Below are positions 1-64,000 of a DNA stretch of 64,000 bases, one piece after another (within the stretch, counting starts at the first letter, position 1; the number at the start of each line of letters is the position of its first letter). This DNA is from Qipengyuania flava (GTDB lineage Bacteria > Pseudomonadota > Alphaproteobacteria > Sphingomonadales > Sphingomonadaceae). The stretch spans positions 992,001-1,056,000 of the forward strand of contig NZ_CP080410.1 of assembly GCF_019448255.1 (NCBI RefSeq), in the 5' to 3' direction. The position numbers and the translations under genes were made by a program. A model generated the notes under the pieces. The model did not search any database, was not told the origin of the DNA, and was given only the letters and a program-made list of their open reading frames with translations.

Positions 1-1256
1 AGTGCCTCACGCAGCGAGCCACACACGGTCGGAACTTCGGCGAGCTCTGCCGGCGGCAGGTCGTAGAGGTTCTTGTCCATGGCTTCGCCCGGGTGGATCT
101 TGTTGGTGATCCCGTCGAGGCCCGCCATCAGCAGGGCCGAGTAGGCGAGGTAGGGGTTGGCCATCGCATCGGGGAAGCGGAATTCCACGCGCTTCGCCTT
201 GTCGCCCGCACCATAGGGGATGCGGCACGAAGCGGAGCGGTTGCGCGCCGAGTAGGCGAGCAGCACGGGGGCTTCGAAGCCCGGGACCAGGCGCTTGTAG
301 CTGTTGGTCGTCGGGTTGGTGAAGGCGTTCAGCGCCTTCGCGTGCTTGATGACACCGCCGATGTAGTAAAGGCAGTTTTCGCTGAGGCCACCGTACTGGT
401 TGCCCGCAAAGGTCGGCTTGCCATCGTCCCAGATCGACATGTGGGTGTGCATGCCCGAACCGTTATCGTCCTTGATCGGCTTGGGCATGAAGGTCGCGGT
501 CTTGCCATAGATATGCGCAACCTGGTGCACGACATACTTGTAGATCTGCATGTTGTCGGCGGTTTCGACGAGCGTGCCGAAGGTGAGGCCCAGTTCGTGC
601 TGCGCGGCGGCCACCTCGTGGTGGTGCTTGTCGCAGTTGAGGCCCATTTCGATCATGGTCGAGACCATCTCGCCGCGGATGTCGACGGCGCTGTCGACCG
701 GTGCCACGGGGAAGTAGCCGCCCTTGGCGCGCGGACGGTGAGCGAGGTTGCCGCTTTCGTATTCCTTGCCCGAGTTGGTCGGCAGCTCGACATCGTCGAT
801 GGCGTAGCCCGAGCCGGCGTAGCCGTCTTCGAAGCGGACATCGTCGAACATGAAGAATTCGGCTTCGGGGCCGACATAGATCGTGTCGCCGACGCCGGTC
901 GACTTGAGGTACGCCTCGGCGCGCTTCGCGGTCGAACGCGGGTCACGGGCATACCACTCGCCGGTCGAAGGTTCGACGATGTCGCAGAAGACGATCATCA
1001 TCGGTTCGGCGCTGAACGGATCGACATAGACACGGTCGAGATCCGGCTTCAGGATCATGTCGCTTTCGTTGATGACCTTCCAGCCGGCGATCGACGAACC
1101 GTCGAACATCAGGCCGTCTTCGAGCTCGTCTTCACCGAGCACGCCTGCAACCATGGTCAGGTGCTGCCACTTGCCCTTGGGATCGGTAAAGCGCAGGTCG
1201 ACCCACTCGATACCTTCGTCCTTGATCTGTTTCAGGACGTCGCTTGCACTTGCCAT
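1..1256 (-). CDS. glnA: Glutamine synthetase type I (C-terminus outside window)
   Basis: Glutamine synthetase, which joins ammonia to glutamate using ATP in the cytoplasm. The ATG at 1256 opens a protein starting [15 protein letters not shown]. The beta-grasp region is followed by the catalytic domain with [11 protein letters not shown] (metal-binding glutamates), [13 protein letters not shown], the [13 protein letters not shown]/metal loop, and [11 protein letters not shown] with its catalytic arginines. These are class I GlnA hallmarks. The reading frame runs off the left edge after about 418 residues, of roughly 470 usual for the family, so the adenylylation-site tyrosine cannot be checked. 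It lies 57 bp downstream of glnB on the same strand. The pair is the usual alphaproteobacterial glnBA operon, probably read from the promoter candidate ahead of glnB. Confidence 0.97.
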
Positions 1257-1313
1257 TAGTATTGCCTCCGTTTGAACTGAACGTGTTGTGCGGGCGCCAA
1301 GGCCCGCGGTAAC

Positions 1314-2750
<1,437 letters not shown>

Positions 2751-2761
<11 letters not shown>

Positions 2762-3104
2762 TGGAAGGGGCGAGCGCGCCGAGGTGGACGTAGCCGCTCG
2801 GGCCCTGCGGGCCGCAGGTGATCCACGCCCAGTCTCCGGCGCAATCGAGCAGCTCGACTGGCACGCCCGCTTCAAGGGTAACGCCGTCCTCGGCGTCGTC
2901 GCGCATGGCGATCTTGAGCGTAACAGGCGAATTCCCGATCGTACGGGCCTTCGGAATCACATAGTGCGCCGCGAGGTAATCCTTCGCCAGCGCGATGTGC
3001 GCCAGATCACCGCGCAGCGGCAGGGTTCCGGGTGCCGGTTTTGCAACCGGACCGGTAAGGCCGACGATACCTTCGGGAAGAGAATAGCTGTCTGACGCAG
3101 TCAC
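2751..3104 (-). CDS. SH3-like domain protein
   Basis: A 117-residue protein starting at GTG 3104 (VTASDSYSLPEG); a TTG 63 nt further up is possible but has no ribosome site. The middle region ARTIGNSPVTLKIAMRDDAEDGVTLEAGVPVELLDCAGDWAWITCG and the final GYVHLGAL resemble a bacterial SH3 fold: a valine-rich beta barrel, a W-x-W core, and a G-Y-V-H ending typical of SH3b modules. No signal peptide or membrane segment is visible, so it is probably cytoplasmic, which is unusual for wall-binding SH3b domains. It lies between an M17 aminopeptidase (75 bp upstream) and argC (11-bp overlap) on one strand. The partner or ligand is unknown. Confidence 0.65.
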
Positions 3105-3179
3105 GCTTGTTTCGGTTTCCGTATGTGAACGTTTCGCGCGCTTAACCGCGCAGGGCCGATCCCGCAAGACGCGCGGCGG

Positions 3180-4568
<1,389 letters not shown>

Positions 4569-4612
4569 ATTCTGTATCTGTCCTTTTGTTCGGTCTCGCA
4601 AAGGAAACCGCC

Positions 4613-5428
4613 ATGCGTGCGTCCCTGTTCCTCATTTCCCTCGCCCTGTCGAGTGCGGCCTGTTCCGACGGGGCCGAGTATGCCGAGGATGTCGGTGTAG
4701 ACGACAGCGCCGCAGCGGCTACGGGTGCCGCGCCATCGGGCGATGCCGCCGCAGCGGAGGCTGTGTCGTTGGAAGAGGAAAGCGAACGCTTCGTCTTCGC
4801 CTACGCATGGCCCGGGGAAGCGAGCGCGATCCCCGCGCTTGGCGAGGAATTGCAGCAGCGCGCCGACGATCTGCGCGCCGAGCTGGCGAGCCAGGCCGAC
4901 GACGACTGGAACGCGGCCGAAGGGCAGGAGTGGACCCCGCGCCAGCACAGCGCTTCGGTCGAATGGAAGGTCGTGGCGGACACGCCGCGCTTCCTCAGCC
5001 TGTCGAGCGAGATGGCGACCTATTCGGGCGGGGCGCACGGCATGTACGGCGTCAGCTCGCTGGTGTGGGACCGCGAGGCGGGTGAGGGGATGGACGGGGT
5101 CGCCCTGTTCAACTCGCCCGTTGCCCTTGAACAGGGGCTGGGCCAGCGCTTGTGCGACACGCTCAACACCGCGCGCGAACGGCGGCGCGGGATGGAAATC
5201 GAAGATGGCAGCACCGACACCTTCGACACCTGCCCCGGCCTCGACGAAGCCAGCGTGCTGGTCGGTTCGTCAAACGGCCGCACCTTCGACCGCATCACGG
5301 TCTATTTCGGGCCCTATGTCGCAGGCCCCTATGCCGAAGGCGCCTACGAGCTCGATTTCGATGTTACGGCCAGCGTGATCGACGCGGTGAAGCCCGAATA
5401 CGCAGGCGCTTTCAGCGTGCGCGGCTAG
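4613..5428 (+). CDS. DUF3298/DUF4163-type lipoprotein
   Basis: Predicted lipoprotein of 271 residues. The signal peptide MRASLFLISLALSSAAC ends in a lipobox-like SAAC, followed by an acidic/alanine linker. From about residue 60 the fold resembles the DUF4163/DUF3298 pair found in PdaC and RsiV-type proteins: a YSGGAHG hallmark near residue 140, then FDRITVYFGPYVAGPYAEGAYEL. In RsiV this region binds lysozyme; here no sigma factor or deacetylase domain is attached, so a periplasmic peptidoglycan- or ligand-binding role is only inference. Start ATG 4613 is preceded by AAAGGAAA. It is followed 41 bp later by map. Confidence 0.8.
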   Translation: MRASLFLISLALSSAACSDGAEYAEDVGVDDSAAAATGAAPSGDAAAAEAVSLEEESERFVFAYAWPGEASAIPALGEELQQRADDLRAELASQADDDWNAAEGQEWTPRQHSASVEWKVVADTPRFLSLSSEMATYSGGAHGMYGVSSLVWDREAGEGMDGVALFNSPVALEQGLGQRLCDTLNTARERRRGMEIEDGSTDTFDTCPGLDEASVLVGSSNGRTFDRITVYFGPYVAGPYAEGAYELDFDVTASVIDAVKPEYAGAFSVRG

Positions 5429-5469
5429 GCATCTCGCAATTGCGCGCCAAACACACTATGTGAGGCCGC

Positions 5470-6297
5470 ATGACCGAATATCAGGTAATCGAGGCGGACG
5501 AGACCGTCTATCGCGACGGCACCATCAAGCTGCACGGGCCGGACGGCTTCGAAGGCATGCGCAAGGCGGGCCGGCTGGCCGCCGAAATTCTCGACGAGCT
5601 CACGACCTTCGTGCAGCCGGGCGTGACCACGGGCGAGATCGACGACAAGGCGCGCACCATGATGCTCGACGCCGGCGCGGTGCCCGCAACCATGGGCTAT
5701 CGCGGCTATGCGCACAGCTGCTGCACCTCGATCAACCACGTGATCTGCCACGGCATCCCGAGCGACAAGGCGCTCAAGGACGGCGACATCGTCAACATCG
5801 ACGTGACCCCGCTGCTCGACGGCTGGCACGGCGATACGAGCCGCATGTTCTTTGCCGGCGAGCCGTCGATCAAGGCGAGGCGGCTGGTCGATGTGACCTA
5901 TGAATGCCTCATGCTCGGTATCGAGGCCGCCTCGAAGCCGGGCGCCCGCCTTGGCGATATCGGCGCGGCCATCGAAGCGCACGCGCGCCAGTTCCGCTAT
6001 GGCGTGGTGCAAGAGTTCTGCGGCCACGGCCTTGGCCGCCTGTTCCACGACGCGCCCGAAGTGATCCACGCCGCGCGCGCCGGGACCGGACCTGAACTGA
6101 AGCCCGGCATGTTTTTCACCATCGAACCGATGATCAACGCGGGCCGTCCGCACGCCAAGATCCTGCGCGACGGCTGGACCGCCGTAACCCGCGACAAGTC
6201 GCTCTCGGCGCAGTTCGAACACTCGATCGGCATCACCGAGGATGGGGTGGAGATCTTCACCGAAAGCCCCAAGGGCCTGCACCAGCCTCCTTACTGA
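5470..6297 (+). CDS. map: Methionine aminopeptidase type I
   Basis: Removes the initiator methionine from nascent proteins. The 275-residue enzyme shows the five dimetal ligands of the pita-bread fold: Asp111 (VNIDVTPL), Asp122 (HGDTSR), His186 (CGHGLGR), Glu219 (FFTIEPM) and Glu250 (AQFEHSIG), plus His94 in CHGIPS. The length is slightly above E. coli Map because of an N-terminal extension of about 18 residues (EADETVYRDGTIKLHGPDGFEG). A small membrane protein gene follows after 5 bp. Confidence 0.97.
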   Translation: MTEYQVIEADETVYRDGTIKLHGPDGFEGMRKAGRLAAEILDELTTFVQPGVTTGEIDDKARTMMLDAGAVPATMGYRGYAHSCCTSINHVICHGIPSDKALKDGDIVNIDVTPLLDGWHGDTSRMFFAGEPSIKARRLVDVTYECLMLGIEAASKPGARLGDIGAAIEAHARQFRYGVVQEFCGHGLGRLFHDAPEVIHAARAGTGPELKPGMFFTIEPMINAGRPHAKILRDGWTAVTRDKSLSAQFEHSIGITEDGVEIFTESPKGLHQPPY

Positions 6298-6302
6298 AAA
6301 CG

Positions 6303-6770
6303 ATGAAGATAATTTCGCTGGTGACGCGCGGTGTTTTCGCCGTCATTCTTACTGCCCTGCTAGCTTCCTTCGCGATTTCGCTGGGCACGGGGATCATGGT
6401 CAGCGTCTTCGGTAGCCCACAGGCTTCGCCTTCGATGGCGGGCTATTTCGAGGCCATCGGTTTCGTGGCTTTTCTCGGCATGGCAGTCGCGGTTCCTGCG
6501 GCAGCAGCGGTGGCTTTGATAGTCGAAATTCCTCACGCCATCATCGCCCGTCGCAGGCAATTGCAGCCACCACTCCACTATGCGGTTAGCATCACGGGTG
6601 CCATCGCCCTGTGGGTCGTCTTCGTAGCGATTACCACCGATGCAGGCGATATCATCGGCAACGATGACCTTGCCTTCTCGCTGATCGCGTTCGTGATAGG
6701 CGGGACTTGCTCCGCGTTCGTTTGGCGCGCCTTGGTAATTGAGGCGCGCCCAAGACCGAATTCGCTCTAG
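6303..6770 (+). CDS. Small four-TM membrane protein of unknown function
   Basis: A 155-residue protein, unrecognised. Four hydrophobic segments are visible: residues about 8-34, 48-72, 92-110 and 122-146. They are separated by a basic loop (IARRRQLQPP) that would be cytoplasmic. Codon use is visibly less GC-biased than in neighbouring map and sat-cysC (ATA, AGT and TTT-type codons are common), hinting at relaxed selection or a later arrival. It starts 5 bp after map. Its TAG stop shares the palindrome CTAG at 6767-6770 with the stop of the converging sat-cysC gene. Confidence 0.7.
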   Translation: MKIISLVTRGVFAVILTALLASFAISLGTGIMVSVFGSPQASPSMAGYFEAIGFVAFLGMAVAVPAAAAVALIVEIPHAIIARRRQLQPPLHYAVSITGAIALWVVFVAITTDAGDIIGNDDLAFSLIAFVIGGTCSAFVWRALVIEARPRPNSL

Positions 6771-8479
6771 GCAAGATACCCAAGCTTCTCCAGCTTGAGC
6801 AGAACCTGCTGCGCGGCCTGATCGATGGTGATGTCGGTCGTGTCGATCGTCATTTCCGGGTTTTCGGGCACCTCGTAAGGGTCGGAAATCCCGGTGAACT
6901 CCTTGATCACGCCCGCGCGCGCCTTGGCGTAGAGGCCCTTGCGATCGCGCGCCTCGCACACTTCGAGCGGGGTGTTGACGTGGATCTCGAGGAACCCGCC
7001 GAGCGGTTCGATCAGCTCGCGCACCACCCTCCGGCTGCCCGCATAGGGCGCGATCGGCGCGCAGATGGCGATGCCGCCGTTCTTGGTGATCTCGCTCGCA
7101 ACATAACCGATCCGCTCGATGTTGAGGTTGCGGTGCTCCTTGGAAAAGCCCAGCTCGCTCGACAGGTTCTTGCGCACGATATCGCCGTCGAGCAGCGTGA
7201 CGCGGCGTCCGCCCATTTCCATCAGCTTGGTCATCACCGCGTTGGCGATGGTCGACTTGCCGCTGCCCGAAAAGCCGGTGAAGAATAGGGTGAAACCCTG
7301 CTCGGTCAGCGGCGGATGCCGTTCGCGCAGCACTTCGACCACTTCGGGGAAGCTGAACCAGTCGGGCAATTCCAGATTGTGCTTCAGGCGGCGGCGCAGT
7401 TCGGTGCCGGAGATGTTGAGCTGGGTCTCGTTATCCTCGACCTCGTCGACCGGCGCATACTGCGCGCGCTCTTCGACATAGACCATCATCTTGAACGGCA
7501 CGAGGCTGATCTCGAGCTCCTCCTGGTGCTCCACGAACAGGTCCTGCGCGTCGTAGGGGCCGTAGAATTCCTCGCCCTTGCTGTCTTTTCCGGGGCCGGC
7601 GTGATCGCGCCCGATGATGAAATGGGTGCAGCCGAAATTCTTGCGGATGATCCCGTGCCACACGGCCTCGCGCGGTCCGGCCATGCGCATGGCGAGCGGC
7701 AGGAGCGAGAGCGCGCTGGTCTGGTCGGGATAGTGCTGCATCAGCTTTTCGTAGCAGCGCACGCGGGTGAAATAGTCGATATCGCCCGGCTTGGTGAGGC
7801 CGACCACCGGATGCAGCAGCAGGTTCGCCTCCGCCTCGCGCGCGGCGCGGAAGGTGAGCTCCTGGTGTGCCCGGTGCAGAGGGTTGCGGGTCTGGAAAGC
7901 GACCACCTTGCGCCAGCTACGCTTGGCGAACATGTCGCGCAGTTCTTGCGGACTGTGGCGGTGCTGCATGAAGTCGAAGTGGCGCGGGGCCTGCACGCCT
8001 TTCAGCTTCCCGCCGAGATAGACCGGGCCCGAATGGTTAAGGAGCCGGTCGACTTCGGGATGCTTGTCATCGGTGGTGCCCAGCACGCCCTCGCATTCGG
8101 CGCGCTTGTCGGGCGTCCATTTGTCCGAAATCGTCATGGTGGCAATCAGCACGCCTTCGCGGTCGCGCAGGGTGATGACCTCACCCTCGTTGACAGTGTC
8201 GGCAAATTCCTGGCTGACATCGAGCGTGATAGGGATCGGCCAGAGCAGCCCGTTGGCGAGCCGCATGGTCGAAACCACGGCGTCGTAGTCTTCCTTGCCC
8301 TGGAAGCCTTCGAGCGGGGAAAAGCCGCCGTTCAGCAGCAATTCGATATCGCAGAGCTGGCGCGGGGTGAGGTCCCAACTGGGCCAGTCCTTGGACCTAG
8401 CCTTCTCCTCGGCGGCCTCCTCATCGCTCAGATAGAGGTTTTTCAGCTCGCCGCCGTGCGGTTCCTTCAGTGCACCCAA
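6767..8479 (-). CDS. sat-cysC: Bifunctional sulfate adenylyltransferase / adenylylsulfate kinase
   Basis: First two steps of sulfate activation, sulfate to APS to PAPS, in one polypeptide. From the TTG at 8479 (good GGGAG site 8 nt upstream) the protein has 570 residues. A PUA-like N-terminus is followed by the homomeric ATP sulfurylase core with QTRNPLHRAH at about 196-205 and GRDHAGPG at about 290-297. An APS kinase domain with P-loop GFSGSGKST at about 402-410 and a DGDIVRKNL motif follows. An alternative TTG at 8524 is possible; no ATG lies at the N-terminus. This replaces the GTP-driven CysDN plus CysC arrangement of enteric bacteria. It converges on the small membrane gene and lies downstream of ccmAB with a 65-bp gap. 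Confidence 0.95.
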   Translation of the reverse strand: MGALKEPHGGELKNLYLSDEEAAEEKARSKDWPSWDLTPRQLCDIELLLNGGFSPLEGFQGKEDYDAVVSTMRLANGLLWPIPITLDVSQEFADTVNEGEVITLRDREGVLIATMTISDKWTPDKRAECEGVLGTTDDKHPEVDRLLNHSGPVYLGGKLKGVQAPRHFDFMQHRHSPQELRDMFAKRSWRKVVAFQTRNPLHRAHQELTFRAAREAEANLLLHPVVGLTKPGDIDYFTRVRCYEKLMQHYPDQTSALSLLPLAMRMAGPREAVWHGIIRKNFGCTHFIIGRDHAGPGKDSKGEEFYGPYDAQDLFVEHQEELEISLVPFKMMVYVEERAQYAPVDEVEDNETQLNISGTELRRRLKHNLELPDWFSFPEVVEVLRERHPPLTEQGFTLFFTGFSGSGKSTIANAVMTKLMEMGGRRVTLLDGDIVRKNLSSELGFSKEHRNLNIERIGYVASEITKNGGIAICAPIAPYAGSRRVVRELIEPLGGFLEIHVNTPLEVCEARDRKGLYAKARAGVIKEFTGISDPYEVPENPEMTIDTTDITIDQAAQQVLLKLEKLGYLA

Positions 8480-8544
8480 GGCCGTCTCTCCCGTTAGTCC
8501 TTCGTGGTTCGCACTTGGGGACAAAGCACATTATCGCCGCGCGA

Positions 8545-9198
8545 TCACCCCTCTCGTGCCGAGCGGATCGCCGCGCCGGCGACGAAGGGTGTGACTGCGC
8601 ACAGGCCGAGGCTGATCGCGGCGGCGAGGGCGATGCCTCCATCGCCGGTGGTCGAAAGCGCGCCCGCGCCGAAGATCAGGATGGGGACGGCCAGCGGAAT
8701 GACCATCAGGCCCGCCAGCGCTGCGCCGCCCCTGAGGCTGGCCGTCAGCGCGGCCACGGCAAGGCCGACTGCGGCAAGCCCCGGCGTTCCCGCCAGCAGG
8801 CCGAGAAGGACCGTGCGCGTCGTTGACCCGTCTAGGCCAAGCAGCGCGGCGGCGGGCAGGGTGGCGAGCAGCAGCAGCGGCGCAAAGGCGAGCCAGTGGG
8901 CAAGAAGCCGCACGGCCATGGCCCATTCCTCGCTCACACCGCGCAGGTGCAGCTGGTCGAACACGCCCGCCTCCAGATCGCCCGCGACCAGCTTTTCGAG
9001 CGGCAGGATCGCGGCGAGCAGCGCCGCGACCCAGATGACTCCGCCGCCGGTGCGCGCCAGCAGCTGCGCGTCCGGCCCCACCGCGAAGGGGTAGAGCATG
9101 GCGACGGCGAGGAAGAACAGCAGCGGCAGCACGCCGCCGCCGCCGCGCCCGCCGGGGAGCAGCAGGCCGAGATCACGCCTCAGGAGTGCCGCTATCAT
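8545..9198 (-). CDS. ccmB: Haem exporter permease CcmB
   Basis: Inner-membrane subunit of the CcmABCD system needed for cytochrome c maturation. It has 217 residues from ATG 9198 ([17 protein letters not shown]), with six hydrophobic segments and the CcmB-typical N-terminus LLRRDL followed by GGGGVLPLLFFLAVAMLYPFAVG. The cytoplasmic loop LEKLVAGDLEAGVFDQLHLRG is the conserved region thought to contact the CcmA ATPase. The start overlaps the ccmA stop by 4 bp (ATGA), showing translational coupling. ccmC and ccmD are not adjacent in this window. Confidence 0.93.
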   Translation of the reverse strand: MIAALLRRDLGLLLPGGRGGGGVLPLLFFLAVAMLYPFAVGPDAQLLARTGGGVIWVAALLAAILPLEKLVAGDLEAGVFDQLHLRGVSEEWAMAVRLLAHWLAFAPLLLLATLPAAALLGLDGSTTRTVLLGLLAGTPGLAAVGLAVAALTASLRGGAALAGLMVIPLAVPILIFGAGALSTTGDGGIALAAAISLGLCAVTPFVAGAAIRSAREG

Positions 9199-9776
9199 GG
9201 TGCGTACTCCGACAGGTCGATGACTTGCGGGGAGGGCAGGGCAATCGGCTGGTGCGAGGCAACCAGCGCCAGGCCTCCGCCTGCGCAATGCTCTGCAATG
9301 ATACGCTCGAACGCTGCGGTCGCGTCGCGGTCGAGCCCGTTGAGCGGTTCGTCGAGCAACCAGATCGCGCTGCCGGAATGGATCAGCCGCGCGAGCGCCG
9401 CGCGTTTTTTCTGCCCGGTCGACAGGTATCGCACCGGCACATCGAGCAGCGGTTCGAGTTGGAGCGCGGTGTAGATCGCAGCCGTGTCCGCCGCCCCGTC
9501 GAGCCGCTCCCAGAAGGCCAACGCATCGCCCAGCGGCAGGTTCGCATCGAGCGCAAGGCGTTCATCGACAAGGCTGACGGCGCCCTCGCGCTCGACCGTG
9601 CCCGCAAAGGGCCGCAGCAGCCCGCCAAGGATGCGCAGCAGGCTCGATTTGCCGATGCCGTTGGGGCCCGTGAGATGCACCGCATCGCCCGCTCCTGCCT
9701 CTAGCGAAAAGGCGCGCAGCAGCAGCCGCTCGCCGCGGCGGCAGGCAATATCCTTTGCGACGAGGCGAGCTTGCAT
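9195..9776 (-). CDS. ccmA: Haem exporter ATP-binding subunit CcmA
   Basis: ABC ATPase partner of CcmB in cytochrome c maturation. It has 193 residues from ATG 9776. Walker A is GPNGIGKSS at 37-45, the signature is LSTGQKKR (a Q-K-K variant common in CcmA), Walker B is AIWLLDEP, and the switch histidine lies in VASHQP. It is compact, as usual for CcmA (about 200 aa). It is transcribed away from the pterin dehydratase gene across 64 bp. Confidence 0.95.
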
Positions 9777-9840
9777 GGGCCGGAGCGATAGGCAAAAGCG
9801 CCCGCAGCGACAAGCAAGACAAATAGGAGATTCGCGCGCC

Positions 9841-10134
9841 ATGACCGTAGAGCAGCTGACCGAGGAAGAACGCGACAGCTGGCTGCGCGGCCTCAACGGA
9901 TGGTCGCTGGCGCGCGAGGGCAAGGCGATCGAGCGGACTTTCGAATTCGCTGATTTCTCGCAAGCGTTCGCCTTCATGACCCGCGTGGCAATGATTGCCG
10001 AGACGCGCGATCACCATCCCGAATGGTTCAATGTCTACAATCGCGTCGAAGTCACCCTGACCACGCATGACGCGGGCGGGTTGTCCCTGCGCGACGTGAA
10101 GATGGCGCGCAAGATCGACGCGCTCGTCGCCTAG
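9841..10134 (+). CDS. 4a-hydroxytetrahydrobiopterin dehydratase
   Basis: Pterin-4a-carbinolamine dehydratase, 97 residues. It dehydrates the 4a-hydroxy cofactor formed by aromatic amino acid hydroxylases. The family signature [19 protein letters not shown], containing the catalytic histidines, is intact at about 55-73, and the C-terminus [11 protein letters not shown] fits. Start ATG 9841 has an AGGAGA ribosome site. No phenylalanine hydroxylase lies nearby. The gene stop is only 2 bp from the end of the converging SDR gene. Confidence 0.95.
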
Positions 10135-10136
10135 GC

Positions 10137-10943
10137 CTACTGGCCGAGCGGGCGCGCGCTTTCGCGGGTCTGCTTGCGTACGCGGCCCGGCAGCCAGCGC
10201 GCGGCGAAGGCCATCGACTTGGCGGTCTTGCCGACAGTCGTGTGCAGTTTCTCGCCGTGCACGGCAGCCCAGGCGGCTGCGGCGACTTCCTCGACAGGGG
10301 TGATTTCAAGGCCCGCTTCGGTAACCCGTTGGCGAATGCCTTCGTTGGTGCGGGCGTTGGGATTGTGGTCGAGCAGCGGGGTGTCGATGAAGCTCGGCAT
10401 CAGGCTTCTTACATTGATGCCGTCTTCCGCCCATTCGCCATCGAGGCTTTCGGTGATGGCGCGCACGCCGAACTTGGTCGCCGAATAGACGCTCGCGCCC
10501 GGCGTGCCGTAGATCCCCGCCGCGCTTGCCGTGTTGAGCAGGCACGAGCCGGGAGCGGTCTTCTTGAGATGCGGATGGGCTGCCTGCGCGCCGAACAGCA
10601 CGCCCTTGAGGTTGATGTCGAGGCAGCGCTCGATTTCCTCGGTGCTGTTTTCCATGAGCGATCCGCCGAGCGGAATACCCGCGTTGTTGAACAGCACGTC
10701 GATGCGCCCGCCGGTTGCGACCGAGAAGGCTTCCAGCGCTTCGTCCCAGGCGGCGCGGTCGCGCACGTCGAAGGCGTGGGAATAGACGAAACCGTTGCCG
10801 ATCAGCTCGGCGGTCTCGCGCATGCCGGCCTTGTCTATGTCGCCGAGGCCGATGAACCAGCCGCGTTCGGCAAAATACAGGGCCACGGCGCGCCCGATGC
10901 CGGAACCGCCACCAGTGATGAAAATCGCTTTGCGCTCGCTCAT
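10137..10943 (-). CDS. Short-chain dehydrogenase/reductase
   Basis: Classical SDR of 268 residues. The NAD(P)-binding motif TGGGSGIG is at residues 10-17, NNAG at about 90, the catalytic serine in NTASAAG, and the YSATK catalytic pair at about 153-157. Cofactor choice cannot be settled, although GDIDKAG after beta-2 (an Asp) favours NAD. The C-terminal extension rich in basic residues (ARWLPGRVRKQTRESARPLGQ) is longer than usual and could lie on the membrane. The substrate is not predictable. It follows the glycosylase gene (23 bp apart) on the same strand, so they may be co-transcribed. Confidence 0.88.
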   Translation of the reverse strand: MSERKAIFITGGGSGIGRAVALYFAERGWFIGLGDIDKAGMRETAELIGNGFVYSHAFDVRDRAAWDEALEAFSVATGGRIDVLFNNAGIPLGGSLMENSTEEIERCLDINLKGVLFGAQAAHPHLKKTAPGSCLLNTASAAGIYGTPGASVYSATKFGVRAITESLDGEWAEDGINVRSLMPSFIDTPLLDHNPNARTNEGIRQRVTEAGLEITPVEEVAAAAWAAVHGEKLHTTVGKTAKSMAFAARWLPGRVRKQTRESARPLGQ

Positions 10944-10966
10944 GTTCTCTCTCCCTCGTCGCGCGC

Positions 10967-11584
10967 CTAGAGCGCCGCGTTGTTGTAAGTGTGCCAGGTG
11001 AAGATGGCCATGGCGCCGCGATAGGGGCTCCATTTCTCGCCCAGCGCGCGGGTTTCCTTCTCGCTTGGGCGGGCCGGCAGTTCGAGCAGGCGCCCAACGG
11101 CTTCCTGCACCGCCAGGTCGCCCGCGGGCCATATGTCCTGCCGGCCTTCGGCAAACAGCAGGTAAATCTCGGCCGACCAGCGCCCGATGCCCTTGATCCG
11201 GGTCAGCTCGGCAATCGCCTCCTCGTCGCTTTCGGGCAGTTTCTCGATGTCGAGCTCGCCGCCCGTCACCAGTTCGCACAGGCTGCGGGCGTAGCCCTGC
11301 TTCTGGCGCGAAAGGCCGCAGGCGCGCAGTGTGTCGAAATCGCGCGCAAGCAGCTCATGCGCGTGCATCTCCTCGCCCAGTTCAGCCTCGAGCTTGTTCC
11401 AGACCGATGCTGCAGCGGCCACGCTGACCTGCTGGCCGACGATCGTGCGAAGCAGGGTCTTGTAGCCGGTGGGGCGGATACGCTCTTCGGGATAGCCGCA
11501 GCGCTCAATGGCCGATGCGACCACCGGGTCGTCTTGCGCCACCGTATCGAGATGCTGCCGCAATTGTTCGTTTGTGAGGCCCAT
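10967..11584 (-). CDS. DNA-3-methyladenine glycosylase (AlkA/HhH-GPD family)
   Basis: Base-excision repair glycosylase of 205 residues. A helix-hairpin-helix LTRIKGIGRWSAEIYLL at about 127-143 is followed by the catalytic Asp156 in WPAGDLAVQEAVG, the defining arrangement of the AlkA/MAG group. TIVGQQVSVAAA near residue 48 is also conserved. It lacks the N-terminal TATA-binding-protein-like domain of E. coli AlkA, as in the yeast MAG-like short forms. Start ATG 11584 is the first credible one; in-frame sequence upstream is unrelated. The promoter region is shared divergently with the ferredoxin gene (90 bp). Confidence 0.9.
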   Translation of the reverse strand: MGLTNEQLRQHLDTVAQDDPVVASAIERCGYPEERIRPTGYKTLLRTIVGQQVSVAAAASVWNKLEAELGEEMHAHELLARDFDTLRACGLSRQKQGYARSLCELVTGGELDIEKLPESDEEAIAELTRIKGIGRWSAEIYLLFAEGRQDIWPAGDLAVQEAVGRLLELPARPSEKETRALGEKWSPYRGAMAIFTWHTYNNAAL

Positions 11585-11674
11585 GGGCTGCGCGCTTGCC
11601 TTCCCCGCCGCGATTGAATAGCAGCCGCTCGAATAGGGTCGACCAGTGGCCCTTTGCAACCGAGGATACGCGCA

Positions 11675-11992
11675 ATGCCCAAACTGATCGTCACCACCCG
11701 CGAAGGCGAAACCAGCGAAATCGACGTCGCCGACGGCCTGACCGTGATGGAAGCGATCCGCGACAACGGCTTTGACGAGCTGCTGGCGCTGTGCGGCGGC
11801 TGCTGTTCGTGCGCGACCTGCCACGTCACGGTGGACCCGGCCTTTGCCGACAAGCTGCCGGCGATGAGCGAGGACGAGGACGACCTCCTCGAATCGACCG
11901 ACCACCGCGAAGCGACCTCGCGCCTGTCGTGCCAGATCCCGTTCACGCCGGATCTCGACGGCCTGAAGGTCACCATCGCGCCGGAAGATTGA
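11675..11992 (+). CDS. Adrenodoxin-type [2Fe-2S] ferredoxin
   Basis: Electron-transfer protein of 105 residues. Cluster ligands are Cys40, Cys46, Cys49 and Cys86 (C-x5-C-x2-C-x36-C), with two extra cysteines at 43 and 44 inside the loop [11 protein letters not shown]. The acidic patch [10 protein letters not shown] is the adrenodoxin surface used to dock reductases and P450s. ISC-type Fdx proteins and P450 ferredoxins share this fold, and no hsc or P450 gene is nearby, so the partner is open. Start ATG 11675 has GAGGA 7-8 nt upstream; a TTG 21 nt earlier is rejected. Confidence 0.93.
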
Positions 11993-12009
11993 TTTTGGCT
12001 TGCGTGCGG

Positions 12010-12027
12010 TCAGGACGTTCGTCCTGA
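12010..12027. other. Hairpin after the ferredoxin gene
   Basis: TCAGGAC and GTCCTGA arms (7 bp) close on a 4-nt GTTC loop, 18 nt after the ferredoxin stop. There is no following T-tract. It may help 3'-end stability or be part of the palindromic element just downstream. Confidence 0.35.
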
Positions 12028-12066
12028 TCTTGCTGCGGCACCAGCTTTTCCCTTCCTTTTCTGTTT

Positions 12067-12209
12067 GGTGCGCCTTCGACATCCGTCGAAGGCTTGCTGT
12101 TCCGTCCCGCTCCCCCTCCCGGCCACCCACGGCACGGTATTCTATGGGTGGCCGGGAGGGGGAGCGGGACGGAACAGCCGAAGGGAAGCGCGGATGCGCT
12201 TCACGCACC
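12067..12209. repeat. Long three-stem palindromic element
   Basis: A nested inverted repeat in the intergenic stretch between ferredoxin and cysteine synthase. The core is a perfect 34-bp inverted repeat (12096-12129 with 12145-12178) around a 15-bp centre. On each side stands a smaller hairpin with a 4-nt ATCC or GGAT loop: 9-bp stem at 12072-12093 and 7-bp stem at 12185-12202. The outer edges GGTGCG (12067-12072) and CGCACC (12204-12209) are also inverted, so the whole 143-bp unit is one imperfect palindrome. There is no transposase or open frame of its own. It looks like a REP/MITE-like mobile palindrome; copies elsewhere in the genome would prove that. Confidence 0.7.
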
Positions 12210-12290
12210 CGACAATAATCCAGTCCTCCTTTCCCGCCTGAAGATTGATGTTGTTTGCGGGTTAAGGTGCGTGCGCCTACCTCCCCAATC

Positions 12291-13307
12291 ATGACTGCAA
12301 TTCCCGTACGCGAGCATGCGCTCGACCTTATCGGCAACACGCCGCTCGTCCGCCTCGAAGGACCGAGCGCGGAAGCCGGCTGCGACATTTTCGGCAAATG
12401 CGAATTCGCCAATCCTGGCGCCTCGGTGAAGGACCGCGCCGCGCTTTACATCATCCGTGATGCGGAAGAGCGCGGCGAGCTCAAGCCCGGCGGCACGGTG
12501 GTCGAAGGCACGGCCGGCAACACCGGCATCGGCATCGCCTTGGTCGCGAACGCGCTGGGCTATCGCACGATCATCGTGATGCCCGACAACCAGAGCCAGG
12601 AAAAGATGCAGACCCTGCGCGCGCTGGGCGCGGAGCTGGTCACGGTACCGCCGACCAAATACGCCGACTGCAACCACTTCCAGCACGTCTCGCGCCGCAT
12701 GGCAGGCGAGATCGATGGCGCCATCTGGGCCGGCCAGTTTGACAACACCGCCAACCGCAAGGCGCATATCGAGACCACGGCGAAGGAGCTGTGGGAGCAG
12801 CTTGACGGCCGCATCGACGGTTTCACCTGCGCCGCCGGCACCGGCGGGACCATTGCCGGCGTCGGCATGGGCCTGAAGGAGCTGGACGAGACGGTGACCA
12901 TCGCGCTCACCGACCCGCACGGCGCCGCGCTTTACAATTACTACGCCCACGGCGAGCTGAAGGCCGAAGGCTCCTCGGTCGCCGAAGGGATCGGGCAGGG
13001 CCGCATCACCGGCAATCTCGAAGGCGCTCCGATCGACACGCAGTTCCGCGTCTCGGACGAAGAGGGCATCGCCTGGGTCGCGCGCTTGCTGCGCGAAGAG
13101 GGGCTGTGCCTCGGCCTGTCGAGCGGCATCAACGTTGCCGGCGCCATTGCGCTGGGCAAGCAGCTGGTCGCCGAAGGTCGGGAGAACCCGCGCGTCGCAA
13201 CCATCCTGTGCGATACCGGCTTCCGCTATCTCTCGACGCTCTACAACGCCGAATGGCTGGCTTCGAAGGACCTGCCCGTATTCGATTGGTTGCAAGCGGG
13301 CGATTGA
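12291..13307 (+). CDS. Cysteine synthase A family (O-acetylserine sulfhydrylase-like)
   Basis: PLP fold-type II enzyme of 338 residues, expected to make cysteine from O-acetylserine and sulfide. Landmarks: the N-terminal LIGNTPLVRL, the PLP-binding lysine in NPGASVKDRAAL, the cofactor asparagine and substrate loop EGTAGNTGIG, and the phosphate-binding GTGGT. It is longer than CysK of enterics (about 320) because of the C-terminal part LCDTGFRYLSTLYNAEWL, which marks the long cysteine synthase A group. Other members of the fold (cystathionine beta-synthase, CysM) are less likely. Start ATG 12291 was chosen over upstream in-frame sequence lacking family similarity. sat-cysC 4 kb away supplies the sulfate branch. 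Confidence 0.88.
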   Translation: MTAIPVREHALDLIGNTPLVRLEGPSAEAGCDIFGKCEFANPGASVKDRAALYIIRDAEERGELKPGGTVVEGTAGNTGIGIALVANALGYRTIIVMPDNQSQEKMQTLRALGAELVTVPPTKYADCNHFQHVSRRMAGEIDGAIWAGQFDNTANRKAHIETTAKELWEQLDGRIDGFTCAAGTGGTIAGVGMGLKELDETVTIALTDPHGAALYNYYAHGELKAEGSSVAEGIGQGRITGNLEGAPIDTQFRVSDEEGIAWVARLLREEGLCLGLSSGINVAGAIALGKQLVAEGRENPRVATILCDTGFRYLSTLYNAEWLASKDLPVFDWLQAGD

Positions 13308-13337
13308 CTGGCGCTGCGGCGTCCCTAGGCTAAGCGC

Positions 13338-13700
13338 GTGCCCCAGTTTTTCGACATGAGCCGCAAACCGCCAGCAGGCGAAGTTTCGGATGTCGGCGTG
13401 AGCGATGCGCGCCGCGCGCGCAATGTGCAGCGCCTGCAGATCGGGATCACGGGCATCGTGATGATGATCCTGCTGGTGGGCCTTGCCAACATCATCCAGG
13501 ACCGCGCGATGGAAAGCGACGCGACCACGGTCCCCGATGCCGCGCCGACCACCGAGCCGACGCAAGCAGCAACGCAGAACGACCCGCTGGTCGAAGCGGG
13601 CGTGGTGCCAGATTTGCCGGCCGAGCCGAACACGCCGCCGGTCGCAACCCCCACCGCCGCTACACCGCCGGAAACCGATGCCGAGGTCCCTGCAGACTAG
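13338..13700 (+). CDS. Single-TM protein of unknown function
   Basis: A 120-residue protein from GTG 13338 (ATG 13356 is an alternative). A short basic N-terminus (RRARNVQR) precedes one membrane helix at about 35-53 (IGITGIVMMILLVGLANII). The rest is a threonine/proline/alanine-rich periplasmic tail of about 65 residues with no recognisable fold. The family is unrecognised. Its last 23 bp overlap the start of the GldG-like lipoprotein gene in another frame, so the two are probably translated together. It follows the cysteine synthase gene after 30 bp. Confidence 0.65.
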   Translation: MPQFFDMSRKPPAGEVSDVGVSDARRARNVQRLQIGITGIVMMILLVGLANIIQDRAMESDATTVPDAAPTTEPTQAATQNDPLVEAGVVPDLPAEPNTPPVATPTAATPPETDAEVPAD

Positions 13701-14415
13701 CGCGCTCGTTTCGGCGCTTTTCCTGCTGCTGGCTTCCTGCTCGGCGGGTCCGGCTACCGAGCAGGCGGGTGACCGGCCCGAGGTCGGCCTGTTCTCGACA
13801 CTGCCGATCTATTGGGGTGAGGGCGGATTCGCCGCCGTGCTCGATGGCACCGATGAGAAAAGCTGGGTGCGCCGCGTTTTGGAGCAAAGCTACACGCTCG
13901 AACCGCTCGATACGCTCGAGGCAGAGGCCCTGGCCGGGCTCGACCGCGTCATCCTCGCCCAGCCGCGACCGCTCGCGCCATCGGAAAACGTGGCGCTCGA
14001 CGACTGGGTCAGCGCCGGCGGGCAGCTTCTTGTCTTCGCCGATCCCTTGCTGACGCACCATTCGGACTTTGCCCTTGGCGACAAGCGGCGGCCGCAGGAT
14101 GTCGTGCTGATATCGCCGATCCTGACGCGCTGGGGCCTGGAATTGCGGTTCGATGAGGCGCAGCCGGGGGGCGAGCGCCTGGTCGAAACACCCTATGGCG
14201 AAACGCCAATCAATCTTGCGGGCGAGCTAGCCTTGCGGGCCTCGTCGCAGTGCTCGCTCGAGGGAGAGGGCCTCTTTGCCCGGTGCGCCATCGGCGAGGG
14301 CCAGGTCCTAGTGATGGTCGATGCTGCGCTTTTGGAGTCTGGCCATCATGGCGAGGAGCCGAAGGATCGCGCCGCGGTGCTTGTTGCGCTTACGGATGCC
14401 GCGTTTTTGCGCTGA
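13678..14415 (+). CDS. GldG/ABC_transp_aux-like lipoprotein
   Basis: A 245-residue protein. The signal peptide MPRSLQTSALVSALFLLLASC has a clear lipobox LASC. The mature part (VGLFSTLPIYWGEGGF, then VILAQPRPLAPSENVALDDWVSAGGQLLVFADPLL) looks like the unclassified ABC-transport accessory domain found in GldG and in DUF4350-type proteins: an alpha/beta fold with a conserved D-W-V-x-x-G-G-x-L-L-V-F strand. In GldG this domain belongs to a permease pair, but no ABC ATPase or permease is adjacent here. Start ATG 13678 overlaps the preceding one-TM gene by 23 bp. Outer- or inner-membrane anchoring is expected; the function is unknown. Confidence 0.7.
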   Translation: MPRSLQTSALVSALFLLLASCSAGPATEQAGDRPEVGLFSTLPIYWGEGGFAAVLDGTDEKSWVRRVLEQSYTLEPLDTLEAEALAGLDRVILAQPRPLAPSENVALDDWVSAGGQLLVFADPLLTHHSDFALGDKRRPQDVVLISPILTRWGLELRFDEAQPGGERLVETPYGETPINLAGELALRASSQCSLEGEGLFARCAIGEGQVLVMVDAALLESGHHGEEPKDRAAVLVALTDAAFLR

Positions 14416-14762
14416 CACGGGATTATGCGGGACGGGATCGGGGATCTCCCGGGGAAGCCCGCGCGACTCCGCAGAATTGCGTGCATTTCCAGATTCTTCC
14501 TTAGGAAAGTGGTAACTCTTTCGAGTGCGTTGGTGCAAAAATAGATGCATTAAATCAGATACTTGCAGGCTTATCCCGTAAAATCCCGCAATTTTCCCTT
14601 CCATCCCCGCCTCTCCCGCGATAAACCGACCACACATCGGACAAGCACTGTCTATGCGCGCCCGGCCCGCAGCCGGAGCGGCTCGCCCACACGTCTGGGC
14701 GAGTGGGGGAGGGTGTTGCCTGATGGGGAGGAACGCAAAACCGATTTCGGGGTGCAGGGACA
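14416..14762 (+). other. Upstream region of the dcw cluster
   Basis: 347 bp without a gene. The stretch 14480-14610 is clearly more AT-rich than the surroundings and presumably holds the cluster promoter, but no clean -35/-10 pair stands out. Two GANTC sites (14465-14469, 14492-14496) lie in the first third. The last 70 bp carry MraZ-box-like repeats, described separately. No RNA gene or terminator hairpin was recognised. Confidence 0.5.
14696..14728 (+). promoter_or_regulatory. MraZ-box-like operator
   Basis: TGGGC at 14696, TGGGG at 14704, TGTTG at 14714 and TGGGG at 14724. The last three sit exactly 10 bp apart (5-nt boxes with 5-nt spacers), on one helix face. E. coli MraZ binds TGGG repeats with this spacing ahead of its own gene. 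The array is 35-70 bp upstream of the mraZ start, placing it where it could repress or tune the whole cluster. The central box is degenerate. Confidence 0.6.
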
Positions 14763-15248
14763 GTGTCTTTTGGAGGGTACAGCGGTCAGGCCTATTCGCC
14801 CGCAGGCGATAAGGGCCGCTTTGTGCTTCCGCCCCTCTTCCGCAAGGCGCTGAAGGAAAGCAGCGACGGGCGCGTCCTGTGCCTCATGAAGCACCCCAGC
14901 TGGAAATGTCTCGTCGGCTTCGGCCTCAGCCGTAAACCCGAACTCGAAGCCCAGCTCGACCGCGAGGAAGAGATGGCGGTGCGCCTCGGCAAGGAATTCG
15001 ACCGCGATACGCGCTCGAGCCAGCTGTTCGGCTTCCAGGAAATGCCCTTCGACGACAGCGGCCGCTTCGTCATGCCCGAACACCTGCGCACTCTCGGCGG
15101 GATCGAGGACGGCCTTTACTTCCAGGGCGGTGGCCGCTTCTTCACCCTCTGGAATCCGGAAGAGCTCGCCAAGATGGGCGACGACTGGGCGGGCGCTAAG
15201 GCGGCCTGCGAAAGCTTCCTCGCCGACGCGAAGGCGAAGGGCAAATGA
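14763..15248 (+). CDS. mraZ: Transcriptional regulator MraZ
   Basis: DNA-binding autoregulator of the division and cell-wall cluster. The 161-residue protein from GTG 14763 carries two SpoVT-AbrB half domains, each with the MraZ core: [14 protein letters not shown] at about 19-32 and [15 protein letters not shown] near 100-113. Members form ring oligomers that bind TGGG repeats; such repeats lie just upstream. There is an AGGGA ribosome site a few bases ahead of the GTG. It overlaps rsmH by 4 bp, so it leads a polycistron of at least 15 genes. Confidence 0.95.
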
Positions 15249-16183
15249 GCGAAGCGCCCCACATCCCCGTCCTGCTCGACGAAGTGATCGAAGCGCTCGA
15301 CCCGCAACCGGGCGACGTCGTGATCGACGCAACCTTCGGTGCGGGCGGATACACCCGCGCGCTGCTGGAACGCGGCGCGACCGTGCACGCCTTCGACCGG
15401 GATCCCGACGCGATAGCCCAGGGCCGCACCTGGCGCGAGACGGAGGAAAATCCGCCGCGCCTCGTTCTTTATCCGCACCGCTTCTCCGAGATGCTCGACG
15501 TCATGACATCGGCCGGCGTCGCCAAGATCGATGGCGTCGTCATGGATATCGGCGTGTCCTCGATGCAGCTCGACCAGGCGCATCGCGGCTTTGCCTTCTC
15601 CTCGGACGGGCCGCTCGACATGCGCATGAGCCAGGACGGCGAAAGCGCAGCCGATTTCCTCAACACCGCCGATGAGGGCGTGATTGCGGACGTGCTCTAC
15701 ACCTATGGCGAAGAGCGCCAGTCGCGCCGGGTTGCCCGCGCGATCGTGGCCGCGCGCCCGCTGTCGACCACCGGCGAACTGGCCCGCGTGGTGCGCAAGG
15801 CGCTGGGCCACAAGCCGCACGACAAGAAAGACCCGGCCACCCGCACCTTCCAGGCCATCCGAATTCATGTGAACGGCGAGCTCGACGAACTGTCCCAAGG
15901 CCTGTCGGCTGCCGAACACCTGCTGTGCGAAGGGGGCCGCCTTGCCGTGGTCAGCTTCCACAGCCTCGAAGACCGGATCGTCAAGCGCTACCTGCGCGAG
16001 GCGTCCTCAACCCCGAGCGCCTCGCGTCATGTCCCCATGGTCGCGCAGGACGATCCGGTTTTTTCGAAGGTTTCCAAGGCGATCAAGCCCGGCGCGGCCG
16101 AGGTCGAGCGCAACCCGCGCGCCCGTTCCTCCGTGCTGCGCCACGCTACCCGCACCGCCACTCTTGCACGGGAGGCCGCGTGA
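15245..16183 (+). CDS. rsmH: 16S rRNA (cytosine(1402)-N4)-methyltransferase
   Basis: RsmH (MraW) methylates N4 of C1402 in the ribosomal decoding site with S-adenosylmethionine. The 312-residue protein opens [13 protein letters not shown]. The SAM loop is [12 protein letters not shown] at about 28-39, [19 protein letters not shown] is the second family block, and [15 protein letters not shown] marks the C-terminus. It is second in the cluster, overlapping mraZ by 4 bp and ftsL by 1 bp. Confidence 0.97.
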
Positions 16184-16683
16184 TGGTTGGCGGTTCGCGC
16201 ATTCGCCAGATCGGCTGGGCCCTCGTGCTGGGCATTTGCTTTGCGCTGCTTCTCGCGCTGACATTCAAGGTCAACGCGGTGAAAAGCGACGTGCGCCTTG
16301 CCGAGCGCCAGATCGTTGCCGCGCAGCGCGCCAAGCTGCTGCTCGAAACCGAGTTCGAAACCCGCGCCAGCCAGCAGCAGCTGTCCGACTGGAACGCGGT
16401 CGAATTCGGCTACGCAGCGCCGCGCGCCGACCAGTACCTTGAGAGCGAACGCCAGCTCGCCGCGCTTGGAACGCCGCGCGGGATCGATGCGCCCAAGCCG
16501 GTGCGCGTCGCGCTCAACCGTCCGGCACCTGAGGAAGAGAACCTCTTTGCCGAATGGCTTGCCGAGACTGGTGAAGTCCCTGAGCGCCCTGAGCGCCGCG
16601 ACCTCGTGGCAGCCACCGGCCTTGCCGAACGCCTGGCCAGCCCGACCGTGAAGATGACCGCCGTTGCGGAGGTGAGCCAGTGA
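16183..16683 (+). CDS. ftsL: Cell division protein FtsL-like
   Basis: Small bitopic divisome protein of 166 residues at the ftsL position between rsmH and ftsI. One TM helix at about 11-30 (WALVLGICFALLLALTF) is followed by a periplasmic heptad region (VKSDVRLAERQIVAAQRAKLLLETEFETR), the expected coiled coil that pairs with FtsB and docks FtsQ. The C-terminal half is an alanine/proline/glutamate tail longer than in E. coli FtsL (121 aa). Start ATG 16183 within TGATG, with GGGAGG 8 nt upstream. Sequence identity in this family is low, so the call rests on position and topology. Confidence 0.85.
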   Translation: MVGGSRIRQIGWALVLGICFALLLALTFKVNAVKSDVRLAERQIVAAQRAKLLLETEFETRASQQQLSDWNAVEFGYAAPRADQYLESERQLAALGTPRGIDAPKPVRVALNRPAPEEENLFAEWLAETGEVPERPERRDLVAATGLAERLASPTVKMTAVAEVSQ

Positions 16684-18449
16684 ACGCCTTCTCCGGCTTC
16701 GGCCCGGCAATCGCCGCAGGCAGGAGCGGGCACGGGGCAGTAAGCATGGCGGTGGCCTCGGGCCGGGTCCAGCTTGTCACCATTCGCCAGCGCTCGCTCA
16801 CGCTTGCCCGCTGGCGTGTGTTGTGGATCGTCCTCGGCTTCGCCTTTGTCGCGCTGCTCGCGCTGGTGCGCATCGCCTATCTCGGCATGTCCGACCACGG
16901 CCTTCGCGGCACCTCGCTTGAAGAGGCGTTGCTGCCCCCGCGCGGCGAGATCACCGATCGCAACGGCGTGCCGCTGGCGCGCGCGTTTCCCGCCTACGCC
17001 CTGTGGTTCAACCCCAAGGCGCTGGGCGAAGACGGCGCGCCTCTGGTGCGTGACCCGGCCACGGTTTCCGCCAAGCTCAAGGCGATTTTCCCCGATCTCG
17101 ACGAAGAGAATGTCGCCGTCCAACTCGCCTCGAGCAAGCAGGGCTACATCCGTCGCCGCGTGCTGCCGGAAGAAGCGAACAGGGTGCAGGACATCGGCGA
17201 GCTCGCGCTGGAAATGCCGATGGAGAACGACCGCCATTACCCGCAAGGGTCGATGGCGGCGCACGTGCTTGGCTATGTCGCGGCCGACGGCAAGGGCCGG
17301 GTCGGCATGGAGCAGGTGCTCGACGCGCAGCTTTCCAACCCCGCCACCCGCGGCACGCCGGTGGCATTGTCGATCGACAGCCGCGTGCAAGGCGCGCTGG
17401 AGGACGAGCTGCGCCGCGGCATGAAGCTGGTGCAGGCGCAGGGCGGGGCGGGCATCGTGCTCGACGTGGATACGGGCGAAGTGCTGGCGCTGGCCTCGCT
17501 GCCCGAATTCGACCCCAACAAGATCGACGCGCGCGGACAGAGCCTGATGTTCAACCGCGTGACCAACCAGGTCTACGAACTCGGCTCGACCTTCAAGCCG
17601 CTGTCGGTTGCCGCTGCCATCGACGCGGGCGTGGTGCGCAACCTCGGCCGGCGCTGGGATGCAAGCCCGGTCAAGGTCGGACGCTTCAGCATCAAGGACA
17701 GCCACGACATGGGCGCCGACCTCAACGTGGTCGAGACGCTGATCCATTCGTCCAACACCGTGACCGCGCGCGTCGCCGACGAGCTGGGCCCGGAACGCAT
17801 GCGCCGCACGATGATAGATCTCGGTATGAACGAGCGGCCCTATATCGAGCTGCCGGCCAAGGGCTTCCCGATCTGGCCGGGCGACAAGTGGCCGCGCCTG
17901 CGCAACATGACCGTGGGCTACGGCCACGGCATTGCCGTTACCCCGCTGCACCTCGCCAGCGCCTACGCCGCCATGGTCAACGGTGGTATCTGGCGTCCGG
18001 CAACCCTGCGCAAGCTCGGCCCCGGTGAAGCGCCCAAGGGCCGCCGCGTGTTCAAGGCCTCGACCTCCAGCCGCATGCGCCAGATCCTGCGCGCCATCGC
18101 GATTTACGGCACCGGCAAGAACGCCGACGCGCCGGGTTACCGCGTGGGCGGCAAGACCGGCTCGGCCGAGAAGCCGGGAGGCAGCGCAGGCTATCGCCGC
18201 ACGGCGCTCGTATCGACCTTTGCCGCGGCTTTCCCGATGGATCGCCCGCGCTATGTCGTCATCGCCATGCTCGACGAGCCGCGCGGGACGCTCGCCAGCT
18301 CCTACCAGCGGACCGCGGCCTGGAACGCTGCGCCGATCGTCGGCCGCCTTGTGCCGCGTATCGGCCCGCTGATCGGCGTGCGCCCGGACGACACGCGAGA
18401 CATCGATATATCCGACATCACCCCGCTGATCCCGGAGGCGCGCAAGTGA
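16680..18449 (+). CDS. ftsI: Septal peptidoglycan transpeptidase FtsI (PBP3)
   Basis: Class B penicillin-binding protein that crosslinks septal peptidoglycan with FtsW. It has 589 residues from a GTG overlapping the ftsL stop by 4 bp; ATG 16746 is a possible later start. The TM helix lies at about 47-67. The pedestal domain begins PPRGEITDRNGVPLA. Transpeptidase motifs: S303-x-x-K306 (GSTFKPL), S357-S-N359, and K-T-G in VGGKTGSAEK near 488-497. The cytoplasmic N-terminus of about 45 residues is longer than in E. coli. Confidence 0.96.
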   Translation: MNAFSGFGPAIAAGRSGHGAVSMAVASGRVQLVTIRQRSLTLARWRVLWIVLGFAFVALLALVRIAYLGMSDHGLRGTSLEEALLPPRGEITDRNGVPLARAFPAYALWFNPKALGEDGAPLVRDPATVSAKLKAIFPDLDEENVAVQLASSKQGYIRRRVLPEEANRVQDIGELALEMPMENDRHYPQGSMAAHVLGYVAADGKGRVGMEQVLDAQLSNPATRGTPVALSIDSRVQGALEDELRRGMKLVQAQGGAGIVLDVDTGEVLALASLPEFDPNKIDARGQSLMFNRVTNQVYELGSTFKPLSVAAAIDAGVVRNLGRRWDASPVKVGRFSIKDSHDMGADLNVVETLIHSSNTVTARVADELGPERMRRTMIDLGMNERPYIELPAKGFPIWPGDKWPRLRNMTVGYGHGIAVTPLHLASAYAAMVNGGIWRPATLRKLGPGEAPKGRRVFKASTSSRMRQILRAIAIYGTGKNADAPGYRVGGKTGSAEKPGGSAGYRRTALVSTFAAAFPMDRPRYVVIAMLDEPRGTLASSYQRTAAWNAAPIVGRLVPRIGPLIGVRPDDTRDIDISDITPLIPEARK

Positions 18450-19918
18450 CCCTCGCCAAGCTTTGCGCGGCCGCTGGCCTTTCGTGCGACGGTGATGCCA
18501 CGGTGAGCGGCTTTGCGATCGACAACCGCAAGGTTGCCCCCGGCACCGTCTTCGGCGCGTTCCAGGGCGCACAGGTCAACGGCGAGGACTTCATTCCCGC
18601 CGCCATCGAAAGCGGTGCCGTCGCTGTCGTCGCCCGGCCGGAGGCAAAGGTCGAGGGCGCGATCCACATCGCGGATGCCACCCCGCGCCGCGCCTTTGCC
18701 GCGCTTGCCGCGCAGTTCTTCACGCCCGTCCCCGAGCACATCGTCGCGGTCACTGGGACCAATGGAAAGACATCCTGTGTCGAAATGACGCGCCAGATCT
18801 GGCGTATGGCGGGCGAGCGCGCGGCCAGCATCGGCACGCTGGGTGTGACCACGCCCGACGAAAGCGTTTCCACCGGCCTGACGACGCCCGACATCGTCAC
18901 CTTCCTGTCGAACCTCAGCGGGCTGGCGCGCGAAGGCGTGACCCATGTGGCCTACGAGGCATCGAGCCACGGCCTTTCCCAGTTTCGCAACGAGGGGGTG
19001 GCGGTCGAGGCCGCCGGTTTCACCAACTTCAGCCGCGACCACCTCGATTACCACGTCGACATGGAAGACTATTTCGCCGCCAAGATGCGCCTCTTCGACG
19101 AGGTCGTGGCAGACGGCGCAACGGCAGTTATCTGGATGGGTTCGGGCGAGAGTGGCTGGAACGCGCGCGTTGTCGAACACGCCGAGAAGCGCGGCCTCAC
19201 CATCATGACCGTGGGCGAGCAGGGCGATGCCATCCGCCTGACCAAGCGCGAGCCGACCCAGCTCGGCCAGTCGCTGACGGTCGAGCACGCAGGGACGAGC
19301 CGGACCATCAACCTGCCCCTGATCGGTGCCTACCAGGTTTCGAACGCGCTGGTCTCGGCAGGCCTCGCGCTGGCGACGGGTGTCGACGCTGGCCAGGTGT
19401 GGGACGGGGTAGCCCGCCTCCAGCCGGTTCGCGGGCGGCTCGAACGCGCGGTCATCGCCCCCTCGGGCGCTCCGGTCTATATCGATTACGCGCACACGCC
19501 CGACGCGCTGGAAGCGGCGATTGCCGCGCTACGCCCGCATGTCTCGGGCCGGCTCATCACCGTTTTCGGCGCAGGCGGGGACCGCGATCACGGCAAGCGC
19601 GCGCCCATGGGCGAGGCGGCGGCCAAGGCCAGCGATCTTGTCATTGTCACCGACGACAATCCGCGCGGCGAGGATGCTGCGGATATCCGCCGCCAGGTGC
19701 TTGAAGGCGCGCCGGGAGCGCGCGAAGTGGGTGGGCGCCGCGAAGCGATCCACGCTGCCATTGCCGAAGCGGGCGAGAACGACATCGTGCTCGTCGCCGG
19801 CAAGGGACACGAAACGGGTCAGATCATCGGATCGGGAGAGAATATGAAGGTCCTGCCCTTCGACGACGTCGAGGTTGCGCGCGAATGCGCGGCTCAAATT
19901 GCACGAGGTGAGGCATGA
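18446..19918 (+). CDS. murE: UDP-MurNAc-tripeptide ligase (meso-diaminopimelate adding)
   Basis: Adds the third stem residue to UDP-MurNAc-L-Ala-D-Glu. It has 490 residues from a GTG that overlaps ftsI by 4 bp. The ATP loop is GTNGKTS at 104-110, the central domain block YEASSHGLSQFR is near 170, and the C-terminal specificity motif DDNPR at 403-407 marks the meso-diaminopimelate (not lysine) enzyme. The carbamylated lysine region FAAKMRLF is present. lysA at 55 kb is consistent with a DAP pathway. Confidence 0.97.
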   Translation: MTLAKLCAAAGLSCDGDATVSGFAIDNRKVAPGTVFGAFQGAQVNGEDFIPAAIESGAVAVVARPEAKVEGAIHIADATPRRAFAALAAQFFTPVPEHIVAVTGTNGKTSCVEMTRQIWRMAGERAASIGTLGVTTPDESVSTGLTTPDIVTFLSNLSGLAREGVTHVAYEASSHGLSQFRNEGVAVEAAGFTNFSRDHLDYHVDMEDYFAAKMRLFDEVVADGATAVIWMGSGESGWNARVVEHAEKRGLTIMTVGEQGDAIRLTKREPTQLGQSLTVEHAGTSRTINLPLIGAYQVSNALVSAGLALATGVDAGQVWDGVARLQPVRGRLERAVIAPSGAPVYIDYAHTPDALEAAIAALRPHVSGRLITVFGAGGDRDHGKRAPMGEAAAKASDLVIVTDDNPRGEDAADIRRQVLEGAPGAREVGGRREAIHAAIAEAGENDIVLVAGKGHETGQIIGSGENMKVLPFDDVEVARECAAQIARGEA

Positions 19919-21381
19919 GCGCCGCCATCTTGCGCCATCCGGCCTATCTCGAATGGCCCGCCGACCCGCGCGACCGCCTGCCGCTGACCCTGTGGGACGC
20001 GAAGGCCATTGCCGAGGCCGTGGGCGGAACCGCAAGCCATGATTTCCAGGCCGCCGGTGTCGAAATGGACAGCCGCGACGTGGTCAACGGCGATCTCTTC
20101 ATTGCGCTGAAGGGCGAGGCGATGGACGGCCACCGCTTCCTCGACAAGGCCTTCGCCAATGGCGCAGCCGGTGCGATCGTCGATCGCCCGGTCGACTGGC
20201 CGCATATCCTCGTCGAGGACACCACTGAAGCGCTGAAGGCGCTGGCCCGCGCAGCTCGCAACCGGGTCGAGGCCAAGATCATCGGCGTGACCGGATCGGT
20301 CGGCAAGACCGGCGTCAAGGAAGCCATCTTTGCATCGCTCGAACGCGCCAGCCGCGGCGCGGCGCACCGGTCCACGCGCAGCTACAACAACCATGTCGGC
20401 GTGCCGCTGAGTCTGGCGCGCATGCCGGCGCGCAGCCGTTTCGGCATCTTCGAAATGGGCATGAACCACGCGGGCGAGATCGAAGGTCTTACCACGCAGG
20501 TCCGCCCGCATGTCGCGGTCATCACCACCATCGCGCCCGCGCATATCGAGAACCTCGGCAGCATGGAGGCCATCGCTGACGCCAAGGCCGAAATCTTCAT
20601 GGGCCTCGAACCGGGCGGCACCGCCGTCATTCCGACTGACACCCCGCATTACGAGCAACTGCGCGAAGCGGCCGAGAAACTGGGTGCCAACATCGTCAGC
20701 TTCGGCACCGCGCGCTTTGCGGACGTCCGCCTGCTCGACGCTATTCCAAGCGCCAACGGCGGCAGCCTGGTGACCTGCGAGTTTTCCGAAGGGCGCCTGT
20801 GCTACACGGTGGCCGAGCCGGGCGAACACTGGGTGGTCAATTCGCTTGCTGTCATGGCGGCAGTGCGCGCGGCGGGCGGCGATATGGCCGCAGCCGGGCT
20901 GGCGCTGGCCGAGATGGGCGGCCTCAAGGGGCGCGGCGCGCGCCACGGGATCGAGGCGCCGGGCGGCAAGGCGCTGCTGATCGATGAAAGCTACAACGCC
21001 AACCCTGCCAGCATGCGCGCCACGCTCGCGCAGCTGGGCCAGACCCCCTCGACCCGCCGCATCGCGGTGCTGGGCGCGATGAAGGAGCTGGGCGATTTCG
21101 CGCCCAAGTTCCACGCCGCGCTTGCCGAGCCGATTGCCGAGGCCGATGTCGACTATGCGGTGCTGGTGGGCGACGAGATGCGCGCCCTCGCGCAGGAGCT
21201 GGGGAAACCGCAGAACTCTGCGCTTGGCAAGCCGCTTGCCTACGCGCATTGCGAGAGTGCCGAAGAGGCGATCGAGCTGCTCGAAACCTTCGGTGTCGTC
21301 GCAGGCGACGCCGTGCTGGTCAAAGGCTCCAACTCGGTCGGCCTGGGGCGGCTCGTGGAACACTTCACCCGCGTCACCTGA
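19915..21381 (+). CDS. murF: UDP-MurNAc-tripeptide--D-Ala-D-Ala ligase
   Basis: Completes the pentapeptide precursor by adding D-Ala-D-Ala. The 488-residue protein shows the Mur ligase ATP loop GVTGSVGKTGVKE near 123-135 (a degenerate G-S-V-G-K-T as in other MurF), NNHVGVPLSL, FEMGMNHAGEI, and the C-terminal DESYNANPASM. It starts at ATG 19915 overlapping murE by 4 bp. It is followed by an 18-bp gap to mraY, the only true spacer inside the block from mraZ to ftsA. Confidence 0.97.
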   Translation: MSAAILRHPAYLEWPADPRDRLPLTLWDAKAIAEAVGGTASHDFQAAGVEMDSRDVVNGDLFIALKGEAMDGHRFLDKAFANGAAGAIVDRPVDWPHILVEDTTEALKALARAARNRVEAKIIGVTGSVGKTGVKEAIFASLERASRGAAHRSTRSYNNHVGVPLSLARMPARSRFGIFEMGMNHAGEIEGLTTQVRPHVAVITTIAPAHIENLGSMEAIADAKAEIFMGLEPGGTAVIPTDTPHYEQLREAAEKLGANIVSFGTARFADVRLLDAIPSANGGSLVTCEFSEGRLCYTVAEPGEHWVVNSLAVMAAVRAAGGDMAAAGLALAEMGGLKGRGARHGIEAPGGKALLIDESYNANPASMRATLAQLGQTPSTRRIAVLGAMKELGDFAPKFHAALAEPIAEADVDYAVLVGDEMRALAQELGKPQNSALGKPLAYAHCESAEEAIELLETFGVVAGDAVLVKGSNSVGLGRLVEHFTRVT

Positions 21382-21399
21382 CGCGACGAGAGGCCGGAT

Positions 21400-22470
21400 T
21401 TGCTTTACCACCTCGCCGAATGGTTGAACTTCGAAGGCGTCTTCAACCTCGTGCGCTACCAGACGTTCCGCGCGGGCGCGACGCTGATGACCGCGCTGAT
21501 CATCGGCATGCTGATCGGCCCGCGCTTCATCGACATGCTGCGCGTGCGCCAGGGCAAGGGCCAGCCGATCCGCGAAGACGGGCCGCAGACCCACCTCGCC
21601 AAGCGCGGCACCCCGACCATGGGCGGGCTCATGATCCTCATCAGCCTGACGCTGTCGGTGCTCTTGTGGATGGACCTGTCGAACCCATTTATCTGGGCCT
21701 GTCTGGCGGTGACGCTGGGCTTCGGGCTGATCGGCTTCCTTGATGATTACGACAAGGTCTCCAAGGCGAGCCACAAGGGCGTATCGGCAAAAGTTCGACT
21801 GCTGATGGAATTCATCGTGGCGGGCGTCGCAAGCTACATCATCGTCAGCCAGATCAACACCTTCCTCTACGTGCCCTTCTTCAACAACCTCGGGCTCGAG
21901 CTGAGCTATTTCTACTACGTCTTCGCCGCCATTGTGATCGTGGGCGCGGGCAACGCGGTGAACCTCACCGACGGGCTCGATGGCCTTGCCACCATGCCGG
22001 TGATCATTGCGGCGGGCACCTTCGCGCTGATCGCCTACCTCGTCGGCCGCGTCGACTTTTCGACCTATCTCGGCATTCCGCATGTCGAAGGCGCGGGCGA
22101 GCTCGCGATCTTCTGCGCGGCGATCATGGGGGCGGGGCTTGCCTTCCTGTGGTTCAACGCGCCGCCGGCTGCTGTCTTCATGGGTGACACGGGGTCGCTG
22201 GCTCTCGGCGGGGCGCTGGGCGCGATTGCCGTGGCGACGCACCACGAGGTCGTCCTCGCCATAGTCGGCGGTCTGTTCGTGTTCGAGGCGCTTTCGGTCA
22301 TCATCCAGGTCTTCTGGTTCAAGCGCACCGGTCGCCGCGTCTTCCGCATGGCGCCGATCCACCACCATTTCGAACAGCTTGGCTGGTCGGAGAGCAAGGT
22401 GGTGATCCGGTTCTGGATCGTGTCCATCGTGCTCGCACTCATGGGGCTCGCGACGCTCAAGCTACGATGA
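21400..22470 (+). CDS. mraY: Phospho-MurNAc-pentapeptide transferase
   Basis: Integral membrane enzyme making lipid I from UDP-MurNAc-pentapeptide and undecaprenyl phosphate. It has 356 residues and ten hydrophobic segments. Signature blocks: [17 protein letters not shown] (catalytic aspartates), [13 protein letters not shown], and [11 protein letters not shown] followed later by APIHHHFE. The start is TTG 21400 with GAGAGG 7 nt upstream; no ATG or GTG fits the conserved N-terminus ([25 protein letters not shown]). It overlaps murD by 4 bp. Confidence 0.97.
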
Positions 22471-23747
22471 TCACCTCACCCGCCTGGAAGGACAGAAGAT
22501 ACGCGGTGCTCGGCCTCGCGCGGTCCGGCCGGGCGACGGTCGAGGCGCTGCTGGCGGCGGGCGCGGATGTGCTGGTGTGGGACGACCGCGCCGAGGCCCG
22601 CGAGCCTTACGCCGGACGCTGTGCCATCGGCGATCCGCTGGAAGCAGACCTGACCGGCTATGCGGGCGTGGTCGTCAGCCCGGGCGTGCCGCTCAACACC
22701 CACCCGATCAAGCCGCATGCCGACAGCTTCGGCGTGCCGGTGATCGGCGACATCGAACTCTTCGCGCAGGCGAGGGCGGAGCTGCCGCCGCACAAGGTCG
22801 TCGGCATCACCGGTACCAATGGCAAGTCGACCACCACCGCGCTGGTCCATCACATCCTCAAGACCGCAGGCGTGCCGACCACCATGGGCGGCAATATCGG
22901 CCTTCCGATCCTCGAACAGGAGCCGCTTCCGGATGGCGGGGTCTATGTGCTGGAGCTGTCGAGCTACCAGATCGACCTGACCTACTCGCTCGACTGCGAC
23001 GTGGCGGTGCTGCTGAACATCACGCCGGATCATCTCGATCGGTACGATGGGGATTTCGCGAAGTATGCTGCTGCAAAGGCTCGGTTGTTCGAAATGCAGT
23101 CAGCCAGCAGCTTGGCGATCATGACGGATTCGGTGGTTGGAAGTGTCGAGGATCTATGGCTTCGAACCACGTCGAAGAAGTTCTGCCTAGAGGGCACGCT
23201 TAGCGGCATGAACGAATGGCCGTCTCTGAAGGGGCCACATAACTGGCAGAATGCTGAAGCTGCAATGGCAGTGGCGGACGCACTCGGGGTAAAGAAGGAT
23301 CGGGTACGGGACGCTCTTCGTACCTACCGAGGCCTCCCGCACCGCATGGAGCGTGTCGCGGAAATCTCCGGCGTTGCTTACGTCAACGACAGCAAGGGCA
23401 CGAACACCGCCGCCTCCGCTCCCGCGCTGGCGGCCTTCGACAACATCCACTGGATACTCGGCGGGCTCGCCAAGGAGCCGGGTCTGGGCGAGTGCGAGGC
23501 CGAACTGCCGCACGTGAAAGCCGCCTACACCATCGGCAAGGCAGGGCCGGACTTTGCAGCCCTGCTGGACGGCCGCGTCCCGGTGGAACAGTGCGAAACG
23601 CTCGACCGTGCGGTGAGTGCTGCGGCAGCCAAGGCCGAAGCGGGCGATACCGTCCTCCTCTCGCCCGCCTGCGCGAGCTTTGACCAGTATCCTGACTTCG
23701 AGAAGCGCGGCGAGCATTTCCGCGCGCTGGTGGAGGCGCTGGCATGA
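22467..23747 (+). CDS. murD: UDP-MurNAc-L-alanine--D-glutamate ligase
   Basis: Adds D-glutamate to UDP-MurNAc-L-Ala. It has 426 residues with the N-terminal UDP-binding fold ([19 protein letters not shown]), ATP loop GTNGKST at 116-122, LELSSYQID, and LPHRME...VNDSKGTN in the last domain. Codon use changes abruptly within residues about 192-295 (bases 23040-23350): CTA, CGA, GTA, TCA, CGG and GCT codons crowd there, while the flanks use GCC/GCG/CGC/CTG almost exclusively. The segment between LFEMQSA and LKGPHNWQN looks shorter than in typical MurD. The frame stays open and key motifs survive, so it should be functional. Confidence 0.95.
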
Positions 23748-25009
23748 GCACCGTGCAGCCTTACGTCCCCGGCAAGCGCGCCCCGGCGCATATGCCCAAG
23801 GGCAAGCTTTCGCGTTGGTCGGAACTCAAGATCTGGTGGCGCGAGATCGACCGCGTGCTGCTGCTGCTTGTGCTGTTGCTGATGAGCCTTGGCACCATTG
23901 CCGTTGCCGCCGCCAGCCCTGCAACCGCCAGCCGCCTGTCGACCGCCAGCATCACGCTGGACCCGCTCTATTTCTTCTACCGACACCTCGCCTGGCAGGT
24001 GCTGGCCATCGGCACGCTACTCGGCATCTCGATGCTCACGCGCGAGAACGCCCGCAGGCTTGCCCTGTTGCTGGCCGCGGGGATGACGGGCCTGCTGTTC
24101 CTCGTCCCGCTGATCGGGGTGGAGATCAACGGCGCGCGGCGCTGGATCAACCTTGGCATGCAATTCCAGCCGTCCGAATTCCTGAAGCCCGGCTACGCCA
24201 TTGCGCTGGCCTGGGTGCTGAGCTGGCGCCTGCGCGATCCAAACCTTCCGGTGCTGGGCATCGCCACCGCCTACCTCGCGCTGATCGCCGCGCTTTTGAT
24301 GATGCAGCCCAACTTCGGCGGCACGATCCTGTTTGCCGGCGTGTGGTTCGTGATGGTCGTGCTCTCGGGCGTCGACGTGAAGCGCCTGGGCGCCGTGGTC
24401 GGTGGCGGCATCGTGGGCCTGACGGCGACCTATTTCCTTTACGACAACGCGCGCCACCGCATCGACGCCTTCCTTGGCGGCGGCACGGCCTACGACCAGG
24501 TCGACCTTGCCAGCCGCACGCTGCTTGCCGGCGGATGGACCGGCGCGGGCTACGGCCTCGGCATTCGCAAGATGAGCCTGCCCGAAGCGCATACGGACTA
24601 CATCTTCTCGGTTATCGGGGAGGAGTTCGGCCTCATCGCCTGCGCGATGATCGTGCTCCTCTACCTCGCCATCGTCGTGCGCGTGCTGATGCGCCTGATC
24701 GACGAGGACGACCTGTTCGCTCTCCTTGCGGGCGCGGGGCTGACCGCGCTGCTGGGCGGGCAGGCCTTCATCAACATCCTCGTCAACCTGCAGCTCTTCC
24801 CATCGAAGGGCATGACGCTGCCGCTGGTGAGCTATGGCGGGTCCTCGACCATCGCGATCTGTATCACGGTCGGCCTGTTGCTGGCGGTCACGCGGCGCAA
24901 TCCGTTCCTGAAAAGCCGGACCAGGGGACTTGGCGACCGCCTCGGCATCGGGCAGACGGCCCCGATGAACGAGAACACGGGTTCCCCGCGCCGGGAGATT
25001 CAACCATGA
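23744..25009 (+). CDS. ftsW: Septal peptidoglycan polymerase FtsW
   Basis: SEDS-family glycosyltransferase that polymerises lipid II with FtsI at the septum. It has 421 residues and about ten membrane segments. SEDS landmarks: [19 protein letters not shown] (family signature near residue 125), [20 protein letters not shown], and [15 protein letters not shown]. The catalytic aspartate of the large periplasmic loop corresponds to HTDYIF. The hydrophilic N-terminus of about 35 residues precedes the first helix. It overlaps murD and murG by 4 bp each. Confidence 0.96.
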
Positions 25010-26205
25010 CCGGGGCCAGCAGCCGTCACTATGTCCTTGCAGCCGGAGGTACCGGCGGCCACCTGTTGCCCGCCTTTGCGCTGGCCACCGAGCTGGAGCG
25101 GCGCGGGCACCATGTTGCGCTGATTACCGACGCACGCGGGGCAGAAATCCCCGGCAAGCCCGATTTCCTGCCCGCCCATGTCATTCCTGCGGGCCGCTTC
25201 GGCAAGAACCCGCTGACCTGGATCAAGGGCGGCAAGGCCGTGCTGGAAGGGCGCCGCATGGCGCTGCGCCTGTTCGAAAGCTTCGAGCCGAGCGCGGTGG
25301 TCGGCTTTGGCGGCTACCCCTCGCTGCCCGCGATCCTCGCGGCAACCAGCGCGGGCGTGCCGACCATCGTGCACGAACAGAACGCCGTGCTCGGCCGGGT
25401 GAACCGCCTGTTCGCCGGCCGTGTGCAGGCCATCGCGACGGCTTATCCGGAAGTCGAGCGGCTCGACGCGAAGCACGCGGAAAAGACCCACCTTGTCGGC
25501 AATCCAGTGCGCGCGGGCGTGCTTTCCCTGCGCGACGAACCCTTCCCAGCTTTCACCGAAGAAGGCCTGCTGCGCGTTCTCGTCACCGGCGGCAGCCAGG
25601 GCGCGCGGGTGCTGTCCGAAGTCGTGCCCGATGGCCTCTCGATGCTTCCGCCCGCGCTGCGCGAGCGCTTGCAGGTGACCCAGCAGTGCCGTCCGGAAGA
25701 TCTCGACGCGGTGCGCGAACGCTACCGCGTCCACGGCATCCCGGCCGAACTCGCGACCTATTTCGAGGACATGGCCGCGCGTCTCGCCGATGCGCACCTG
25801 TTCATCGGCCGCGCAGGCGCCTCGACCATTGCCGAGCTGACAGCAGTAGGCCGCCCGGCAATCCTCATTCCGCTGCCAATCGCGACCGACGACCACCAGG
25901 CCGCCAACGCGCGCGAGCTCGCCAAGGCGGGTGGGGCGCGCATGGTCCGGCAGGAAAAGTTCACCGGCAAGGAGCTGGCCAAGCAGATCAAGGCGCTCGC
26001 GGAAAACCCGCAAGGGCTCGCCAAGGCCGCCCATGCAGCGTGGAATTGCGGCCGGCCCAGGGCGGTCGAGGACCTTGCCGACCTCGTCGAAAGCTTCGGC
26101 GGGGCGGACATGATGGATGTCATCAAGGTGGGCGGAAACAACGCGCGCGCCGCATCGCAGGGGGCTCCTGCCGGACAGGGCGCGGCAAAGGAGCGGGCGG
26201 AATGA
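25006..26205 (+). CDS. murG: UDP-GlcNAc--lipid I N-acetylglucosaminyltransferase
   Basis: GT28 enzyme at the inner face of the membrane, converting lipid I to lipid II. The 399-residue protein has the N-terminal G-loop [34 protein letters not shown], the second G-loop [11 protein letters not shown], and the donor-binding [11 protein letters not shown]. The tail after about residue 365 ([31 protein letters not shown]) is low-complexity and not part of the fold. Start ATG 25006 overlaps ftsW by 4 bp. Confidence 0.97.
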
Positions 26206-27626
26206 GGGGCGTTCCCACAGACATCGGCACGATCCATTTCGTCGGCATCGGCGGCATCGGCATGTCTGGCATTGCCGAGGTGATGAACAACCTCGGCTAT
26301 TCGGTCCAAGGTTCGGACATGAAGGAAAGCCCGACGGTCGAGCGGCTGCGCAAGCGCGGCATCACCGTGGCGATCGGTCATGCGCCGGAGAACGTCGAAG
26401 GCGCAGCCGTGGTCGTCACCTCGACCGCTGTGAAGCGCACCAATCCCGAGGTCGCTTATGCGCTGGAAAACCGCATTCCCGTGGTGCGGCGCGCGGAAAT
26501 GCTGGCCGAGCTTATGCGCCTCAAGTCGACCGTCGCGGTCGCGGGTACGCATGGCAAGACGACCACGACCAGCATGATCGCCGCGCTGCTCGATGCAGGC
26601 AAGATCGACCCCACGGTCATCAACGGCGGCATCATCGAGCAATACGGTTCGAACGCGCGCCTCGGCGACAGCGAGTGGATGGTGGTCGAAGCCGACGAAA
26701 GCGACGGCAGCTTCCTGCGCCTCGACGGGACCATCGCGGTGGTCACCAACATCGATCCCGAACACCTCGATCACTACGGCGATTTCGACGGGGTGAAGGA
26801 CGCCTTCGTCGAGTTCATCCACAACGTGCCCTTCTACGGCGCGGCGGTGCTGTGCATCGACCACGAGGAAGTGCAGGCGGTGATCGGCAAGGTGCGCGAC
26901 CGCAATGTCGTGACCTATGGTTTCAACCTGCAGGCCGATATCTGCGGGGTGAATGTGCGGCCCGATGCGGGCGGCAACTGCTTCGACGTGATAGTGCGCC
27001 GCCGCGGCCAGGAAGATCGACGTATCGAAGGCGTGCGCCTGCCGATGCCCGGCCGTCACAACGTCCAGAACGCGCTCGCCGCGATTGCGGTGGCGATCGA
27101 GATGGGCTGCCCGGACGAGGTCATCTGCAACGGCTTCTCCGCCTTTGGCGGGGTCCGCCGCCGCTTCACCAAGGTTGGCGAAGTGCCGAGCGGCGAGGGC
27201 GTGGCGACCATCATCGACGATTACGGCCACCACCCGGTCGAGATCAAAGCCGTGCTGGGCGCAGCGCGCGAAAGCGCAGGCGAAGGCCGCGTGATCGCGG
27301 TCGTCCAGCCACACCGCTACACCCGCCTGCGCGATTTGATGGACGACTTCCAGAGCTGCTTCAACGCGGCCGACGAGGTCTTCGTGACCCCGGTCTATGC
27401 CGCGGGCGAGGACCCGATCGAGGGCGTCGACGCCGATGCACTCGTGGCGGGCCTCAAGGCGCGCGGCCACCGCGCAGCGCGCACCGTCGCTGACGAAGGC
27501 GAACTCGCCAGCGTCCTTGCGCAGGAACTGCGCGCGGGCGACTTCGTCGTATGCCTCGGCGCGGGCGACATAACCCAATGGGCAGCTGGCCTTCAGAACG
27601 GCATTGCCAAGGCGACCACGTCATGA
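26202..27626 (+). CDS. murC: UDP-MurNAc--L-alanine ligase
   Basis: First amino-acid addition to UDP-MurNAc. It has 474 residues from ATG 26202 (4-bp overlap with murG). N-terminal UDP-binding motif [20 protein letters not shown] loop GTHGKTTT at about 115-122, [10 protein letters not shown], and [10 protein letters not shown] in the C-terminal domain are all present. The order murG-murC-murB-ddl is standard for alphaproteobacteria. Confidence 0.97.
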
Positions 27627-28597
27627 GCGATCTCGACCAGCCCGGAGACGCCTGGAACTGGGACAGCGGCATGGCGCCCGACTGCGAAGTCGAGGGCGGC
27701 ATCGCTGCGCCCGTCGAAATACAGGGCCTGCGCGGCAAGCTGACGGCGGATGCGCCGCTCGCAAAGCTCGTCTGGTTCAAGGCCGGTGGCCGGGCCGACT
27801 GGCTGTTCGAGCCGGCCGATCTCGACGATCTGAAACTCTTCCTCGAACGGCTCGGCGGGGACTTGCCTGTCATGGCGCTGGGCCTTGGCTCCAATCTGAT
27901 CGTGCGCGACGGCGGCGTGCCGGGCGTTGTGGTGAAGCTGGGCAAGCCATTCGCGCGGATCACCTATTCGGACGATTGCACGCTGACCTGCGGCGCAGGC
28001 GCGCACGGCATTCTGGTTGCCTCGACCGCGCGCGATGCGGGCATTGCCGGTGTCGAATTCATGCGCGGCATCCCCGGCACCGTCGGCGGCTTCGTGCGTA
28101 TGAACGGCGGCGCCTATGGCCGCGAGGTCAGCGACGTGCTGATCGATTGCGACGTGGTCTTGCCGGGCGGCGAATATGTGACGCTTCCGGCTGCGGACCT
28201 TCAGTACACCTACCGCCACTCGGCCTTGCCCGAAGGCGCGGTCGTGGTGCGCGCGCGTTTCCAGGGCGAACCGGGCGATCCGGAAGTCATCGGCGCCAAG
28301 ATGGACTCGATTGGCGAAGCACGGGAAAAATCGCAGCCGCTGCGCACGCGCACGGGCGGATCGACCTTCAAGAACCCGCCGGGCAAGAAGGCCTGGGAGC
28401 TTGTCGATGCGGCCGGCTGCCGCGGCCTCAAGCTGGGCGGGGCGCAAGTGAGCGAGAAGCACACCAACTTCCTTCTCAATATCGATGAGGCCACCAGCGC
28501 CGACATCGAACAGCTTGGTGAGGAGGTGAAACGCCGCGTCTATGAAAACTCGGGCGTCGAGCTCGAATGGGAAATCCAGCGGGTGGGACGGCCGTGA
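27623..28597 (+). CDS. murB: UDP-N-acetylenolpyruvoylglucosamine reductase
   Basis: NADPH- and FAD-dependent reductase that finishes UDP-MurNAc. It has 324 residues from ATG 27623, overlapping murC by 4 bp. FAD-binding segments are [19 protein letters not shown] and [22 protein letters not shown]. The catalytic serine is in GGSTFKNP and the C-terminal glutamate region is [11 protein letters not shown]. It lacks the extra insertion of type-I E. coli MurB and belongs to the shorter type-II class. The 35-residue acidic N-terminus ([15 protein letters not shown]) is unusual but in frame and well supported by the overlap. Confidence 0.96.
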
Positions 28598-29568
28598 CGC
28601 TCGAAACGAAACTTCACATGGCCGTGCTCATGGGTGGCTGGGCCAACGAACGACCCGTGAGCCTCATGTCTGGCGAGGGCGTCGCCAAGGCGCTCGAGGA
28701 ACGCGGGCACAAGGTCACGCGCATCGACATGGACCGGCAAGTCGCCGCGCGCATTGCGGAAGTCGCACCCGATGTCGTCTTCAACGCGCTGCACGGCGTT
28801 CCGGGCGAGGATGGTACGGTGCAGGGCATGCTCGACCTGATGGGCGTCCCCTATACGCATTCCGGCCTCGCAACCTCGGTTATCGCGATCGACAAGCAGC
28901 TCACCAAACAGGCGCTGGTGCCGCATGGCATCCCCATGCCGGGCGGCCGGATCGTGAAAAGCGCCGATCTCTACGCGCGTGATCCCCTGCCGCGCCCCTA
29001 TGTCCTTAAGCCGGTAAACGAAGGCAGTTCCGTCGGCGTCGCCATCGTTACCGACGAGGGCAATTACGGCAATCCGATTGCGCGCGATGCCAAGGGGCCG
29101 TGGCAGGAGTTTGCCGAGCTTCTGGCCGAGCCCTATATCAAGGGCCGCGAGATGACGACGGCGGTGGTCGATTTCGAAGACGGACCGCGTTCGCTCGCGG
29201 TTACCGAGCTGAAGCCCAAGAGCGGCTTTTACGATTTCGACGCCAAATACACCGACGGCATGACCGACCATATCTGCCCGGCCGACATCCCCGATCGGAT
29301 CGCGGCGTTGTGCCACGAATACGCGCTCAAGGCGCACAAGGTTCTTGGCTGCCGCGGCACCAGCCGGACCGATTTTCGCTGGGACGAGGAGCAGGGCGAA
29401 GATGGCTTGTTCGTGCTCGAAACCAACACCCAGCCGGGCATGACCCCGCTCAGCCTGGTGCCCGAACAGGCGCGGCACGCGGGTATCGAATACGGCGAGC
29501 TGTGCGAACTGGTGGTGGCAGCGGCAATGCGTCACCATACCTCCAAATCGGACGGCACAGATGGCTAA
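28594..29568 (+). CDS. ddl: D-alanine--D-alanine ligase
   Basis: ATP-grasp enzyme producing D-Ala-D-Ala for MurF. It has 324 residues from GTG 28594 overlapping murB by 4 bp. Motifs: the N-terminal VLMGGWANERPVSLMSG (the Ddl glycine loop, with W-A-N replacing the common x-S-A), HGVPGEDGTVQGML, KPVNEGSSVGV, and LETNTQPGMTPLSLVPEQA with catalytic Arg in CRGTSRTDFR. It is followed by ftsQ with an 8-bp overlap. Confidence 0.96.
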   Translation: MTLETKLHMAVLMGGWANERPVSLMSGEGVAKALEERGHKVTRIDMDRQVAARIAEVAPDVVFNALHGVPGEDGTVQGMLDLMGVPYTHSGLATSVIAIDKQLTKQALVPHGIPMPGGRIVKSADLYARDPLPRPYVLKPVNEGSSVGVAIVTDEGNYGNPIARDAKGPWQEFAELLAEPYIKGREMTTAVVDFEDGPRSLAVTELKPKSGFYDFDAKYTDGMTDHICPADIPDRIAALCHEYALKAHKVLGCRGTSRTDFRWDEEQGEDGLFVLETNTQPGMTPLSLVPEQARHAGIEYGELCELVVAAAMRHHTSKSDGTDG

Positions 29569-30469
29569 GGTCTCGCGCAAGCCTACCGGCGTGCGGCGGT
29601 CCGCTGCAGCGCGCAACCGCAGCCAGAAGGCGCGCGCGGCCAAGCGGCACACCAGCGGCCTGCTCGACCGCGCCATGGCGGCGCTGCCCTTCACCGAGGA
29701 GCAGTGGCACAAGTTTTTCCTGTTCGTGATTGTCGCCGCTGGCCTGGCCGTTGCCTGGACCATTGCCAGCTTTGCAGGCGTGCCCGAATTGGCGCGAAGC
29801 GAGCTGGCCAAGTCCGCCTCGCGCTCGGGGTTCGAGGTCAGCCGGGTGCAGGTGTCCGGCGTTGAGCGGATGAACGAGCAGCTCGTCTACGAGCGCGTTC
29901 TGGCTGAACAGGACCGGCCGATGCCGCTGGTCGAGCTTGGCGATGTGCGCGAGCGGCTGCTGGAATTGTCCTGGGTCGCCGATGCGCGCGTGTCGCGCCA
30001 GCTCCCCGATACGCTCAAGATCGATATCGTCGAGCGCGTGCCGCATGCGGTGCTGCGCAAGCCCGACCGGTTGATGCTGATCGATCCCGAGGGCAACGAG
30101 CTCGAGCCGATCAGCGCCAAGGATGCCGAGGGCAAGCTGTTGATCGAGGGGCCGGGCGCAGCGCGCCAGGTGCAGGAACTGGGCAAGCTGCTCGACGCAG
30201 CGCCTGCGCTGAAGCCGCAGATCGCCTCTGCCGAATGGGTCGGCAACCGGCGCTGGAACCTCACCTTCAAGACCGGCCAGCTGCTGGCGCTTCCCGAAGG
30301 CGATCTCGGCGCGCCGGCGCTGGTCAAGTTCGCCCAGCTCGACGGGATGCACCGTCTGATCGGCGGCAAGCCCATCGCGATCGACATGCGCGTGCCCGAC
30401 CGGGCTTACCTGCGCTGCGAAGACGGGCCGTGCCCCAAGCAGGTCGCGCTTAACGGACGGGCGCAGTAA
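29561..30469 (+). CDS. ftsQ: Cell division protein FtsQ
   Basis: Bitopic divisome scaffold of 302 residues. A strongly basic cytoplasmic N-terminus (about 45 residues, rich in Arg/Lys) precedes one TM helix at about 52-72 (FFLFVIVAAGLAVAWTI). The POTRA domain starts at SGFEVSRVQVSGVERMNEQLVYERVL and is followed by the beta domain containing ELSWVADARVSRQLPDTLKIDIVERVPHAVL, the usual FtsQ core. It links FtsL/FtsB to FtsW/FtsI. It overlaps ddl by 8 bp and ftsA by 1 bp. Confidence 0.95.
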   Translation: MAKVSRKPTGVRRSAAARNRSQKARAAKRHTSGLLDRAMAALPFTEEQWHKFFLFVIVAAGLAVAWTIASFAGVPELARSELAKSASRSGFEVSRVQVSGVERMNEQLVYERVLAEQDRPMPLVELGDVRERLLELSWVADARVSRQLPDTLKIDIVERVPHAVLRKPDRLMLIDPEGNELEPISAKDAEGKLLIEGPGAARQVQELGKLLDAAPALKPQIASAEWVGNRRWNLTFKTGQLLALPEGDLGAPALVKFAQLDGMHRLIGGKPIAIDMRVPDRAYLRCEDGPCPKQVALNGRAQ

Positions 30470-31755
30470 TGGCCGGGCCGCAGCCTCGCATCACCCGCGT
30501 GTTCGGTGCGGTGAACGTCGGGTCCTTCCGCGTATCCGCCATGATCATGGGCGAGGCCGAAGGCGGCGAGATGGTCGTGCTCGGCTCCAGCCACCGGGCG
30601 AGCGACGGGATCAAGCGCGGCTATGTCACCGACATGCGCGCTGCCAGCCACGCGATCCGCACCGCAGTCGAGAAGGCGGAGGCCAACGCCAACACTTCGG
30701 TCCAAAGCGTGTGGATCGGCTGTGCGGGCGCTGGACTTTCCAGCAAGATCTCGAGCGTCGAGATCGCCATCGGCGGACGGCGCATCGAAGAAGACGATAT
30801 CGAGCACCTGCTTTATGCGGCGCGCGATCACCTGCACCCGGACGGGCGCATGGTGCTGCACGCGCAGCCGGCGCACTACACGCTCGACGGCGCGCATGGC
30901 GTGGCCAACCCCAAGGGCCTCCACGCCGAGGCGCTGGGCGTCGATGTCCATGTGACGCTTGCCGAGGGCGCGCCGGTCAGGAACCTGATCGAGGCGGTCC
31001 AGACCGCTCACCTCGACGTCGAAGGCGTTGTCGCGAGCCCGCTGGCGGCCGCTTACGCCTGCCTGACGGGCGAGGAACGCGATCTCGGCGTAGCGCTTGT
31101 GGAAATCGGCGCGCAGGTCACCAATGTCTCGGTTCATGCCGCGGGCATGTTGCTGGGCCTCAAATCCATTCCCGTCGGGTCCAACGATATCACCGATGCG
31201 ATAGCCTCCTCGCTGGGCATTCGCCGCAGCCAGGCCGAGCGCCTCAAATGCGTTGCCGGTTCGGCCATCGCCACACCTACCGACCACCGCGAGATGATCC
31301 CCGTCAACGCCCCCGGCGAAGAGCCCGGCGGCAGGCTGGCGCGCGGGGCGGACGAACAGAACCGCATTGCCCGGGCCGAGCTGGTTGCCATCGTCACCGA
31401 CCGCTTGGGCGTTGTTACGGCCGAAATTGGCAAGGCACTCAAATCGATGGGCTTTTCGGGCGCGCAGGGCGGCCAGGTCGTCCTCACCGGCGGGGGGGCG
31501 GAGCTCCACGGGATCGCCGAATTCATGCAAGGCGCGCTGGGCCGCCCGGTGCGCATTGGCAAGCCGCCGGCGCTTCAGGGCCTGCCCGAAGCGCACGCCA
31601 CACCGGGCTTTGCAACGCTGGCGGGTCTGTGTCTCTACGCCGCCGACGATCCGGCCGATATCCGCTCGGTCGGGCCGCGCTACCAGCCCACCAAGCGCTA
31701 TCGCGGCGTGGGTCTGGTGAACCGTGTGTTTCAAGCGGTGCGCGAATACTTCTGA
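30469..31755 (+). CDS. ftsA: Cell division protein FtsA (actin-like, diverged motifs)
   Basis: Tethers FtsZ to the membrane through its C-terminal amphipathic helix, visible here as GLVNRVFQAVREYF. The 428-residue protein keeps the actin fold, with the FtsA-specific 1C region near 85-165 and the adenosine motif VVLTGGGAE near 340. The two phosphate motifs differ from the usual form: phosphate-1 reads AVNVGSFRV (Asn where family members have Asp or Glu), and phosphate-2 reads LVEIGAQVTNVSV (Glu for Asp, and GAQVTN for GGGTTD). This suggests altered ATP binding or hydrolysis. Frame and length are normal, so it is not a pseudogene. Confidence 0.94.
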   Translation: MAGPQPRITRVFGAVNVGSFRVSAMIMGEAEGGEMVVLGSSHRASDGIKRGYVTDMRAASHAIRTAVEKAEANANTSVQSVWIGCAGAGLSSKISSVEIAIGGRRIEEDDIEHLLYAARDHLHPDGRMVLHAQPAHYTLDGAHGVANPKGLHAEALGVDVHVTLAEGAPVRNLIEAVQTAHLDVEGVVASPLAAAYACLTGEERDLGVALVEIGAQVTNVSVHAAGMLLGLKSIPVGSNDITDAIASSLGIRRSQAERLKCVAGSAIATPTDHREMIPVNAPGEEPGGRLARGADEQNRIARAELVAIVTDRLGVVTAEIGKALKSMGFSGAQGGQVVLTGGGAELHGIAEFMQGALGRPVRIGKPPALQGLPEAHATPGFATLAGLCLYAADDPADIRSVGPRYQPTKRYRGVGLVNRVFQAVREYF

Positions 31756-31889
31756 GGCTTGATGCGCGGCGGAATCGCGCGTTTAGCCCTTGTGGATAAG
31801 GCGGATTATGCCGGCGCGAGCGATTCGCTTTGTGCCAGACTTGTGACATAAAGCCCGCAGGGCGACTTACGTTTACACGGGGACTCTTG
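31756..31889 (+). promoter_or_regulatory. ftsZ upstream region with three GANTC sites
   Basis: The only sizeable spacer in the cluster (134 bp). It contains GAATC at 31772-31776, GATTC at 31822-31826 and GACTC at 31882-31886, the last 3 nt before the ftsZ start codon. GANTC is the target of the CcrM methyltransferase, and in Caulobacter ftsZ transcription depends on methylation of such sites. No clear -35/-10 pair was identified, but a dedicated ftsZ promoter is likely here. Confidence 0.5.
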
Positions 31890-33698
31890 ATGAGCATCAA
31901 TATCGGACCAGCATCGGACGACGATCTTCGTCCCAAGATCATGGTCGTGGGCGTCGGCGGCGCGGGCGGCAACGCCATCGCCAACATGATGGAGGCCGAG
32001 ATCGAAGGCGTCGACTTCATCGTCGCCAACACCGACGCGCAGGCGCTGAGCAGTTCCCCGTCCGAAAAACGCATCCAGCTGGGACCCGACATCACCGGCG
32101 GCCTGGGTGCGGGCGCGCGCCCCGAAGTGGGCAAGGCTGCGGCCGAGGAAACGGTCGAGGAAATCGAAGACGCGCTCGATAATGTGAACATGGTCTTCAT
32201 CGCCGCCGGCATGGGCGGTGGCACCGGTACCGGCGCGGCCCCCGTGATCGCCGAAGCCGCGCGCAAGAAGGGCGTGCTGACCGTTGGTGTCGTGACCAAG
32301 CCCTTCCTGTTCGAAGGCACGCGCCGCATGCGCGCCGCAGAAGCCGGCATCGAAGAGCTGCAGAAGCACGTCGATACGCTGATCGTCATTCCCAACCAGA
32401 ACCTGTTCCTGGTCGCCAAGGCGGAAACCACCTTCAAGGAAGCCTTCCAGCTGGCCGACGAAGTGCTCCAGCAGGGCGTACGTTCGATCACGGACCTCAT
32501 GGTCATGCCTGGCCTCATCAACCTCGACTTCGCCGACGTGCGCAGCGTGATGAGCGAGATGGGCAAGGCGATGATGGGCACCGGCGAAGGCGAGGGCGAC
32601 AACCGCGCTCTCGAAGCCGCCGAACGCGCCATTGCCAATCCGCTGCTCGACGGCGTTTCCATGACCGGCGCCAAGGGCGTGATCATCTCGATCATCGGCG
32701 GCGAAGACATGAAGCTGCTCGAAGTCGACGAAGCGGCGAACCACATCCGCGAGCTGGTCGACGAAGACGCCAACATCATCTGGGGCAGCGCCTTCAACCC
32801 CGACCTGGAAGGCAAGATCCGTGTCTCGGTGGTTGCCACGGGCATCGAGGGCGACGGTGTTCCCGCAGCCGCGGCGCCGCGAGCATTCTCGATGCGCGAA
32901 AGCAGCGCGCCCAAGCGGCCGATCCTCGACCTCCCCAGCGAGACGGTAACCGAGGACGAGCCGTTCGAGCTCAACGAAGGCCTCGCCGCCGAGCCGGAGC
33001 CGGAACCGTTCCAGGCGCCCGAACCGGAACCTTATCAGGCTCCCGAGCCCGAGCCGGAAGTGGCCAGCGACGATGCGTTCGACCTCACCGACGAAGCCGT
33101 TGAAGACGAACCGGAAACGTCCTTCGGCCTCTCGCCCGCGACATCTGCTTCGGATGATGCGGAAGAGGACGACTACGACGACGTGGACGAGATCGTCGAT
33201 CCGCTCGCGGGCCTGCGTAACGAACACACCGAACGTTTCGATGCCGGCGAGGACGATGGCGTCCCGCCGCCGGCCGAGGACACCGAATTCGGCGGCGCTG
33301 CTGGCGAAGGCGGCTTTGGCGACGAACGTCCGACGCTGGACCTTTCGGGCGACATGGCCGAGCCCGCCGACAGCTCGCAGGACGAGTTCTCGCTGGATGA
33401 CGAGCCTGTCTCCGGCGAAAGCCCGCTGGCGACCAAGCCGGGCCGCAAGCGTCCGGTGCTGGGCGGCGATGACGACGGCGCGGATGCGGGCGGTGGTGCC
33501 GGCGGAAGCGCAGGGGGCGGCGCAGCAGGCGGTGGCGGCGCATCGTCGCTTCCCGGCAACACGCTGTTCGAGCGCATGGCCAACCTCTCGCGCGGTGCAA
33601 GCAGTTCCGACGAGGACGATGACGACGAGGATGGCGATGACAGCAGCTCCGGCGGCCTCAACATCCCCCGCTTCCTCGGACGCCAGAACAACCAGTAA
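31890..33698 (+). CDS. ftsZ: Cell division GTPase FtsZ with long acidic linker
   Basis: Tubulin-like GTPase forming the Z-ring. It has 602 residues from ATG 31890. The GTPase core has [14 protein letters not shown], the tubulin signature [13 protein letters not shown] near 108-120, and [11 protein letters not shown] (T7 loop catalytic Asp). The core ends near residue 320. A disordered linker of about 265 residues follows, rich in Glu, Asp, Pro and Gly, with repeats of the type E-P-E-P-x-x-x-Q-A-P. The conserved C-terminal peptide [13 protein letters not shown] binds FtsA. The core is canonical; the linker is longer than in E. coli (about 50) and even Caulobacter (about 170). Confidence 0.97.
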
Positions 33699-33710
33699 TC
33701 ACGACCATGT

Positions 33711-33734
33711 CAGCGCGGGTTCACCCCCGCGCTG
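33711..33734 (+). other. Hairpin between ftsZ and the SPOR gene
   Basis: Perfect 9-bp stem (CAGCGCGGG with CCCGCGCTG) and a 6-nt loop, beginning 12 nt after the ftsZ stop and ending 13 nt before the next start codon. There is no T-tract. It could protect the ftsZ 3' end or dampen read-through into the SPOR gene. Confidence 0.45.
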
Positions 33735-33747
33735 CTAGGAAAAGCCC

Positions 33748-35334
33748 ATGATACCGACCAGGCGCCTTGCTGCCGCTGCTGTGCTGCTTGCCTCAGCTGC
33801 GCTGCCGGTTTCGGCGTGGGCGCAACGCGAAATCGTACAGCCGTTACCCTCCGAAGGGGAGCGCGAGCTGAACGCGGCGCTCACCCGTCTTGCAGCCAAC
33901 GCAGCCGATGTCGGCGCGCTGCTCGATGCGGGCAACGCCGCGCTCAAGCTCGATGATATCGAGGCGGCGATCGGGTTTTTCGGGCGGGCGAACGAATTGC
34001 GGCCGGGCAATGCGTCCTCCAAGCTAGGACTGGCAAAGGCCTACACCCGGGCGCGCCGCCCGGTGGAGGCTCTCCTCCTGTTTGCCGAGGCGGAACGGGC
34101 GGGCGTCTCCAACGCACGCATGGCAGAAGACCGGGCGCTGGCCTTCGACCTCGTTGGCGATACCGCGAGCGCGCAGGAGCTTTACCGGCTGGCGCTGGCC
34201 GAAGGGGCAGGCGCACCGACCCAGCGCCGACTTGCGCTAAACCAGGCGATTTCGGGCGACCGCGAGGGTTTCGAGGCGACGTTGCTGCCGCTGCTTGAGC
34301 GCGGCGATGTTACCGCCTTTCGCACGCGTGCCTTCGGCCTTGCCATCCTTGGTGACACCGAAGAGGCGAAGTCGATCGCCAACACCATGCTCCCCTCTGG
34401 CCTCGGCGCGCGGCTGGCGGCCTATTTCGACTACATGCCTCGCCTGACAAAGGCGCAGCAGGCCGCAGCCGGCAACCTCGGTGTGTTCCCGCTGGTGGCG
34501 AACATCGGCACGGACGAGCAGGGCATTGCCGACTACGCGGGCAGCCCCGTGCGTATTGCGCGCACGGAGCCGCAGACAGCAGCGCCAGCGGCGCCTCCTC
34601 CTCCTCCGCCTCCACCGGCGCGACAAACCCGCGAACGACCCGCGACCGCACAGCCAGCACAAAGTGGCCCGCGTGCGGCGGGCCGGCAGGGTTTCTACGA
34701 TCGCTGGGGGCGCGAGCGTCCGGCACCCGTTACGCGCGCGGCCTCCGAGCCGGTGGAGAGCGAGCCTGTCGCGCCACCTCCGCCTCCGCCTCCGCCGCCT
34801 CCCCCTCCGCCATCTCCGCCGCCTCCGGAGCCGTCGTCGCCTCCGACCGCTGTCGAACCGGTGGTCGTGGCCCGCGCGCAAACGCCGGCACCTGTCGTGC
34901 CACAGCCCGCCGCTGAGCCGGCCCCCGAGCCGGAGACGGTCTCGCTCGACGAGGCGTTCAGCAGCTTCAGCCTCGCGCCTTCCGAGCCCGATCCGGCGCG
35001 TGCAGGGGCGGTCGACATCACGCGGATCGATATCCCTCGCGAACGCGAGGAGCCTCCGCCGCCGGTCCACCCCGCACGGCATTGGGTGCAGGTGGCCACG
35101 GGCCGTGATCTTGGCGCGCTGCGATTCGATTGGCGGCGCATTGCGCGCCAGGCCGAAGGGGCGCTGGACGGGAAGGGACCCTTCACCGCCCCCTGGGGTG
35201 TAGCGAACCGCCTTTTGGCAGGACCGTATGACAGCGCTGCCGAAGCCCGTGAAATGGTCAATCAGCTCAGGGGCTTGGGGCTGGATTCCTTCCCCTTCAC
35301 CAGCGCCAAGGGCGAGGCGATCAACGATTTCTAG
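33748..35334 (+). CDS. TPR and SPOR domain envelope protein
   Basis: A 528-residue exported protein. The signal peptide ends SAWAQ (cleavage near residue 25). TPR-like helices run from about 35 to 230 (GNAALKLDDIEAAIGFFGRANELRPGN and onward). A disordered proline/alanine region of about 200 residues includes one run of 8 and one of 13 consecutive prolines. The C-terminal 80 residues (HWVQVATGRDLGALRFDWRRIARQ ... LLAGPYDSAAEAREMVNQLRGLGL) form a SPOR domain, which binds denuded septal glycan. Its position right after ftsZ supports a role at the division site. Start ATG 33748 has AGGAAA upstream. No catalytic domain is present. Confidence 0.85.
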   Translation: MIPTRRLAAAAVLLASAALPVSAWAQREIVQPLPSEGERELNAALTRLAANAADVGALLDAGNAALKLDDIEAAIGFFGRANELRPGNASSKLGLAKAYTRARRPVEALLLFAEAERAGVSNARMAEDRALAFDLVGDTASAQELYRLALAEGAGAPTQRRLALNQAISGDREGFEATLLPLLERGDVTAFRTRAFGLAILGDTEEAKSIANTMLPSGLGARLAAYFDYMPRLTKAQQAAAGNLGVFPLVANIGTDEQGIADYAGSPVRIARTEPQTAAPAAPPPPPPPPARQTRERPATAQPAQSGPRAAGRQGFYDRWGRERPAPVTRAASEPVESEPVAPPPPPPPPPPPPPSPPPPEPSSPPTAVEPVVVARAQTPAPVVPQPAAEPAPEPETVSLDEAFSSFSLAPSEPDPARAGAVDITRIDIPREREEPPPPVHPARHWVQVATGRDLGALRFDWRRIARQAEGALDGKGPFTAPWGVANRLLAGPYDSAAEAREMVNQLRGLGLDSFPFTSAKGEAINDF

Positions 35335-35483
35335 CGGGTCGCAGGGTTAACCGGTGCGGTGCATTTGTTCACAAGCTTTGCACAAGCCTTAACGGTTCTC
35401 CCCAGCACCGATGGGCGCCTCCATTGCCAAACGCCTGCCGGGTTCTGCATCCATCGTCTCATGACGCGCACGGAACCGCTTCG

Positions 35484-35987
35484 ATGAGACCTTCAGAGGA
35501 CCGCTACGAGGCCGAGCAGGACGCTGCTCCGCTCGACATGCTCGTTGCGCTGTTCGAAGCGCGCGGGTGGCCTTGCGAATCCACGCCGACGGAGATGAGC
35601 GGGGAGGTCCAGGGCAGCTGGACCAAGTACCAGCTGCGCGGCATCTGGCGGCCCGAAGACGGTGTCCTGCAGATCCTGTGCCTCCCTGACATCCGCATTT
35701 CGGGCGACAAGCTGCCCCAGGCGCACGAGCTGGTCAGCCTGGTGAACGAGCAGATGTGGCTCGGCCATTTCGATATCTGGTCGAGCGGCGGCGTGCTGCT
35801 CTACCGCAACGGCACCATGCTGGGCGATGACGGGCTTCTGAGCCTCGGCCAGGCGCAGGCGCTGGTGGAGATTGCGGTCGATGAATGCGACCGGTTCTAC
35901 CCGGCATTTCAGTTCGTTCTGTGGGGAGGCCGTACTCCGACCGAGGCGCTCGAGGCGGCCATGGTGGACGCCGCCGGCGAGGCCTGA
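35484..35987 (+). CDS. YbjN domain protein
   Basis: A 167-residue cytoplasmic protein resembling the YbjN family (type-III-secretion-chaperone-like alpha/beta fold). Recognisable parts are LDMLVALFEARGWPCE, LQILCLPDIRISGDKL, HELVSLVNEQMWLGHFDIWSSGGVLLYRNGTML, and a C-terminal helical segment with CDRFYPAFQFVLWGG. YbjN proteins in E. coli influence motility, stress survival and outer-membrane balance by unknown means. Start ATG 35484 is preferred; upstream in-frame residues lack the family pattern. No operon partner: 149 bp follow the SPOR gene and 135 bp precede the next. Confidence 0.85.
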   Translation: MRPSEDRYEAEQDAAPLDMLVALFEARGWPCESTPTEMSGEVQGSWTKYQLRGIWRPEDGVLQILCLPDIRISGDKLPQAHELVSLVNEQMWLGHFDIWSSGGVLLYRNGTMLGDDGLLSLGQAQALVEIAVDECDRFYPAFQFVLWGGRTPTEALEAAMVDAAGEA

Positions 35988-36040
35988 TCCGAGCTCCATC
36001 GGGCGTTAACCACGCGCCGGGCTGCTGCGTCCGGTTTCGC

Positions 36041-36069
36041 TTGAAATCGCCGTGCGAAATGCCAATATT
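36041..36069 (+). promoter_or_regulatory. Promoter of the BAX-inhibitor-1 gene
   Basis: TTGAAA at 36041-36046, 17-bp spacer, AATATT at 36064-36069: a sigma-70-like pair (5/6 and 4/6 matches) in otherwise GC-rich sequence. It is placed about 55 bp ahead of the ATG, which itself has GAGGAG 8 nt upstream. Confidence 0.5.
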
Positions 36070-36122
36070 CAAGGCCTAGGAGCAGGGCGTATTTCCGCGC
36101 TGCCAAGAGGAGTTGCACACAC

Positions 36123-36863
36123 ATGGCCAATTGGAACGACACCGACCAGAGGCAGGGCCTTGGCTCCGTGCCGCGCGCTGGCGACGCCGTTGCCAGGCAG
36201 GAAACCTTCGACGCAGGGCTGCGCAAGCACATGCTGTCGATCTACAACTACATGACTTCGGGCGTGCTGCTGACCGGCATCGTTGCCCTGCTGACGGCGC
36301 AGAGCGGCCTTGCTCTCGCGTTTGCAAGCGGGCCGCTGATGTGGATCGTCGCGCTTGCCCCGCTGGGCTTCATCCTCGCGATGAACTTCGGCCTCAACCG
36401 CATGAGTAAGACGACGCTGCAGGTGCTGTTCTGGTCCTTCGCGACCGTGATGGGCCTGTCGATGTCGACGATCTTCCTTACCTTCACGGGTGAATCGATC
36501 GCGGCGACCTTCTTCGCTACCGCCGGCGCCTTCGCCGGTCTCAGCCTTTATGGCTACACCACGAAGAAGAACCTGCAGGGCTTTGGCACCTTCCTTGTGA
36601 TGGGTGTGATCGGCCTGCTGATCGCAATGGTGATCAACATCTTCCTGCAGTCGAGCACGATGGCCCTGGCCATCAGCTTCATCGGCGTGCTGATCTTCGC
36701 CGGTCTCACCGCCTACGACACGCAGCGCCTGAAGATGGAGTATCAGTACCTGCGCGGCACCGAGTTCGCCGGCAAGGCGATCATCATGGGCGCCGTCAGC
36801 CTGTACCTCGACTTCATCAACATGTTCATGTTCCTCCTGAACTTCATGGGCAATCGCGAGTAA
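36123..36863 (+). CDS. BAX inhibitor-1 (TMBIM/YccA-like) membrane protein
   Basis: A 246-residue inner-membrane protein with seven hydrophobic segments. It carries the UPF0005/BI-1 signature near the sixth helix (FIGVLIFAGLTAYDTQRLKMEYQ), with an Asp pH-sensor residue. Bacterial relatives such as YetJ are pH-gated calcium leak channels, and YccA modulates FtsH. The N-terminal 35 residues are soluble (WNDTDQRQGLGSV). It is monocistronic, with its own promoter candidate and a strong terminator after it. Confidence 0.93.
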   Translation: MANWNDTDQRQGLGSVPRAGDAVARQETFDAGLRKHMLSIYNYMTSGVLLTGIVALLTAQSGLALAFASGPLMWIVALAPLGFILAMNFGLNRMSKTTLQVLFWSFATVMGLSMSTIFLTFTGESIAATFFATAGAFAGLSLYGYTTKKNLQGFGTFLVMGVIGLLIAMVINIFLQSSTMALAISFIGVLIFAGLTAYDTQRLKMEYQYLRGTEFAGKAIIMGAVSLYLDFINMFMFLLNFMGNRE

Positions 36864-36895
36864 ACCACTCGTCGCACGCGAGAATCGCTTGAACG

Positions 36896-36932
36896 TGCCC
36901 GGGGCGCTCCATGCGCTCCGGGCATTTTCTTT
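36896..36932 (+). terminator. Intrinsic terminator after the BI-1 gene
   Basis: 12-bp stem (36896-36907 with 36913-36924, one G-T pair), a 5-nt loop TCCAT, and a TTTTCTTT tract. It is 33 bp downstream of the stop codon. It is the clearest rho-independent terminator seen in the window. Confidence 0.88.
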
Positions 36933-37022
36933 GCCTGAAGGACGCGCTAGACCCTGCGTCCTTCATGCGCCGTCAAGGATCGGCGGCGCAGCATAAGAGA
37001 GTTTCGAGGAGGGTCGCGCGCC

Positions 37023-37919
37023 ATGGGCCGCAAAGCCAATATCACCGTTCGTTTCGCCGCCGTGGCGACTGGTCTCGCCGTCCTTGGGGCCTGCGCCACG
37101 CCGCCGCCGCCTCCGCCGCCGCCGCCGCCGGCACCGGTCCAGGAGCGCGTTCCCGTCCGCCCGCTGCCTCCGGGACAGGCGTCCTACGTCATGGACATCC
37201 CGCGCCTCAATTCGATGGGCCTGCGCGAAACGGTGAACCTGGGCATCTCGGACGACGAGAAGGTCTGGCACTTCCGTTCGGCGTGGAACGTTGCGGCGCT
37301 CAACTGCCTCGATCCGCAGTACCAGCCGATCCTCGATGCCTACAGCAGCTACATCAAGGATTACGCTCGTCCGCTGAAGCGCGTGAACGACCGGATCGAC
37401 GGTGAATACCGCAAGGAACACCGTGCGCGCCGCGCGGCCATCATGGCTCGCGAAAGCCAGATGACCATGGTCTACAACTACTTCGCCCTGCCGCCGGCGC
37501 GGTCCGATTTCTGCCGTACCGCGCTGGGCGTGTCGCAGCAGTACCTTGCCTCCGGCGGGGTCGACCCGGTCGCATTTGCGCTGGCCAATTTCCCGACAAT
37601 GGAAGGCCCGTTCGAACGCTTCTTCCTCGCCTACGAGCAGTATGAGAGGGATTCGGCGGCCTGGGATGCCCGCTACGGCGAACGCTACGGCGCTTCGCAG
37701 CCGGGCTATGTCGCGGTGCGCAACGCGCGCGGTTTTGCGCCCTCTCCGGGCCAGGATCCAGTCCTGCTGACGGCCGAGCCGTTGCAGGAAACCACCGTCA
37801 TCGATCCCACCACTGGTGCATCCATCCCGGTTGCCCCGGTGGACGAGACGCAGGCTTCGGTGCCCATCGTCCAGCCGATCCCGAACGATGCTGGCGAGGA
37901 CGACACGCCGCAATCGTGA
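37023..37919 (+). CDS. Lipoprotein with proline tract, unknown function
   Basis: A 298-residue lipoprotein. The signal peptide ends in the lipobox LGAC, followed directly by C-A-T and ten prolines in a row (10 CCG/CCT codons), then APVQERVPV. The globular part begins near residue 50 ([24 protein letters not shown]) and includes a helical region with [32 protein letters not shown] and [16 protein letters not shown]. Two cysteines there could form a disulfide. The C-terminal 50 residues are acidic and threonine-rich. The family is unrecognised. The proline tract would serve as a rigid spacer off the membrane and requires EF-P for translation. Confidence 0.75.
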
Positions 37920-37936
37920 GGCACATGCTTCTTTTC

Positions 37937-37968
37937 AGGCGCGCCGCTTTTGGATAAACGGCGCGCCT
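37937..37968 (+). other. Hairpin downstream of the proline-tract lipoprotein gene
   Basis: Perfect 10-bp stem AGGCGCGCCG/CGGCGCGCCT with a 12-nt loop, 17 nt after the stop codon and 40 nt before tRNA-Ala. It lacks a T-run but may act as terminator or as a barrier to read-through into the tRNA. Confidence 0.5.
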
Positions 37969-38007
37969 CGCACTTCTGCATTTGGCAGGGTGTTCTCGAC
38001 CTGGAAC

Positions 38008-38083
<76 letters not shown>

Positions 38084-38106
38084 GGCTTCCTTCCAGTTCA
38101 GCCGTT

Positions 38107-38988
38107 TCACAGCGCTCCGAAGGTCCACCCCTCGGTGCGCGCGACCGTGTCGGTCAGACCGCCGGGCGACCAGCGATCGGGCTGGTCTCCCACCGCGCGC
38201 AGCCAGGCGGCGGTGAGCAGTGCGTCGGAGGAATGGTCGTCTAGCGCACCTTCACCGGGCACCGCCGGCGAGCCCAGCGCGCCGAGCGCCTTATTGAGCG
38301 CTTCGTAGCTGCGCATCTTCGCCTTGGCCGCGCTGCGTCCGGCCTCCATTGCGGCAAGGCTGGTGTAGATCTCGACGAGCGCGGAGCCGGATGCGGGCAG
38401 AGGGTCGATCGGCCAGACAGGCAGGTGGCCGCGCAGGCGGTGCAGCATCCGCATGCCGGTAAGGCTCGATTTGCCGACCTGCGCAGCGCCGACGAGGTTG
38501 AAGTTCGAATAGGGTTTGCAGCCCATCGCCGCCTGCGCCTGTTCGGTCACACGGAAGCGCCCGCGGCCATGGTCGGCACCGTCGCAGCCGAAATGCGCGC
38601 CGGTGTCGGCGCCGTCGCGGAAATAGGGGCGGAATTCGGGATGGTCGACAAAGCTCTGCGCGCCGAGGTTGGGATCGCCTGAGCAAATGTCGTCGATCAG
38701 CGCCCAGAGCGAGGGCGCGTCGGGAAGCAAGACCTCGCGGCGCGGGAAATAGGCGCCGCAATCGGCGAAGGGCAGGGCGATGCCGAGATCGACGCCGACA
38801 AGGGTGTCGTCGGGCAAGTCGTTCGCCAGCAGTGCCAGCACATCCTCGCGCGACCAGCCTTGCCCAGGATCGACCAGGACAGGCGGGCCGCCATCAAGAT
38901 GGGCGAGACCGAGCGCGATACCCTTCTGCCGTGGCCCCTTCGCGCCCGACCAGTCGATCGCAAGGAAGTGGCGAAACCTATTCGCCAC
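38107..38988 (-). CDS. Predicted RNase H-fold protein (DUF429-like)
   Basis: A 293-residue protein from GTG 38988, overlapping the rarA 3' end by 11 bp. The sequence starts with a strand ending in Asp12 (FLAIDWSGAKG). A second acidic strand is LVGVDLGIALPF (Asp67), then SALVEIYTSLAA (Glu206), then DDHSSDALLTAAWLRAV (Asp250/251/255). This D-D-E-D layout is that of RNase H-like nucleases, and the overall pattern recalls the DUF429 predicted nuclease family. The catalytic role is inferred, not shown. Coupling to rarA suggests work on DNA repair or replication intermediates. The 3' end lies 23 bp from tRNA-Ala, pointing toward it. Confidence 0.6.
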   Translation of the reverse strand: MANRFRHFLAIDWSGAKGPRQKGIALGLAHLDGGPPVLVDPGQGWSREDVLALLANDLPDDTLVGVDLGIALPFADCGAYFPRREVLLPDAPSLWALIDDICSGDPNLGAQSFVDHPEFRPYFRDGADTGAHFGCDGADHGRGRFRVTEQAQAAMGCKPYSNFNLVGAAQVGKSSLTGMRMLHRLRGHLPVWPIDPLPASGSALVEIYTSLAAMEAGRSAAKAKMRSYEALNKALGALGSPAVPGEGALDDHSSDALLTAAWLRAVGDQPDRWSPGGLTDTVARTEGWTFGAL

Positions 38989-40297
38989 GTTCGCGCCGCA
39001 GCTTGTCCCAATAGTCGAGGCGCTTTTTCACCTCGCGCTCGAAGCCGCGTTCGACCGGCTCGTAATAGCTCTGCGGCTCCATCTCCTCGGGCCAGTAATT
39101 GTCGCCCGAAAAGCCATCCTCGGCGTCATGGTCGTAGCTGTAGCCCGAGCCATACCCGATATCCTTCATCAGCTTGGTCGGCGCGTTGAGGATGTTCTGC
39201 GGCGGCATGAGGCTGCCGGTTTCCTTGGCCGATTTGAACGAGGCCTTCTGCGCCTTGTAGACCGCGTTCGATTTGGGCGCGGTGGCGAGGTAGGTGCAGG
39301 CCTGCACCAGCGCGAGCTCGCCTTCCGGACTGCCGAGGAACTCGTAGGCGTCCTTGGCGGCCATGCACTGCACCAGCGCCTGCGGGTCGGCCATGCCGAT
39401 GTCTTCCACCGCCATGCGCACGAGGCGGCGGGCGAGGAAACGCGGTTCTTCCCCGGCGGTCAGCATGCGGGCGAGGTAGTAGAGGCTTGCCTGCACATCG
39501 CTGCCGCGCACCGCCTTGTGGAGCGCGGAAATGAGGTTGTAGTGCCCCTCGCGGTCCTTGTCGTAGACCGCCACGCGGCGCTGGAGGAACTTGCCGAGGG
39601 CTGCCGGGTCGAGCTCCCCGTCGATCTTCGCATTGTAGAGCGTTTCGGCCTGGTTGAGCAGGAAGCGCCCATCTCCGTCCGCGCTGGCCACCAGCGCATC
39701 GCGTGCCTCGGGCGCAAGGGGCAGGGGCCCTTCGAGCACCTCAGCGCGGTCAAGGAGCTGGCCGAGCGCCTCGTGGTCGAGCCGCTGGAGGATCAGCACC
39801 TGCGCGCGGCTCAGCAGCGCCGCGTTAAGGGCGAAGCTGGGGTTCTCCGTCGTCGCGCCGACCAGCGTGACCGTCCCGCGCTCGACGAAGGGCAGGAAAC
39901 CATCTTGCTGCGCGCGGTTGAAGCGGTGGATCTCGTCAACGAACAGCAGCGTTCGCTGGCCCGCCTCGGCGGCCTTGTCGGCAGCAGCGAAAGCTTTCTT
40001 GAGGTCGGCAACCCCGCTGAACACGGCGGATACGCTTTCAAACCGCATCCCGACGCTGTCGGCGAGCAAGCGGGCGATGGTGGTCTTGCCCGTGCCGGGC
40101 GGTCCCCACAGGATCATGCTCGACAGGCGCCCGGCGGCGACCATCCGGCCAATTGCGCCTTCCGGCCCGGTCAGGTGGTCCTGCCCGATGACCTCTCCCA
40201 GACTGGCGGGGCGCAGGCGGTCGGCCAGCGGCGCGTCTTCGCGCGGCGTGTCGGTGGCAGATGCCTGGGGCAGGTCGTCGGGGAAGAGGTCGGCCAT
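38978..40297 (-). CDS. rarA: Replication-associated recombination protein RarA (MgsA)
   Basis: AAA+ ATPase related to clamp loaders that acts at stalled forks. It has 439 residues from ATG 40297 (MADLFPDDLPQ). The N-terminal RP.tLdEviGQDHL-like block reads LRPASLGEVIGQDHL. Walker A is WGPPGTGKTT, Walker B LLFVDEIHRFN, sensor 1 GATTENPSF, sensor 2 in SRAQVLILQRL and further on. The C-terminal tetramerisation region includes DVQASLYYLARML and YLATAPKSNAVY. The long in-frame sequence upstream of 40297 is not part of the family. Confidence 0.96.
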   Translation of the reverse strand: MADLFPDDLPQASATDTPREDAPLADRLRPASLGEVIGQDHLTGPEGAIGRMVAAGRLSSMILWGPPGTGKTTIARLLADSVGMRFESVSAVFSGVADLKKAFAAADKAAEAGQRTLLFVDEIHRFNRAQQDGFLPFVERGTVTLVGATTENPSFALNAALLSRAQVLILQRLDHEALGQLLDRAEVLEGPLPLAPEARDALVASADGDGRFLLNQAETLYNAKIDGELDPAALGKFLQRRVAVYDKDREGHYNLISALHKAVRGSDVQASLYYLARMLTAGEEPRFLARRLVRMAVEDIGMADPQALVQCMAAKDAYEFLGSPEGELALVQACTYLATAPKSNAVYKAQKASFKSAKETGSLMPPQNILNAPTKLMKDIGYGSGYSYDHDAEDGFSGDNYWPEEMEPQSYYEPVERGFEREVKKRLDYWDKLRRERGE

Positions 40298-40342
40298 TGG
40301 TCGGCTGACATAGGGTGTTCGGCGAGGAATTGCAGGGGGCAC

Positions 40343-40386
40343 TTGCCATACCGCTATTACGATATATCTTAGAGCTATCGAAGATA
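40343..40386 (+). promoter_or_regulatory. padR promoter with overlapping operator
   Basis: -35 TTGCCA (40343-40348), 16-bp spacer, -10 TATCTT (40365-40370). The -10 is one arm of a perfect inverted repeat TATCTT-N10-AAGATA (40365-40386). A second inverted repeat, CGATA-N11-TATCG (40360-40380), interlocks with it. The AT-rich dyads directly ahead of a PadR gene suggest autoregulation. Confidence 0.6.
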
Positions 40387-40403
40387 CAGTAAGGACATTG
40401 CCA

Positions 40404-41033
40404 ATGCACAAGGCACACAAGTGGCGCAAGATGCGCAAGATGGGCGGCTGGCCCTTCGTCGCCGCGATGATGGCAGAGACGGAGTGCCGCGAAGGCATGG
40501 GCGCTTCGGCCAAGTTCGGCGGCCCCGGCTGGGCGTTTGATTTCGGTTCGCGCGGAAGTGGCGGACGGCGCCGGCGGCGCATGTTCGGACCTGGCGAGCT
40601 TCGCCTCGTCCTGCTCAAGCTGGTCGCCGATGAGGCGCGCCACGGCTATGAGCTGATCAAGGCGATCGAGGAAATGACTGAAGGCGCCTATTCGCCCAGC
40701 CCGGGCACGATCTATCCGACGCTTTCCCTGCTCGAGGACGAGGGCGCGATTGCGCAGGCCGCGGGCGATGAAACCCGCAAGGCTTTCGAGGCGACCGATG
40801 CCGGGCGCGCCGAACTGGAAGAGCGTGCGGACGAAGTGACCGCCCTGTTCGAACGGCTCTCTGGCCATGGCGAACAGCGCCGGGTCTATGCGACGCCGGA
40901 AATGTTCCGGGCGGCGGGCAATCTTGCCTCGGTGCTGAAGAACAAGGCCCGTTCGGGCAGCCTCGATGAAAAGACCGTCCAGGAAATCGTCGACCTGGTC
41001 GACGAGCTGGCGAAGAAGATCGAGCGCCTCTGA
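40404..41033 (+). CDS. PadR family transcriptional regulator
   Basis: A 209-residue repressor-type regulator. ATG 40404 has AAGGA 8 nt upstream. The first 60 residues are a Gly/Arg-rich, probably disordered extension ending in GGRRRRRMFGPGELRL. The PadR winged helix follows: LVLLKLVADEARHGYELIKAIEEMTEGAYSPSPGTIYPTLSLLEDEGAI, with the canonical S-P-G-T-I-Y-P recognition helix. A C-terminal dimerisation helix region carries the rest. PadR proteins usually repress a neighbouring transporter or membrane protein gene and often themselves; two small membrane proteins follow in the same direction. Confidence 0.92.
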   Translation: MHKAHKWRKMRKMGGWPFVAAMMAETECREGMGASAKFGGPGWAFDFGSRGSGGRRRRRMFGPGELRLVLLKLVADEARHGYELIKAIEEMTEGAYSPSPGTIYPTLSLLEDEGAIAQAAGDETRKAFEATDAGRAELEERADEVTALFERLSGHGEQRRVYATPEMFRAAGNLASVLKNKARSGSLDEKTVQEIVDLVDELAKKIERL

Positions 41034-41053
41034 TACGCGCCCCCGATTTGCCA

Positions 41054-41085
41054 TCCGCAGGCGAGACGCTAATCTCGCCTGCGGA
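41054..41085 (+). other. Intercistronic hairpin between padR and the membrane protein pair
   Basis: Perfect 12-bp stem (41054-41065 with 41074-41085) and an 8-nt loop. It starts 20 nt after the padR stop and ends 22 nt before the next ATG. There is no T-tract, so it is more likely an mRNA processing or stability element than a terminator. It would uncouple the amounts of regulator and membrane proteins. Confidence 0.55.
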
Positions 41086-41107
41086 GAGGCATAAGAGGGG
41101 GAGTATC

Positions 41108-41539
41108 ATGAACACTACGACCAAAGCGCCGTGGCACCTGTGGGTGGTCGGTGTCGTATCGCTGCTGTGGAACGCGGGCGGTGTTGCCAGCTATTTGGCG
41201 ACCAAGACCGGCAATCTGGACGCGTTCGGCATGCCGCCGGAAAACCACTCCTATTTCTACGATTTTCCGGCCTGGGCCTCGGCTTTCTGGGCGCTGGGTG
41301 TCTGGGGGAGCTTCCTTGGCTCGGCCGCGCTCCTTTTGCGCCGTAGCTGGGCCGTAGCTCTTTACGCCATCTCGATTGTCGGTCTTGCAGGGACGACGTT
41401 CTACGAACGCGCAGTGGCCGATGTGCCAGAAAGCCTGCAGAACACGGGACAGCTCCTGTTCGCCCTGGCGATCTGGGTTATCACCATCGCCTTGCTGCTC
41501 TACGCGCGGCGCATGGCGGCAGCAGGCGTCCTCAAGTGA
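41108..41539 (+). CDS. Small four-TM membrane protein, paralogue A
   Basis: A 143-residue protein, start ATG 41108 with GGGGGAG upstream. Four hydrophobic segments: about 9-28, 55-76, 80-98 and 116-135. It begins with the W-H-L-W-V-V-G-V box (APWHLWVVGVVSLLWNAGG) shared with the next gene, and contains an AFWALGVWGSFLGS helix and LAGTTFYE. The function is unknown; it resembles the sugar-transporter-like small membrane proteins of sphingomonads. It is probably under PadR control together with paralogue B. Confidence 0.75.
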   Translation: MNTTTKAPWHLWVVGVVSLLWNAGGVASYLATKTGNLDAFGMPPENHSYFYDFPAWASAFWALGVWGSFLGSAALLLRRSWAVALYAISIVGLAGTTFYERAVADVPESLQNTGQLLFALAIWVITIALLLYARRMAAAGVLK

Positions 41540-41952
41540 CCAGCGCGCCGGCGGGCACCCCCTGGCACCTGTGGCTGGTGGGTGTGCTCGGCGCGGCGTG
41601 GAACGCGTTTGGTTGCTATATCTACACGATGGCGATGATCCGCGATCCGGAGACCTTCGCCAGCGCACCGCCGGAGATGGTCGCTGCCTTCGAAGCCGCA
41701 CCGGCCTGGTCGAACGGGGCCTGGGCCTTCGGGGTCTGGGGCGGGCTTGCGGGCTCGCTCCTCCTGCTGATGCGGAGCCGCTGGGCTGTGCCCGCTTTCG
41801 CCGTGTCGCTACTGGGCCTGGTCGGGACCACCTACTACGAGATCACTTGGGACGTGCCGGTGGACGAGGCGCAGCGGATGGCCATCTGGGCCGTTGCCAT
41901 CGCCCTCTTGGGCTATGCATTCTGGCAGCGCAGGGCCGGAAACCTGCGGTGA
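41536..41952 (+). CDS. Small four-TM membrane protein, paralogue B
   Basis: A 138-residue protein from GTG 41536, overlapping paralogue A by 4 bp. It shares the opening PWHLWLVGVLGAAWNAFG, the third-helix AWAFGVWGGLAGSLLLL and the GLVGTTYYE motif with paralogue A, so the pair arose by tandem duplication. The middle loop differs (MIRDPETFASAPPEMVAAFEAAPAW versus LDAFGMPPENHSYFYDFPAW). Topology and function are as for A: unknown, possibly a hetero-oligomer. Confidence 0.75.
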   Translation: MTSAPAGTPWHLWLVGVLGAAWNAFGCYIYTMAMIRDPETFASAPPEMVAAFEAAPAWSNGAWAFGVWGGLAGSLLLLMRSRWAVPAFAVSLLGLVGTTYYEITWDVPVDEAQRMAIWAVAIALLGYAFWQRRAGNLR

Positions 41953-41956
41953 TCGC

Positions 41957-43129
41957 CTAACGGGCGGCCGCGCGCTCTTCGTGCAGCCGAAGGTAGGTGT
42001 CGACCACCGCCTGGTTGATCGCGTCCCAGCTATAGGCGCGGGCAGCCTTTTCGCCATTCGCGCCATGTTGCAGGCGCAGGGCGTCGTCGGTGCAATAGGG
42101 CGCGAGCGCTTCGGCGCAGGCAGGCGCAAAGACATCGGGCTTGCCCGGAGGCACCAGCCGTCCCGTCTCGCCATCCTTCACGAGGCTCGCCGCGCCTGTC
42201 GCGCCAGCTGCCACTACCGGTAGCCCACAGGCCATCGCCTCCAGCGTCACATTGCCGAAGGTCTCGGTGATCGAGGGGTTGAAGAAGATATCCCCGCTCG
42301 CCAGCGCCTTGCCGAGATCGGCACCCGTCTTGAACCCTGCGAAAATTCCGCCGGGCAGCGCCTTTTCGAACCAGCCGCGCGCCGGGCCATCGCCGATGAC
42401 GAGGACCTTGTGCGGGACCTGCCGCTTGCGTAGCTGGACGATGGTCTCGGCAAAGACGTCGAGGCCCTTTTCCATGACCAACCGGCCGAGGAACACGATG
42501 GCGACGTCGTTGTCTTCCAGCCCCAGCGAGCGGCGCCATTCGAGGTCGCGCTTCGAGGGGTCGAAGATCGTCCGGTCGACGCCGCGCGACCAGATGCTGA
42601 TGTCGTCATGCATCCGCTGCGCCTTGAGCTCGTCGATCTGGCTCTGCGACGGGGCCACAAGCGCGTCGCATCGGCCGTAGAAGCGCCGCAGGATCGACAC
42701 CACGGCAGGCTCGAGGAAGCCAGCGCCGTAATATTGCGGATAGGTCTCGAAACGGGTGTGCACCGATGCGAGCACGGGAATGTCCCGCTCGCGCGCCCAT
42801 TTGAGTGCCTTGTGCGCCGCCGGGTCGGGCGAGGAGAGGTGGACGGTGTTCGGTGCAAACCGCTTGAGGTCTTCGCGCACCGCATCGTCGATGCGCAGCG
42901 GCAGGCGGTATTCGCCGCGCCCTTTCACCGGCATGCGGATATTGGGCACGTCGACCAGATCGCCGGTGGCCTCGAAATCCGGGTTCTCCACTACAGGCGC
43001 ATAGACGCGCAGCGCCGCGCCCTGGCGCAGCAGGTAGTCGGCCAGCCGGTTGAGAGCCTGGTTCGCGCCGTCGCGGGTGTAGTTGTAGTTCCCGCTGAAC
43101 AGCGCAATGCGAAGATCGGTCACGTCCAT
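41957..43129 (-). CDS. GT4-family glycosyltransferase
   Basis: A 390-residue retaining glycosyltransferase of GT-B fold. The N-terminal domain opens RIALFSGNYNYTRDGANQALNRL. The donor side has AIVFLGRLVMEKGLDVF, VIGDGPARGWFEKALPG, and FFNPSITETFGNVTLEAMACGLPVVA, where the E-x7-E pair typical of GT4 is present (E in TETFGN and E in LEAMA). It resembles the alpha-mannosyl/glucosyl transferases acting on glycolipids, but the acceptor cannot be predicted. Start ATG 43129 fits the family N-terminus; ATG 43186 (19 residues longer, with a better ribosome site) remains possible. It is divergent from serC across about 170 bp. Confidence 0.85.
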   Translation of the reverse strand: MDVTDLRIALFSGNYNYTRDGANQALNRLADYLLRQGAALRVYAPVVENPDFEATGDLVDVPNIRMPVKGRGEYRLPLRIDDAVREDLKRFAPNTVHLSSPDPAAHKALKWARERDIPVLASVHTRFETYPQYYGAGFLEPAVVSILRRFYGRCDALVAPSQSQIDELKAQRMHDDISIWSRGVDRTIFDPSKRDLEWRRSLGLEDNDVAIVFLGRLVMEKGLDVFAETIVQLRKRQVPHKVLVIGDGPARGWFEKALPGGIFAGFKTGADLGKALASGDIFFNPSITETFGNVTLEAMACGLPVVAAGATGAASLVKDGETGRLVPPGKPDVFAPACAEALAPYCTDDALRLQHGANGEKAARAYSWDAINQAVVDTYLRLHEERAAAR

Positions 43130-43218
43130 CGCGGCGGCTTTAGGGTCTCGGAACACTTTTGGCGAGGGTTCGCTTATCACAGGCATGGCACGACCTGTCG
43201 AAGCATACCTATTTCGCA

Positions 43219-43246
43219 TTGACTCCCGACAGGGCAACATTATTGC
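43219..43246 (+). promoter_or_regulatory. Candidate serC promoter
   Basis: TTGACT (5/6) at 43219-43224, 16-bp spacer, TATTGC (3/6) at 43241-43246, about 55 bp ahead of the serC ATG. The -10 is poor, so this is tentative. Confidence 0.3.
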
Positions 43247-43302
43247 GGCCGACGGGCCACGCGGTCCCAACGCCGCGCGTGCTCTCTGCAAGGAGAGAAT
43301 AC

Positions 43303-44460
43303 ATGACTGATACACCCGCGCTCAAACCCGAGCGTCCCTTTTTCTCGTCCGGTCCCACGGTCAAGCACCCGGGCTGGTCCCTCGACAATCTAAAGACCGA
43401 ATCGCTCGGGCGCTCGCACCGCTCGGCGCTGGGCAAGTCGCGCCTGAAATACGCCATCGACCTATCGAAAGAGATGCTCGGCGTACCCGAGGACTACCTC
43501 GTCGGCATCATGCCCGCTTCGGATACCGGCGCGCTGGAAGCCGCCATGTGGACCATGCTGCGCCCCGACCGTCCGGCGACGGTCGCTGCGTGGGAAAGCT
43601 TCGGCAATGTGTGGATTCAGGACGCGGTCAAACAGCTCAAGCTGCCGCAGTTGACCACGCTCGACGCGGACTATGGCGAAATCCCCGATCTCGCCTCGAT
43701 CCCGCAGGAGAACGACGTCGTCTTCACCTGGAACGGCACGACCAGCGGCGCGAAGATCCCCAACACGGACTGGCTTGCGCCGGGCCGCGAAGGCGTGACC
43801 ATCAACGATGCCACCAGCGCCGTTTTCGCCATGGAGATGGACTGGGCCAAGCTCGATGCCACGACCTACAGCTGGCAGAAGGTGATGGGCTCGGAAGCCC
43901 AGCACGGCATGCTGATCCTCAGCCCCAAAGCGGTCGAGCGGATCGAGGAATACGATCCCGAATGGCCGCTGCCCAAGCTCTTCCGCATGAAGAAGGGCGG
44001 CAAGATCAACCGCGCCATTTTCGAAGGCGCGACGATCAACACCCCGAGCCTGCTAGCGACCGAAGACTATATCGCGGCGCTCGAATGGGCGCAGTCGATC
44101 GGCGGCCGCAAGGCGATGTTCGAGCGCGCCGACGCCAACGCAAAGATCGTCACCGACTGGATCGAGGCGACCCCCTGGCTGCGCAACATGGTGTCCGATC
44201 CGGCCAAGCGCACCAACACCGGCGTCTGCTTCGTCTTCCAGGGCGACTGGTACGAAAGCCTCAGCGCCGAAGACCAGGCGGCCGTCCCGAAGAAGATCGT
44301 CAAGCTGCTCGAAGAGCGCGACGTCGGTTACGACTTCAACGGCTATCGCGATGCCCCGCCGTCGCTGCGCATCTGGTGCGGTGGCACGCTCGAGCAGGAA
44401 GACCTGAAGCGTCTCCTGCCGTGGATCGAGTGGGCTTACGAGACCGTCAAGAACGGCTGA
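43303..44460 (+). CDS. serC: Phosphoserine aminotransferase
   Basis: PLP enzyme converting 3-phosphohydroxypyruvate and glutamate to phosphoserine. It has 385 residues, a perfect AAGGAGAG ribosome site and ATG 43303. It belongs to the alphaproteobacterial/archaeal-type SerC, with PFFSSGPTVKHPGW, GIMPASDTGALEAAMW, the PLP-contacting NDATSAVFAMEMDW (Asp169), and Schiff-base Lys193 in TYSWQKVMGSEAQHG. It lies 90 bp before serA, forming a serine-synthesis pair. Confidence 0.96.
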   Translation: MTDTPALKPERPFFSSGPTVKHPGWSLDNLKTESLGRSHRSALGKSRLKYAIDLSKEMLGVPEDYLVGIMPASDTGALEAAMWTMLRPDRPATVAAWESFGNVWIQDAVKQLKLPQLTTLDADYGEIPDLASIPQENDVVFTWNGTTSGAKIPNTDWLAPGREGVTINDATSAVFAMEMDWAKLDATTYSWQKVMGSEAQHGMLILSPKAVERIEEYDPEWPLPKLFRMKKGGKINRAIFEGATINTPSLLATEDYIAALEWAQSIGGRKAMFERADANAKIVTDWIEATPWLRNMVSDPAKRTNTGVCFVFQGDWYESLSAEDQAAVPKKIVKLLEERDVGYDFNGYRDAPPSLRIWCGGTLEQEDLKRLLPWIEWAYETVKNG

Positions 44461-44550
44461 TCCGGCTGGCGGCCCGACAGCGGGCCGCCGCCTTTCCTTG
44501 AAATTCCCGTGCCCGGCGCGTTCCGGGACGACAGACAGGAGCAATCCGTC

Positions 44551-46134
44551 ATGAGCAAACCCAAAGTCCTCATCTCTGACAAGATGGACCCGAACGCCGC
44601 GAAAATCTTCGAAGAGCGCGGCTGCGACGTCGATGTGATTACCGGTGAAAGCCCCGAGGAACTTGCCGCCCGCATCGGTGAGTACGACGGTCTCGCCATC
44701 CGTTCCTCAACTAAGGTCACGCCTGCGATCCTTGATGCGGCAACGAACCTGAAAGTCATCGGCCGCGCCGGCATCGGTGTCGACAATGTCGACATCCCCT
44801 ACGCCAGCTCCAAGGGCGTGGTGGTAATGAACACGCCGTTCGGCAATTCGATCACCACCGCCGAACACGCGGTGGCGATGATGTTCGCGCTCGCGCGCCA
44901 GATCCCGCAGGCCAATGTCCGCACGCAGGCCGGGGAATGGCCGAAGAACGACTTCATGGGCGTCGAGCTGACCGGCAAGACGCTCGGCTTGATAGGCGCG
45001 GGCAACATTGGCTCGATCGTCGCGGCACGCGCACTTGGCCTCAAGATGAAAGTCGTCGCCTTCGATCCCTTCCTGACCGAAGAACGTGCCATCGAAATCG
45101 GTGTCGAAAAGGCCGATCTCGACACATTGCTGGCCAAGGCGGATTTCATCACGCTGCACACGCCGTTGACCGACGAGACGCGCAACATCCTCTCGGCGGA
45201 AAACCTCGCCAAGACCAAGAAGGGCGTGCGCATTATCAACTGCGCGCGCGGGGGGCTGATCGACGAGGCGGCGCTGGCCGAAGCGCTCGACAGCGGCCAG
45301 GTGGCAGGCGCGGCGCTCGATGTATTCCAGACCGAACCGGCCAAGGAGTCGCCGCTGTTCGGCAAACCCAACTTCATCTGCACCCCGCATCTCGGCGCCA
45401 GCACCACCGAAGCGCAGGTCAATGTCGCGCTGCAGGTGGCCGAGCAGATGGCCGACTACCTCGTCAACGGCGGCGTTACGAACGCGCTCAACATGCCCAG
45501 CCTCTCGGCCGAGGAAGCGCCGAAGCTGAAGCCTTACATGAAGCTTGCCGAAAACCTCGGCAGCCTTGTCGGCCAGCTTGCCCATGGCAACCTCACCAAG
45601 ATCAGCATCGAACGCGAAGGCGCGGCGGCCGAGCTGTCGGGCAAGCCCATCGAAGGCGCTGTCCTTGCAGGCCTGATGCGCCAGTATTCGGACACGGTGA
45701 ACATGGTCAACGCGCCCTTCCTCGCCAAGGAACGCGGGCTCGATATCCGCTCGATCCGGCACGAGAAGGAAGGCGCCTACAACACGCTGATCCGCGTCAC
45801 CGTGGGCACCGATGCGGGTGACCGTTCGGTCGCCGGCACGCTGTTCGGTGCCGACGCGCCGCGCCTGGTTGAGATGTTCGGTGTCGGCATCGAAGCCGAA
45901 CTGTCGGGCGACATGCTCTACATCGTCAACGAAGACGCGCCGGGCTTCATCGGCCGTATCGGTACGCTGCTGGGCGAAAGCGGCATCAACATCGGCACCT
46001 TCCACCTTGGCCGCCGCCAGGCGGGCGGGGAAGCGGTGCTGCTGCTGAGCGTCGATGCGCCGATCCCGCAGGATGTGGTGAAGCAGGCCTGCGCGCTGGA
46101 AGGCGTGAAGGTCGTTATGCCTCTGGCATTCTGA
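44551..46134 (+). CDS. serA: D-3-phosphoglycerate dehydrogenase
   Basis: First committed step of serine synthesis. The 527-residue long form contains a substrate domain (MSKPKVLISDKMDPNA), an NAD domain with LGLIGAGNIGSIVAARALGLKMKVVAFDPF (Asp for NAD), catalytic Arg in NCARGGLIDE, Glu in DVFQTEPA and His in CTPHLGAST. An allosteric substrate-binding domain follows, then a C-terminal ACT domain (MLYIVNEDAPGFIGRIGTLLGESGINIGTFHLGR) for likely serine feedback. It is followed 28 bp later by hisZ. Confidence 0.97.
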   Translation: MSKPKVLISDKMDPNAAKIFEERGCDVDVITGESPEELAARIGEYDGLAIRSSTKVTPAILDAATNLKVIGRAGIGVDNVDIPYASSKGVVVMNTPFGNSITTAEHAVAMMFALARQIPQANVRTQAGEWPKNDFMGVELTGKTLGLIGAGNIGSIVAARALGLKMKVVAFDPFLTEERAIEIGVEKADLDTLLAKADFITLHTPLTDETRNILSAENLAKTKKGVRIINCARGGLIDEAALAEALDSGQVAGAALDVFQTEPAKESPLFGKPNFICTPHLGASTTEAQVNVALQVAEQMADYLVNGGVTNALNMPSLSAEEAPKLKPYMKLAENLGSLVGQLAHGNLTKISIEREGAAAELSGKPIEGAVLAGLMRQYSDTVNMVNAPFLAKERGLDIRSIRHEKEGAYNTLIRVTVGTDAGDRSVAGTLFGADAPRLVEMFGVGIEAELSGDMLYIVNEDAPGFIGRIGTLLGESGINIGTFHLGRRQAGGEAVLLLSVDAPIPQDVVKQACALEGVKVVMPLAF

Positions 46135-46162
46135 TCGCCGATGGGGCAGGGGGCGCGGCGCT

Positions 46163-47275
46163 ATGACGACACCTGACGACCTCCTGCCCGTCGGCCTCGA
46201 AGACGCGCTGCCCCAGCGCGCCCTTGCCATCACCCAGGCCATGCGCGCCGTTCTCGATGCGATGGACGGCCATGGCTACGACCGGGTACGTCCGCCGCTG
46301 GTGGAGTTCGAACGCTCGCTTGCCGGGCGCATGGACGGGGTCGCAACGCGCCGCATGGTGCGTTTCACCGACCCGCAATCGCTCCGCACGCTCGCGCTGC
46401 GCAGCGACATGACCGTGCAGGTCGGCCGCATTGCCGCTACCGTCATGAGCGAGGCGCCGCGCCCGCTGCGCCTGTGCTACGCCGGCGATGTCGCGCTGCT
46501 GAGCGCCGACCAGCTCGATCCCGCTCGCCAGCGCTTGCAACTGGGCGCCGAACTGGTCGGGGCAGACAGCGTCGCCGCAGCGAGCGAGGTGGTCTCGGTT
46601 GCCATCGATGCGCTCAAGGCGGCCGGCGCTGCCAATATCTCGGTCGATTTCACGCTGCCTGACTTGGTTGACACGCTGGCCGAAGAGGCGATGCCGCTCG
46701 ACGCCGAAAAGCGCGAGGCTGTGCGGCGCGAACTCGACACCAAGGATGCCGGCGGCCTGCGCGATGCGGGCGGCGAGGCCTATCTCCCGCTGCTCTACGC
46801 AACCGGCGATTTCGCCAAGGCGATCGACACGCTGGCCGCAATCGACGCGGGCGGTGCGCTGGCAAGCCGGATCGAAGGGCTGCGCGCCATCGCCGCTGCC
46901 ATCGGCGACCGCGCGCGCGTCACGCTCGACCCGACCGAACGGCACGGCTTCGAATACCAGAGCTGGTTCGGCTTCACGCTTTACGGCGAAGGCGCGCGCG
47001 GCGCGCTGGGCCGGGGCGGCACCTACACGATCCGTGGCAGCGAAGAGGCTGCCACCGGCTTCTCGCTCTACATGGATCCGCTGCTCGATGCGCTTGGCTG
47101 CGCGACTGGCGATGCAGCGCAGAAGCTGTTCCTGCCGCTTGGCCACGACCGCGATGCGGCCGCGCGCCTGCGCGCCATCGGCTGGCGCACGGTGGCGGCG
47201 ATCGGCGAGGGTGATGACGGGGCAGCGCTCGGCTGTTCGCACGTGCTCGAGGGCAAGGAGCCTAAGGCGCTCTAA
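46163..47275 (+). CDS. hisZ: ATP phosphoribosyltransferase regulatory subunit
   Basis: HisZ, a catalytically dead class II histidyl-tRNA synthetase paralogue that activates the short form of HisG in histidine synthesis. The 370-residue protein has motif-2-like TRRMVRFTDPQSLRTLALRSDMTVQVGRIA and lacks the anticodon-binding domain. ERHGFEYQSWFGFTLYG and GRGGTY correspond to the HisRS histidine-A region. The hisG gene must be elsewhere. It shares a CTAA with the end of the converging GST gene. Confidence 0.93.
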   Translation: MTTPDDLLPVGLEDALPQRALAITQAMRAVLDAMDGHGYDRVRPPLVEFERSLAGRMDGVATRRMVRFTDPQSLRTLALRSDMTVQVGRIAATVMSEAPRPLRLCYAGDVALLSADQLDPARQRLQLGAELVGADSVAAASEVVSVAIDALKAAGAANISVDFTLPDLVDTLAEEAMPLDAEKREAVRRELDTKDAGGLRDAGGEAYLPLLYATGDFAKAIDTLAAIDAGGALASRIEGLRAIAAAIGDRARVTLDPTERHGFEYQSWFGFTLYGEGARGALGRGGTYTIRGSEEAATGFSLYMDPLLDALGCATGDAAQKLFLPLGHDRDAAARLRAIGWRTVAAIGEGDDGAALGCSHVLEGKEPKAL

Positions 47276-47877
47276 GCGGGCTTCCACTGGGGATGCTTGC
47301 GCATCACTCCGTTGAACAGCTCCGACGTAACGAGACTTTCCAGCCAGGCCTGCAGTTTCGGCAGGTCCTGCGCGTCGAACCACGCCCGGTCCGCGTTGGC
47401 GAACTGGCGGATGAAGGGGAAGATCGCAATGTCGGCAAAGCCGCGCTTCTCGCCGCAGAGGAAGGCGCTATTCTCCAGCCGTGCCTCCAGCGCCCGCAGG
47501 ATCGCAAGCGCGGCAGCGCGATGTTCCTCGGGGTCCACGTCCTCGTAGCGCGTTGCGTATTTGTAGCGGTCGAGATGGTGTTTGAACGGACCATCGTTGG
47601 CGGCAAGCAACGCTTCGTCCGTGCGCGTGAGCCAGCCTTCCGGATCGCTCTCGCCCAGTGCCCAGCGCATGATGTCGAGGCTTTCTTCAAGGACAACGCC
47701 ATCGGCCGCGACCAGCACCGGCACCGTGCCCTTGGGGGAGGCCTCCAGCATTTCCGCCGGCTTGTCGCGCAGCACCACCTCGCGGTGTTCGTAGGCCGCG
47801 CCGCTGACGCTGAGCGCCATTCGCGCGCGCATGGCGTAAGGGCAGCGGCGAAAGCTGTAGAGGACCGGTTCAGCCAT
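47272..47877 (-). CDS. Glutathione S-transferase family protein
   Basis: A 201-residue thioredoxin-fold protein. The N-terminal domain ([24 protein letters not shown]) has a C-P-Y motif at residues 12-14, followed by the cis-proline KGTVPVL and [10 protein letters not shown] (glutathione-binding E-S). The C-terminal helical domain has [18 protein letters not shown]. The cysteine in place of Ser/Tyr suggests an omega- or glutaredoxin-like thiol transferase activity. It overlaps trhO by 8 bp and is the last gene of a three-gene minus-strand operon. Confidence 0.88.
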
Positions 47878-48835
47878 CGCTGTCCGCGTCTTCCTCGCGC
47901 CGTCCGACATGCTCGGCCCCGCGCGCTTCTGCGAGCATTTCCTGCCGCTGGCGCTCGGCGTAGCGGGCGCGCTGCTCGTCGCTGCGTTCGTCCCAGCAGC
48001 GGTGGCAGCTCACGCCCTCCTCGTAGTGCTCATGCGCCATGTCCTCGGCGCTCAAGGGGCGGCGGCAGGCGCGGCACAGCGCGTGATCGCCAAGCGCCAG
48101 GCCGTGGCCCACGCTGACCCTCTCGTCGAACACGAAACACTCGCCGCGCCACAGGCTTTCGGCCTCGGGCACGTGTTCGAGATAGTTCAGAATGCCGCCC
48201 TTAAGGTGATAGACCTCCTCCACCCCTTCGGCGCGCGCGAAGGCGGTCGATTTTTCGCAGCGGATGCCGCCGGTGCAGAACATGGCGATCTTGGGTGAGC
48301 GACCTTCGGCTTCCAGCTCGTCGCGCTTGGCGCGGAACCAAGCTGGAAACTCACGAAAACTCTTGGTCCCCGGATCGATTGCGCCTTCGAAGGTGCCGAT
48401 CTGCACCTCGTAATCGTTGCGCGTGTCGATCAGGATCGTGTCGGGATCGGAGATGAGCGCGTTCCAGTCCTCGGGCGCGACATAGGTGCCGACGCCCTCC
48501 AGCGGATCGAGATCGGGCTCGCCCATGGTCACGATCTCCTTCTTCAGCCGCACCTTGGTGCGGTGAAAGGGGAGCGTGGCGGCGCGCGATTCCTTGACCT
48601 CGATATCCGCGCAGCCCGGCAGGGTGCGGACATGATCGAGGACGGCTTCGATTGCCACGTCGCTCCCCGCGATCGTCCCGTTGATCCCCTCGCGCGCGAG
48701 CAGCAACGTACCGCGCACGCCGGCGCCCTCCATTGCGGCGAGCAAGTCGGGCTTGATGGCGGCCGGATCGTCGAAGCGCGCGAACTGGTAGAGCGCGGCG
48801 ACGCGGATAGGGAGATTGGCGCGGGTCTGGGTCAC
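47870..48835 (-). CDS. trhO: tRNA uridine(34) hydroxylase TrhO (rhodanese fold)
   Basis: TrhO (formerly UPF0176/YceA) makes 5-hydroxyuridine at tRNA position 34 using O2. It has 321 residues from GTG 48835. An acylphosphatase-like N-terminal domain ([40 protein letters not shown]) precedes the rhodanese domain with the active-site Cys187 in [11 protein letters not shown]. The C-terminal zinc-like cluster C-x2-C ... C-x2-C (CRACRRPL and CHRCWDE) is intact. The upstream in-frame stretch is unrelated to the family. Confidence 0.94.
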
Positions 48836-48881
48836 GCGGCGGCCCCTAGCAAAGCTGCCGCCGCGCTGCATCCCTTTCGCG

Positions 48882-49700
48882 TTATCCGTTGAATTTTGCC
48901 GGATCGGGTCCGAGGCGACCGTCCGCCTCGTCGAGCGCATCGATGCGGGTCATCTGATCGTCCGACAGCTCGAAGGACAGGGCAGCGAAGTTCTGCTCGA
49001 CATGGTCGCGGCTGGTCGACTTGGGGATGGGGACGAGGCCGTGCTGGATATGCCAGCGCAAAACCACCGCGCTCGCCGGCTGGCCCGTTTCGCCCGCAAT
49101 CTGCTGGATGGCATCGGCATCCATGCCGCCGCCCTGGCCAAGGGGCGACCAGCTCTGGGTGATGATCCCCATCTCCTTATGGACCGCCCGCAGATCGCGC
49201 TGCTGGAAACTGGGATGCAGTTCCACCTGGTTCAGCGCGGGGACGACGCCCGTTTCATCGGCGATGCGCTTCAAATCTTCCTCGCGGAAGTTCGACACGC
49301 CGATCGACTTCGCCTTGCCCTGATCGCGCAGCTCGATCAGCGCCTTCCACGTGTCGACATAGAGATCCTTATCCGGGCAGGGCCAGTGGATCAGCAGCAT
49401 GTCGACATGGTCGCGGCCCAGCCGGCCAAGGCATTTTTCGGCCGCTTTCAGGGTCCGGTCATAGCCCTGGCTGTCGTTCCAGATCTTGGTCTGGAGGAAG
49501 ATGTCGGACCAGTCACCGATCCCTTCGCCCACGCCGCGCTCGTTGCCGTAAATCGCGGCGGTATCGATCAGCCAATAGCCGACATCGATCGCGGTCTTCA
49601 CCGCCTTGGGCGCGTTTTCTTCCTCGATTTGCCAGGTGCCGAAACCGAGCTGGGGGATCTGGCGGCCATCGTTGAGGGGCAGGGTGGGATAGTCGGTCAT
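48882..49700 (-). CDS. Aldo/keto reductase
   Basis: NADPH-dependent (alpha/beta)8-barrel reductase of 272 residues. The catalytic tetrad is Asp46 ([11 protein letters not shown]), Tyr51, Lys72 (LQTKIWN) and His105 (LIHWP). The NADPH phosphate-binding loop is [13 protein letters not shown] near 236. It is similar in size to 2,5-diketogluconate reductase-type AKR5 enzymes. The natural substrate is unknown, probably small aldehydes such as methylglyoxal. It leads a minus-strand trio with trhO and GST, and is divergent from purA across 182 bp. Confidence 0.92.
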
Positions 49701-49882
49701 AATGTCTCCTTTCCCCTACCAATGACGTGCGCCGCGCATTGTTTCTGCGGCTTGACGGGACTCGTCGCGGCCCGTAACCCGCGCACCGCATTTGAAGCGG
49801 ACCGCGCTTCTCCAATTCCATCCCGTGGTCGAGTCCTGTCGAAGGACCTCGTGGATCCCCTGGCAGGGGAAAAGGCGTATTC

Positions 49883-51172
49883 ATGGCAAATGTTACCGTA
49901 ATCGGTGCCCAGTGGGGCGATGAGGGCAAAGGCAAGATCGTGGACTGGCTCGCCAGCCGCGCGGATGCCGTCGTCCGCTTCCAGGGCGGGCACAACGCCG
50001 GCCACACGCTGGTGATCGACGGCACGACCTACAAGCTTTCGCTCCTGCCTTCGGGTATCGTGTCGGGCACGCTTTCGGTGATCGGCAACGGCGTGGTCCT
50101 CGACCCTTGGGCGCTCAAGGCGGAGATCGAGAAGATCGAGGCGCAGGGCGTTTCGGTCACCGCCGACAACCTCGCCGTGGCCGACAATTGCCCGCTGATC
50201 CTGCCGATCCACCGCGATCTCGACGGCCTGCGCGAAGCGGCTGCGGGTTCGGGCAAGATCGGCACCACCGGCCGCGGCATTGGTCCGGCCTATGAAGACA
50301 AGGTTGGCCGCCGCGCGATCCGCGTGTGCGACCTTGCGCATCTCGACCATCTCGAACCGCAGCTCGACCGGTTGTGCGCGCACCATGATGCGCTGCGCGC
50401 CGGTTTCGACCAGCCGCCGGTGGACCGCGAAGCGCTGCTCGCCGAACTGCGCGAGATTGCGCCCTTCGTGCTCAAATACGCGCAGCCCGTGTGGAAGCGC
50501 CTCAAGAAGGTCCGAAAGGCCGGCGCCAAGATACTGTTCGAAGGTGCGCAGGGCGTGCTGCTCGATATCGACCACGGCACCTATCCTTTCGTGACCAGCT
50601 CCAACACCGTCAGCGGCACGGCTGCGGCGGGCAGCGGGCTTGGTCCCAACAGCACGGGCTTCGTGCTTGGCATCGTGAAGGCCTACACCACGCGCGTCGG
50701 CAGCGGGCCGTTCCCGACCGAGCTCGACGACGAGGTCGGCAAGGGCATCGGCGAGCGTGGCCATGAATTCGGCACCGTCACCGGCCGCCAGCGCCGCGTG
50801 GGCTGGTTCGACGCCGTGCTAGTACGCCAGACCTGTGCGATCAGCGGCGTGACCGGCATCGCGCTGACCAAGATCGACGTGCTCGACGGGCTGGACGAGG
50901 TGAAGATCTGCACCGGCTATCGCCTGCGCAACAACGTCTACGACTACTTCCCCAGCCACGCCGCCGACCAGGCCGCGGTGGAGCCGATTTACGAAACCAT
51001 GGAAGGCTGGAGCGAATCCACCGCCGGTGCTCGCAGTTTCGCGGACCTTCCCGCCAATGCGGTGAAGTATATCCAGCGCGTTCAGGAACTGATCGAGACG
51101 CCCGTGGCGTTGGTCTCCACCAGCCCCGAGCGCGACGATACTATCCTTATGCGCGATCCGTTCATGGATTGA
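49883..51172 (+). CDS. purA: Adenylosuccinate synthetase
   Basis: GTP-dependent condensation of IMP and aspartate, first step from IMP to AMP. The 429-residue protein starts [22 protein letters not shown] (P-loop GDEGKGK with catalytic Asp13), then [12 protein letters not shown] (catalytic His), [14 protein letters not shown], the IMP-binding [20 protein letters not shown], and [13 protein letters not shown]. All are canonical. The serA-hisZ-purA order common in sphingomonads is interrupted here by three minus-strand genes. Confidence 0.97.
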
Positions 51173-51187
51173 TGATGATCGCGCGCT

Positions 51188-51721
51188 ATGGTGATGCTCA
51201 CCATGCGCGCTTTCGCCCTACCCCTTGCCCTTGCCCTTGTGCTTGCTGCCGGCCTTGCCCCGGCTGAAGCCGTGCACGCCCAGCAGGCGCGGGCGGGCGA
51301 GCGGGCCGATTTCGTCCTCATCGACAAGTCCGATCGCAAGCTGTGGGTGTACCAGGACGGCAAGGTCATCCGGTCCTATTCGGGCCTCCAGTATGGCGAC
51401 CAGCCGGTGGGCCACAAGCGCTTCCAGGGTGACGAACGCACGCCGGAAGGGCGCTACACCATTACCTACGGCAACGAGCAGTCGAGCTATTACCTCAGCC
51501 TGTTCATCAATTACCCCAATGCGGCGGACAGGGCCTATGCGCGGGCCCGCGGGCGCTCGCCGGGCGGGCTGATCTTCATCCACGGCCAGCCCAACGGCCT
51601 GCCCTTCGATGCGCGCGTTCCCGGCGACTGGACCGACGGCTGCATTGCCCTGTCCAACGCCGAGATTGCCGAGCTGTGGAGCCTGGTGCCCGATGGCACG
51701 CCCATCGAAATCCGTCCCTAG
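51188..51721 (+). CDS. L,D-transpeptidase family protein (YkuD domain)
   Basis: Exported protein of up to 177 residues. The signal peptide (LALALVLAAGLAPAEAVHAQ) is cleaved near residue 32. The YkuD core starts DFVLIDKSDRKLWVYQDGKVIRSY and contains TPEGRYTIT. The catalytic set His132 (FIHGQPNG) and Cys152 (WTDGCIALSN) is intact. It would form 3-3 crosslinks or attach proteins to peptidoglycan, but this short form has no peptidoglycan-binding module. Starts at 51188, 51194 or 51203 are all possible; none has a strong ribosome site, which fits coupling to purA 15 bp upstream. Confidence 0.88.
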   Translation: MVMLTMRAFALPLALALVLAAGLAPAEAVHAQQARAGERADFVLIDKSDRKLWVYQDGKVIRSYSGLQYGDQPVGHKRFQGDERTPEGRYTITYGNEQSSYYLSLFINYPNAADRAYARARGRSPGGLIFIHGQPNGLPFDARVPGDWTDGCIALSNAEIAELWSLVPDGTPIEIRP

Positions 51722-52092
51722 CCGCGCTTTTCGGCCAGCATGGCGACCTGCACCTGCAGGCGCTTCACTTCGCGCAGGACGTTGAGCATGTTCATGCGCG
51801 CGAACATCCATTCCTTGAGGAAGCCCTGCATGATCAGCGTGGCGAGGCTGAGCACGCCCCACACGATCCGATCATCCAGCGCATCGGCGGTCAGCATGCG
51901 GTAGAAGGTGTAGAGCACCGCAAAGCCGATCACGAAGGCCATGACCATCATCAGCTTGGCCCAGCCACCCAGCGCGCCGCCCATGGCGTCGCCGATCTGG
52001 CGGAACATGCCGCGATCTTCTTCCAGCGTCTTGAGGAATTCCTGGTCGTCGGCGTCGAGCGCGCCGCGGATCCGGTCGTCGATATCGGTCAT
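51718..52092 (-). CDS. DUF6768-like membrane protein next to ECF sigma factor
   Basis: A 124-residue protein. A soluble N-terminus (TDIDDRIRGALDADDQEFLKTLEEDRGMFRQIGDAMGG) is followed by two TM helices at about 47-66 and 77-94, and a C-terminal coiled helix (MLNVLREVKRLQVQVAMLAEKRG). It overlaps the ECF sigma gene by 4 bp (ATGA). The position and the cytoplasmic N-terminus plus membrane anchor are those of a sigma-regulatory partner, though the usual anti-sigma ZAS motif is absent. The call as a DUF6768-type protein rests on this pairing. Confidence 0.65.
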   Translation of the reverse strand: MTDIDDRIRGALDADDQEFLKTLEEDRGMFRQIGDAMGGALGGWAKLMMVMAFVIGFAVLYTFYRMLTADALDDRIVWGVLSLATLIMQGFLKEWMFARMNMLNVLREVKRLQVQVAMLAEKRG

Positions 52093-52643
52093 CTGTCGTC
52101 TCCGGTTAGGGCCGCTTTCAACTTGCGGCGGGCGTGAAAGAGGCGGGTCTTGGCTGTCCCGAGGGGGACATCCTGCGCCTCGGCGATCTCGGCGAGGGTC
52201 AGCCCCTCGACGAAGAAGAGTTGCGCGGCGAGCCGCTGGTCGGGCGGCAGGGCTGAGAAGGCCTGCGCAATGGCCACCTTCTCGTCGCTGGTGGCGGGCA
52301 GGGCGGGTTCGCTTTCGCTCTCTCCCGTCCGCGCCCGGACGGCCTGCGCCGAACGGATATGGTCCGCGCAGCGCCGCCGCAGGATGCCGAAGGCCCAGGG
52401 CGCGAAACGAGAGGGGTCACGCAAAGACCGCACCCCGCGCAGGATCGAGAGCCACGCCTCCTGCACTGCGCTGAGCGCCGCTTCGTCATCGCCCAGAAGG
52501 CGGCGAGCGGTGCGCGCCAGGCGCGGCTGCCAGCGCACCGCGAGCCGCTGCGCTGCACGGCGGTCGCCGGTTTGCACCAGCGTGACGAGAAGCTCGTCGT
52601 AAAGCCGTCCCGAGTCCGGCGGTAAGGCGCGTTTGCCCGTCAT
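52089..52643 (-). CDS. ECF-type RNA polymerase sigma factor
   Basis: A 184-residue sigma-70 family factor with only regions 2 and 4. Region 2 is at about 40-110 (AALSAVQEAWLSILRGVRSLRDPSRFAPWAFGILRRRCAD), including the -10 recognition helix. Region 4 is at about 125-180, with helix-turn-helix LPPDQRLAAQLFFVEGLTLAEIAEAQDVPLGTAKTRLFHARRKLK. Start ATG 52643. The region upstream lacks a ribosome site, and a candidate ECF-type promoter lies so close that the mRNA may be nearly leaderless. It is co-translated with the membrane partner. Confidence 0.9.
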   Translation of the reverse strand: MTGKRALPPDSGRLYDELLVTLVQTGDRRAAQRLAVRWQPRLARTARRLLGDDEAALSAVQEAWLSILRGVRSLRDPSRFAPWAFGILRRRCADHIRSAQAVRARTGESESEPALPATSDEKVAIAQAFSALPPDQRLAAQLFFVEGLTLAEIAEAQDVPLGTAKTRLFHARRKLKAALTGDDR

Positions 52644-52652
52644 GACCCGATA

Positions 52653-52677
52653 GTCGCAGTACAGGACGCAAAGGTTC
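52653..52677 (-). promoter_or_regulatory. Possible ECF-type autoregulated promoter
   Basis: On the minus strand: GAACC, 16-nt spacer, CGAC, in the layout of ECF promoters (GAAC at -35, CGT/CGA-like at -10), ending 10 nt ahead of the sigma gene ATG. ECF factors commonly drive their own gene. The matches are short, so this is a suggestion. Further up, TGTCAA and TTGACA (52687-52692, 52707-52712) form an inverted pair shared with the divergent regulator. Confidence 0.25.
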
Positions 52678-52767
52678 AATCGACCCTGTCAATTTTGCCC
52701 GATTTCTTGACACGATCTGCATTTGTTCTCACTGTGTTCCCATCTTTCGAGCAAGGAGTGCGAGTCG

Positions 52768-53739
52768 ATGCAGGAGGATTTCCTCTACGAGCCGGTGTGC
52801 GATGCGGCCGGGTGCCAGTTGGCGGTGACGGTCCTGGCGGACCGCGACCACGTGCGCGCCGAAATGCGCGACGATGCGGAAGCTGCGGGCTTTCGCGTGC
52901 TCGAATGCTGCAGCCTCGAAGAATACGCGCAAGGCCCGCTCGCGGCGCTTGGCGATCTTGTGCTGGTCGATTGTTCGCAGGCCACGGCCGACGCCATGGC
53001 GCTGCTCTCGCGGCTCGACATGCGCGGGGGGAAAGCGGGCGCGCAGCTGGTCGTCTCCACCACCATGGGCGCGCTCGACAGCGTGTTCGGCTGCTTCTCC
53101 ATGTCCTCGGCGCAGATCCTGGTCGATCCGGGCCGGGCGGAGCGGGTGATCGCGATTGGCCGTGTGCTGGCGCGCGTGCCAAATCTGCGCCTGCGCGAAA
53201 TGGGAGAGGAGGATCGGCTGATGCTGCTGCGGCTCACCGAACAGGTTGGCCAGATTGCCGAGCGACTGGAGAAGCTTTCGCCCGGCCAGCGCGCGGGTGG
53301 TGGGGCCTTCCGCTTCGAATCGCCCGCGCCCCATTGGCATGGGCAGGGCGAGGACTACACCGTTCAGAAGGAGGAGGCGGAACGTCCTCGTCTTCCGGAC
53401 GCGGCGGTCATTCGCACGCTGATCAAGGCGCGCCAGATGCGCAGCCGCTATTTCGATGGGGAGCTGTTCGCCGATCCGGCCTGGGATATCCTGCTCGACC
53501 TTTCCGCCGCGCGGGCCGAACGGCTGCAGGTCAGCGTCACCTCGCTGTGCATTGCGGCAGGCGTCCCGGCAACCACCGCGCTGCGCTGGATCGGGCAGAT
53601 GGTCGATGCCGACCTGCTTGTGCGTGTGGCCGACCCGCACGACCGCCGCCGCGCTTACATCGCGCTGGCGGACAGCACGGCGGACTGCATGGCCCGCTAT
53701 TTCGCGGACATCGGCGTGAGCGAGCTGGCCGTCGCCTAA
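52768..53739 (+). CDS. Receiver-like plus MarR winged-helix regulator
   Basis: A 323-residue protein in two parts. Residues about 15-150 alternate strands and helices like a response-regulator receiver (LAVTVLADRDHVRAEMRDDAEAAGFRVLEC ... DLVLVDCSQATADAMALL ... AQLVVSTTMGALDSVFG) with one acidic strand (LVLVD), but the paired N-terminal acidic residues and the conserved lysine are not clear, so phosphorylation is doubtful. Residues about 210-320 form a MarR-type winged helix (QVSVTSLCIAAGVPATTALRWIGQMVDADLLVRVADPHDRRRAYIAL). The ribosome site is AAGGAG, ATG 52768. It is divergent from the ECF sigma operon. Confidence 0.75.
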   Translation: MQEDFLYEPVCDAAGCQLAVTVLADRDHVRAEMRDDAEAAGFRVLECCSLEEYAQGPLAALGDLVLVDCSQATADAMALLSRLDMRGGKAGAQLVVSTTMGALDSVFGCFSMSSAQILVDPGRAERVIAIGRVLARVPNLRLREMGEEDRLMLLRLTEQVGQIAERLEKLSPGQRAGGGAFRFESPAPHWHGQGEDYTVQKEEAERPRLPDAAVIRTLIKARQMRSRYFDGELFADPAWDILLDLSAARAERLQVSVTSLCIAAGVPATTALRWIGQMVDADLLVRVADPHDRRRAYIALADSTADCMARYFADIGVSELAVA

Positions 53740-53764
53740 TGATCAGAGCGGGGCAATAGCCCGC

Positions 53765-54538
53765 TCAAACACCCGCGCGGTGCAAAATGACAGTCAGCCC
53801 GTCTCCGGGCGGATCGGCGGGCAGCCCCATGCGAACCGCATCGGCGCGGGCGCGGATAAGAATGGGTTCGGGGATCGCGGGATCATGGATCACCGTGTCG
53901 GCCACGCCCAGCGCACGGGCCTGGCGCAGGGTAAGGTCTTCCGGATCGTCGCTGGTGAGCGTGAACTCGATCACGCCGGTCGCATCGCCCTCCGCATCGC
54001 CCTCCAGCCAGCCTTCCACCTTCGCGCTGCTACCAGGCGCCAGAACATCGAGCGTTCCGCCTTCCTGCAGTGCGGCGTCGATCGCGCGGCGGCGCGTATC
54101 GCCATCGGGATAGCGCGTGCGGATCGCCTCCCGCGCGGTGCCGAGCGCGGCTGCAAGTGCGCCCAGCGACTGGGGCAGGAGCCGTTCCAGCCGCAGCCGC
54201 AAATGCTTGGCAAGCCCCGCCGATGCGCCGCCGGTGCTGACTGCGACCAGCACTGGATCGCGGTCGAGAACGCTGGGCAGGGTGAAATCGCAGAGGTCCG
54301 GCCGGTCGGCCACATTCACCAGCAGGCCGCCGCGTTTGAGCCGGAGCCAGGCCGCTTCGGCGGCTTTCTCGTCCTCTAGCGCCACAAAGGCGAGCTTCGC
54401 GTGGTGGGCCTCGGTTTCCGGGCAGGGGATGCCGCCTGCGCGTTCCACCAGCCGCGCCTTGGCTGCTGCCATGTCGCCTTCGCCGACCACGACCACCCGC
54501 GCGCCGCCGATGCGGTGGAACAGCGGGAGGCTATGCAT
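53765..54538 (-). CDS. Precorrin-2 dehydrogenase / sirohydrochlorin ferrochelatase-like
   Basis: Siroheme synthesis N-terminal (CysG-N/Met8p) type protein of 257 residues. The NAD fold is LFHRIGGARVVVVGEGDMAAAKARLVERAG, followed by LLVNVADRPDLCDFTLPSVLDRDPVLVAVSTGGASAGLAKHLRLRLERLLP, which is the family's core. The C-terminal 100 residues replace the usual SAM methyltransferase and seem to be a divergent remnant or partner-binding part. ATG 54538 chosen; TTG 54544 two codons earlier has a better-spaced GGAG. Siroheme feeds sulfite reductase, in line with sat-cysC in this window. It is last in the argH-lysA operon. Confidence 0.85.
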   Translation of the reverse strand: MHSLPLFHRIGGARVVVVGEGDMAAAKARLVERAGGIPCPETEAHHAKLAFVALEDEKAAEAAWLRLKRGGLLVNVADRPDLCDFTLPSVLDRDPVLVAVSTGGASAGLAKHLRLRLERLLPQSLGALAAALGTAREAIRTRYPDGDTRRRAIDAALQEGGTLDVLAPGSSAKVEGWLEGDAEGDATGVIEFTLTSDDPEDLTLRQARALGVADTVIHDPAIPEPILIRARADAVRMGLPADPPGDGLTVILHRAGV

Positions 54539-54549
54539 CGGCAAAGGGC

Positions 54550-55812
54550 TTACTCCAGCCAGTCGGGAACGCGCTCGGCGTCCATGATCGCGCTCGCCGC
54601 AATACGGTCGGCCACGACGGCGTAGCGGTCGCCATCGACCAGCGTTTCCGCAACGAAACCGCGCGAGTTGTAGCTGCTGGCCATGGTCGCGCCATAGGCG
54701 CCTGCGGTGCGGAAGACGGCGAGGTCACCTGCGGTCAGGGCGTCGCATTCGCGGTCCATGGCGAAGGTGTCGCCAGTCTCGCAGATCGGCCCGACGATAT
54801 GGGCGGTCATCCGCTCGCCGGTCGGCTTAACCGCCTCGAAATCGTGCCAGGCGCCGTACATGGCGGGGCGTGCAAGGTCGTTCATCGCGGCGTCCACGAC
54901 CACGAAGGGCGGGCCGTTGCCGCTGCGCTTGGACCGGATCACCCGGGTGACCAGCACGCCGGCGTTGCCTGCAATGACACGGCCCGGTTCGAACATCAGC
55001 CGTACGCCCCAGTCCTTGGTGACGCGCGCGACCATTGCGCCGTATTCCGCCGGGGCGGGAAGCTCTTCGCCGGCCTTGTAGGGGACGCCGAGCCCGCCGC
55101 CGAGGTCGGCATGGGTCACCGTGCAACCCGCGGCGCGCAGCTCCGCGATCAGAGCGCCGACCTTTTCAAATGCCGTTTCCAGCGGTTCGAGCGTCGAAAG
55201 CTGGCTGCCGATATGGACCGCCACGCCGCGCATATCGAGGCCCTCTTCCTCGGCCAGTCGGGCGTAGATTTCGGCCGCGCGGTCGAGCGGGACGCCGAAC
55301 TTGTTCTCGCGCTTGCCGGTCGAGATTTTCTCGTGTGTGCGCGCATCCACATCGGGGTTCACCCGCAGGGCGCAGGCGGCGCGCTTGCCGTGACGGGCAG
55401 CGATCGCGGCGAGCTCGTAGCCCTCTTCTTCGCTCTCGATGTTGAACTGGCCGATCCCGGCCTCAAGGCCCTGCAGCAGCTCGGCATGGGTCTTGCCGAC
55501 ACCGGAGAAGACGACGTCCTCGGGTTTCATCCCTGCGGCGAGGGCGCGCGTCAGCTCGCCGCCCGACACCACGTCGGCGCCATAGCCTTCGTTCGCCAGC
55601 ACCTTGAGCACGGCGAGATTGGGGTTCGCTTTGACCGCAAAGGCGATGTGCGGGTTGTCGAGCGCAGAAAGCGCATCGCGGAACACCCGTGCATGGCGCG
55701 CAAGCGTGGCGCGCGAATAGACATAGACTGGCGTGCCGACTTCTTCGGCAATTCGCGGCAGGGAGACATCTTCGGCGTGGAGGACGCCGTCACGAAGCTG
55801 GAAATGGTCCAT
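54550..55812 (-). CDS. lysA: Diaminopimelate decarboxylase
   Basis: PLP enzyme of alanine-racemase fold making lysine from meso-diaminopimelate. The 420-residue protein has Lys61 in FAVKANPNLAVL (Schiff base), VSGGELTRAL, HIGSQL, the glycine loop ADLGGGLGVPY, EPGRVIAGNAG, and the active-site cysteine in GPICETGD. The start is ATG 55812. Together with MurE specificity it confirms the diaminopimelate route. It follows the small lipoprotein gene by 61 bp. Confidence 0.97.
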   Translation of the reverse strand: MDHFQLRDGVLHAEDVSLPRIAEEVGTPVYVYSRATLARHARVFRDALSALDNPHIAFAVKANPNLAVLKVLANEGYGADVVSGGELTRALAAGMKPEDVVFSGVGKTHAELLQGLEAGIGQFNIESEEEGYELAAIAARHGKRAACALRVNPDVDARTHEKISTGKRENKFGVPLDRAAEIYARLAEEEGLDMRGVAVHIGSQLSTLEPLETAFEKVGALIAELRAAGCTVTHADLGGGLGVPYKAGEELPAPAEYGAMVARVTKDWGVRLMFEPGRVIAGNAGVLVTRVIRSKRSGNGPPFVVVDAAMNDLARPAMYGAWHDFEAVKPTGERMTAHIVGPICETGDTFAMDRECDALTAGDLAVFRTAGAYGATMASSYNSRGFVAETLVDGDRYAVVADRIAASAIMDAERVPDWLE

Positions 55813-55873
55813 GCGCGCGCCTCTGCCCAAAGCCGCGCGCCATGTCGAGCAAGGCTTGCTTCTCGCGCTGAAA

Positions 55874-56110
55874 TTACTCGGGCGGCAGATCGAAGGGGTC
55901 GTCTTCGCGCTCTTCGGAGCGGGTACGCAGTTCCACAGTGCGATCGGGCGCCGCCGTGGGATCGAGTGCGAGCAGGTCGTCCGCATCGGGCTGCACTTCG
56001 GCGCCATAGGGCGCGGGCGGCAGCGACGCGCCTTCGACCGGCTGCAGCATGGCCCGCTGTCCGCATGCGCTCAGCGCGATGGCTGCTCCAAGGGCGACCC
56101 AGTACCGCAT
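55874..56110 (-). CDS. Small lipoprotein, LptM-like
   Basis: A 78-residue lipoprotein between argH and lysA, starting [20 protein letters not shown]. The lipidated cysteine is followed by G-Q-R-A-M-L-Q-P, comparable to the CGQKGPL start of LptM (YifL), which helps fold LptD in the outer membrane. In E. coli yifL lies beside dapF, a neighbour of lysine genes, so position fits as well. The rest (DDLLALDPTAAPDRTVELRTRSEEREDDPFDLPPE) is acidic and probably disordered. ATG 56110 overlaps the argH stop by one base (TGATG). Confidence 0.6.
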   Translation of the reverse strand: MRYWVALGAAIALSACGQRAMLQPVEGASLPPAPYGAEVQPDADDLLALDPTAAPDRTVELRTRSEEREDDPFDLPPE

Positions 56111-57522
56111 CAATCCTCCATGCCGAGGCGCTTGCGCGCGGCATCTGCCTGCTCCCTTACTCGAACCGGCGCCGTACCGCCATAGGAGGCGCGTGCGGCG
56201 ACCGAAGCGTCGACCGACAGCGCATCGAACACGCGTTCGTCGATCCGCTCGTCGATAGCCTTGAGGTCCTCGATCGAAAGCCCGTCGAGCGCGGTGCCTT
56301 TCTGGTCGGCCAGCTTCACCGCTGCGCCGGTGATATGATGCGCCTCGCGGAAAGGGATGTCGGCCTGCCGCACCAGCCAGTCGGCTAGGTCGGTCGCGGT
56401 CGCGTGCCCAGCCTCGGCGGCCTTGCGCATCCTGGCCGTCTCGAACCCGCTGTCCGAGACCATGCCCGCCATGGCCGCAAGGCTGAGGTCGAGCAGGCCG
56501 GCGGCTTCGAACACCGGCGGCTTGTCGTCCTGCATGTCCTTCGAATAGGCGAGCGGCAGGCCCTTCATCGTGACCATCAGGCTGGTTGCGCAGCCGATCA
56601 CGCGGCCCGCATGTCCGCGCACCAGTTCGGCGGCATCGGGATTGCGCTTTTGCGGCATGATCGAGCTGCCGGTCGAAAGCGTGTCGGGCAGCTTTACGAA
56701 GCCGAAGGGCTGGCTCGCCCAGATGATGAATTCCTCGGCCAGGCGGCTGAGGTGGAGCGAACACTGGCTTGCCGCCATCAGGTAATCGAGCGCGAAGTCA
56801 CGGTCGGATACGGCATCGAGGCTGTTGCGGGTCGGGCGGGCAAAGCCCAGCGCCCTGGCCGTCATCTCGCGATCGAGATCGAAGCCCGTGCCGGCGAGCG
56901 CAGCCGAACCGAGCGGGCATTCGTCCATCCGCTCCAGCGCATCGGCGAAGCGGCTGCGGTCGCGCATCAGCATCTCGAAATAGGCGAGCAGGTGATGGCC
57001 GAGCGTGACCGGCTGCGCTGTTTGGAGGTGGGTAAAGCCGGGCATGATGCTTTCGGCGTGTTCTTCCGCGCGGGTGACGAGCGCGGCAAGCACCGCCTCG
57101 ATCCCGGCAATGGCGCGCTGGTTGGCGGCGCGCACCCATAGGCGAAAGTCGGTCGCCACCTGGTCGTTGCGGCTGCGAGCGGTGTGCAGGCGACCGGCGA
57201 CAGGACCCACGATCTCGGTCAGCCGCGCCTCGACCGTCATGTGGATGTCTTCCAGGCCCCAGTCTTCGGGCACGCCGTCGCGCTCGTATTCCTCGACAAT
57301 CTGCTGGAGACCGCTGTCGATCGTCGCCGCATCGGCTTCGCTCACGATGCCTTGCTTGGCCAGCATGGCGACATGTGCGCGGCTGCCGGCGATATCCTCG
57401 CGCCACAGCGCCTTGTCGAAGGGGATCGAGGCGTTGATTTCGCGCATGATCGCGCTAGGTCCCTCGGCGAACCTGCCGCCCCACATGCTGTTGGAGCTCT
57501 TCGTGTCCCGCTTCTCGTTCAC
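56110..57522 (-). CDS. argH: Argininosuccinate lyase
   Basis: Last step of arginine synthesis, fumarase/aspartase fold. It has 470 residues from GTG 57522 ([20 protein letters not shown]), or 458 from ATG 57486. The family lengths fit both. Signature regions: [47 protein letters not shown] (catalytic His), and the mobile loop [12 protein letters not shown] with catalytic serine. It leads argH-lipoprotein-lysA-precorrin-2 dehydrogenase. Its 5' end overlaps the divergent TlpA-like gene. Confidence 0.96.
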
Positions 57523-58060
57523 GTCTGCACTTGTCCTTGGTCTGGCTGTCGCGGCCTGCGATAGGGGCGCGCCCGAAGCGGCGCAAGAAAGCAGCGCTTC
57601 GCCCGCCTCAATCGGCGAGATCGACAGGGGTGCCGCCGGATCGCCCATCCCGGCGGTCACGGTGGAGGACCCTGCGGGCGAGACCCTGGACCTTCCGGGC
57701 GATCTGGGCGGTCCTGTCCTCCTCAATCTGTGGGCCACTTGGTGCGCGCCCTGCGTGAAGGAAATGCCGCTCCTGGACGAGCTCCAGGGCGATTATCAGG
57801 GCCGCCTGCGGGTCATCACTGTCAGCCAGGACCTTCAGGGTGCGGAGAAAGTCGAGCCGTTCTTCGCGGCCAATTCCTTCGCGTGGCTCGAGCCGTGGAT
57901 GGACCCGGCGAACGAACTCGGCTTCGGGATTGGTGGGGGGATGATGCCGACCACGGTCCTCTTCGGCAGTGATGGGCGCGAAATCTGGCGCGTGCAGGGC
58001 GACTACGACTGGTCTTCGGCAGAGGCGCGCGCGGCCATCGACGCGGCAATCGCGGAATAG
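57503..58060 (+). CDS. TlpA-like thioredoxin lipoprotein
   Basis: A 185-residue membrane-anchored disulfide reductase. The N-terminal signal [18 protein letters not shown] gives a lipobox cysteine at 19, then a linker, then a thioredoxin fold with C81-A-P-C84 in [19 protein letters not shown] and cis-Pro MMPTTVLFG. Such proteins reduce periplasmic cysteines, for example of apocytochrome c or copper sites, which would match ccmAB in the genome. GTG 57503 has GGAG 6 nt upstream. ATG 57485 is the alternative and would overlap the argH ATG in the tetramer CATG. The 3' end overlaps the FAD monooxygenase by 58 bp. Confidence 0.85.
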
Positions 58061-59310
58061 TCTGGCATCTCCAGCCCCAGCATGGGCAGCGGAAAGCCGA
58101 AGAGCCCGCTCATCAGCTGCGCCTGGAGGTGGGCGATGGGCGCGAAGCGGGACAGGGGCGCGACGATCCGGTCGCGCAGCGCAGGCCAGATGGTCGCATC
58201 GGACTGAAACAGCGGCGTGAAGGCGGCGGTCACTGCCTGGTAGAGATCGACATGGTCGCGCCGCCAGCTGGCCGAAAGGCGCAGGCCTTCGCGCAGAACA
58301 CGCCCTTCGCGTAGGCCCGCGGCAAGCCCCCAGGCGTCGAGCAGGGCCATGTTTGCCCCCTGACCCAGCTGCGGGCTTGCCGAGTGCCAGGCATCGCCGA
58401 TCCGCACCAGGCGCTCGCGATAGGGCCGGTGGGCGCTGCGGTGGGCGTAGCGGGCAAAGGTCAGGTCCTCATGGGCGGTGATCCGATCGAGCAGGAAGTC
58501 GACCTCGGGCCACAGCGCGCGCACTTCGTCCTTCCACTGACCGAGCGGCGTGGATTGCCAGCGCTCGAAAGCATCGCGGCGTAGCGACCAGAAGAAGGCG
58601 ACTTCCTGAGGCTCTGAGGGCCCTCGCGATCCGATCGGCAGCACCCCGACCATCTGCGAGGCGCGGCGGTAGCGCTGCTCGAGCAAGTTCGGAGCATGCG
58701 GGTCGTCTGCCGTGACGGTAAGGGTCGCCCACAGCGCGCCAAAGGGCAGCAGACCCTGGCGTTCGCCGAATTCGATGCGCGAGGCCCAGCCGCTTGCATC
58801 GACGACGAGGTCGAAGCCGTCCGAACACTGCCCGTCTGCGAACACCAGGCGGCGTTTGGTGCCATCCAGGCGTGTGTCCTCGACCGTGTGTCCGGTGCGC
58901 GCGTCAAGTCCGGCGCCAAGCACCTCTTCGTAGAGCACGCTGAACAGGCTCGCCCGGTGGATACCGATGCCAAAGGCCTCGCCGGACCCCAGTTTGGAAT
59001 AGGGCGCATCGAGCGCGGTGCGTCCGGTTTCGGTAAGTCCGCGCAGCGCGTCGATCCGCGCGCCGCGCTTGGCGATAGGACCAGCGAGCCCCATGGCATC
59101 GAGCACCGCCATTCCGGACGGCTGCAGCATGAGGCCCGAGCCCAGCGGCTTGGGCGTCTCGAAGCGCTCGAACAGCGTGACCGCGTGCCCGTCCTTGTGC
59201 AGCAAGAGGGCTGCGGCAAGGCCAGCCGGCCCGCAGCCGATAATCGCAATGTCGTAGGCCTGGCGGATACCCCGTCCCCTGCGTTCCCCGAGACGGCCCC
59301 GCCATAGCAA
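58003..59310 (-). CDS. FAD-dependent monooxygenase / hydroxylase
   Basis: Class A flavoprotein monooxygenase of up to 435 residues. The N-terminal FAD motif G-C-G-P-A-G lies in YDIAIIGCGPAGLAAALLLHKDGHAVTLFER. The second FAD motif is RIGDAWHSASPQLGQGANMALLDAWGL near 300. Similar to PHBH-like and UbiH-type enzymes acting on aromatics; the substrate is unknown. The start is uncertain: TTG 59310 is the nearest candidate and its upstream sequence is unremarkable. The last 58 bp of coding are antisense to the TlpA-like gene end. Confidence 0.8.
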   Translation of the reverse strand: MLWRGRLGERRGRGIRQAYDIAIIGCGPAGLAAALLLHKDGHAVTLFERFETPKPLGSGLMLQPSGMAVLDAMGLAGPIAKRGARIDALRGLTETGRTALDAPYSKLGSGEAFGIGIHRASLFSVLYEEVLGAGLDARTGHTVEDTRLDGTKRRLVFADGQCSDGFDLVVDASGWASRIEFGERQGLLPFGALWATLTVTADDPHAPNLLEQRYRRASQMVGVLPIGSRGPSEPQEVAFFWSLRRDAFERWQSTPLGQWKDEVRALWPEVDFLLDRITAHEDLTFARYAHRSAHRPYRERLVRIGDAWHSASPQLGQGANMALLDAWGLAAGLREGRVLREGLRLSASWRRDHVDLYQAVTAAFTPLFQSDATIWPALRDRIVAPLSRFAPIAHLQAQLMSGLFGFPLPMLGLEMPDYSAIAASMAARASAEDQS

Positions 59311-59468
59311 GTTCCTTCTGCCGCGGAAGAGGGTGCGCGCGGGGAAATTGCTATCCGGCCTTGTTGTCTTGCATTTGTCTGTGGTCGCAAAGGCGGGCGA
59401 AGTATAAAGCACTTGCAATGCTTCCGGGATTTGCCGGATTCGGAATAAAAGTGGTCGTCTTTCCCGCC

Positions 59469-60476
59469 ATGGTTCTCAAGAAGTCGTCTCTCGTCCTGAT
59501 CCTAGCGGCTCTCGCGGCCTGTTCCGGGCAGGGCGATCCCGATAGCCCGGATGTTGCGGTCGCAGCAGCGGGCGCGCCCTCGTGCCTTGCCGAGCCGCCG
59601 GCTCCCGTGCGTCTGCCGGGCGGGACCTTCACCATGGGCTCCGACAACGCCTATGCCGAGGAAGGGCCGGAACGCAGCGCAACCGTCGGTGCCTTCTGGA
59701 TCGATCCGGTCGAGGTCACCAACCGCAGCTTTGCCCAATTCGTCGAGGCGACCGGCTATGTCACCGTAGCCGAACGCCCGGTCGATCCGGCGATCTTCGG
59801 CGCGCCGGTCGAGACCATTCCTGCCGATATGCTCAAGCCAGGATCGGCGGTTTTCACTCCGCCCGATGGCCCCCCGAGGGGCGAGGCCGACTGGTGGAGT
59901 TACGTGCCCGGTGCCTCGTGGAAGGCGCCGTTCGGGCCGGGCGGCGGCGAAGCGGAACCCGCGCAGCCTATCGTCCACCTCGCCCTTGCGGATATGCTCG
60001 CCTATGCCGAATGGAAGGGCGGGCGTCTGCCGACCGAGGCGGAATGGGAATACGCAGCCCGCGCCGGCAGCCCGAGCGGGCTCGAACAGCCCGGGCCGAC
60101 CAAGGCGAACAGCTGGCAGGGCGTGTTTCCCATGGCGAACCTTGAAGAAGACGGCTTTGCCGGGCTTGCGCCAGTTGGCTGCTTCGAGGCCAACGCTTTC
60201 GGCCTCTACGACATGGTCGGCAACGCGTGGGAAATGACCGCGGACCCCTACGCCCCGGGCGGTGAACGGCTGCCGAGCGTGAGTTCGGTATCGGCGGGCG
60301 GCAATGCGCTTCCCGCAGCGGCGGTGATCAAGGGCGGATCCTATCTGTGCGCGCCCAACTATTGCATGCGCTACCGCGCCGCTGCGAGGCAGGGGCAGGA
60401 TGCAGGGATGGGGGCCAGCAATGTGGGGTTCCGCCTCGTCTACGACAGCGATCCGGCGGCTTCGGCAGCGAAATAA
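59469..60476 (+). CDS. Formylglycine-generating enzyme (lipoprotein form)
   Basis: A 335-residue FGE/SUMF1 family protein that would oxidise the cysteine of sulfatase C-x-P-x-R motifs to formylglycine. A lipoprotein signal MVLKKSSLVLILAALAAC is followed by the FGE domain: PGGTFTMGSDN, WIDPVEVTNRSFAQFVEATGY, RLPTEAEWEYAARAG, GLYDMVGNAWEM. The catalytic pair Cys294/Cys299 (SYLCAPNYCMRYR) and GASNVGFRL are intact. Many FGE-domain proteins lack these cysteines; this one keeps them. Its periplasmic/outer-membrane placement and the absence of a neighbouring sulfatase are notable. The stop codon abuts the tRNA-Val CCA. Confidence 0.9.
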   Translation: MVLKKSSLVLILAALAACSGQGDPDSPDVAVAAAGAPSCLAEPPAPVRLPGGTFTMGSDNAYAEEGPERSATVGAFWIDPVEVTNRSFAQFVEATGYVTVAERPVDPAIFGAPVETIPADMLKPGSAVFTPPDGPPRGEADWWSYVPGASWKAPFGPGGGEAEPAQPIVHLALADMLAYAEWKGGRLPTEAEWEYAARAGSPSGLEQPGPTKANSWQGVFPMANLEEDGFAGLAPVGCFEANAFGLYDMVGNAWEMTADPYAPGGERLPSVSSVSAGGNALPAAAVIKGGSYLCAPNYCMRYRAAARQGQDAGMGASNVGFRLVYDSDPAASAAK

Positions 60477-60552
60477 TGGTGGGCGCTGACGGGCTCGAAC
60501 CGCCGACCCTCTCGGTGTAAACGAGATGCTCTACCAACTGAGCTAAGCGCCC
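60477..60552 (-). tRNA. tRNA-Val (anticodon UAC)
   Basis: 76-nt cloverleaf with encoded CCA. The acceptor arm GGGCGCT/AGCGCCC is fully paired. The D arm has TAGCTCAGTTGGTAGAGCA, and the anticodon stem TCTCG/CGAGA carries the loop TTTACAC. The T arm has GGTTCGAGCC. The 3' end is directly adjacent, tail to tail, with the stop codon of the formylglycine-generating enzyme gene. Confidence 0.96.
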
Positions 60553-60573
60553 GCTTCCGTTGCGGGAGTGCTG

Positions 60574-60601
60574 CACATAGCGTCCAAATCTTCAAAATCA
60601 A
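60574..60601 (-). promoter_or_regulatory. Candidate tRNA-Val promoter
   Basis: On the minus strand, TTGATT (60601-60596), 16-nt spacer, TATGTG (60579-60574), 21 bp before the mature 5' end. A moderate match in an AT-richer spot. Confidence 0.35.
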
Positions 60602-60638
60602 TTGCCGAGATCGCGTGCGGGGGTCTAGGCGGCGGCGC

Positions 60639-61616
60639 ATGACCACCAGGCTCACCGTTCTCGCCACCGGAGGCACGATTGCCGGCATCGCCGGATCGGC
60701 CATCGCGCATGATTACCGCTCGGGCGAGATCGGGATCGAGGACTATCTGGAACGAGTCGGGGGGCTTGGCCTCGAGGCTGAGCTTTCGGGAACGCAGATC
60801 GCCAATATCGATTCGGCCGATATCGGCCCCTCCGTCTGGCAGCCGCTGCACGATGCGGCGATGGCCACGCTCGGCGATCAGGGCTGCCACGGCGTGATTG
60901 TCACCCACGGGACCGATACGCTGGAAGAGACCGCCTTCCTGCTCGATCAGACGCTTCCGGCGACCAAGCCCGTTGTCGTTGTCGGCGCCATGCGACCGGC
61001 CGATGCGGTCGGCTATGACGGGCTGCGAAACTTTGCGAACGCGGTGCGTGTCGCCAGCGATCCGGACGCCGCCGGGCGCGGCGTGCTGGTGGTGATGGGC
61101 GACCGGGTGTTCGCCGCGCGCGATGTCTACAAGGTGCGGACACGCGGGACGGAAGCTTTCCGCGGTTTTCCGCGCGAATCGGTCGGCCTCGTAACTCCTG
61201 CATCGCTCGAGTGGTTCGGCGCGCCCTGGCGCAGCGCACCCGAGGCGGCGTTCGGCTTGCCCGAGGCGCTGCCCGAGGTGGTGATCGTCTACGCCTTTGC
61301 CGGTCTCGACGCAGCCGGGGTCGAACGCCAGATCGGCGAGGCGACCCGCGGGGTCGTGATTGCCGGGGTGGGCGAGGGGAACATGCCCGAAAGCGCGCGG
61401 CAGGCACTGGTCGTCCTGGCGCAGCGCGGCATCCCGGTGGTGCGCGCAAGCCGCGCCGACGAAGGGCTGGTCAACCGCGAGCCGGAGGACGAGGAAAACC
61501 GCTTCGTCGCGGCGCGTGCGCTCAACCCGCAGAAGGCGCGCATCCTGCTGCAATTGCTGCTGGCCGGCGGCGAGAATGATCCCGCCGCCATCCAGCGCGC
61601 CTTCGACGGCCGTTAG
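60639..61616 (+). CDS. L-asparaginase (type I/II fold)
   Basis: Hydrolyses asparagine to aspartate and ammonia. A 325-residue protein without a signal peptide, hence cytoplasmic. The two active-site threonines are in LATGGTIAGIAGS and VTHGTDTLEETA, with the catalytic Lys in GAMRPADAVGYDGLRN (position varies) and the Asp at 93. The C-terminal GVGEGNMP and RASRADEGLVN are typical of the bacterial family. ATG 60639 chosen over an upstream start. Confidence 0.92.
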   Translation: MTTRLTVLATGGTIAGIAGSAIAHDYRSGEIGIEDYLERVGGLGLEAELSGTQIANIDSADIGPSVWQPLHDAAMATLGDQGCHGVIVTHGTDTLEETAFLLDQTLPATKPVVVVGAMRPADAVGYDGLRNFANAVRVASDPDAAGRGVLVVMGDRVFAARDVYKVRTRGTEAFRGFPRESVGLVTPASLEWFGAPWRSAPEAAFGLPEALPEVVIVYAFAGLDAAGVERQIGEATRGVVIAGVGEGNMPESARQALVVLAQRGIPVVRASRADEGLVNREPEDEENRFVAARALNPQKARILLQLLLAGGENDPAAIQRAFDGR

Positions 61617-61619
61617 GGC

Positions 61620-62732
61620 TTAGCCGTTGGGCAGGACGAGGTACTTCTCGCCCGTCTTCATCTGGCGATAGTCGAGGATCGCTTCCTTGGTCAGCATGCC
61701 TTCAAGGTCGACCTTGGTCTTGTAGTGGCTGGCGAAGGTGGTGGTGAGGTTGTCGAGCACGCGCTTGCGCATCCGCATCACCGTTTCCATGCCGGCCGTC
61801 TGCAGGAACGGCGTCAGCAGCCAGCCCGAAAGCGTCCAGCCAAAGCCGTAGGACGGGGTCAGCGTGGTCGGGGTGAAGTCGAGGCGGCCGTAGATGAACA
61901 TGCGCTTCGCCTGGTTCGAACCGTAGCGCGAATATTCGGTCATCTTGGCAACCGCGACCTGTTCCATGGCCTTGAAGCAGGTATCAACCATCTGGCCGCC
62001 ACCAATCGGATCGAAGCCGTAGAAGGCGTCGGTTTCGTCGATCGTCGCCTTCAGGTTGGCGAAGAAATCGGCATCCGAGGAGTTGACTACATGCTGGGCA
62101 CCGAGGCCCTTCAGGAGTTCGACCTGATCGTCCTTGCGCACGATGTTCACGAGCGCGAGATCGTCTTCCTGACAGATCTTCACCAGCATCTGGCCCAGGT
62201 TCGATGCGCCGACCGTGTGCAGGATGGCCTTCTGGCCGTCCATCTTGGCGTTCTCGGCAAAACCCAGTGCGGTCATCGGGTTCACGAAGCTCGACGCGCC
62301 GGCTTCGGCGCTGTGATCGCCCAGCGGCAGGCACATGGCAGCATCGGCGATGGCGTATTCGGAGTAGGCGTTGCCGGGCACGCAGGCGACGCGCTGGCCC
62401 ATCAGCGCCTTGGCCATGTCGCTGTCACCGGTGGCGACGACGGTGCCGGCGCCTTCGTTGCCGGCGGGCAGGCGCTGGCCGTGGCGGGCTTTTTGGCCCG
62501 AATTGAACGGTTCAGGCATCTTGGCGACGACCTTGCCCGGCGAATATTCCGCGTTCTCGAAGTCGGCAGCGCCGGTCAGGATCGCAAGGTCCGAGGGATT
62601 GATCGGTGCGGCTTCCATCTTGACCAGGACCTGGTTGCCCGTGGGATCGGGAAACTCGCTGTTCGCAATTTCAACGGTGAGGGTGCCGTCGCTTTCGAGG
62701 GTGGTGAAAAGCTGCTTGCCGGTGGTCGCCAT
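61620..62732 (-). CDS. Zinc-type alcohol dehydrogenase-like (MDR) oxidoreductase
   Basis: A 370-residue medium-chain dehydrogenase/reductase. The GroES-like N-terminal domain has VKMEAAPINPSDLAIL and GNEGAGTVVATG. The cofactor domain follows from about 160 (GQKAILHTVGASNLGQMLVKIC, where the Rossmann glycine run is replaced by H-T-V-G-A-S). Zinc-binding cysteines are absent, so it is a quinone-oxidoreductase or enoyl-reductase-like subgroup. MKTGEKYLVLPNG ends the protein. ATG 62732 has GGAGAG 5 nt upstream. It converges with the asparaginase gene, their stops 3 bp apart. Confidence 0.88.
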   Translation of the reverse strand: MATTGKQLFTTLESDGTLTVEIANSEFPDPTGNQVLVKMEAAPINPSDLAILTGAADFENAEYSPGKVVAKMPEPFNSGQKARHGQRLPAGNEGAGTVVATGDSDMAKALMGQRVACVPGNAYSEYAIADAAMCLPLGDHSAEAGASSFVNPMTALGFAENAKMDGQKAILHTVGASNLGQMLVKICQEDDLALVNIVRKDDQVELLKGLGAQHVVNSSDADFFANLKATIDETDAFYGFDPIGGGQMVDTCFKAMEQVAVAKMTEYSRYGSNQAKRMFIYGRLDFTPTTLTPSYGFGWTLSGWLLTPFLQTAGMETVMRMRKRVLDNLTTTFASHYKTKVDLEGMLTKEAILDYRQMKTGEKYLVLPNG

Positions 62733-62859
62733 GATCTCTCTCCAGAAGTGATATCTGCAAGCGAGGTGCTAAGGATGCGGCACGCCATTCACAAGAGGGT
62801 GGCGACGCTTTTTTTGAATATGCAGTATTGTAAAGCTTTAAGCTGACCGCGGCACGGCG
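62733..62859 (-). promoter_or_regulatory. AT-rich spacer ahead of the MDR gene
   Basis: 127 bp between truA and the oxidoreductase gene. A stretch of about 40 bp around 62809-62845 is unusually AT-rich and holds the 10-bp palindrome TAAAGCTTTA (62831-62840) and a run of seven T. It probably contains the promoter and an operator. No exact -35/-10 could be fixed. Confidence 0.35.
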
Positions 62860-63606
62860 CTAGTCGGTGGGGTATTCGGCGCGCACGAAATAGAGCCCGT
62901 GGGGCGGGGCGTTGAGGCCGAGCGCCTGCCGGTCCTTCGCCTCCAGCGCCTCGGCCACCTGCTCCACCCGCCAGCGGCCCATGCCGACGAGCGCGAGGCA
63001 GCCGACCATGCTGCGGACCTGGTGGTGCAGGAAGCTGCGGGCCTCTGCGTGGATACGTACCTCGTCGCCCTCGCGTTCGACATCGAGACGGTCGAGGGTC
63101 TTCACCGGACTGTCCGACTGGCAATGGACCGAGCGGAAGGTGGTGAAATCATGCAGGCCGACCAGCGCCTGTGCGGCGGCGTGCATGGCTTCGTGGTCGA
63201 GCTCCTGCGGGACCAGCCACAGCCGGTTCTTGTCCAGCGTCAGCGGCGCGCGGCGGTTGGCGATGCGATAGACATAGGCGCGGCCCGTGCAGGAAAAGCG
63301 CGCATGCCAGTCATCCGGCACCACCTCGCAATGCGTCACCGCAATCGGGTCGGGGCGGAGGTGGGCGTTCAACGCCTCCATCAGGCGGAAGGGCTTGATA
63401 TCCTTATCGATATCGAAATGGCTGCGCATGGCGAGCGCGTGGACGCCGGTGTCGGTCCGCCCCGAGCTGTGCAGGCGCACTTCCTCGCCCAGCACGCGGA
63501 AGGCTGCCTCTTCCACCGCCTGCTGTACGCTCGGCCCGTCCTTCTGACGCTGGAGGCCGAAGAAGGGGGTGCCGTCGAATTCGAGGGTGAGCGCGAAGCG
63601 GGTCAC
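62860..63606 (-). CDS. truA: tRNA pseudouridine(38-40) synthase
   Basis: Isomerises uridines 38-40 in the anticodon stem. A 248-residue protein from GTG 63606. The opening block is [18 protein letters not shown], the catalytic Asp52 lies in [13 protein letters not shown], and [17 protein letters not shown] and [20 protein letters not shown] are diagnostic. The start overlaps the stop of the upstream membrane-protein gene by 4 bp (GTGA). Confidence 0.97.
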
Positions 63607-64000
63607 GATTGCCGGTGCTTTAGGAGCAAGAGCGTCACAATCTGCGGCACGAGTAGGAGTAATCCTAGCAGGTTCAACGGAGCAGGGTTTGACGTACTAT
63701 CGCTGCACGGAAGGAACGCGCACCAGACTGCAGGCGCCATCGTCACGATGAAGATGGGCACAGCGAGCCATAACGCCATCAGAGTGGCCCACCCAGTGAT
63801 GCGCTTGGAAAAGAAGACGGAAATAGCGGCAACCCCTGACGCAAGGATCGCCGCAGAAGCGGACCAGATTACTAGTTTCCCGAACCAATACATCTCTTCG
63901 CCCTGATGTAGCATTCCGAGTGCATTTCCGAGCAATATGGCGCCCGCGGACAGCACTGCTACGGTTAGGATTGTCGAGAGGCGAGCACTTCGGATCTTCA
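63603..64000 (-). CDS. Membrane protein of unknown function (start just outside window)
   Basis: At least 132 codons. The frame continues to the right edge as [19 protein letters not shown], and the last two bases of the window (TG on the minus strand) would complete an ATG or GTG if base 64001 supplies A or G. The start therefore probably falls there. An internal GTG at 63956 is a poorer choice. Four hydrophobic segments are visible: N-terminal ([17 protein letters not shown]), [43 protein letters not shown] and [19 protein letters not shown]. Base composition is lower in GC than truA downstream. It overlaps truA by 4 bp. Confidence 0.7.

Follow-up and report, generated by a model that had tools for sequence, protein, structure and literature searches.

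Short palindromic repeats of bacteria are usually ascribed to a RAYT transposase or to a parent insertion sequence (IS). Classic MITEs are expected to leave target duplications, which in derivatives of DDE insertion sequences have a fixed length. Among Alphaproteobacteria, the Caulobacter intergenic repeats (CIR) were reportedly described by Chen and Shapiro in 2003, and GANTC is the site of CcrM methylation. In the account given in PMC2229807, CIR consist of two arms with GANTC at the terminal loop. REPINs are extragenic inverted doublets with compensatory changes (PMC3116915). The CGTC-tagged REPs of Alphaproteobacteria, as described in PMC3733652, carry a CGTC tag, stems starting with AT and a CCA-like tail, and no dedicated transposase is known for them. 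The open-access literature searched held no account of a three-hairpin family for Sphingomonadales or Erythrobacteraceae. The element described here belongs to such a family, which is real, dispersed, non-autonomous, palindromic and previously uncatalogued in the Sphingomonadales, and which accounts for an intergenic landmark in many sphingomonad genomes.

The element at the ferredoxin-cysK locus and its family

The window, i.e., the whole stretch of 64,000 nucleotides that was analysed, comes from Qipengyuania flava, a marine bacterium. Between a ferredoxin gene and the cysteine synthase gene cysK, a reading of the sequence alone (below, the sequence-only reading) had pointed to a perfect 34-bp inverted repeat with two small hairpins at 12067-12209, and this observation was borne out by the sequence, the repeat search and folding. 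The copy alignment and the covariance model revealed that the terminal sequence is conserved beyond these 143 bp, extending the unit to approximately 161 bp (Table 1). The match of covariance model R1 (G000:C1:1004058-1004218) scores 187.7 bits, and alignment A1 supports the same extent. In the left terminal inverted repeat of this copy, the family consensus end GGAGTCTTTGTTGSGTGCG is degenerate. The predicted fold is cloverleaf-like, with three hairpins closed by GGTGCG/CGCACC, and reaches -125.1 kcal/mol as RNA versus -72.9 in shuffles (z -11.65), and -75.2 versus -31.1 as single-stranded DNA (z -14.6). Upstream of the full copy, a truncated half-copy begins a few bases 3' of the ferredoxin stop codon; half-copies abut full copies in this way at several sites.

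Table 1. Positions, within the window, of the element and of the repeats around it
Feature	Position	Strand	Composition or basis
Full element	12058..12218	.	Core palindrome in the middle, a side hairpin to either side of it and a terminal inverted repeat at each outer end
Left terminal inverted repeat, conserved inner part GGTGCG	12067..12072	+	Copy alignment, half-unit consensus
Left side hairpin CCTTCGAC-ATCC-GTCGAAGG	12073..12092	+	Sequence, folding, covariation
Core palindrome, left arm	12096..12129	+	Inverted-repeat search
15-nt asymmetric loop CGGCACGGTATTCTA with TATNNT motif (TATTCT)	12130..12144	+	Repeat search, loop analysis
Core palindrome, right arm; G-tracts fit G-quadruplex motif	12145..12178	+	Repeat search, motif scan
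Right side hairpin GAAGCGC-GGAT-GCGCTTC	12185..12202	+	Sequence, folding, covariation
Right terminal inverted repeat, inner part CGCACC	12204..12209	+	Copy alignment, half-unit consensus
Truncated half-copy: TTGCGTGCG end, hairpin GTCAGGACGTTCGTCCTGAT, partial arm GCTGCGGCACCAGC	12000..12045	+	Sequence
22-bp direct repeat, left copy, spans ferredoxin stop codon	11976..11997	+	Repeat search (D1)
22-bp direct repeat, right copy (86%), duplicates ferredoxin 3' end	12232..12253	+	Repeat search (D1)

BLAST of the palindrome against its own genome and relatives, followed by the covariance model, identified 18 copies of the three-hairpin unit in the 2.85-Mb single-contig chromosome and matches across the genus, the copies being gathered by similarity to the window copy. 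The palindrome is thus not unique, and strong covariation is seen in both its small hairpins and its core (below). Within that chromosome (G000 C1), none of the 18 copies falls between 1.09 and 2.09 Mb, a gap whose significance, roughly estimated by hand, is only weak. BLAST matches were found in 27 of 61 sampled genomes, nearly all within the genus, and covariance-model matches in 53 of the 158 members of the order Sphingomonadales, where a genome shown with 18 copies holds at least 18. The closest cysK relatives of the window gene are from Qipengyuania and Erythrobacter. Beyond Qipengyuania, copies in other genera can be recognised by the core palindrome and its loop, with different side hairpins and ends. 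Among 398 genomes sampled across the phylum, a strict core pattern was confined to the family, and the reversed control pattern had no match. As for a phage origin, the core was absent from 50,697 phage records; 14 IMG/VR contigs called viral (L319-L332) carry the core palindrome. The neighbours that could be identified are a gene-transfer-agent distal tail gene on one (Rcc01695 family, L332) and a phage-type terminase on another (L330), and these do not establish phage carriage.

Conserved modules and paired changes

The half-unit consensus (n=135) consists of the outer inverted end GGAGTCTTTGTTGSGTGCG, the side hairpin and then the core arm. The terminal inverted repeats of about 18 bp are common to the copies, GGTGCG precedes the side hairpins, and within these the head CATCCG/CGGATG is conserved and the stem is variable. 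The core arms, read away from the loop, have the sequence GGGTGGYCGGGWGGGGGMGYGGG..., and single variable positions separate their invariant G-runs; a G-quadruplex motif is present in 169 of 190 arms versus about 44 in shuffled arms. Loops have 15-17 nt and occur in both orientations, with TATNNT on one strand in 76% of unique loops versus 12% of shuffled ones. Despite this enrichment, a consensus scan detected no -35/-10 promoter, and a promoter in the loop was discarded. That core sequence, loop length, TATNNT and G-tracts are conserved throughout the order could reflect a selected binding function. Two further variations were seen at the module level. The terminal repeat often ends with GAGTC (e.g., L216, L266), i.e., GANTC, which 16 of 98 half-units have at a constant offset, and an alternative left module TGGCGTCTRTTCGCTCC...GGTCGCTGCGCC takes the place of the CATCCG hairpin at L034, L035, L046, L222 and L053.

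Across 20 full copies, 95.2% of the cells are paired and two-sided changes occur at 23 of the 55 pairs. Two-sided cells amount to 128 versus 42.5 in shuffles, with none of 500 shuffles reaching 128; related sequences without structure can also exceed such shuffles, and sliding the partners abolishes the signal. One-sided changes are rare, and the arm mismatches G-T (75) and A-C (78), counted on strands that were not assigned by transcription, are equally common. Both features would favour a constraint or correction at the level of the DNA palindrome over one at the level of RNA. The sequence-only reading had taken the left and right stems, which differ and yet pair, as a sign of selection for structure. 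The stems do pair, with strong covariation, but palindrome-correcting recombination or cassette exchange explains the pattern just as well as selection does.

Empty sites, inherited slots and replaced contents

The proposal of a REP/MITE-like mobile palindrome is supported, given that the 18 own copies are accompanied by copies across the genus and that empty orthologous sites show gain or loss; multiple copies combined with empty orthologous sites are expected of a non-autonomous mobile element of any kind. Clean empty sites were found in relatives at five of the own insertions (L211, L215, L217, L218 and L219). In most relatives, the intergenic region between ferredoxin and cysK measures 45 bp and has no element, and in the ferredoxin/cysK tree the occupied loci lie in three places among empty ones, inside one supported clade, implying several gains, or gains plus losses. 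The 22-bp repeat of the ferredoxin 3' end is single in the empty relatives versus present on both sides of the insertion here. In Q. mesophila (L085) the same duplication flanks the insertion, and the other copies of the element have no target duplication. Overall, no target-site duplication of constant or variable length was identified in 49 two-ended copies, nor any excess over shuffled flanks.

The idea that the unit regulates the cysteine synthase gene was not supported, because it is dispersed beside unrelated genes and mostly absent from this position in relatives. A promoter-like block 3' of the element is kept at ferredoxin-cysK in relatives that lack the element. This block (TTGTTTGCG ... 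CCTAMCTC, 12249-12291) stands directly before the cysK ATG at 12291, is conserved in many relatives, overlaps the ferredoxin stop codon in the empty ones and, judged by its sequence, resembles a promoter from which cysK would start nearly leaderless. With gene borders from a simple codon-usage caller written for the analysis, 50 copies are found between tandem genes, 23 between convergent and 21 between divergent ones; the sole call within an ORF is a locus where palindrome detection failed. The distance from core edge to gene 3' end has a median of 45 nt (quartiles 40-72). A side hairpin and an end together have roughly this length, so many units begin directly after a stop codon.

A partner of the RAYT type, which the sequence-only reading had suggested looking for, was not found. 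Y1_Tnp (PF01797) is missing from the own genome and 10 relatives, and the control was positive in five genomes. PF04986 (IS91/Y2 transposase) had no match in any genome, and equally none in the controls. An own-genome pattern search for an autonomous or longer element with the same ends recovered only the known copies and chance-level matches. For this family neither a RAYT nor a parent IS, the usual explanations of short palindromic repeats, was found in these searches. Core-less remnants that kept both side hairpins were observed as well (L230/L231, L085/L089).

Approximately 100 sampled copies fall into 40 orthologous intergenic slots, of which 27 hold an element in at least two genomes; of the 18 own slots, 12 are common to other species. 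Elements of different species in a common slot often resemble each other no more closely than unrelated copies do. Where the flanks are 86-90% identical, the mean element identity at orthologous slots is 0.75, versus 0.73 for random copy pairs; where they are at least 90% identical, the values spread between 0.70 and 0.99. Between flanks of 90-97% identity, modules have been swapped and cores turned around in place, and at flank identity of at least 90% the cores of 12 pairs are the same, of four the same but inverted, and of 12 different. Single modules are exchanged too, giving same-different-same, different-same-different and different-different-same mosaics. As an example, the own copy at L211 and that of G005 at L266 have kept both side hairpins with different cores. 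Wholesale overwriting by other copies, via conversion or reinsertion into an old copy, fits these data better than point mutation does. The comparison of genomes shows both mobility and turnover within slots.

Possible mechanisms and relation to known repeats

For mechanism and function, which we infer, the reading that we regard as probable is that of a non-autonomous palindromic element, MITE/REPIN-like, that is moved by a trans-acting enzyme and whose copies overwrite each other in a host without detectable SbcD. The enzyme would make new copies from single-stranded or cruciform DNA, and older copies would be overwritten by others, either by ectopic gene conversion or by reinsertion into or next to the old copy; conversion and recurrent insertion at a hot spot may each explain the data. 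DNA-level template switching or conversion, rather than selection on RNA, might keep the arms perfect, and perfect palindromes could be tolerable where the palindrome nuclease SbcCD is absent. SbcD (TIGR00619) was not detected in any of 12 Qipengyuania genomes, and 13 of 14 control genomes were positive. The single negative control, to judge from the names given for PF01797, appears to be Caulobacter; the absence of SbcD may thus be general in Alphaproteobacteria. The lack of detectable SbcD is a permissive background and no specific cause. The pattern of inherited slots with replaced sequence offers a natural system for asking whether concerted evolution by conversion is driven by palindromes in bacteria without detectable SbcD.

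The enzyme might also be dispensable. A palindrome present throughout the order could do without a dedicated transposase, spread and be renewed by hairpin-induced recombination, and be maintained by gene conversion instead of transposition. Left unrepaired for want of SbcCD, it would provoke breakage or template switching, and inherited slots would be rewritten from other copies, sometimes in inverted orientation. If true, this would be a self-homogenising repeat; we see it as possible, albeit doubtful. An ordinary MITE, derived by internal deletion from a DDE insertion sequence that has become rare or been lost, would share the terminal inverted repeats of about 18 bp, the size of about 160 bp and the presence/absence polymorphism, but the 49 two-ended copies without target-site duplication, the own-genome search, in which no longer element had these ends, and an order-wide conservation that is greater in the core than in the ends make this origin unlikely. 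In a classic REP/REPIN, the two side hairpins would be the REPs of an inverted doublet, and a RAYT (TnpA_REP) tyrosine transposase would move the doublet. The doublet is indeed inverted and extragenic, with two-sided compensatory changes and no target-site duplication; however, with Y1_Tnp absent from the 11 genomes searched, no GTAG tag and a 34-bp core for which we know of no REPIN counterpart, such an assignment is very unlikely.

Two explanations invoke a function at the site. A nucleoid, gyrase or recombination protein may bind the palindrome, the loop with TATNNT or the G-tracts, as in BIMEs, which would agree with slots that are common to species despite sequence turnover, with the conserved core and loop motif, and with the excess of G-quadruplex motifs in the arms. 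Against it, many relatives have no element at the same sites, or none at all, and core-less remnants persist, so an architectural site seems quite unlikely. A cis-acting RNA (terminator, mRNA stabiliser or cysK regulator) would profit from the location of the window copy between tandem genes, from the many copies starting right after stop codons and from the very stable fold. It is nevertheless highly improbable: tandem, convergent and divergent settings are used alike, the arm mismatches bear no strand-specific sign, and Rfam returned only sub-threshold microRNA-hairpin matches to the stem and no family at the gathering score.

Compared with the known systems, the family resembles the CGTC-REPs (PMC3733652) in being alphaproteobacterial, palindromic, often arranged as head-to-head dimers and without a known dedicated transposase; it differs from their description in the text of that paper in its side hairpins, which follow GGTGCG and lack the CGTC, AT and CCA features. 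With CIR, as recounted in PMC2229807, it has in common an alphaproteobacterial intergenic location, never inside genes, and GANTC in some copies, but here there are three hairpins with ATCC/GGAT and CGGCACGGTATTCTA-like loops, and GANTC is found at the outer ends only, in the 16 of 98 half-units given above. Bacterial MITEs (Correia/NEMIS, ERIC and others) are likewise dispersed, non-autonomous units of 100-200 bp with terminal inverted repeats, whereas the family described here lacks the target-site duplication and has modular internal hairpins and a core conserved across the order. REPINs and REPs (BIMEs) share the small extragenic inverted doublet, the compensatory changes, the missing target duplication and the non-autonomous nature. 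In contrast to them, the present family has no RAYT and no GTAG at the hairpin foot, measures about 161 bp and adds a conserved 34-bp core palindrome between the two hairpins.
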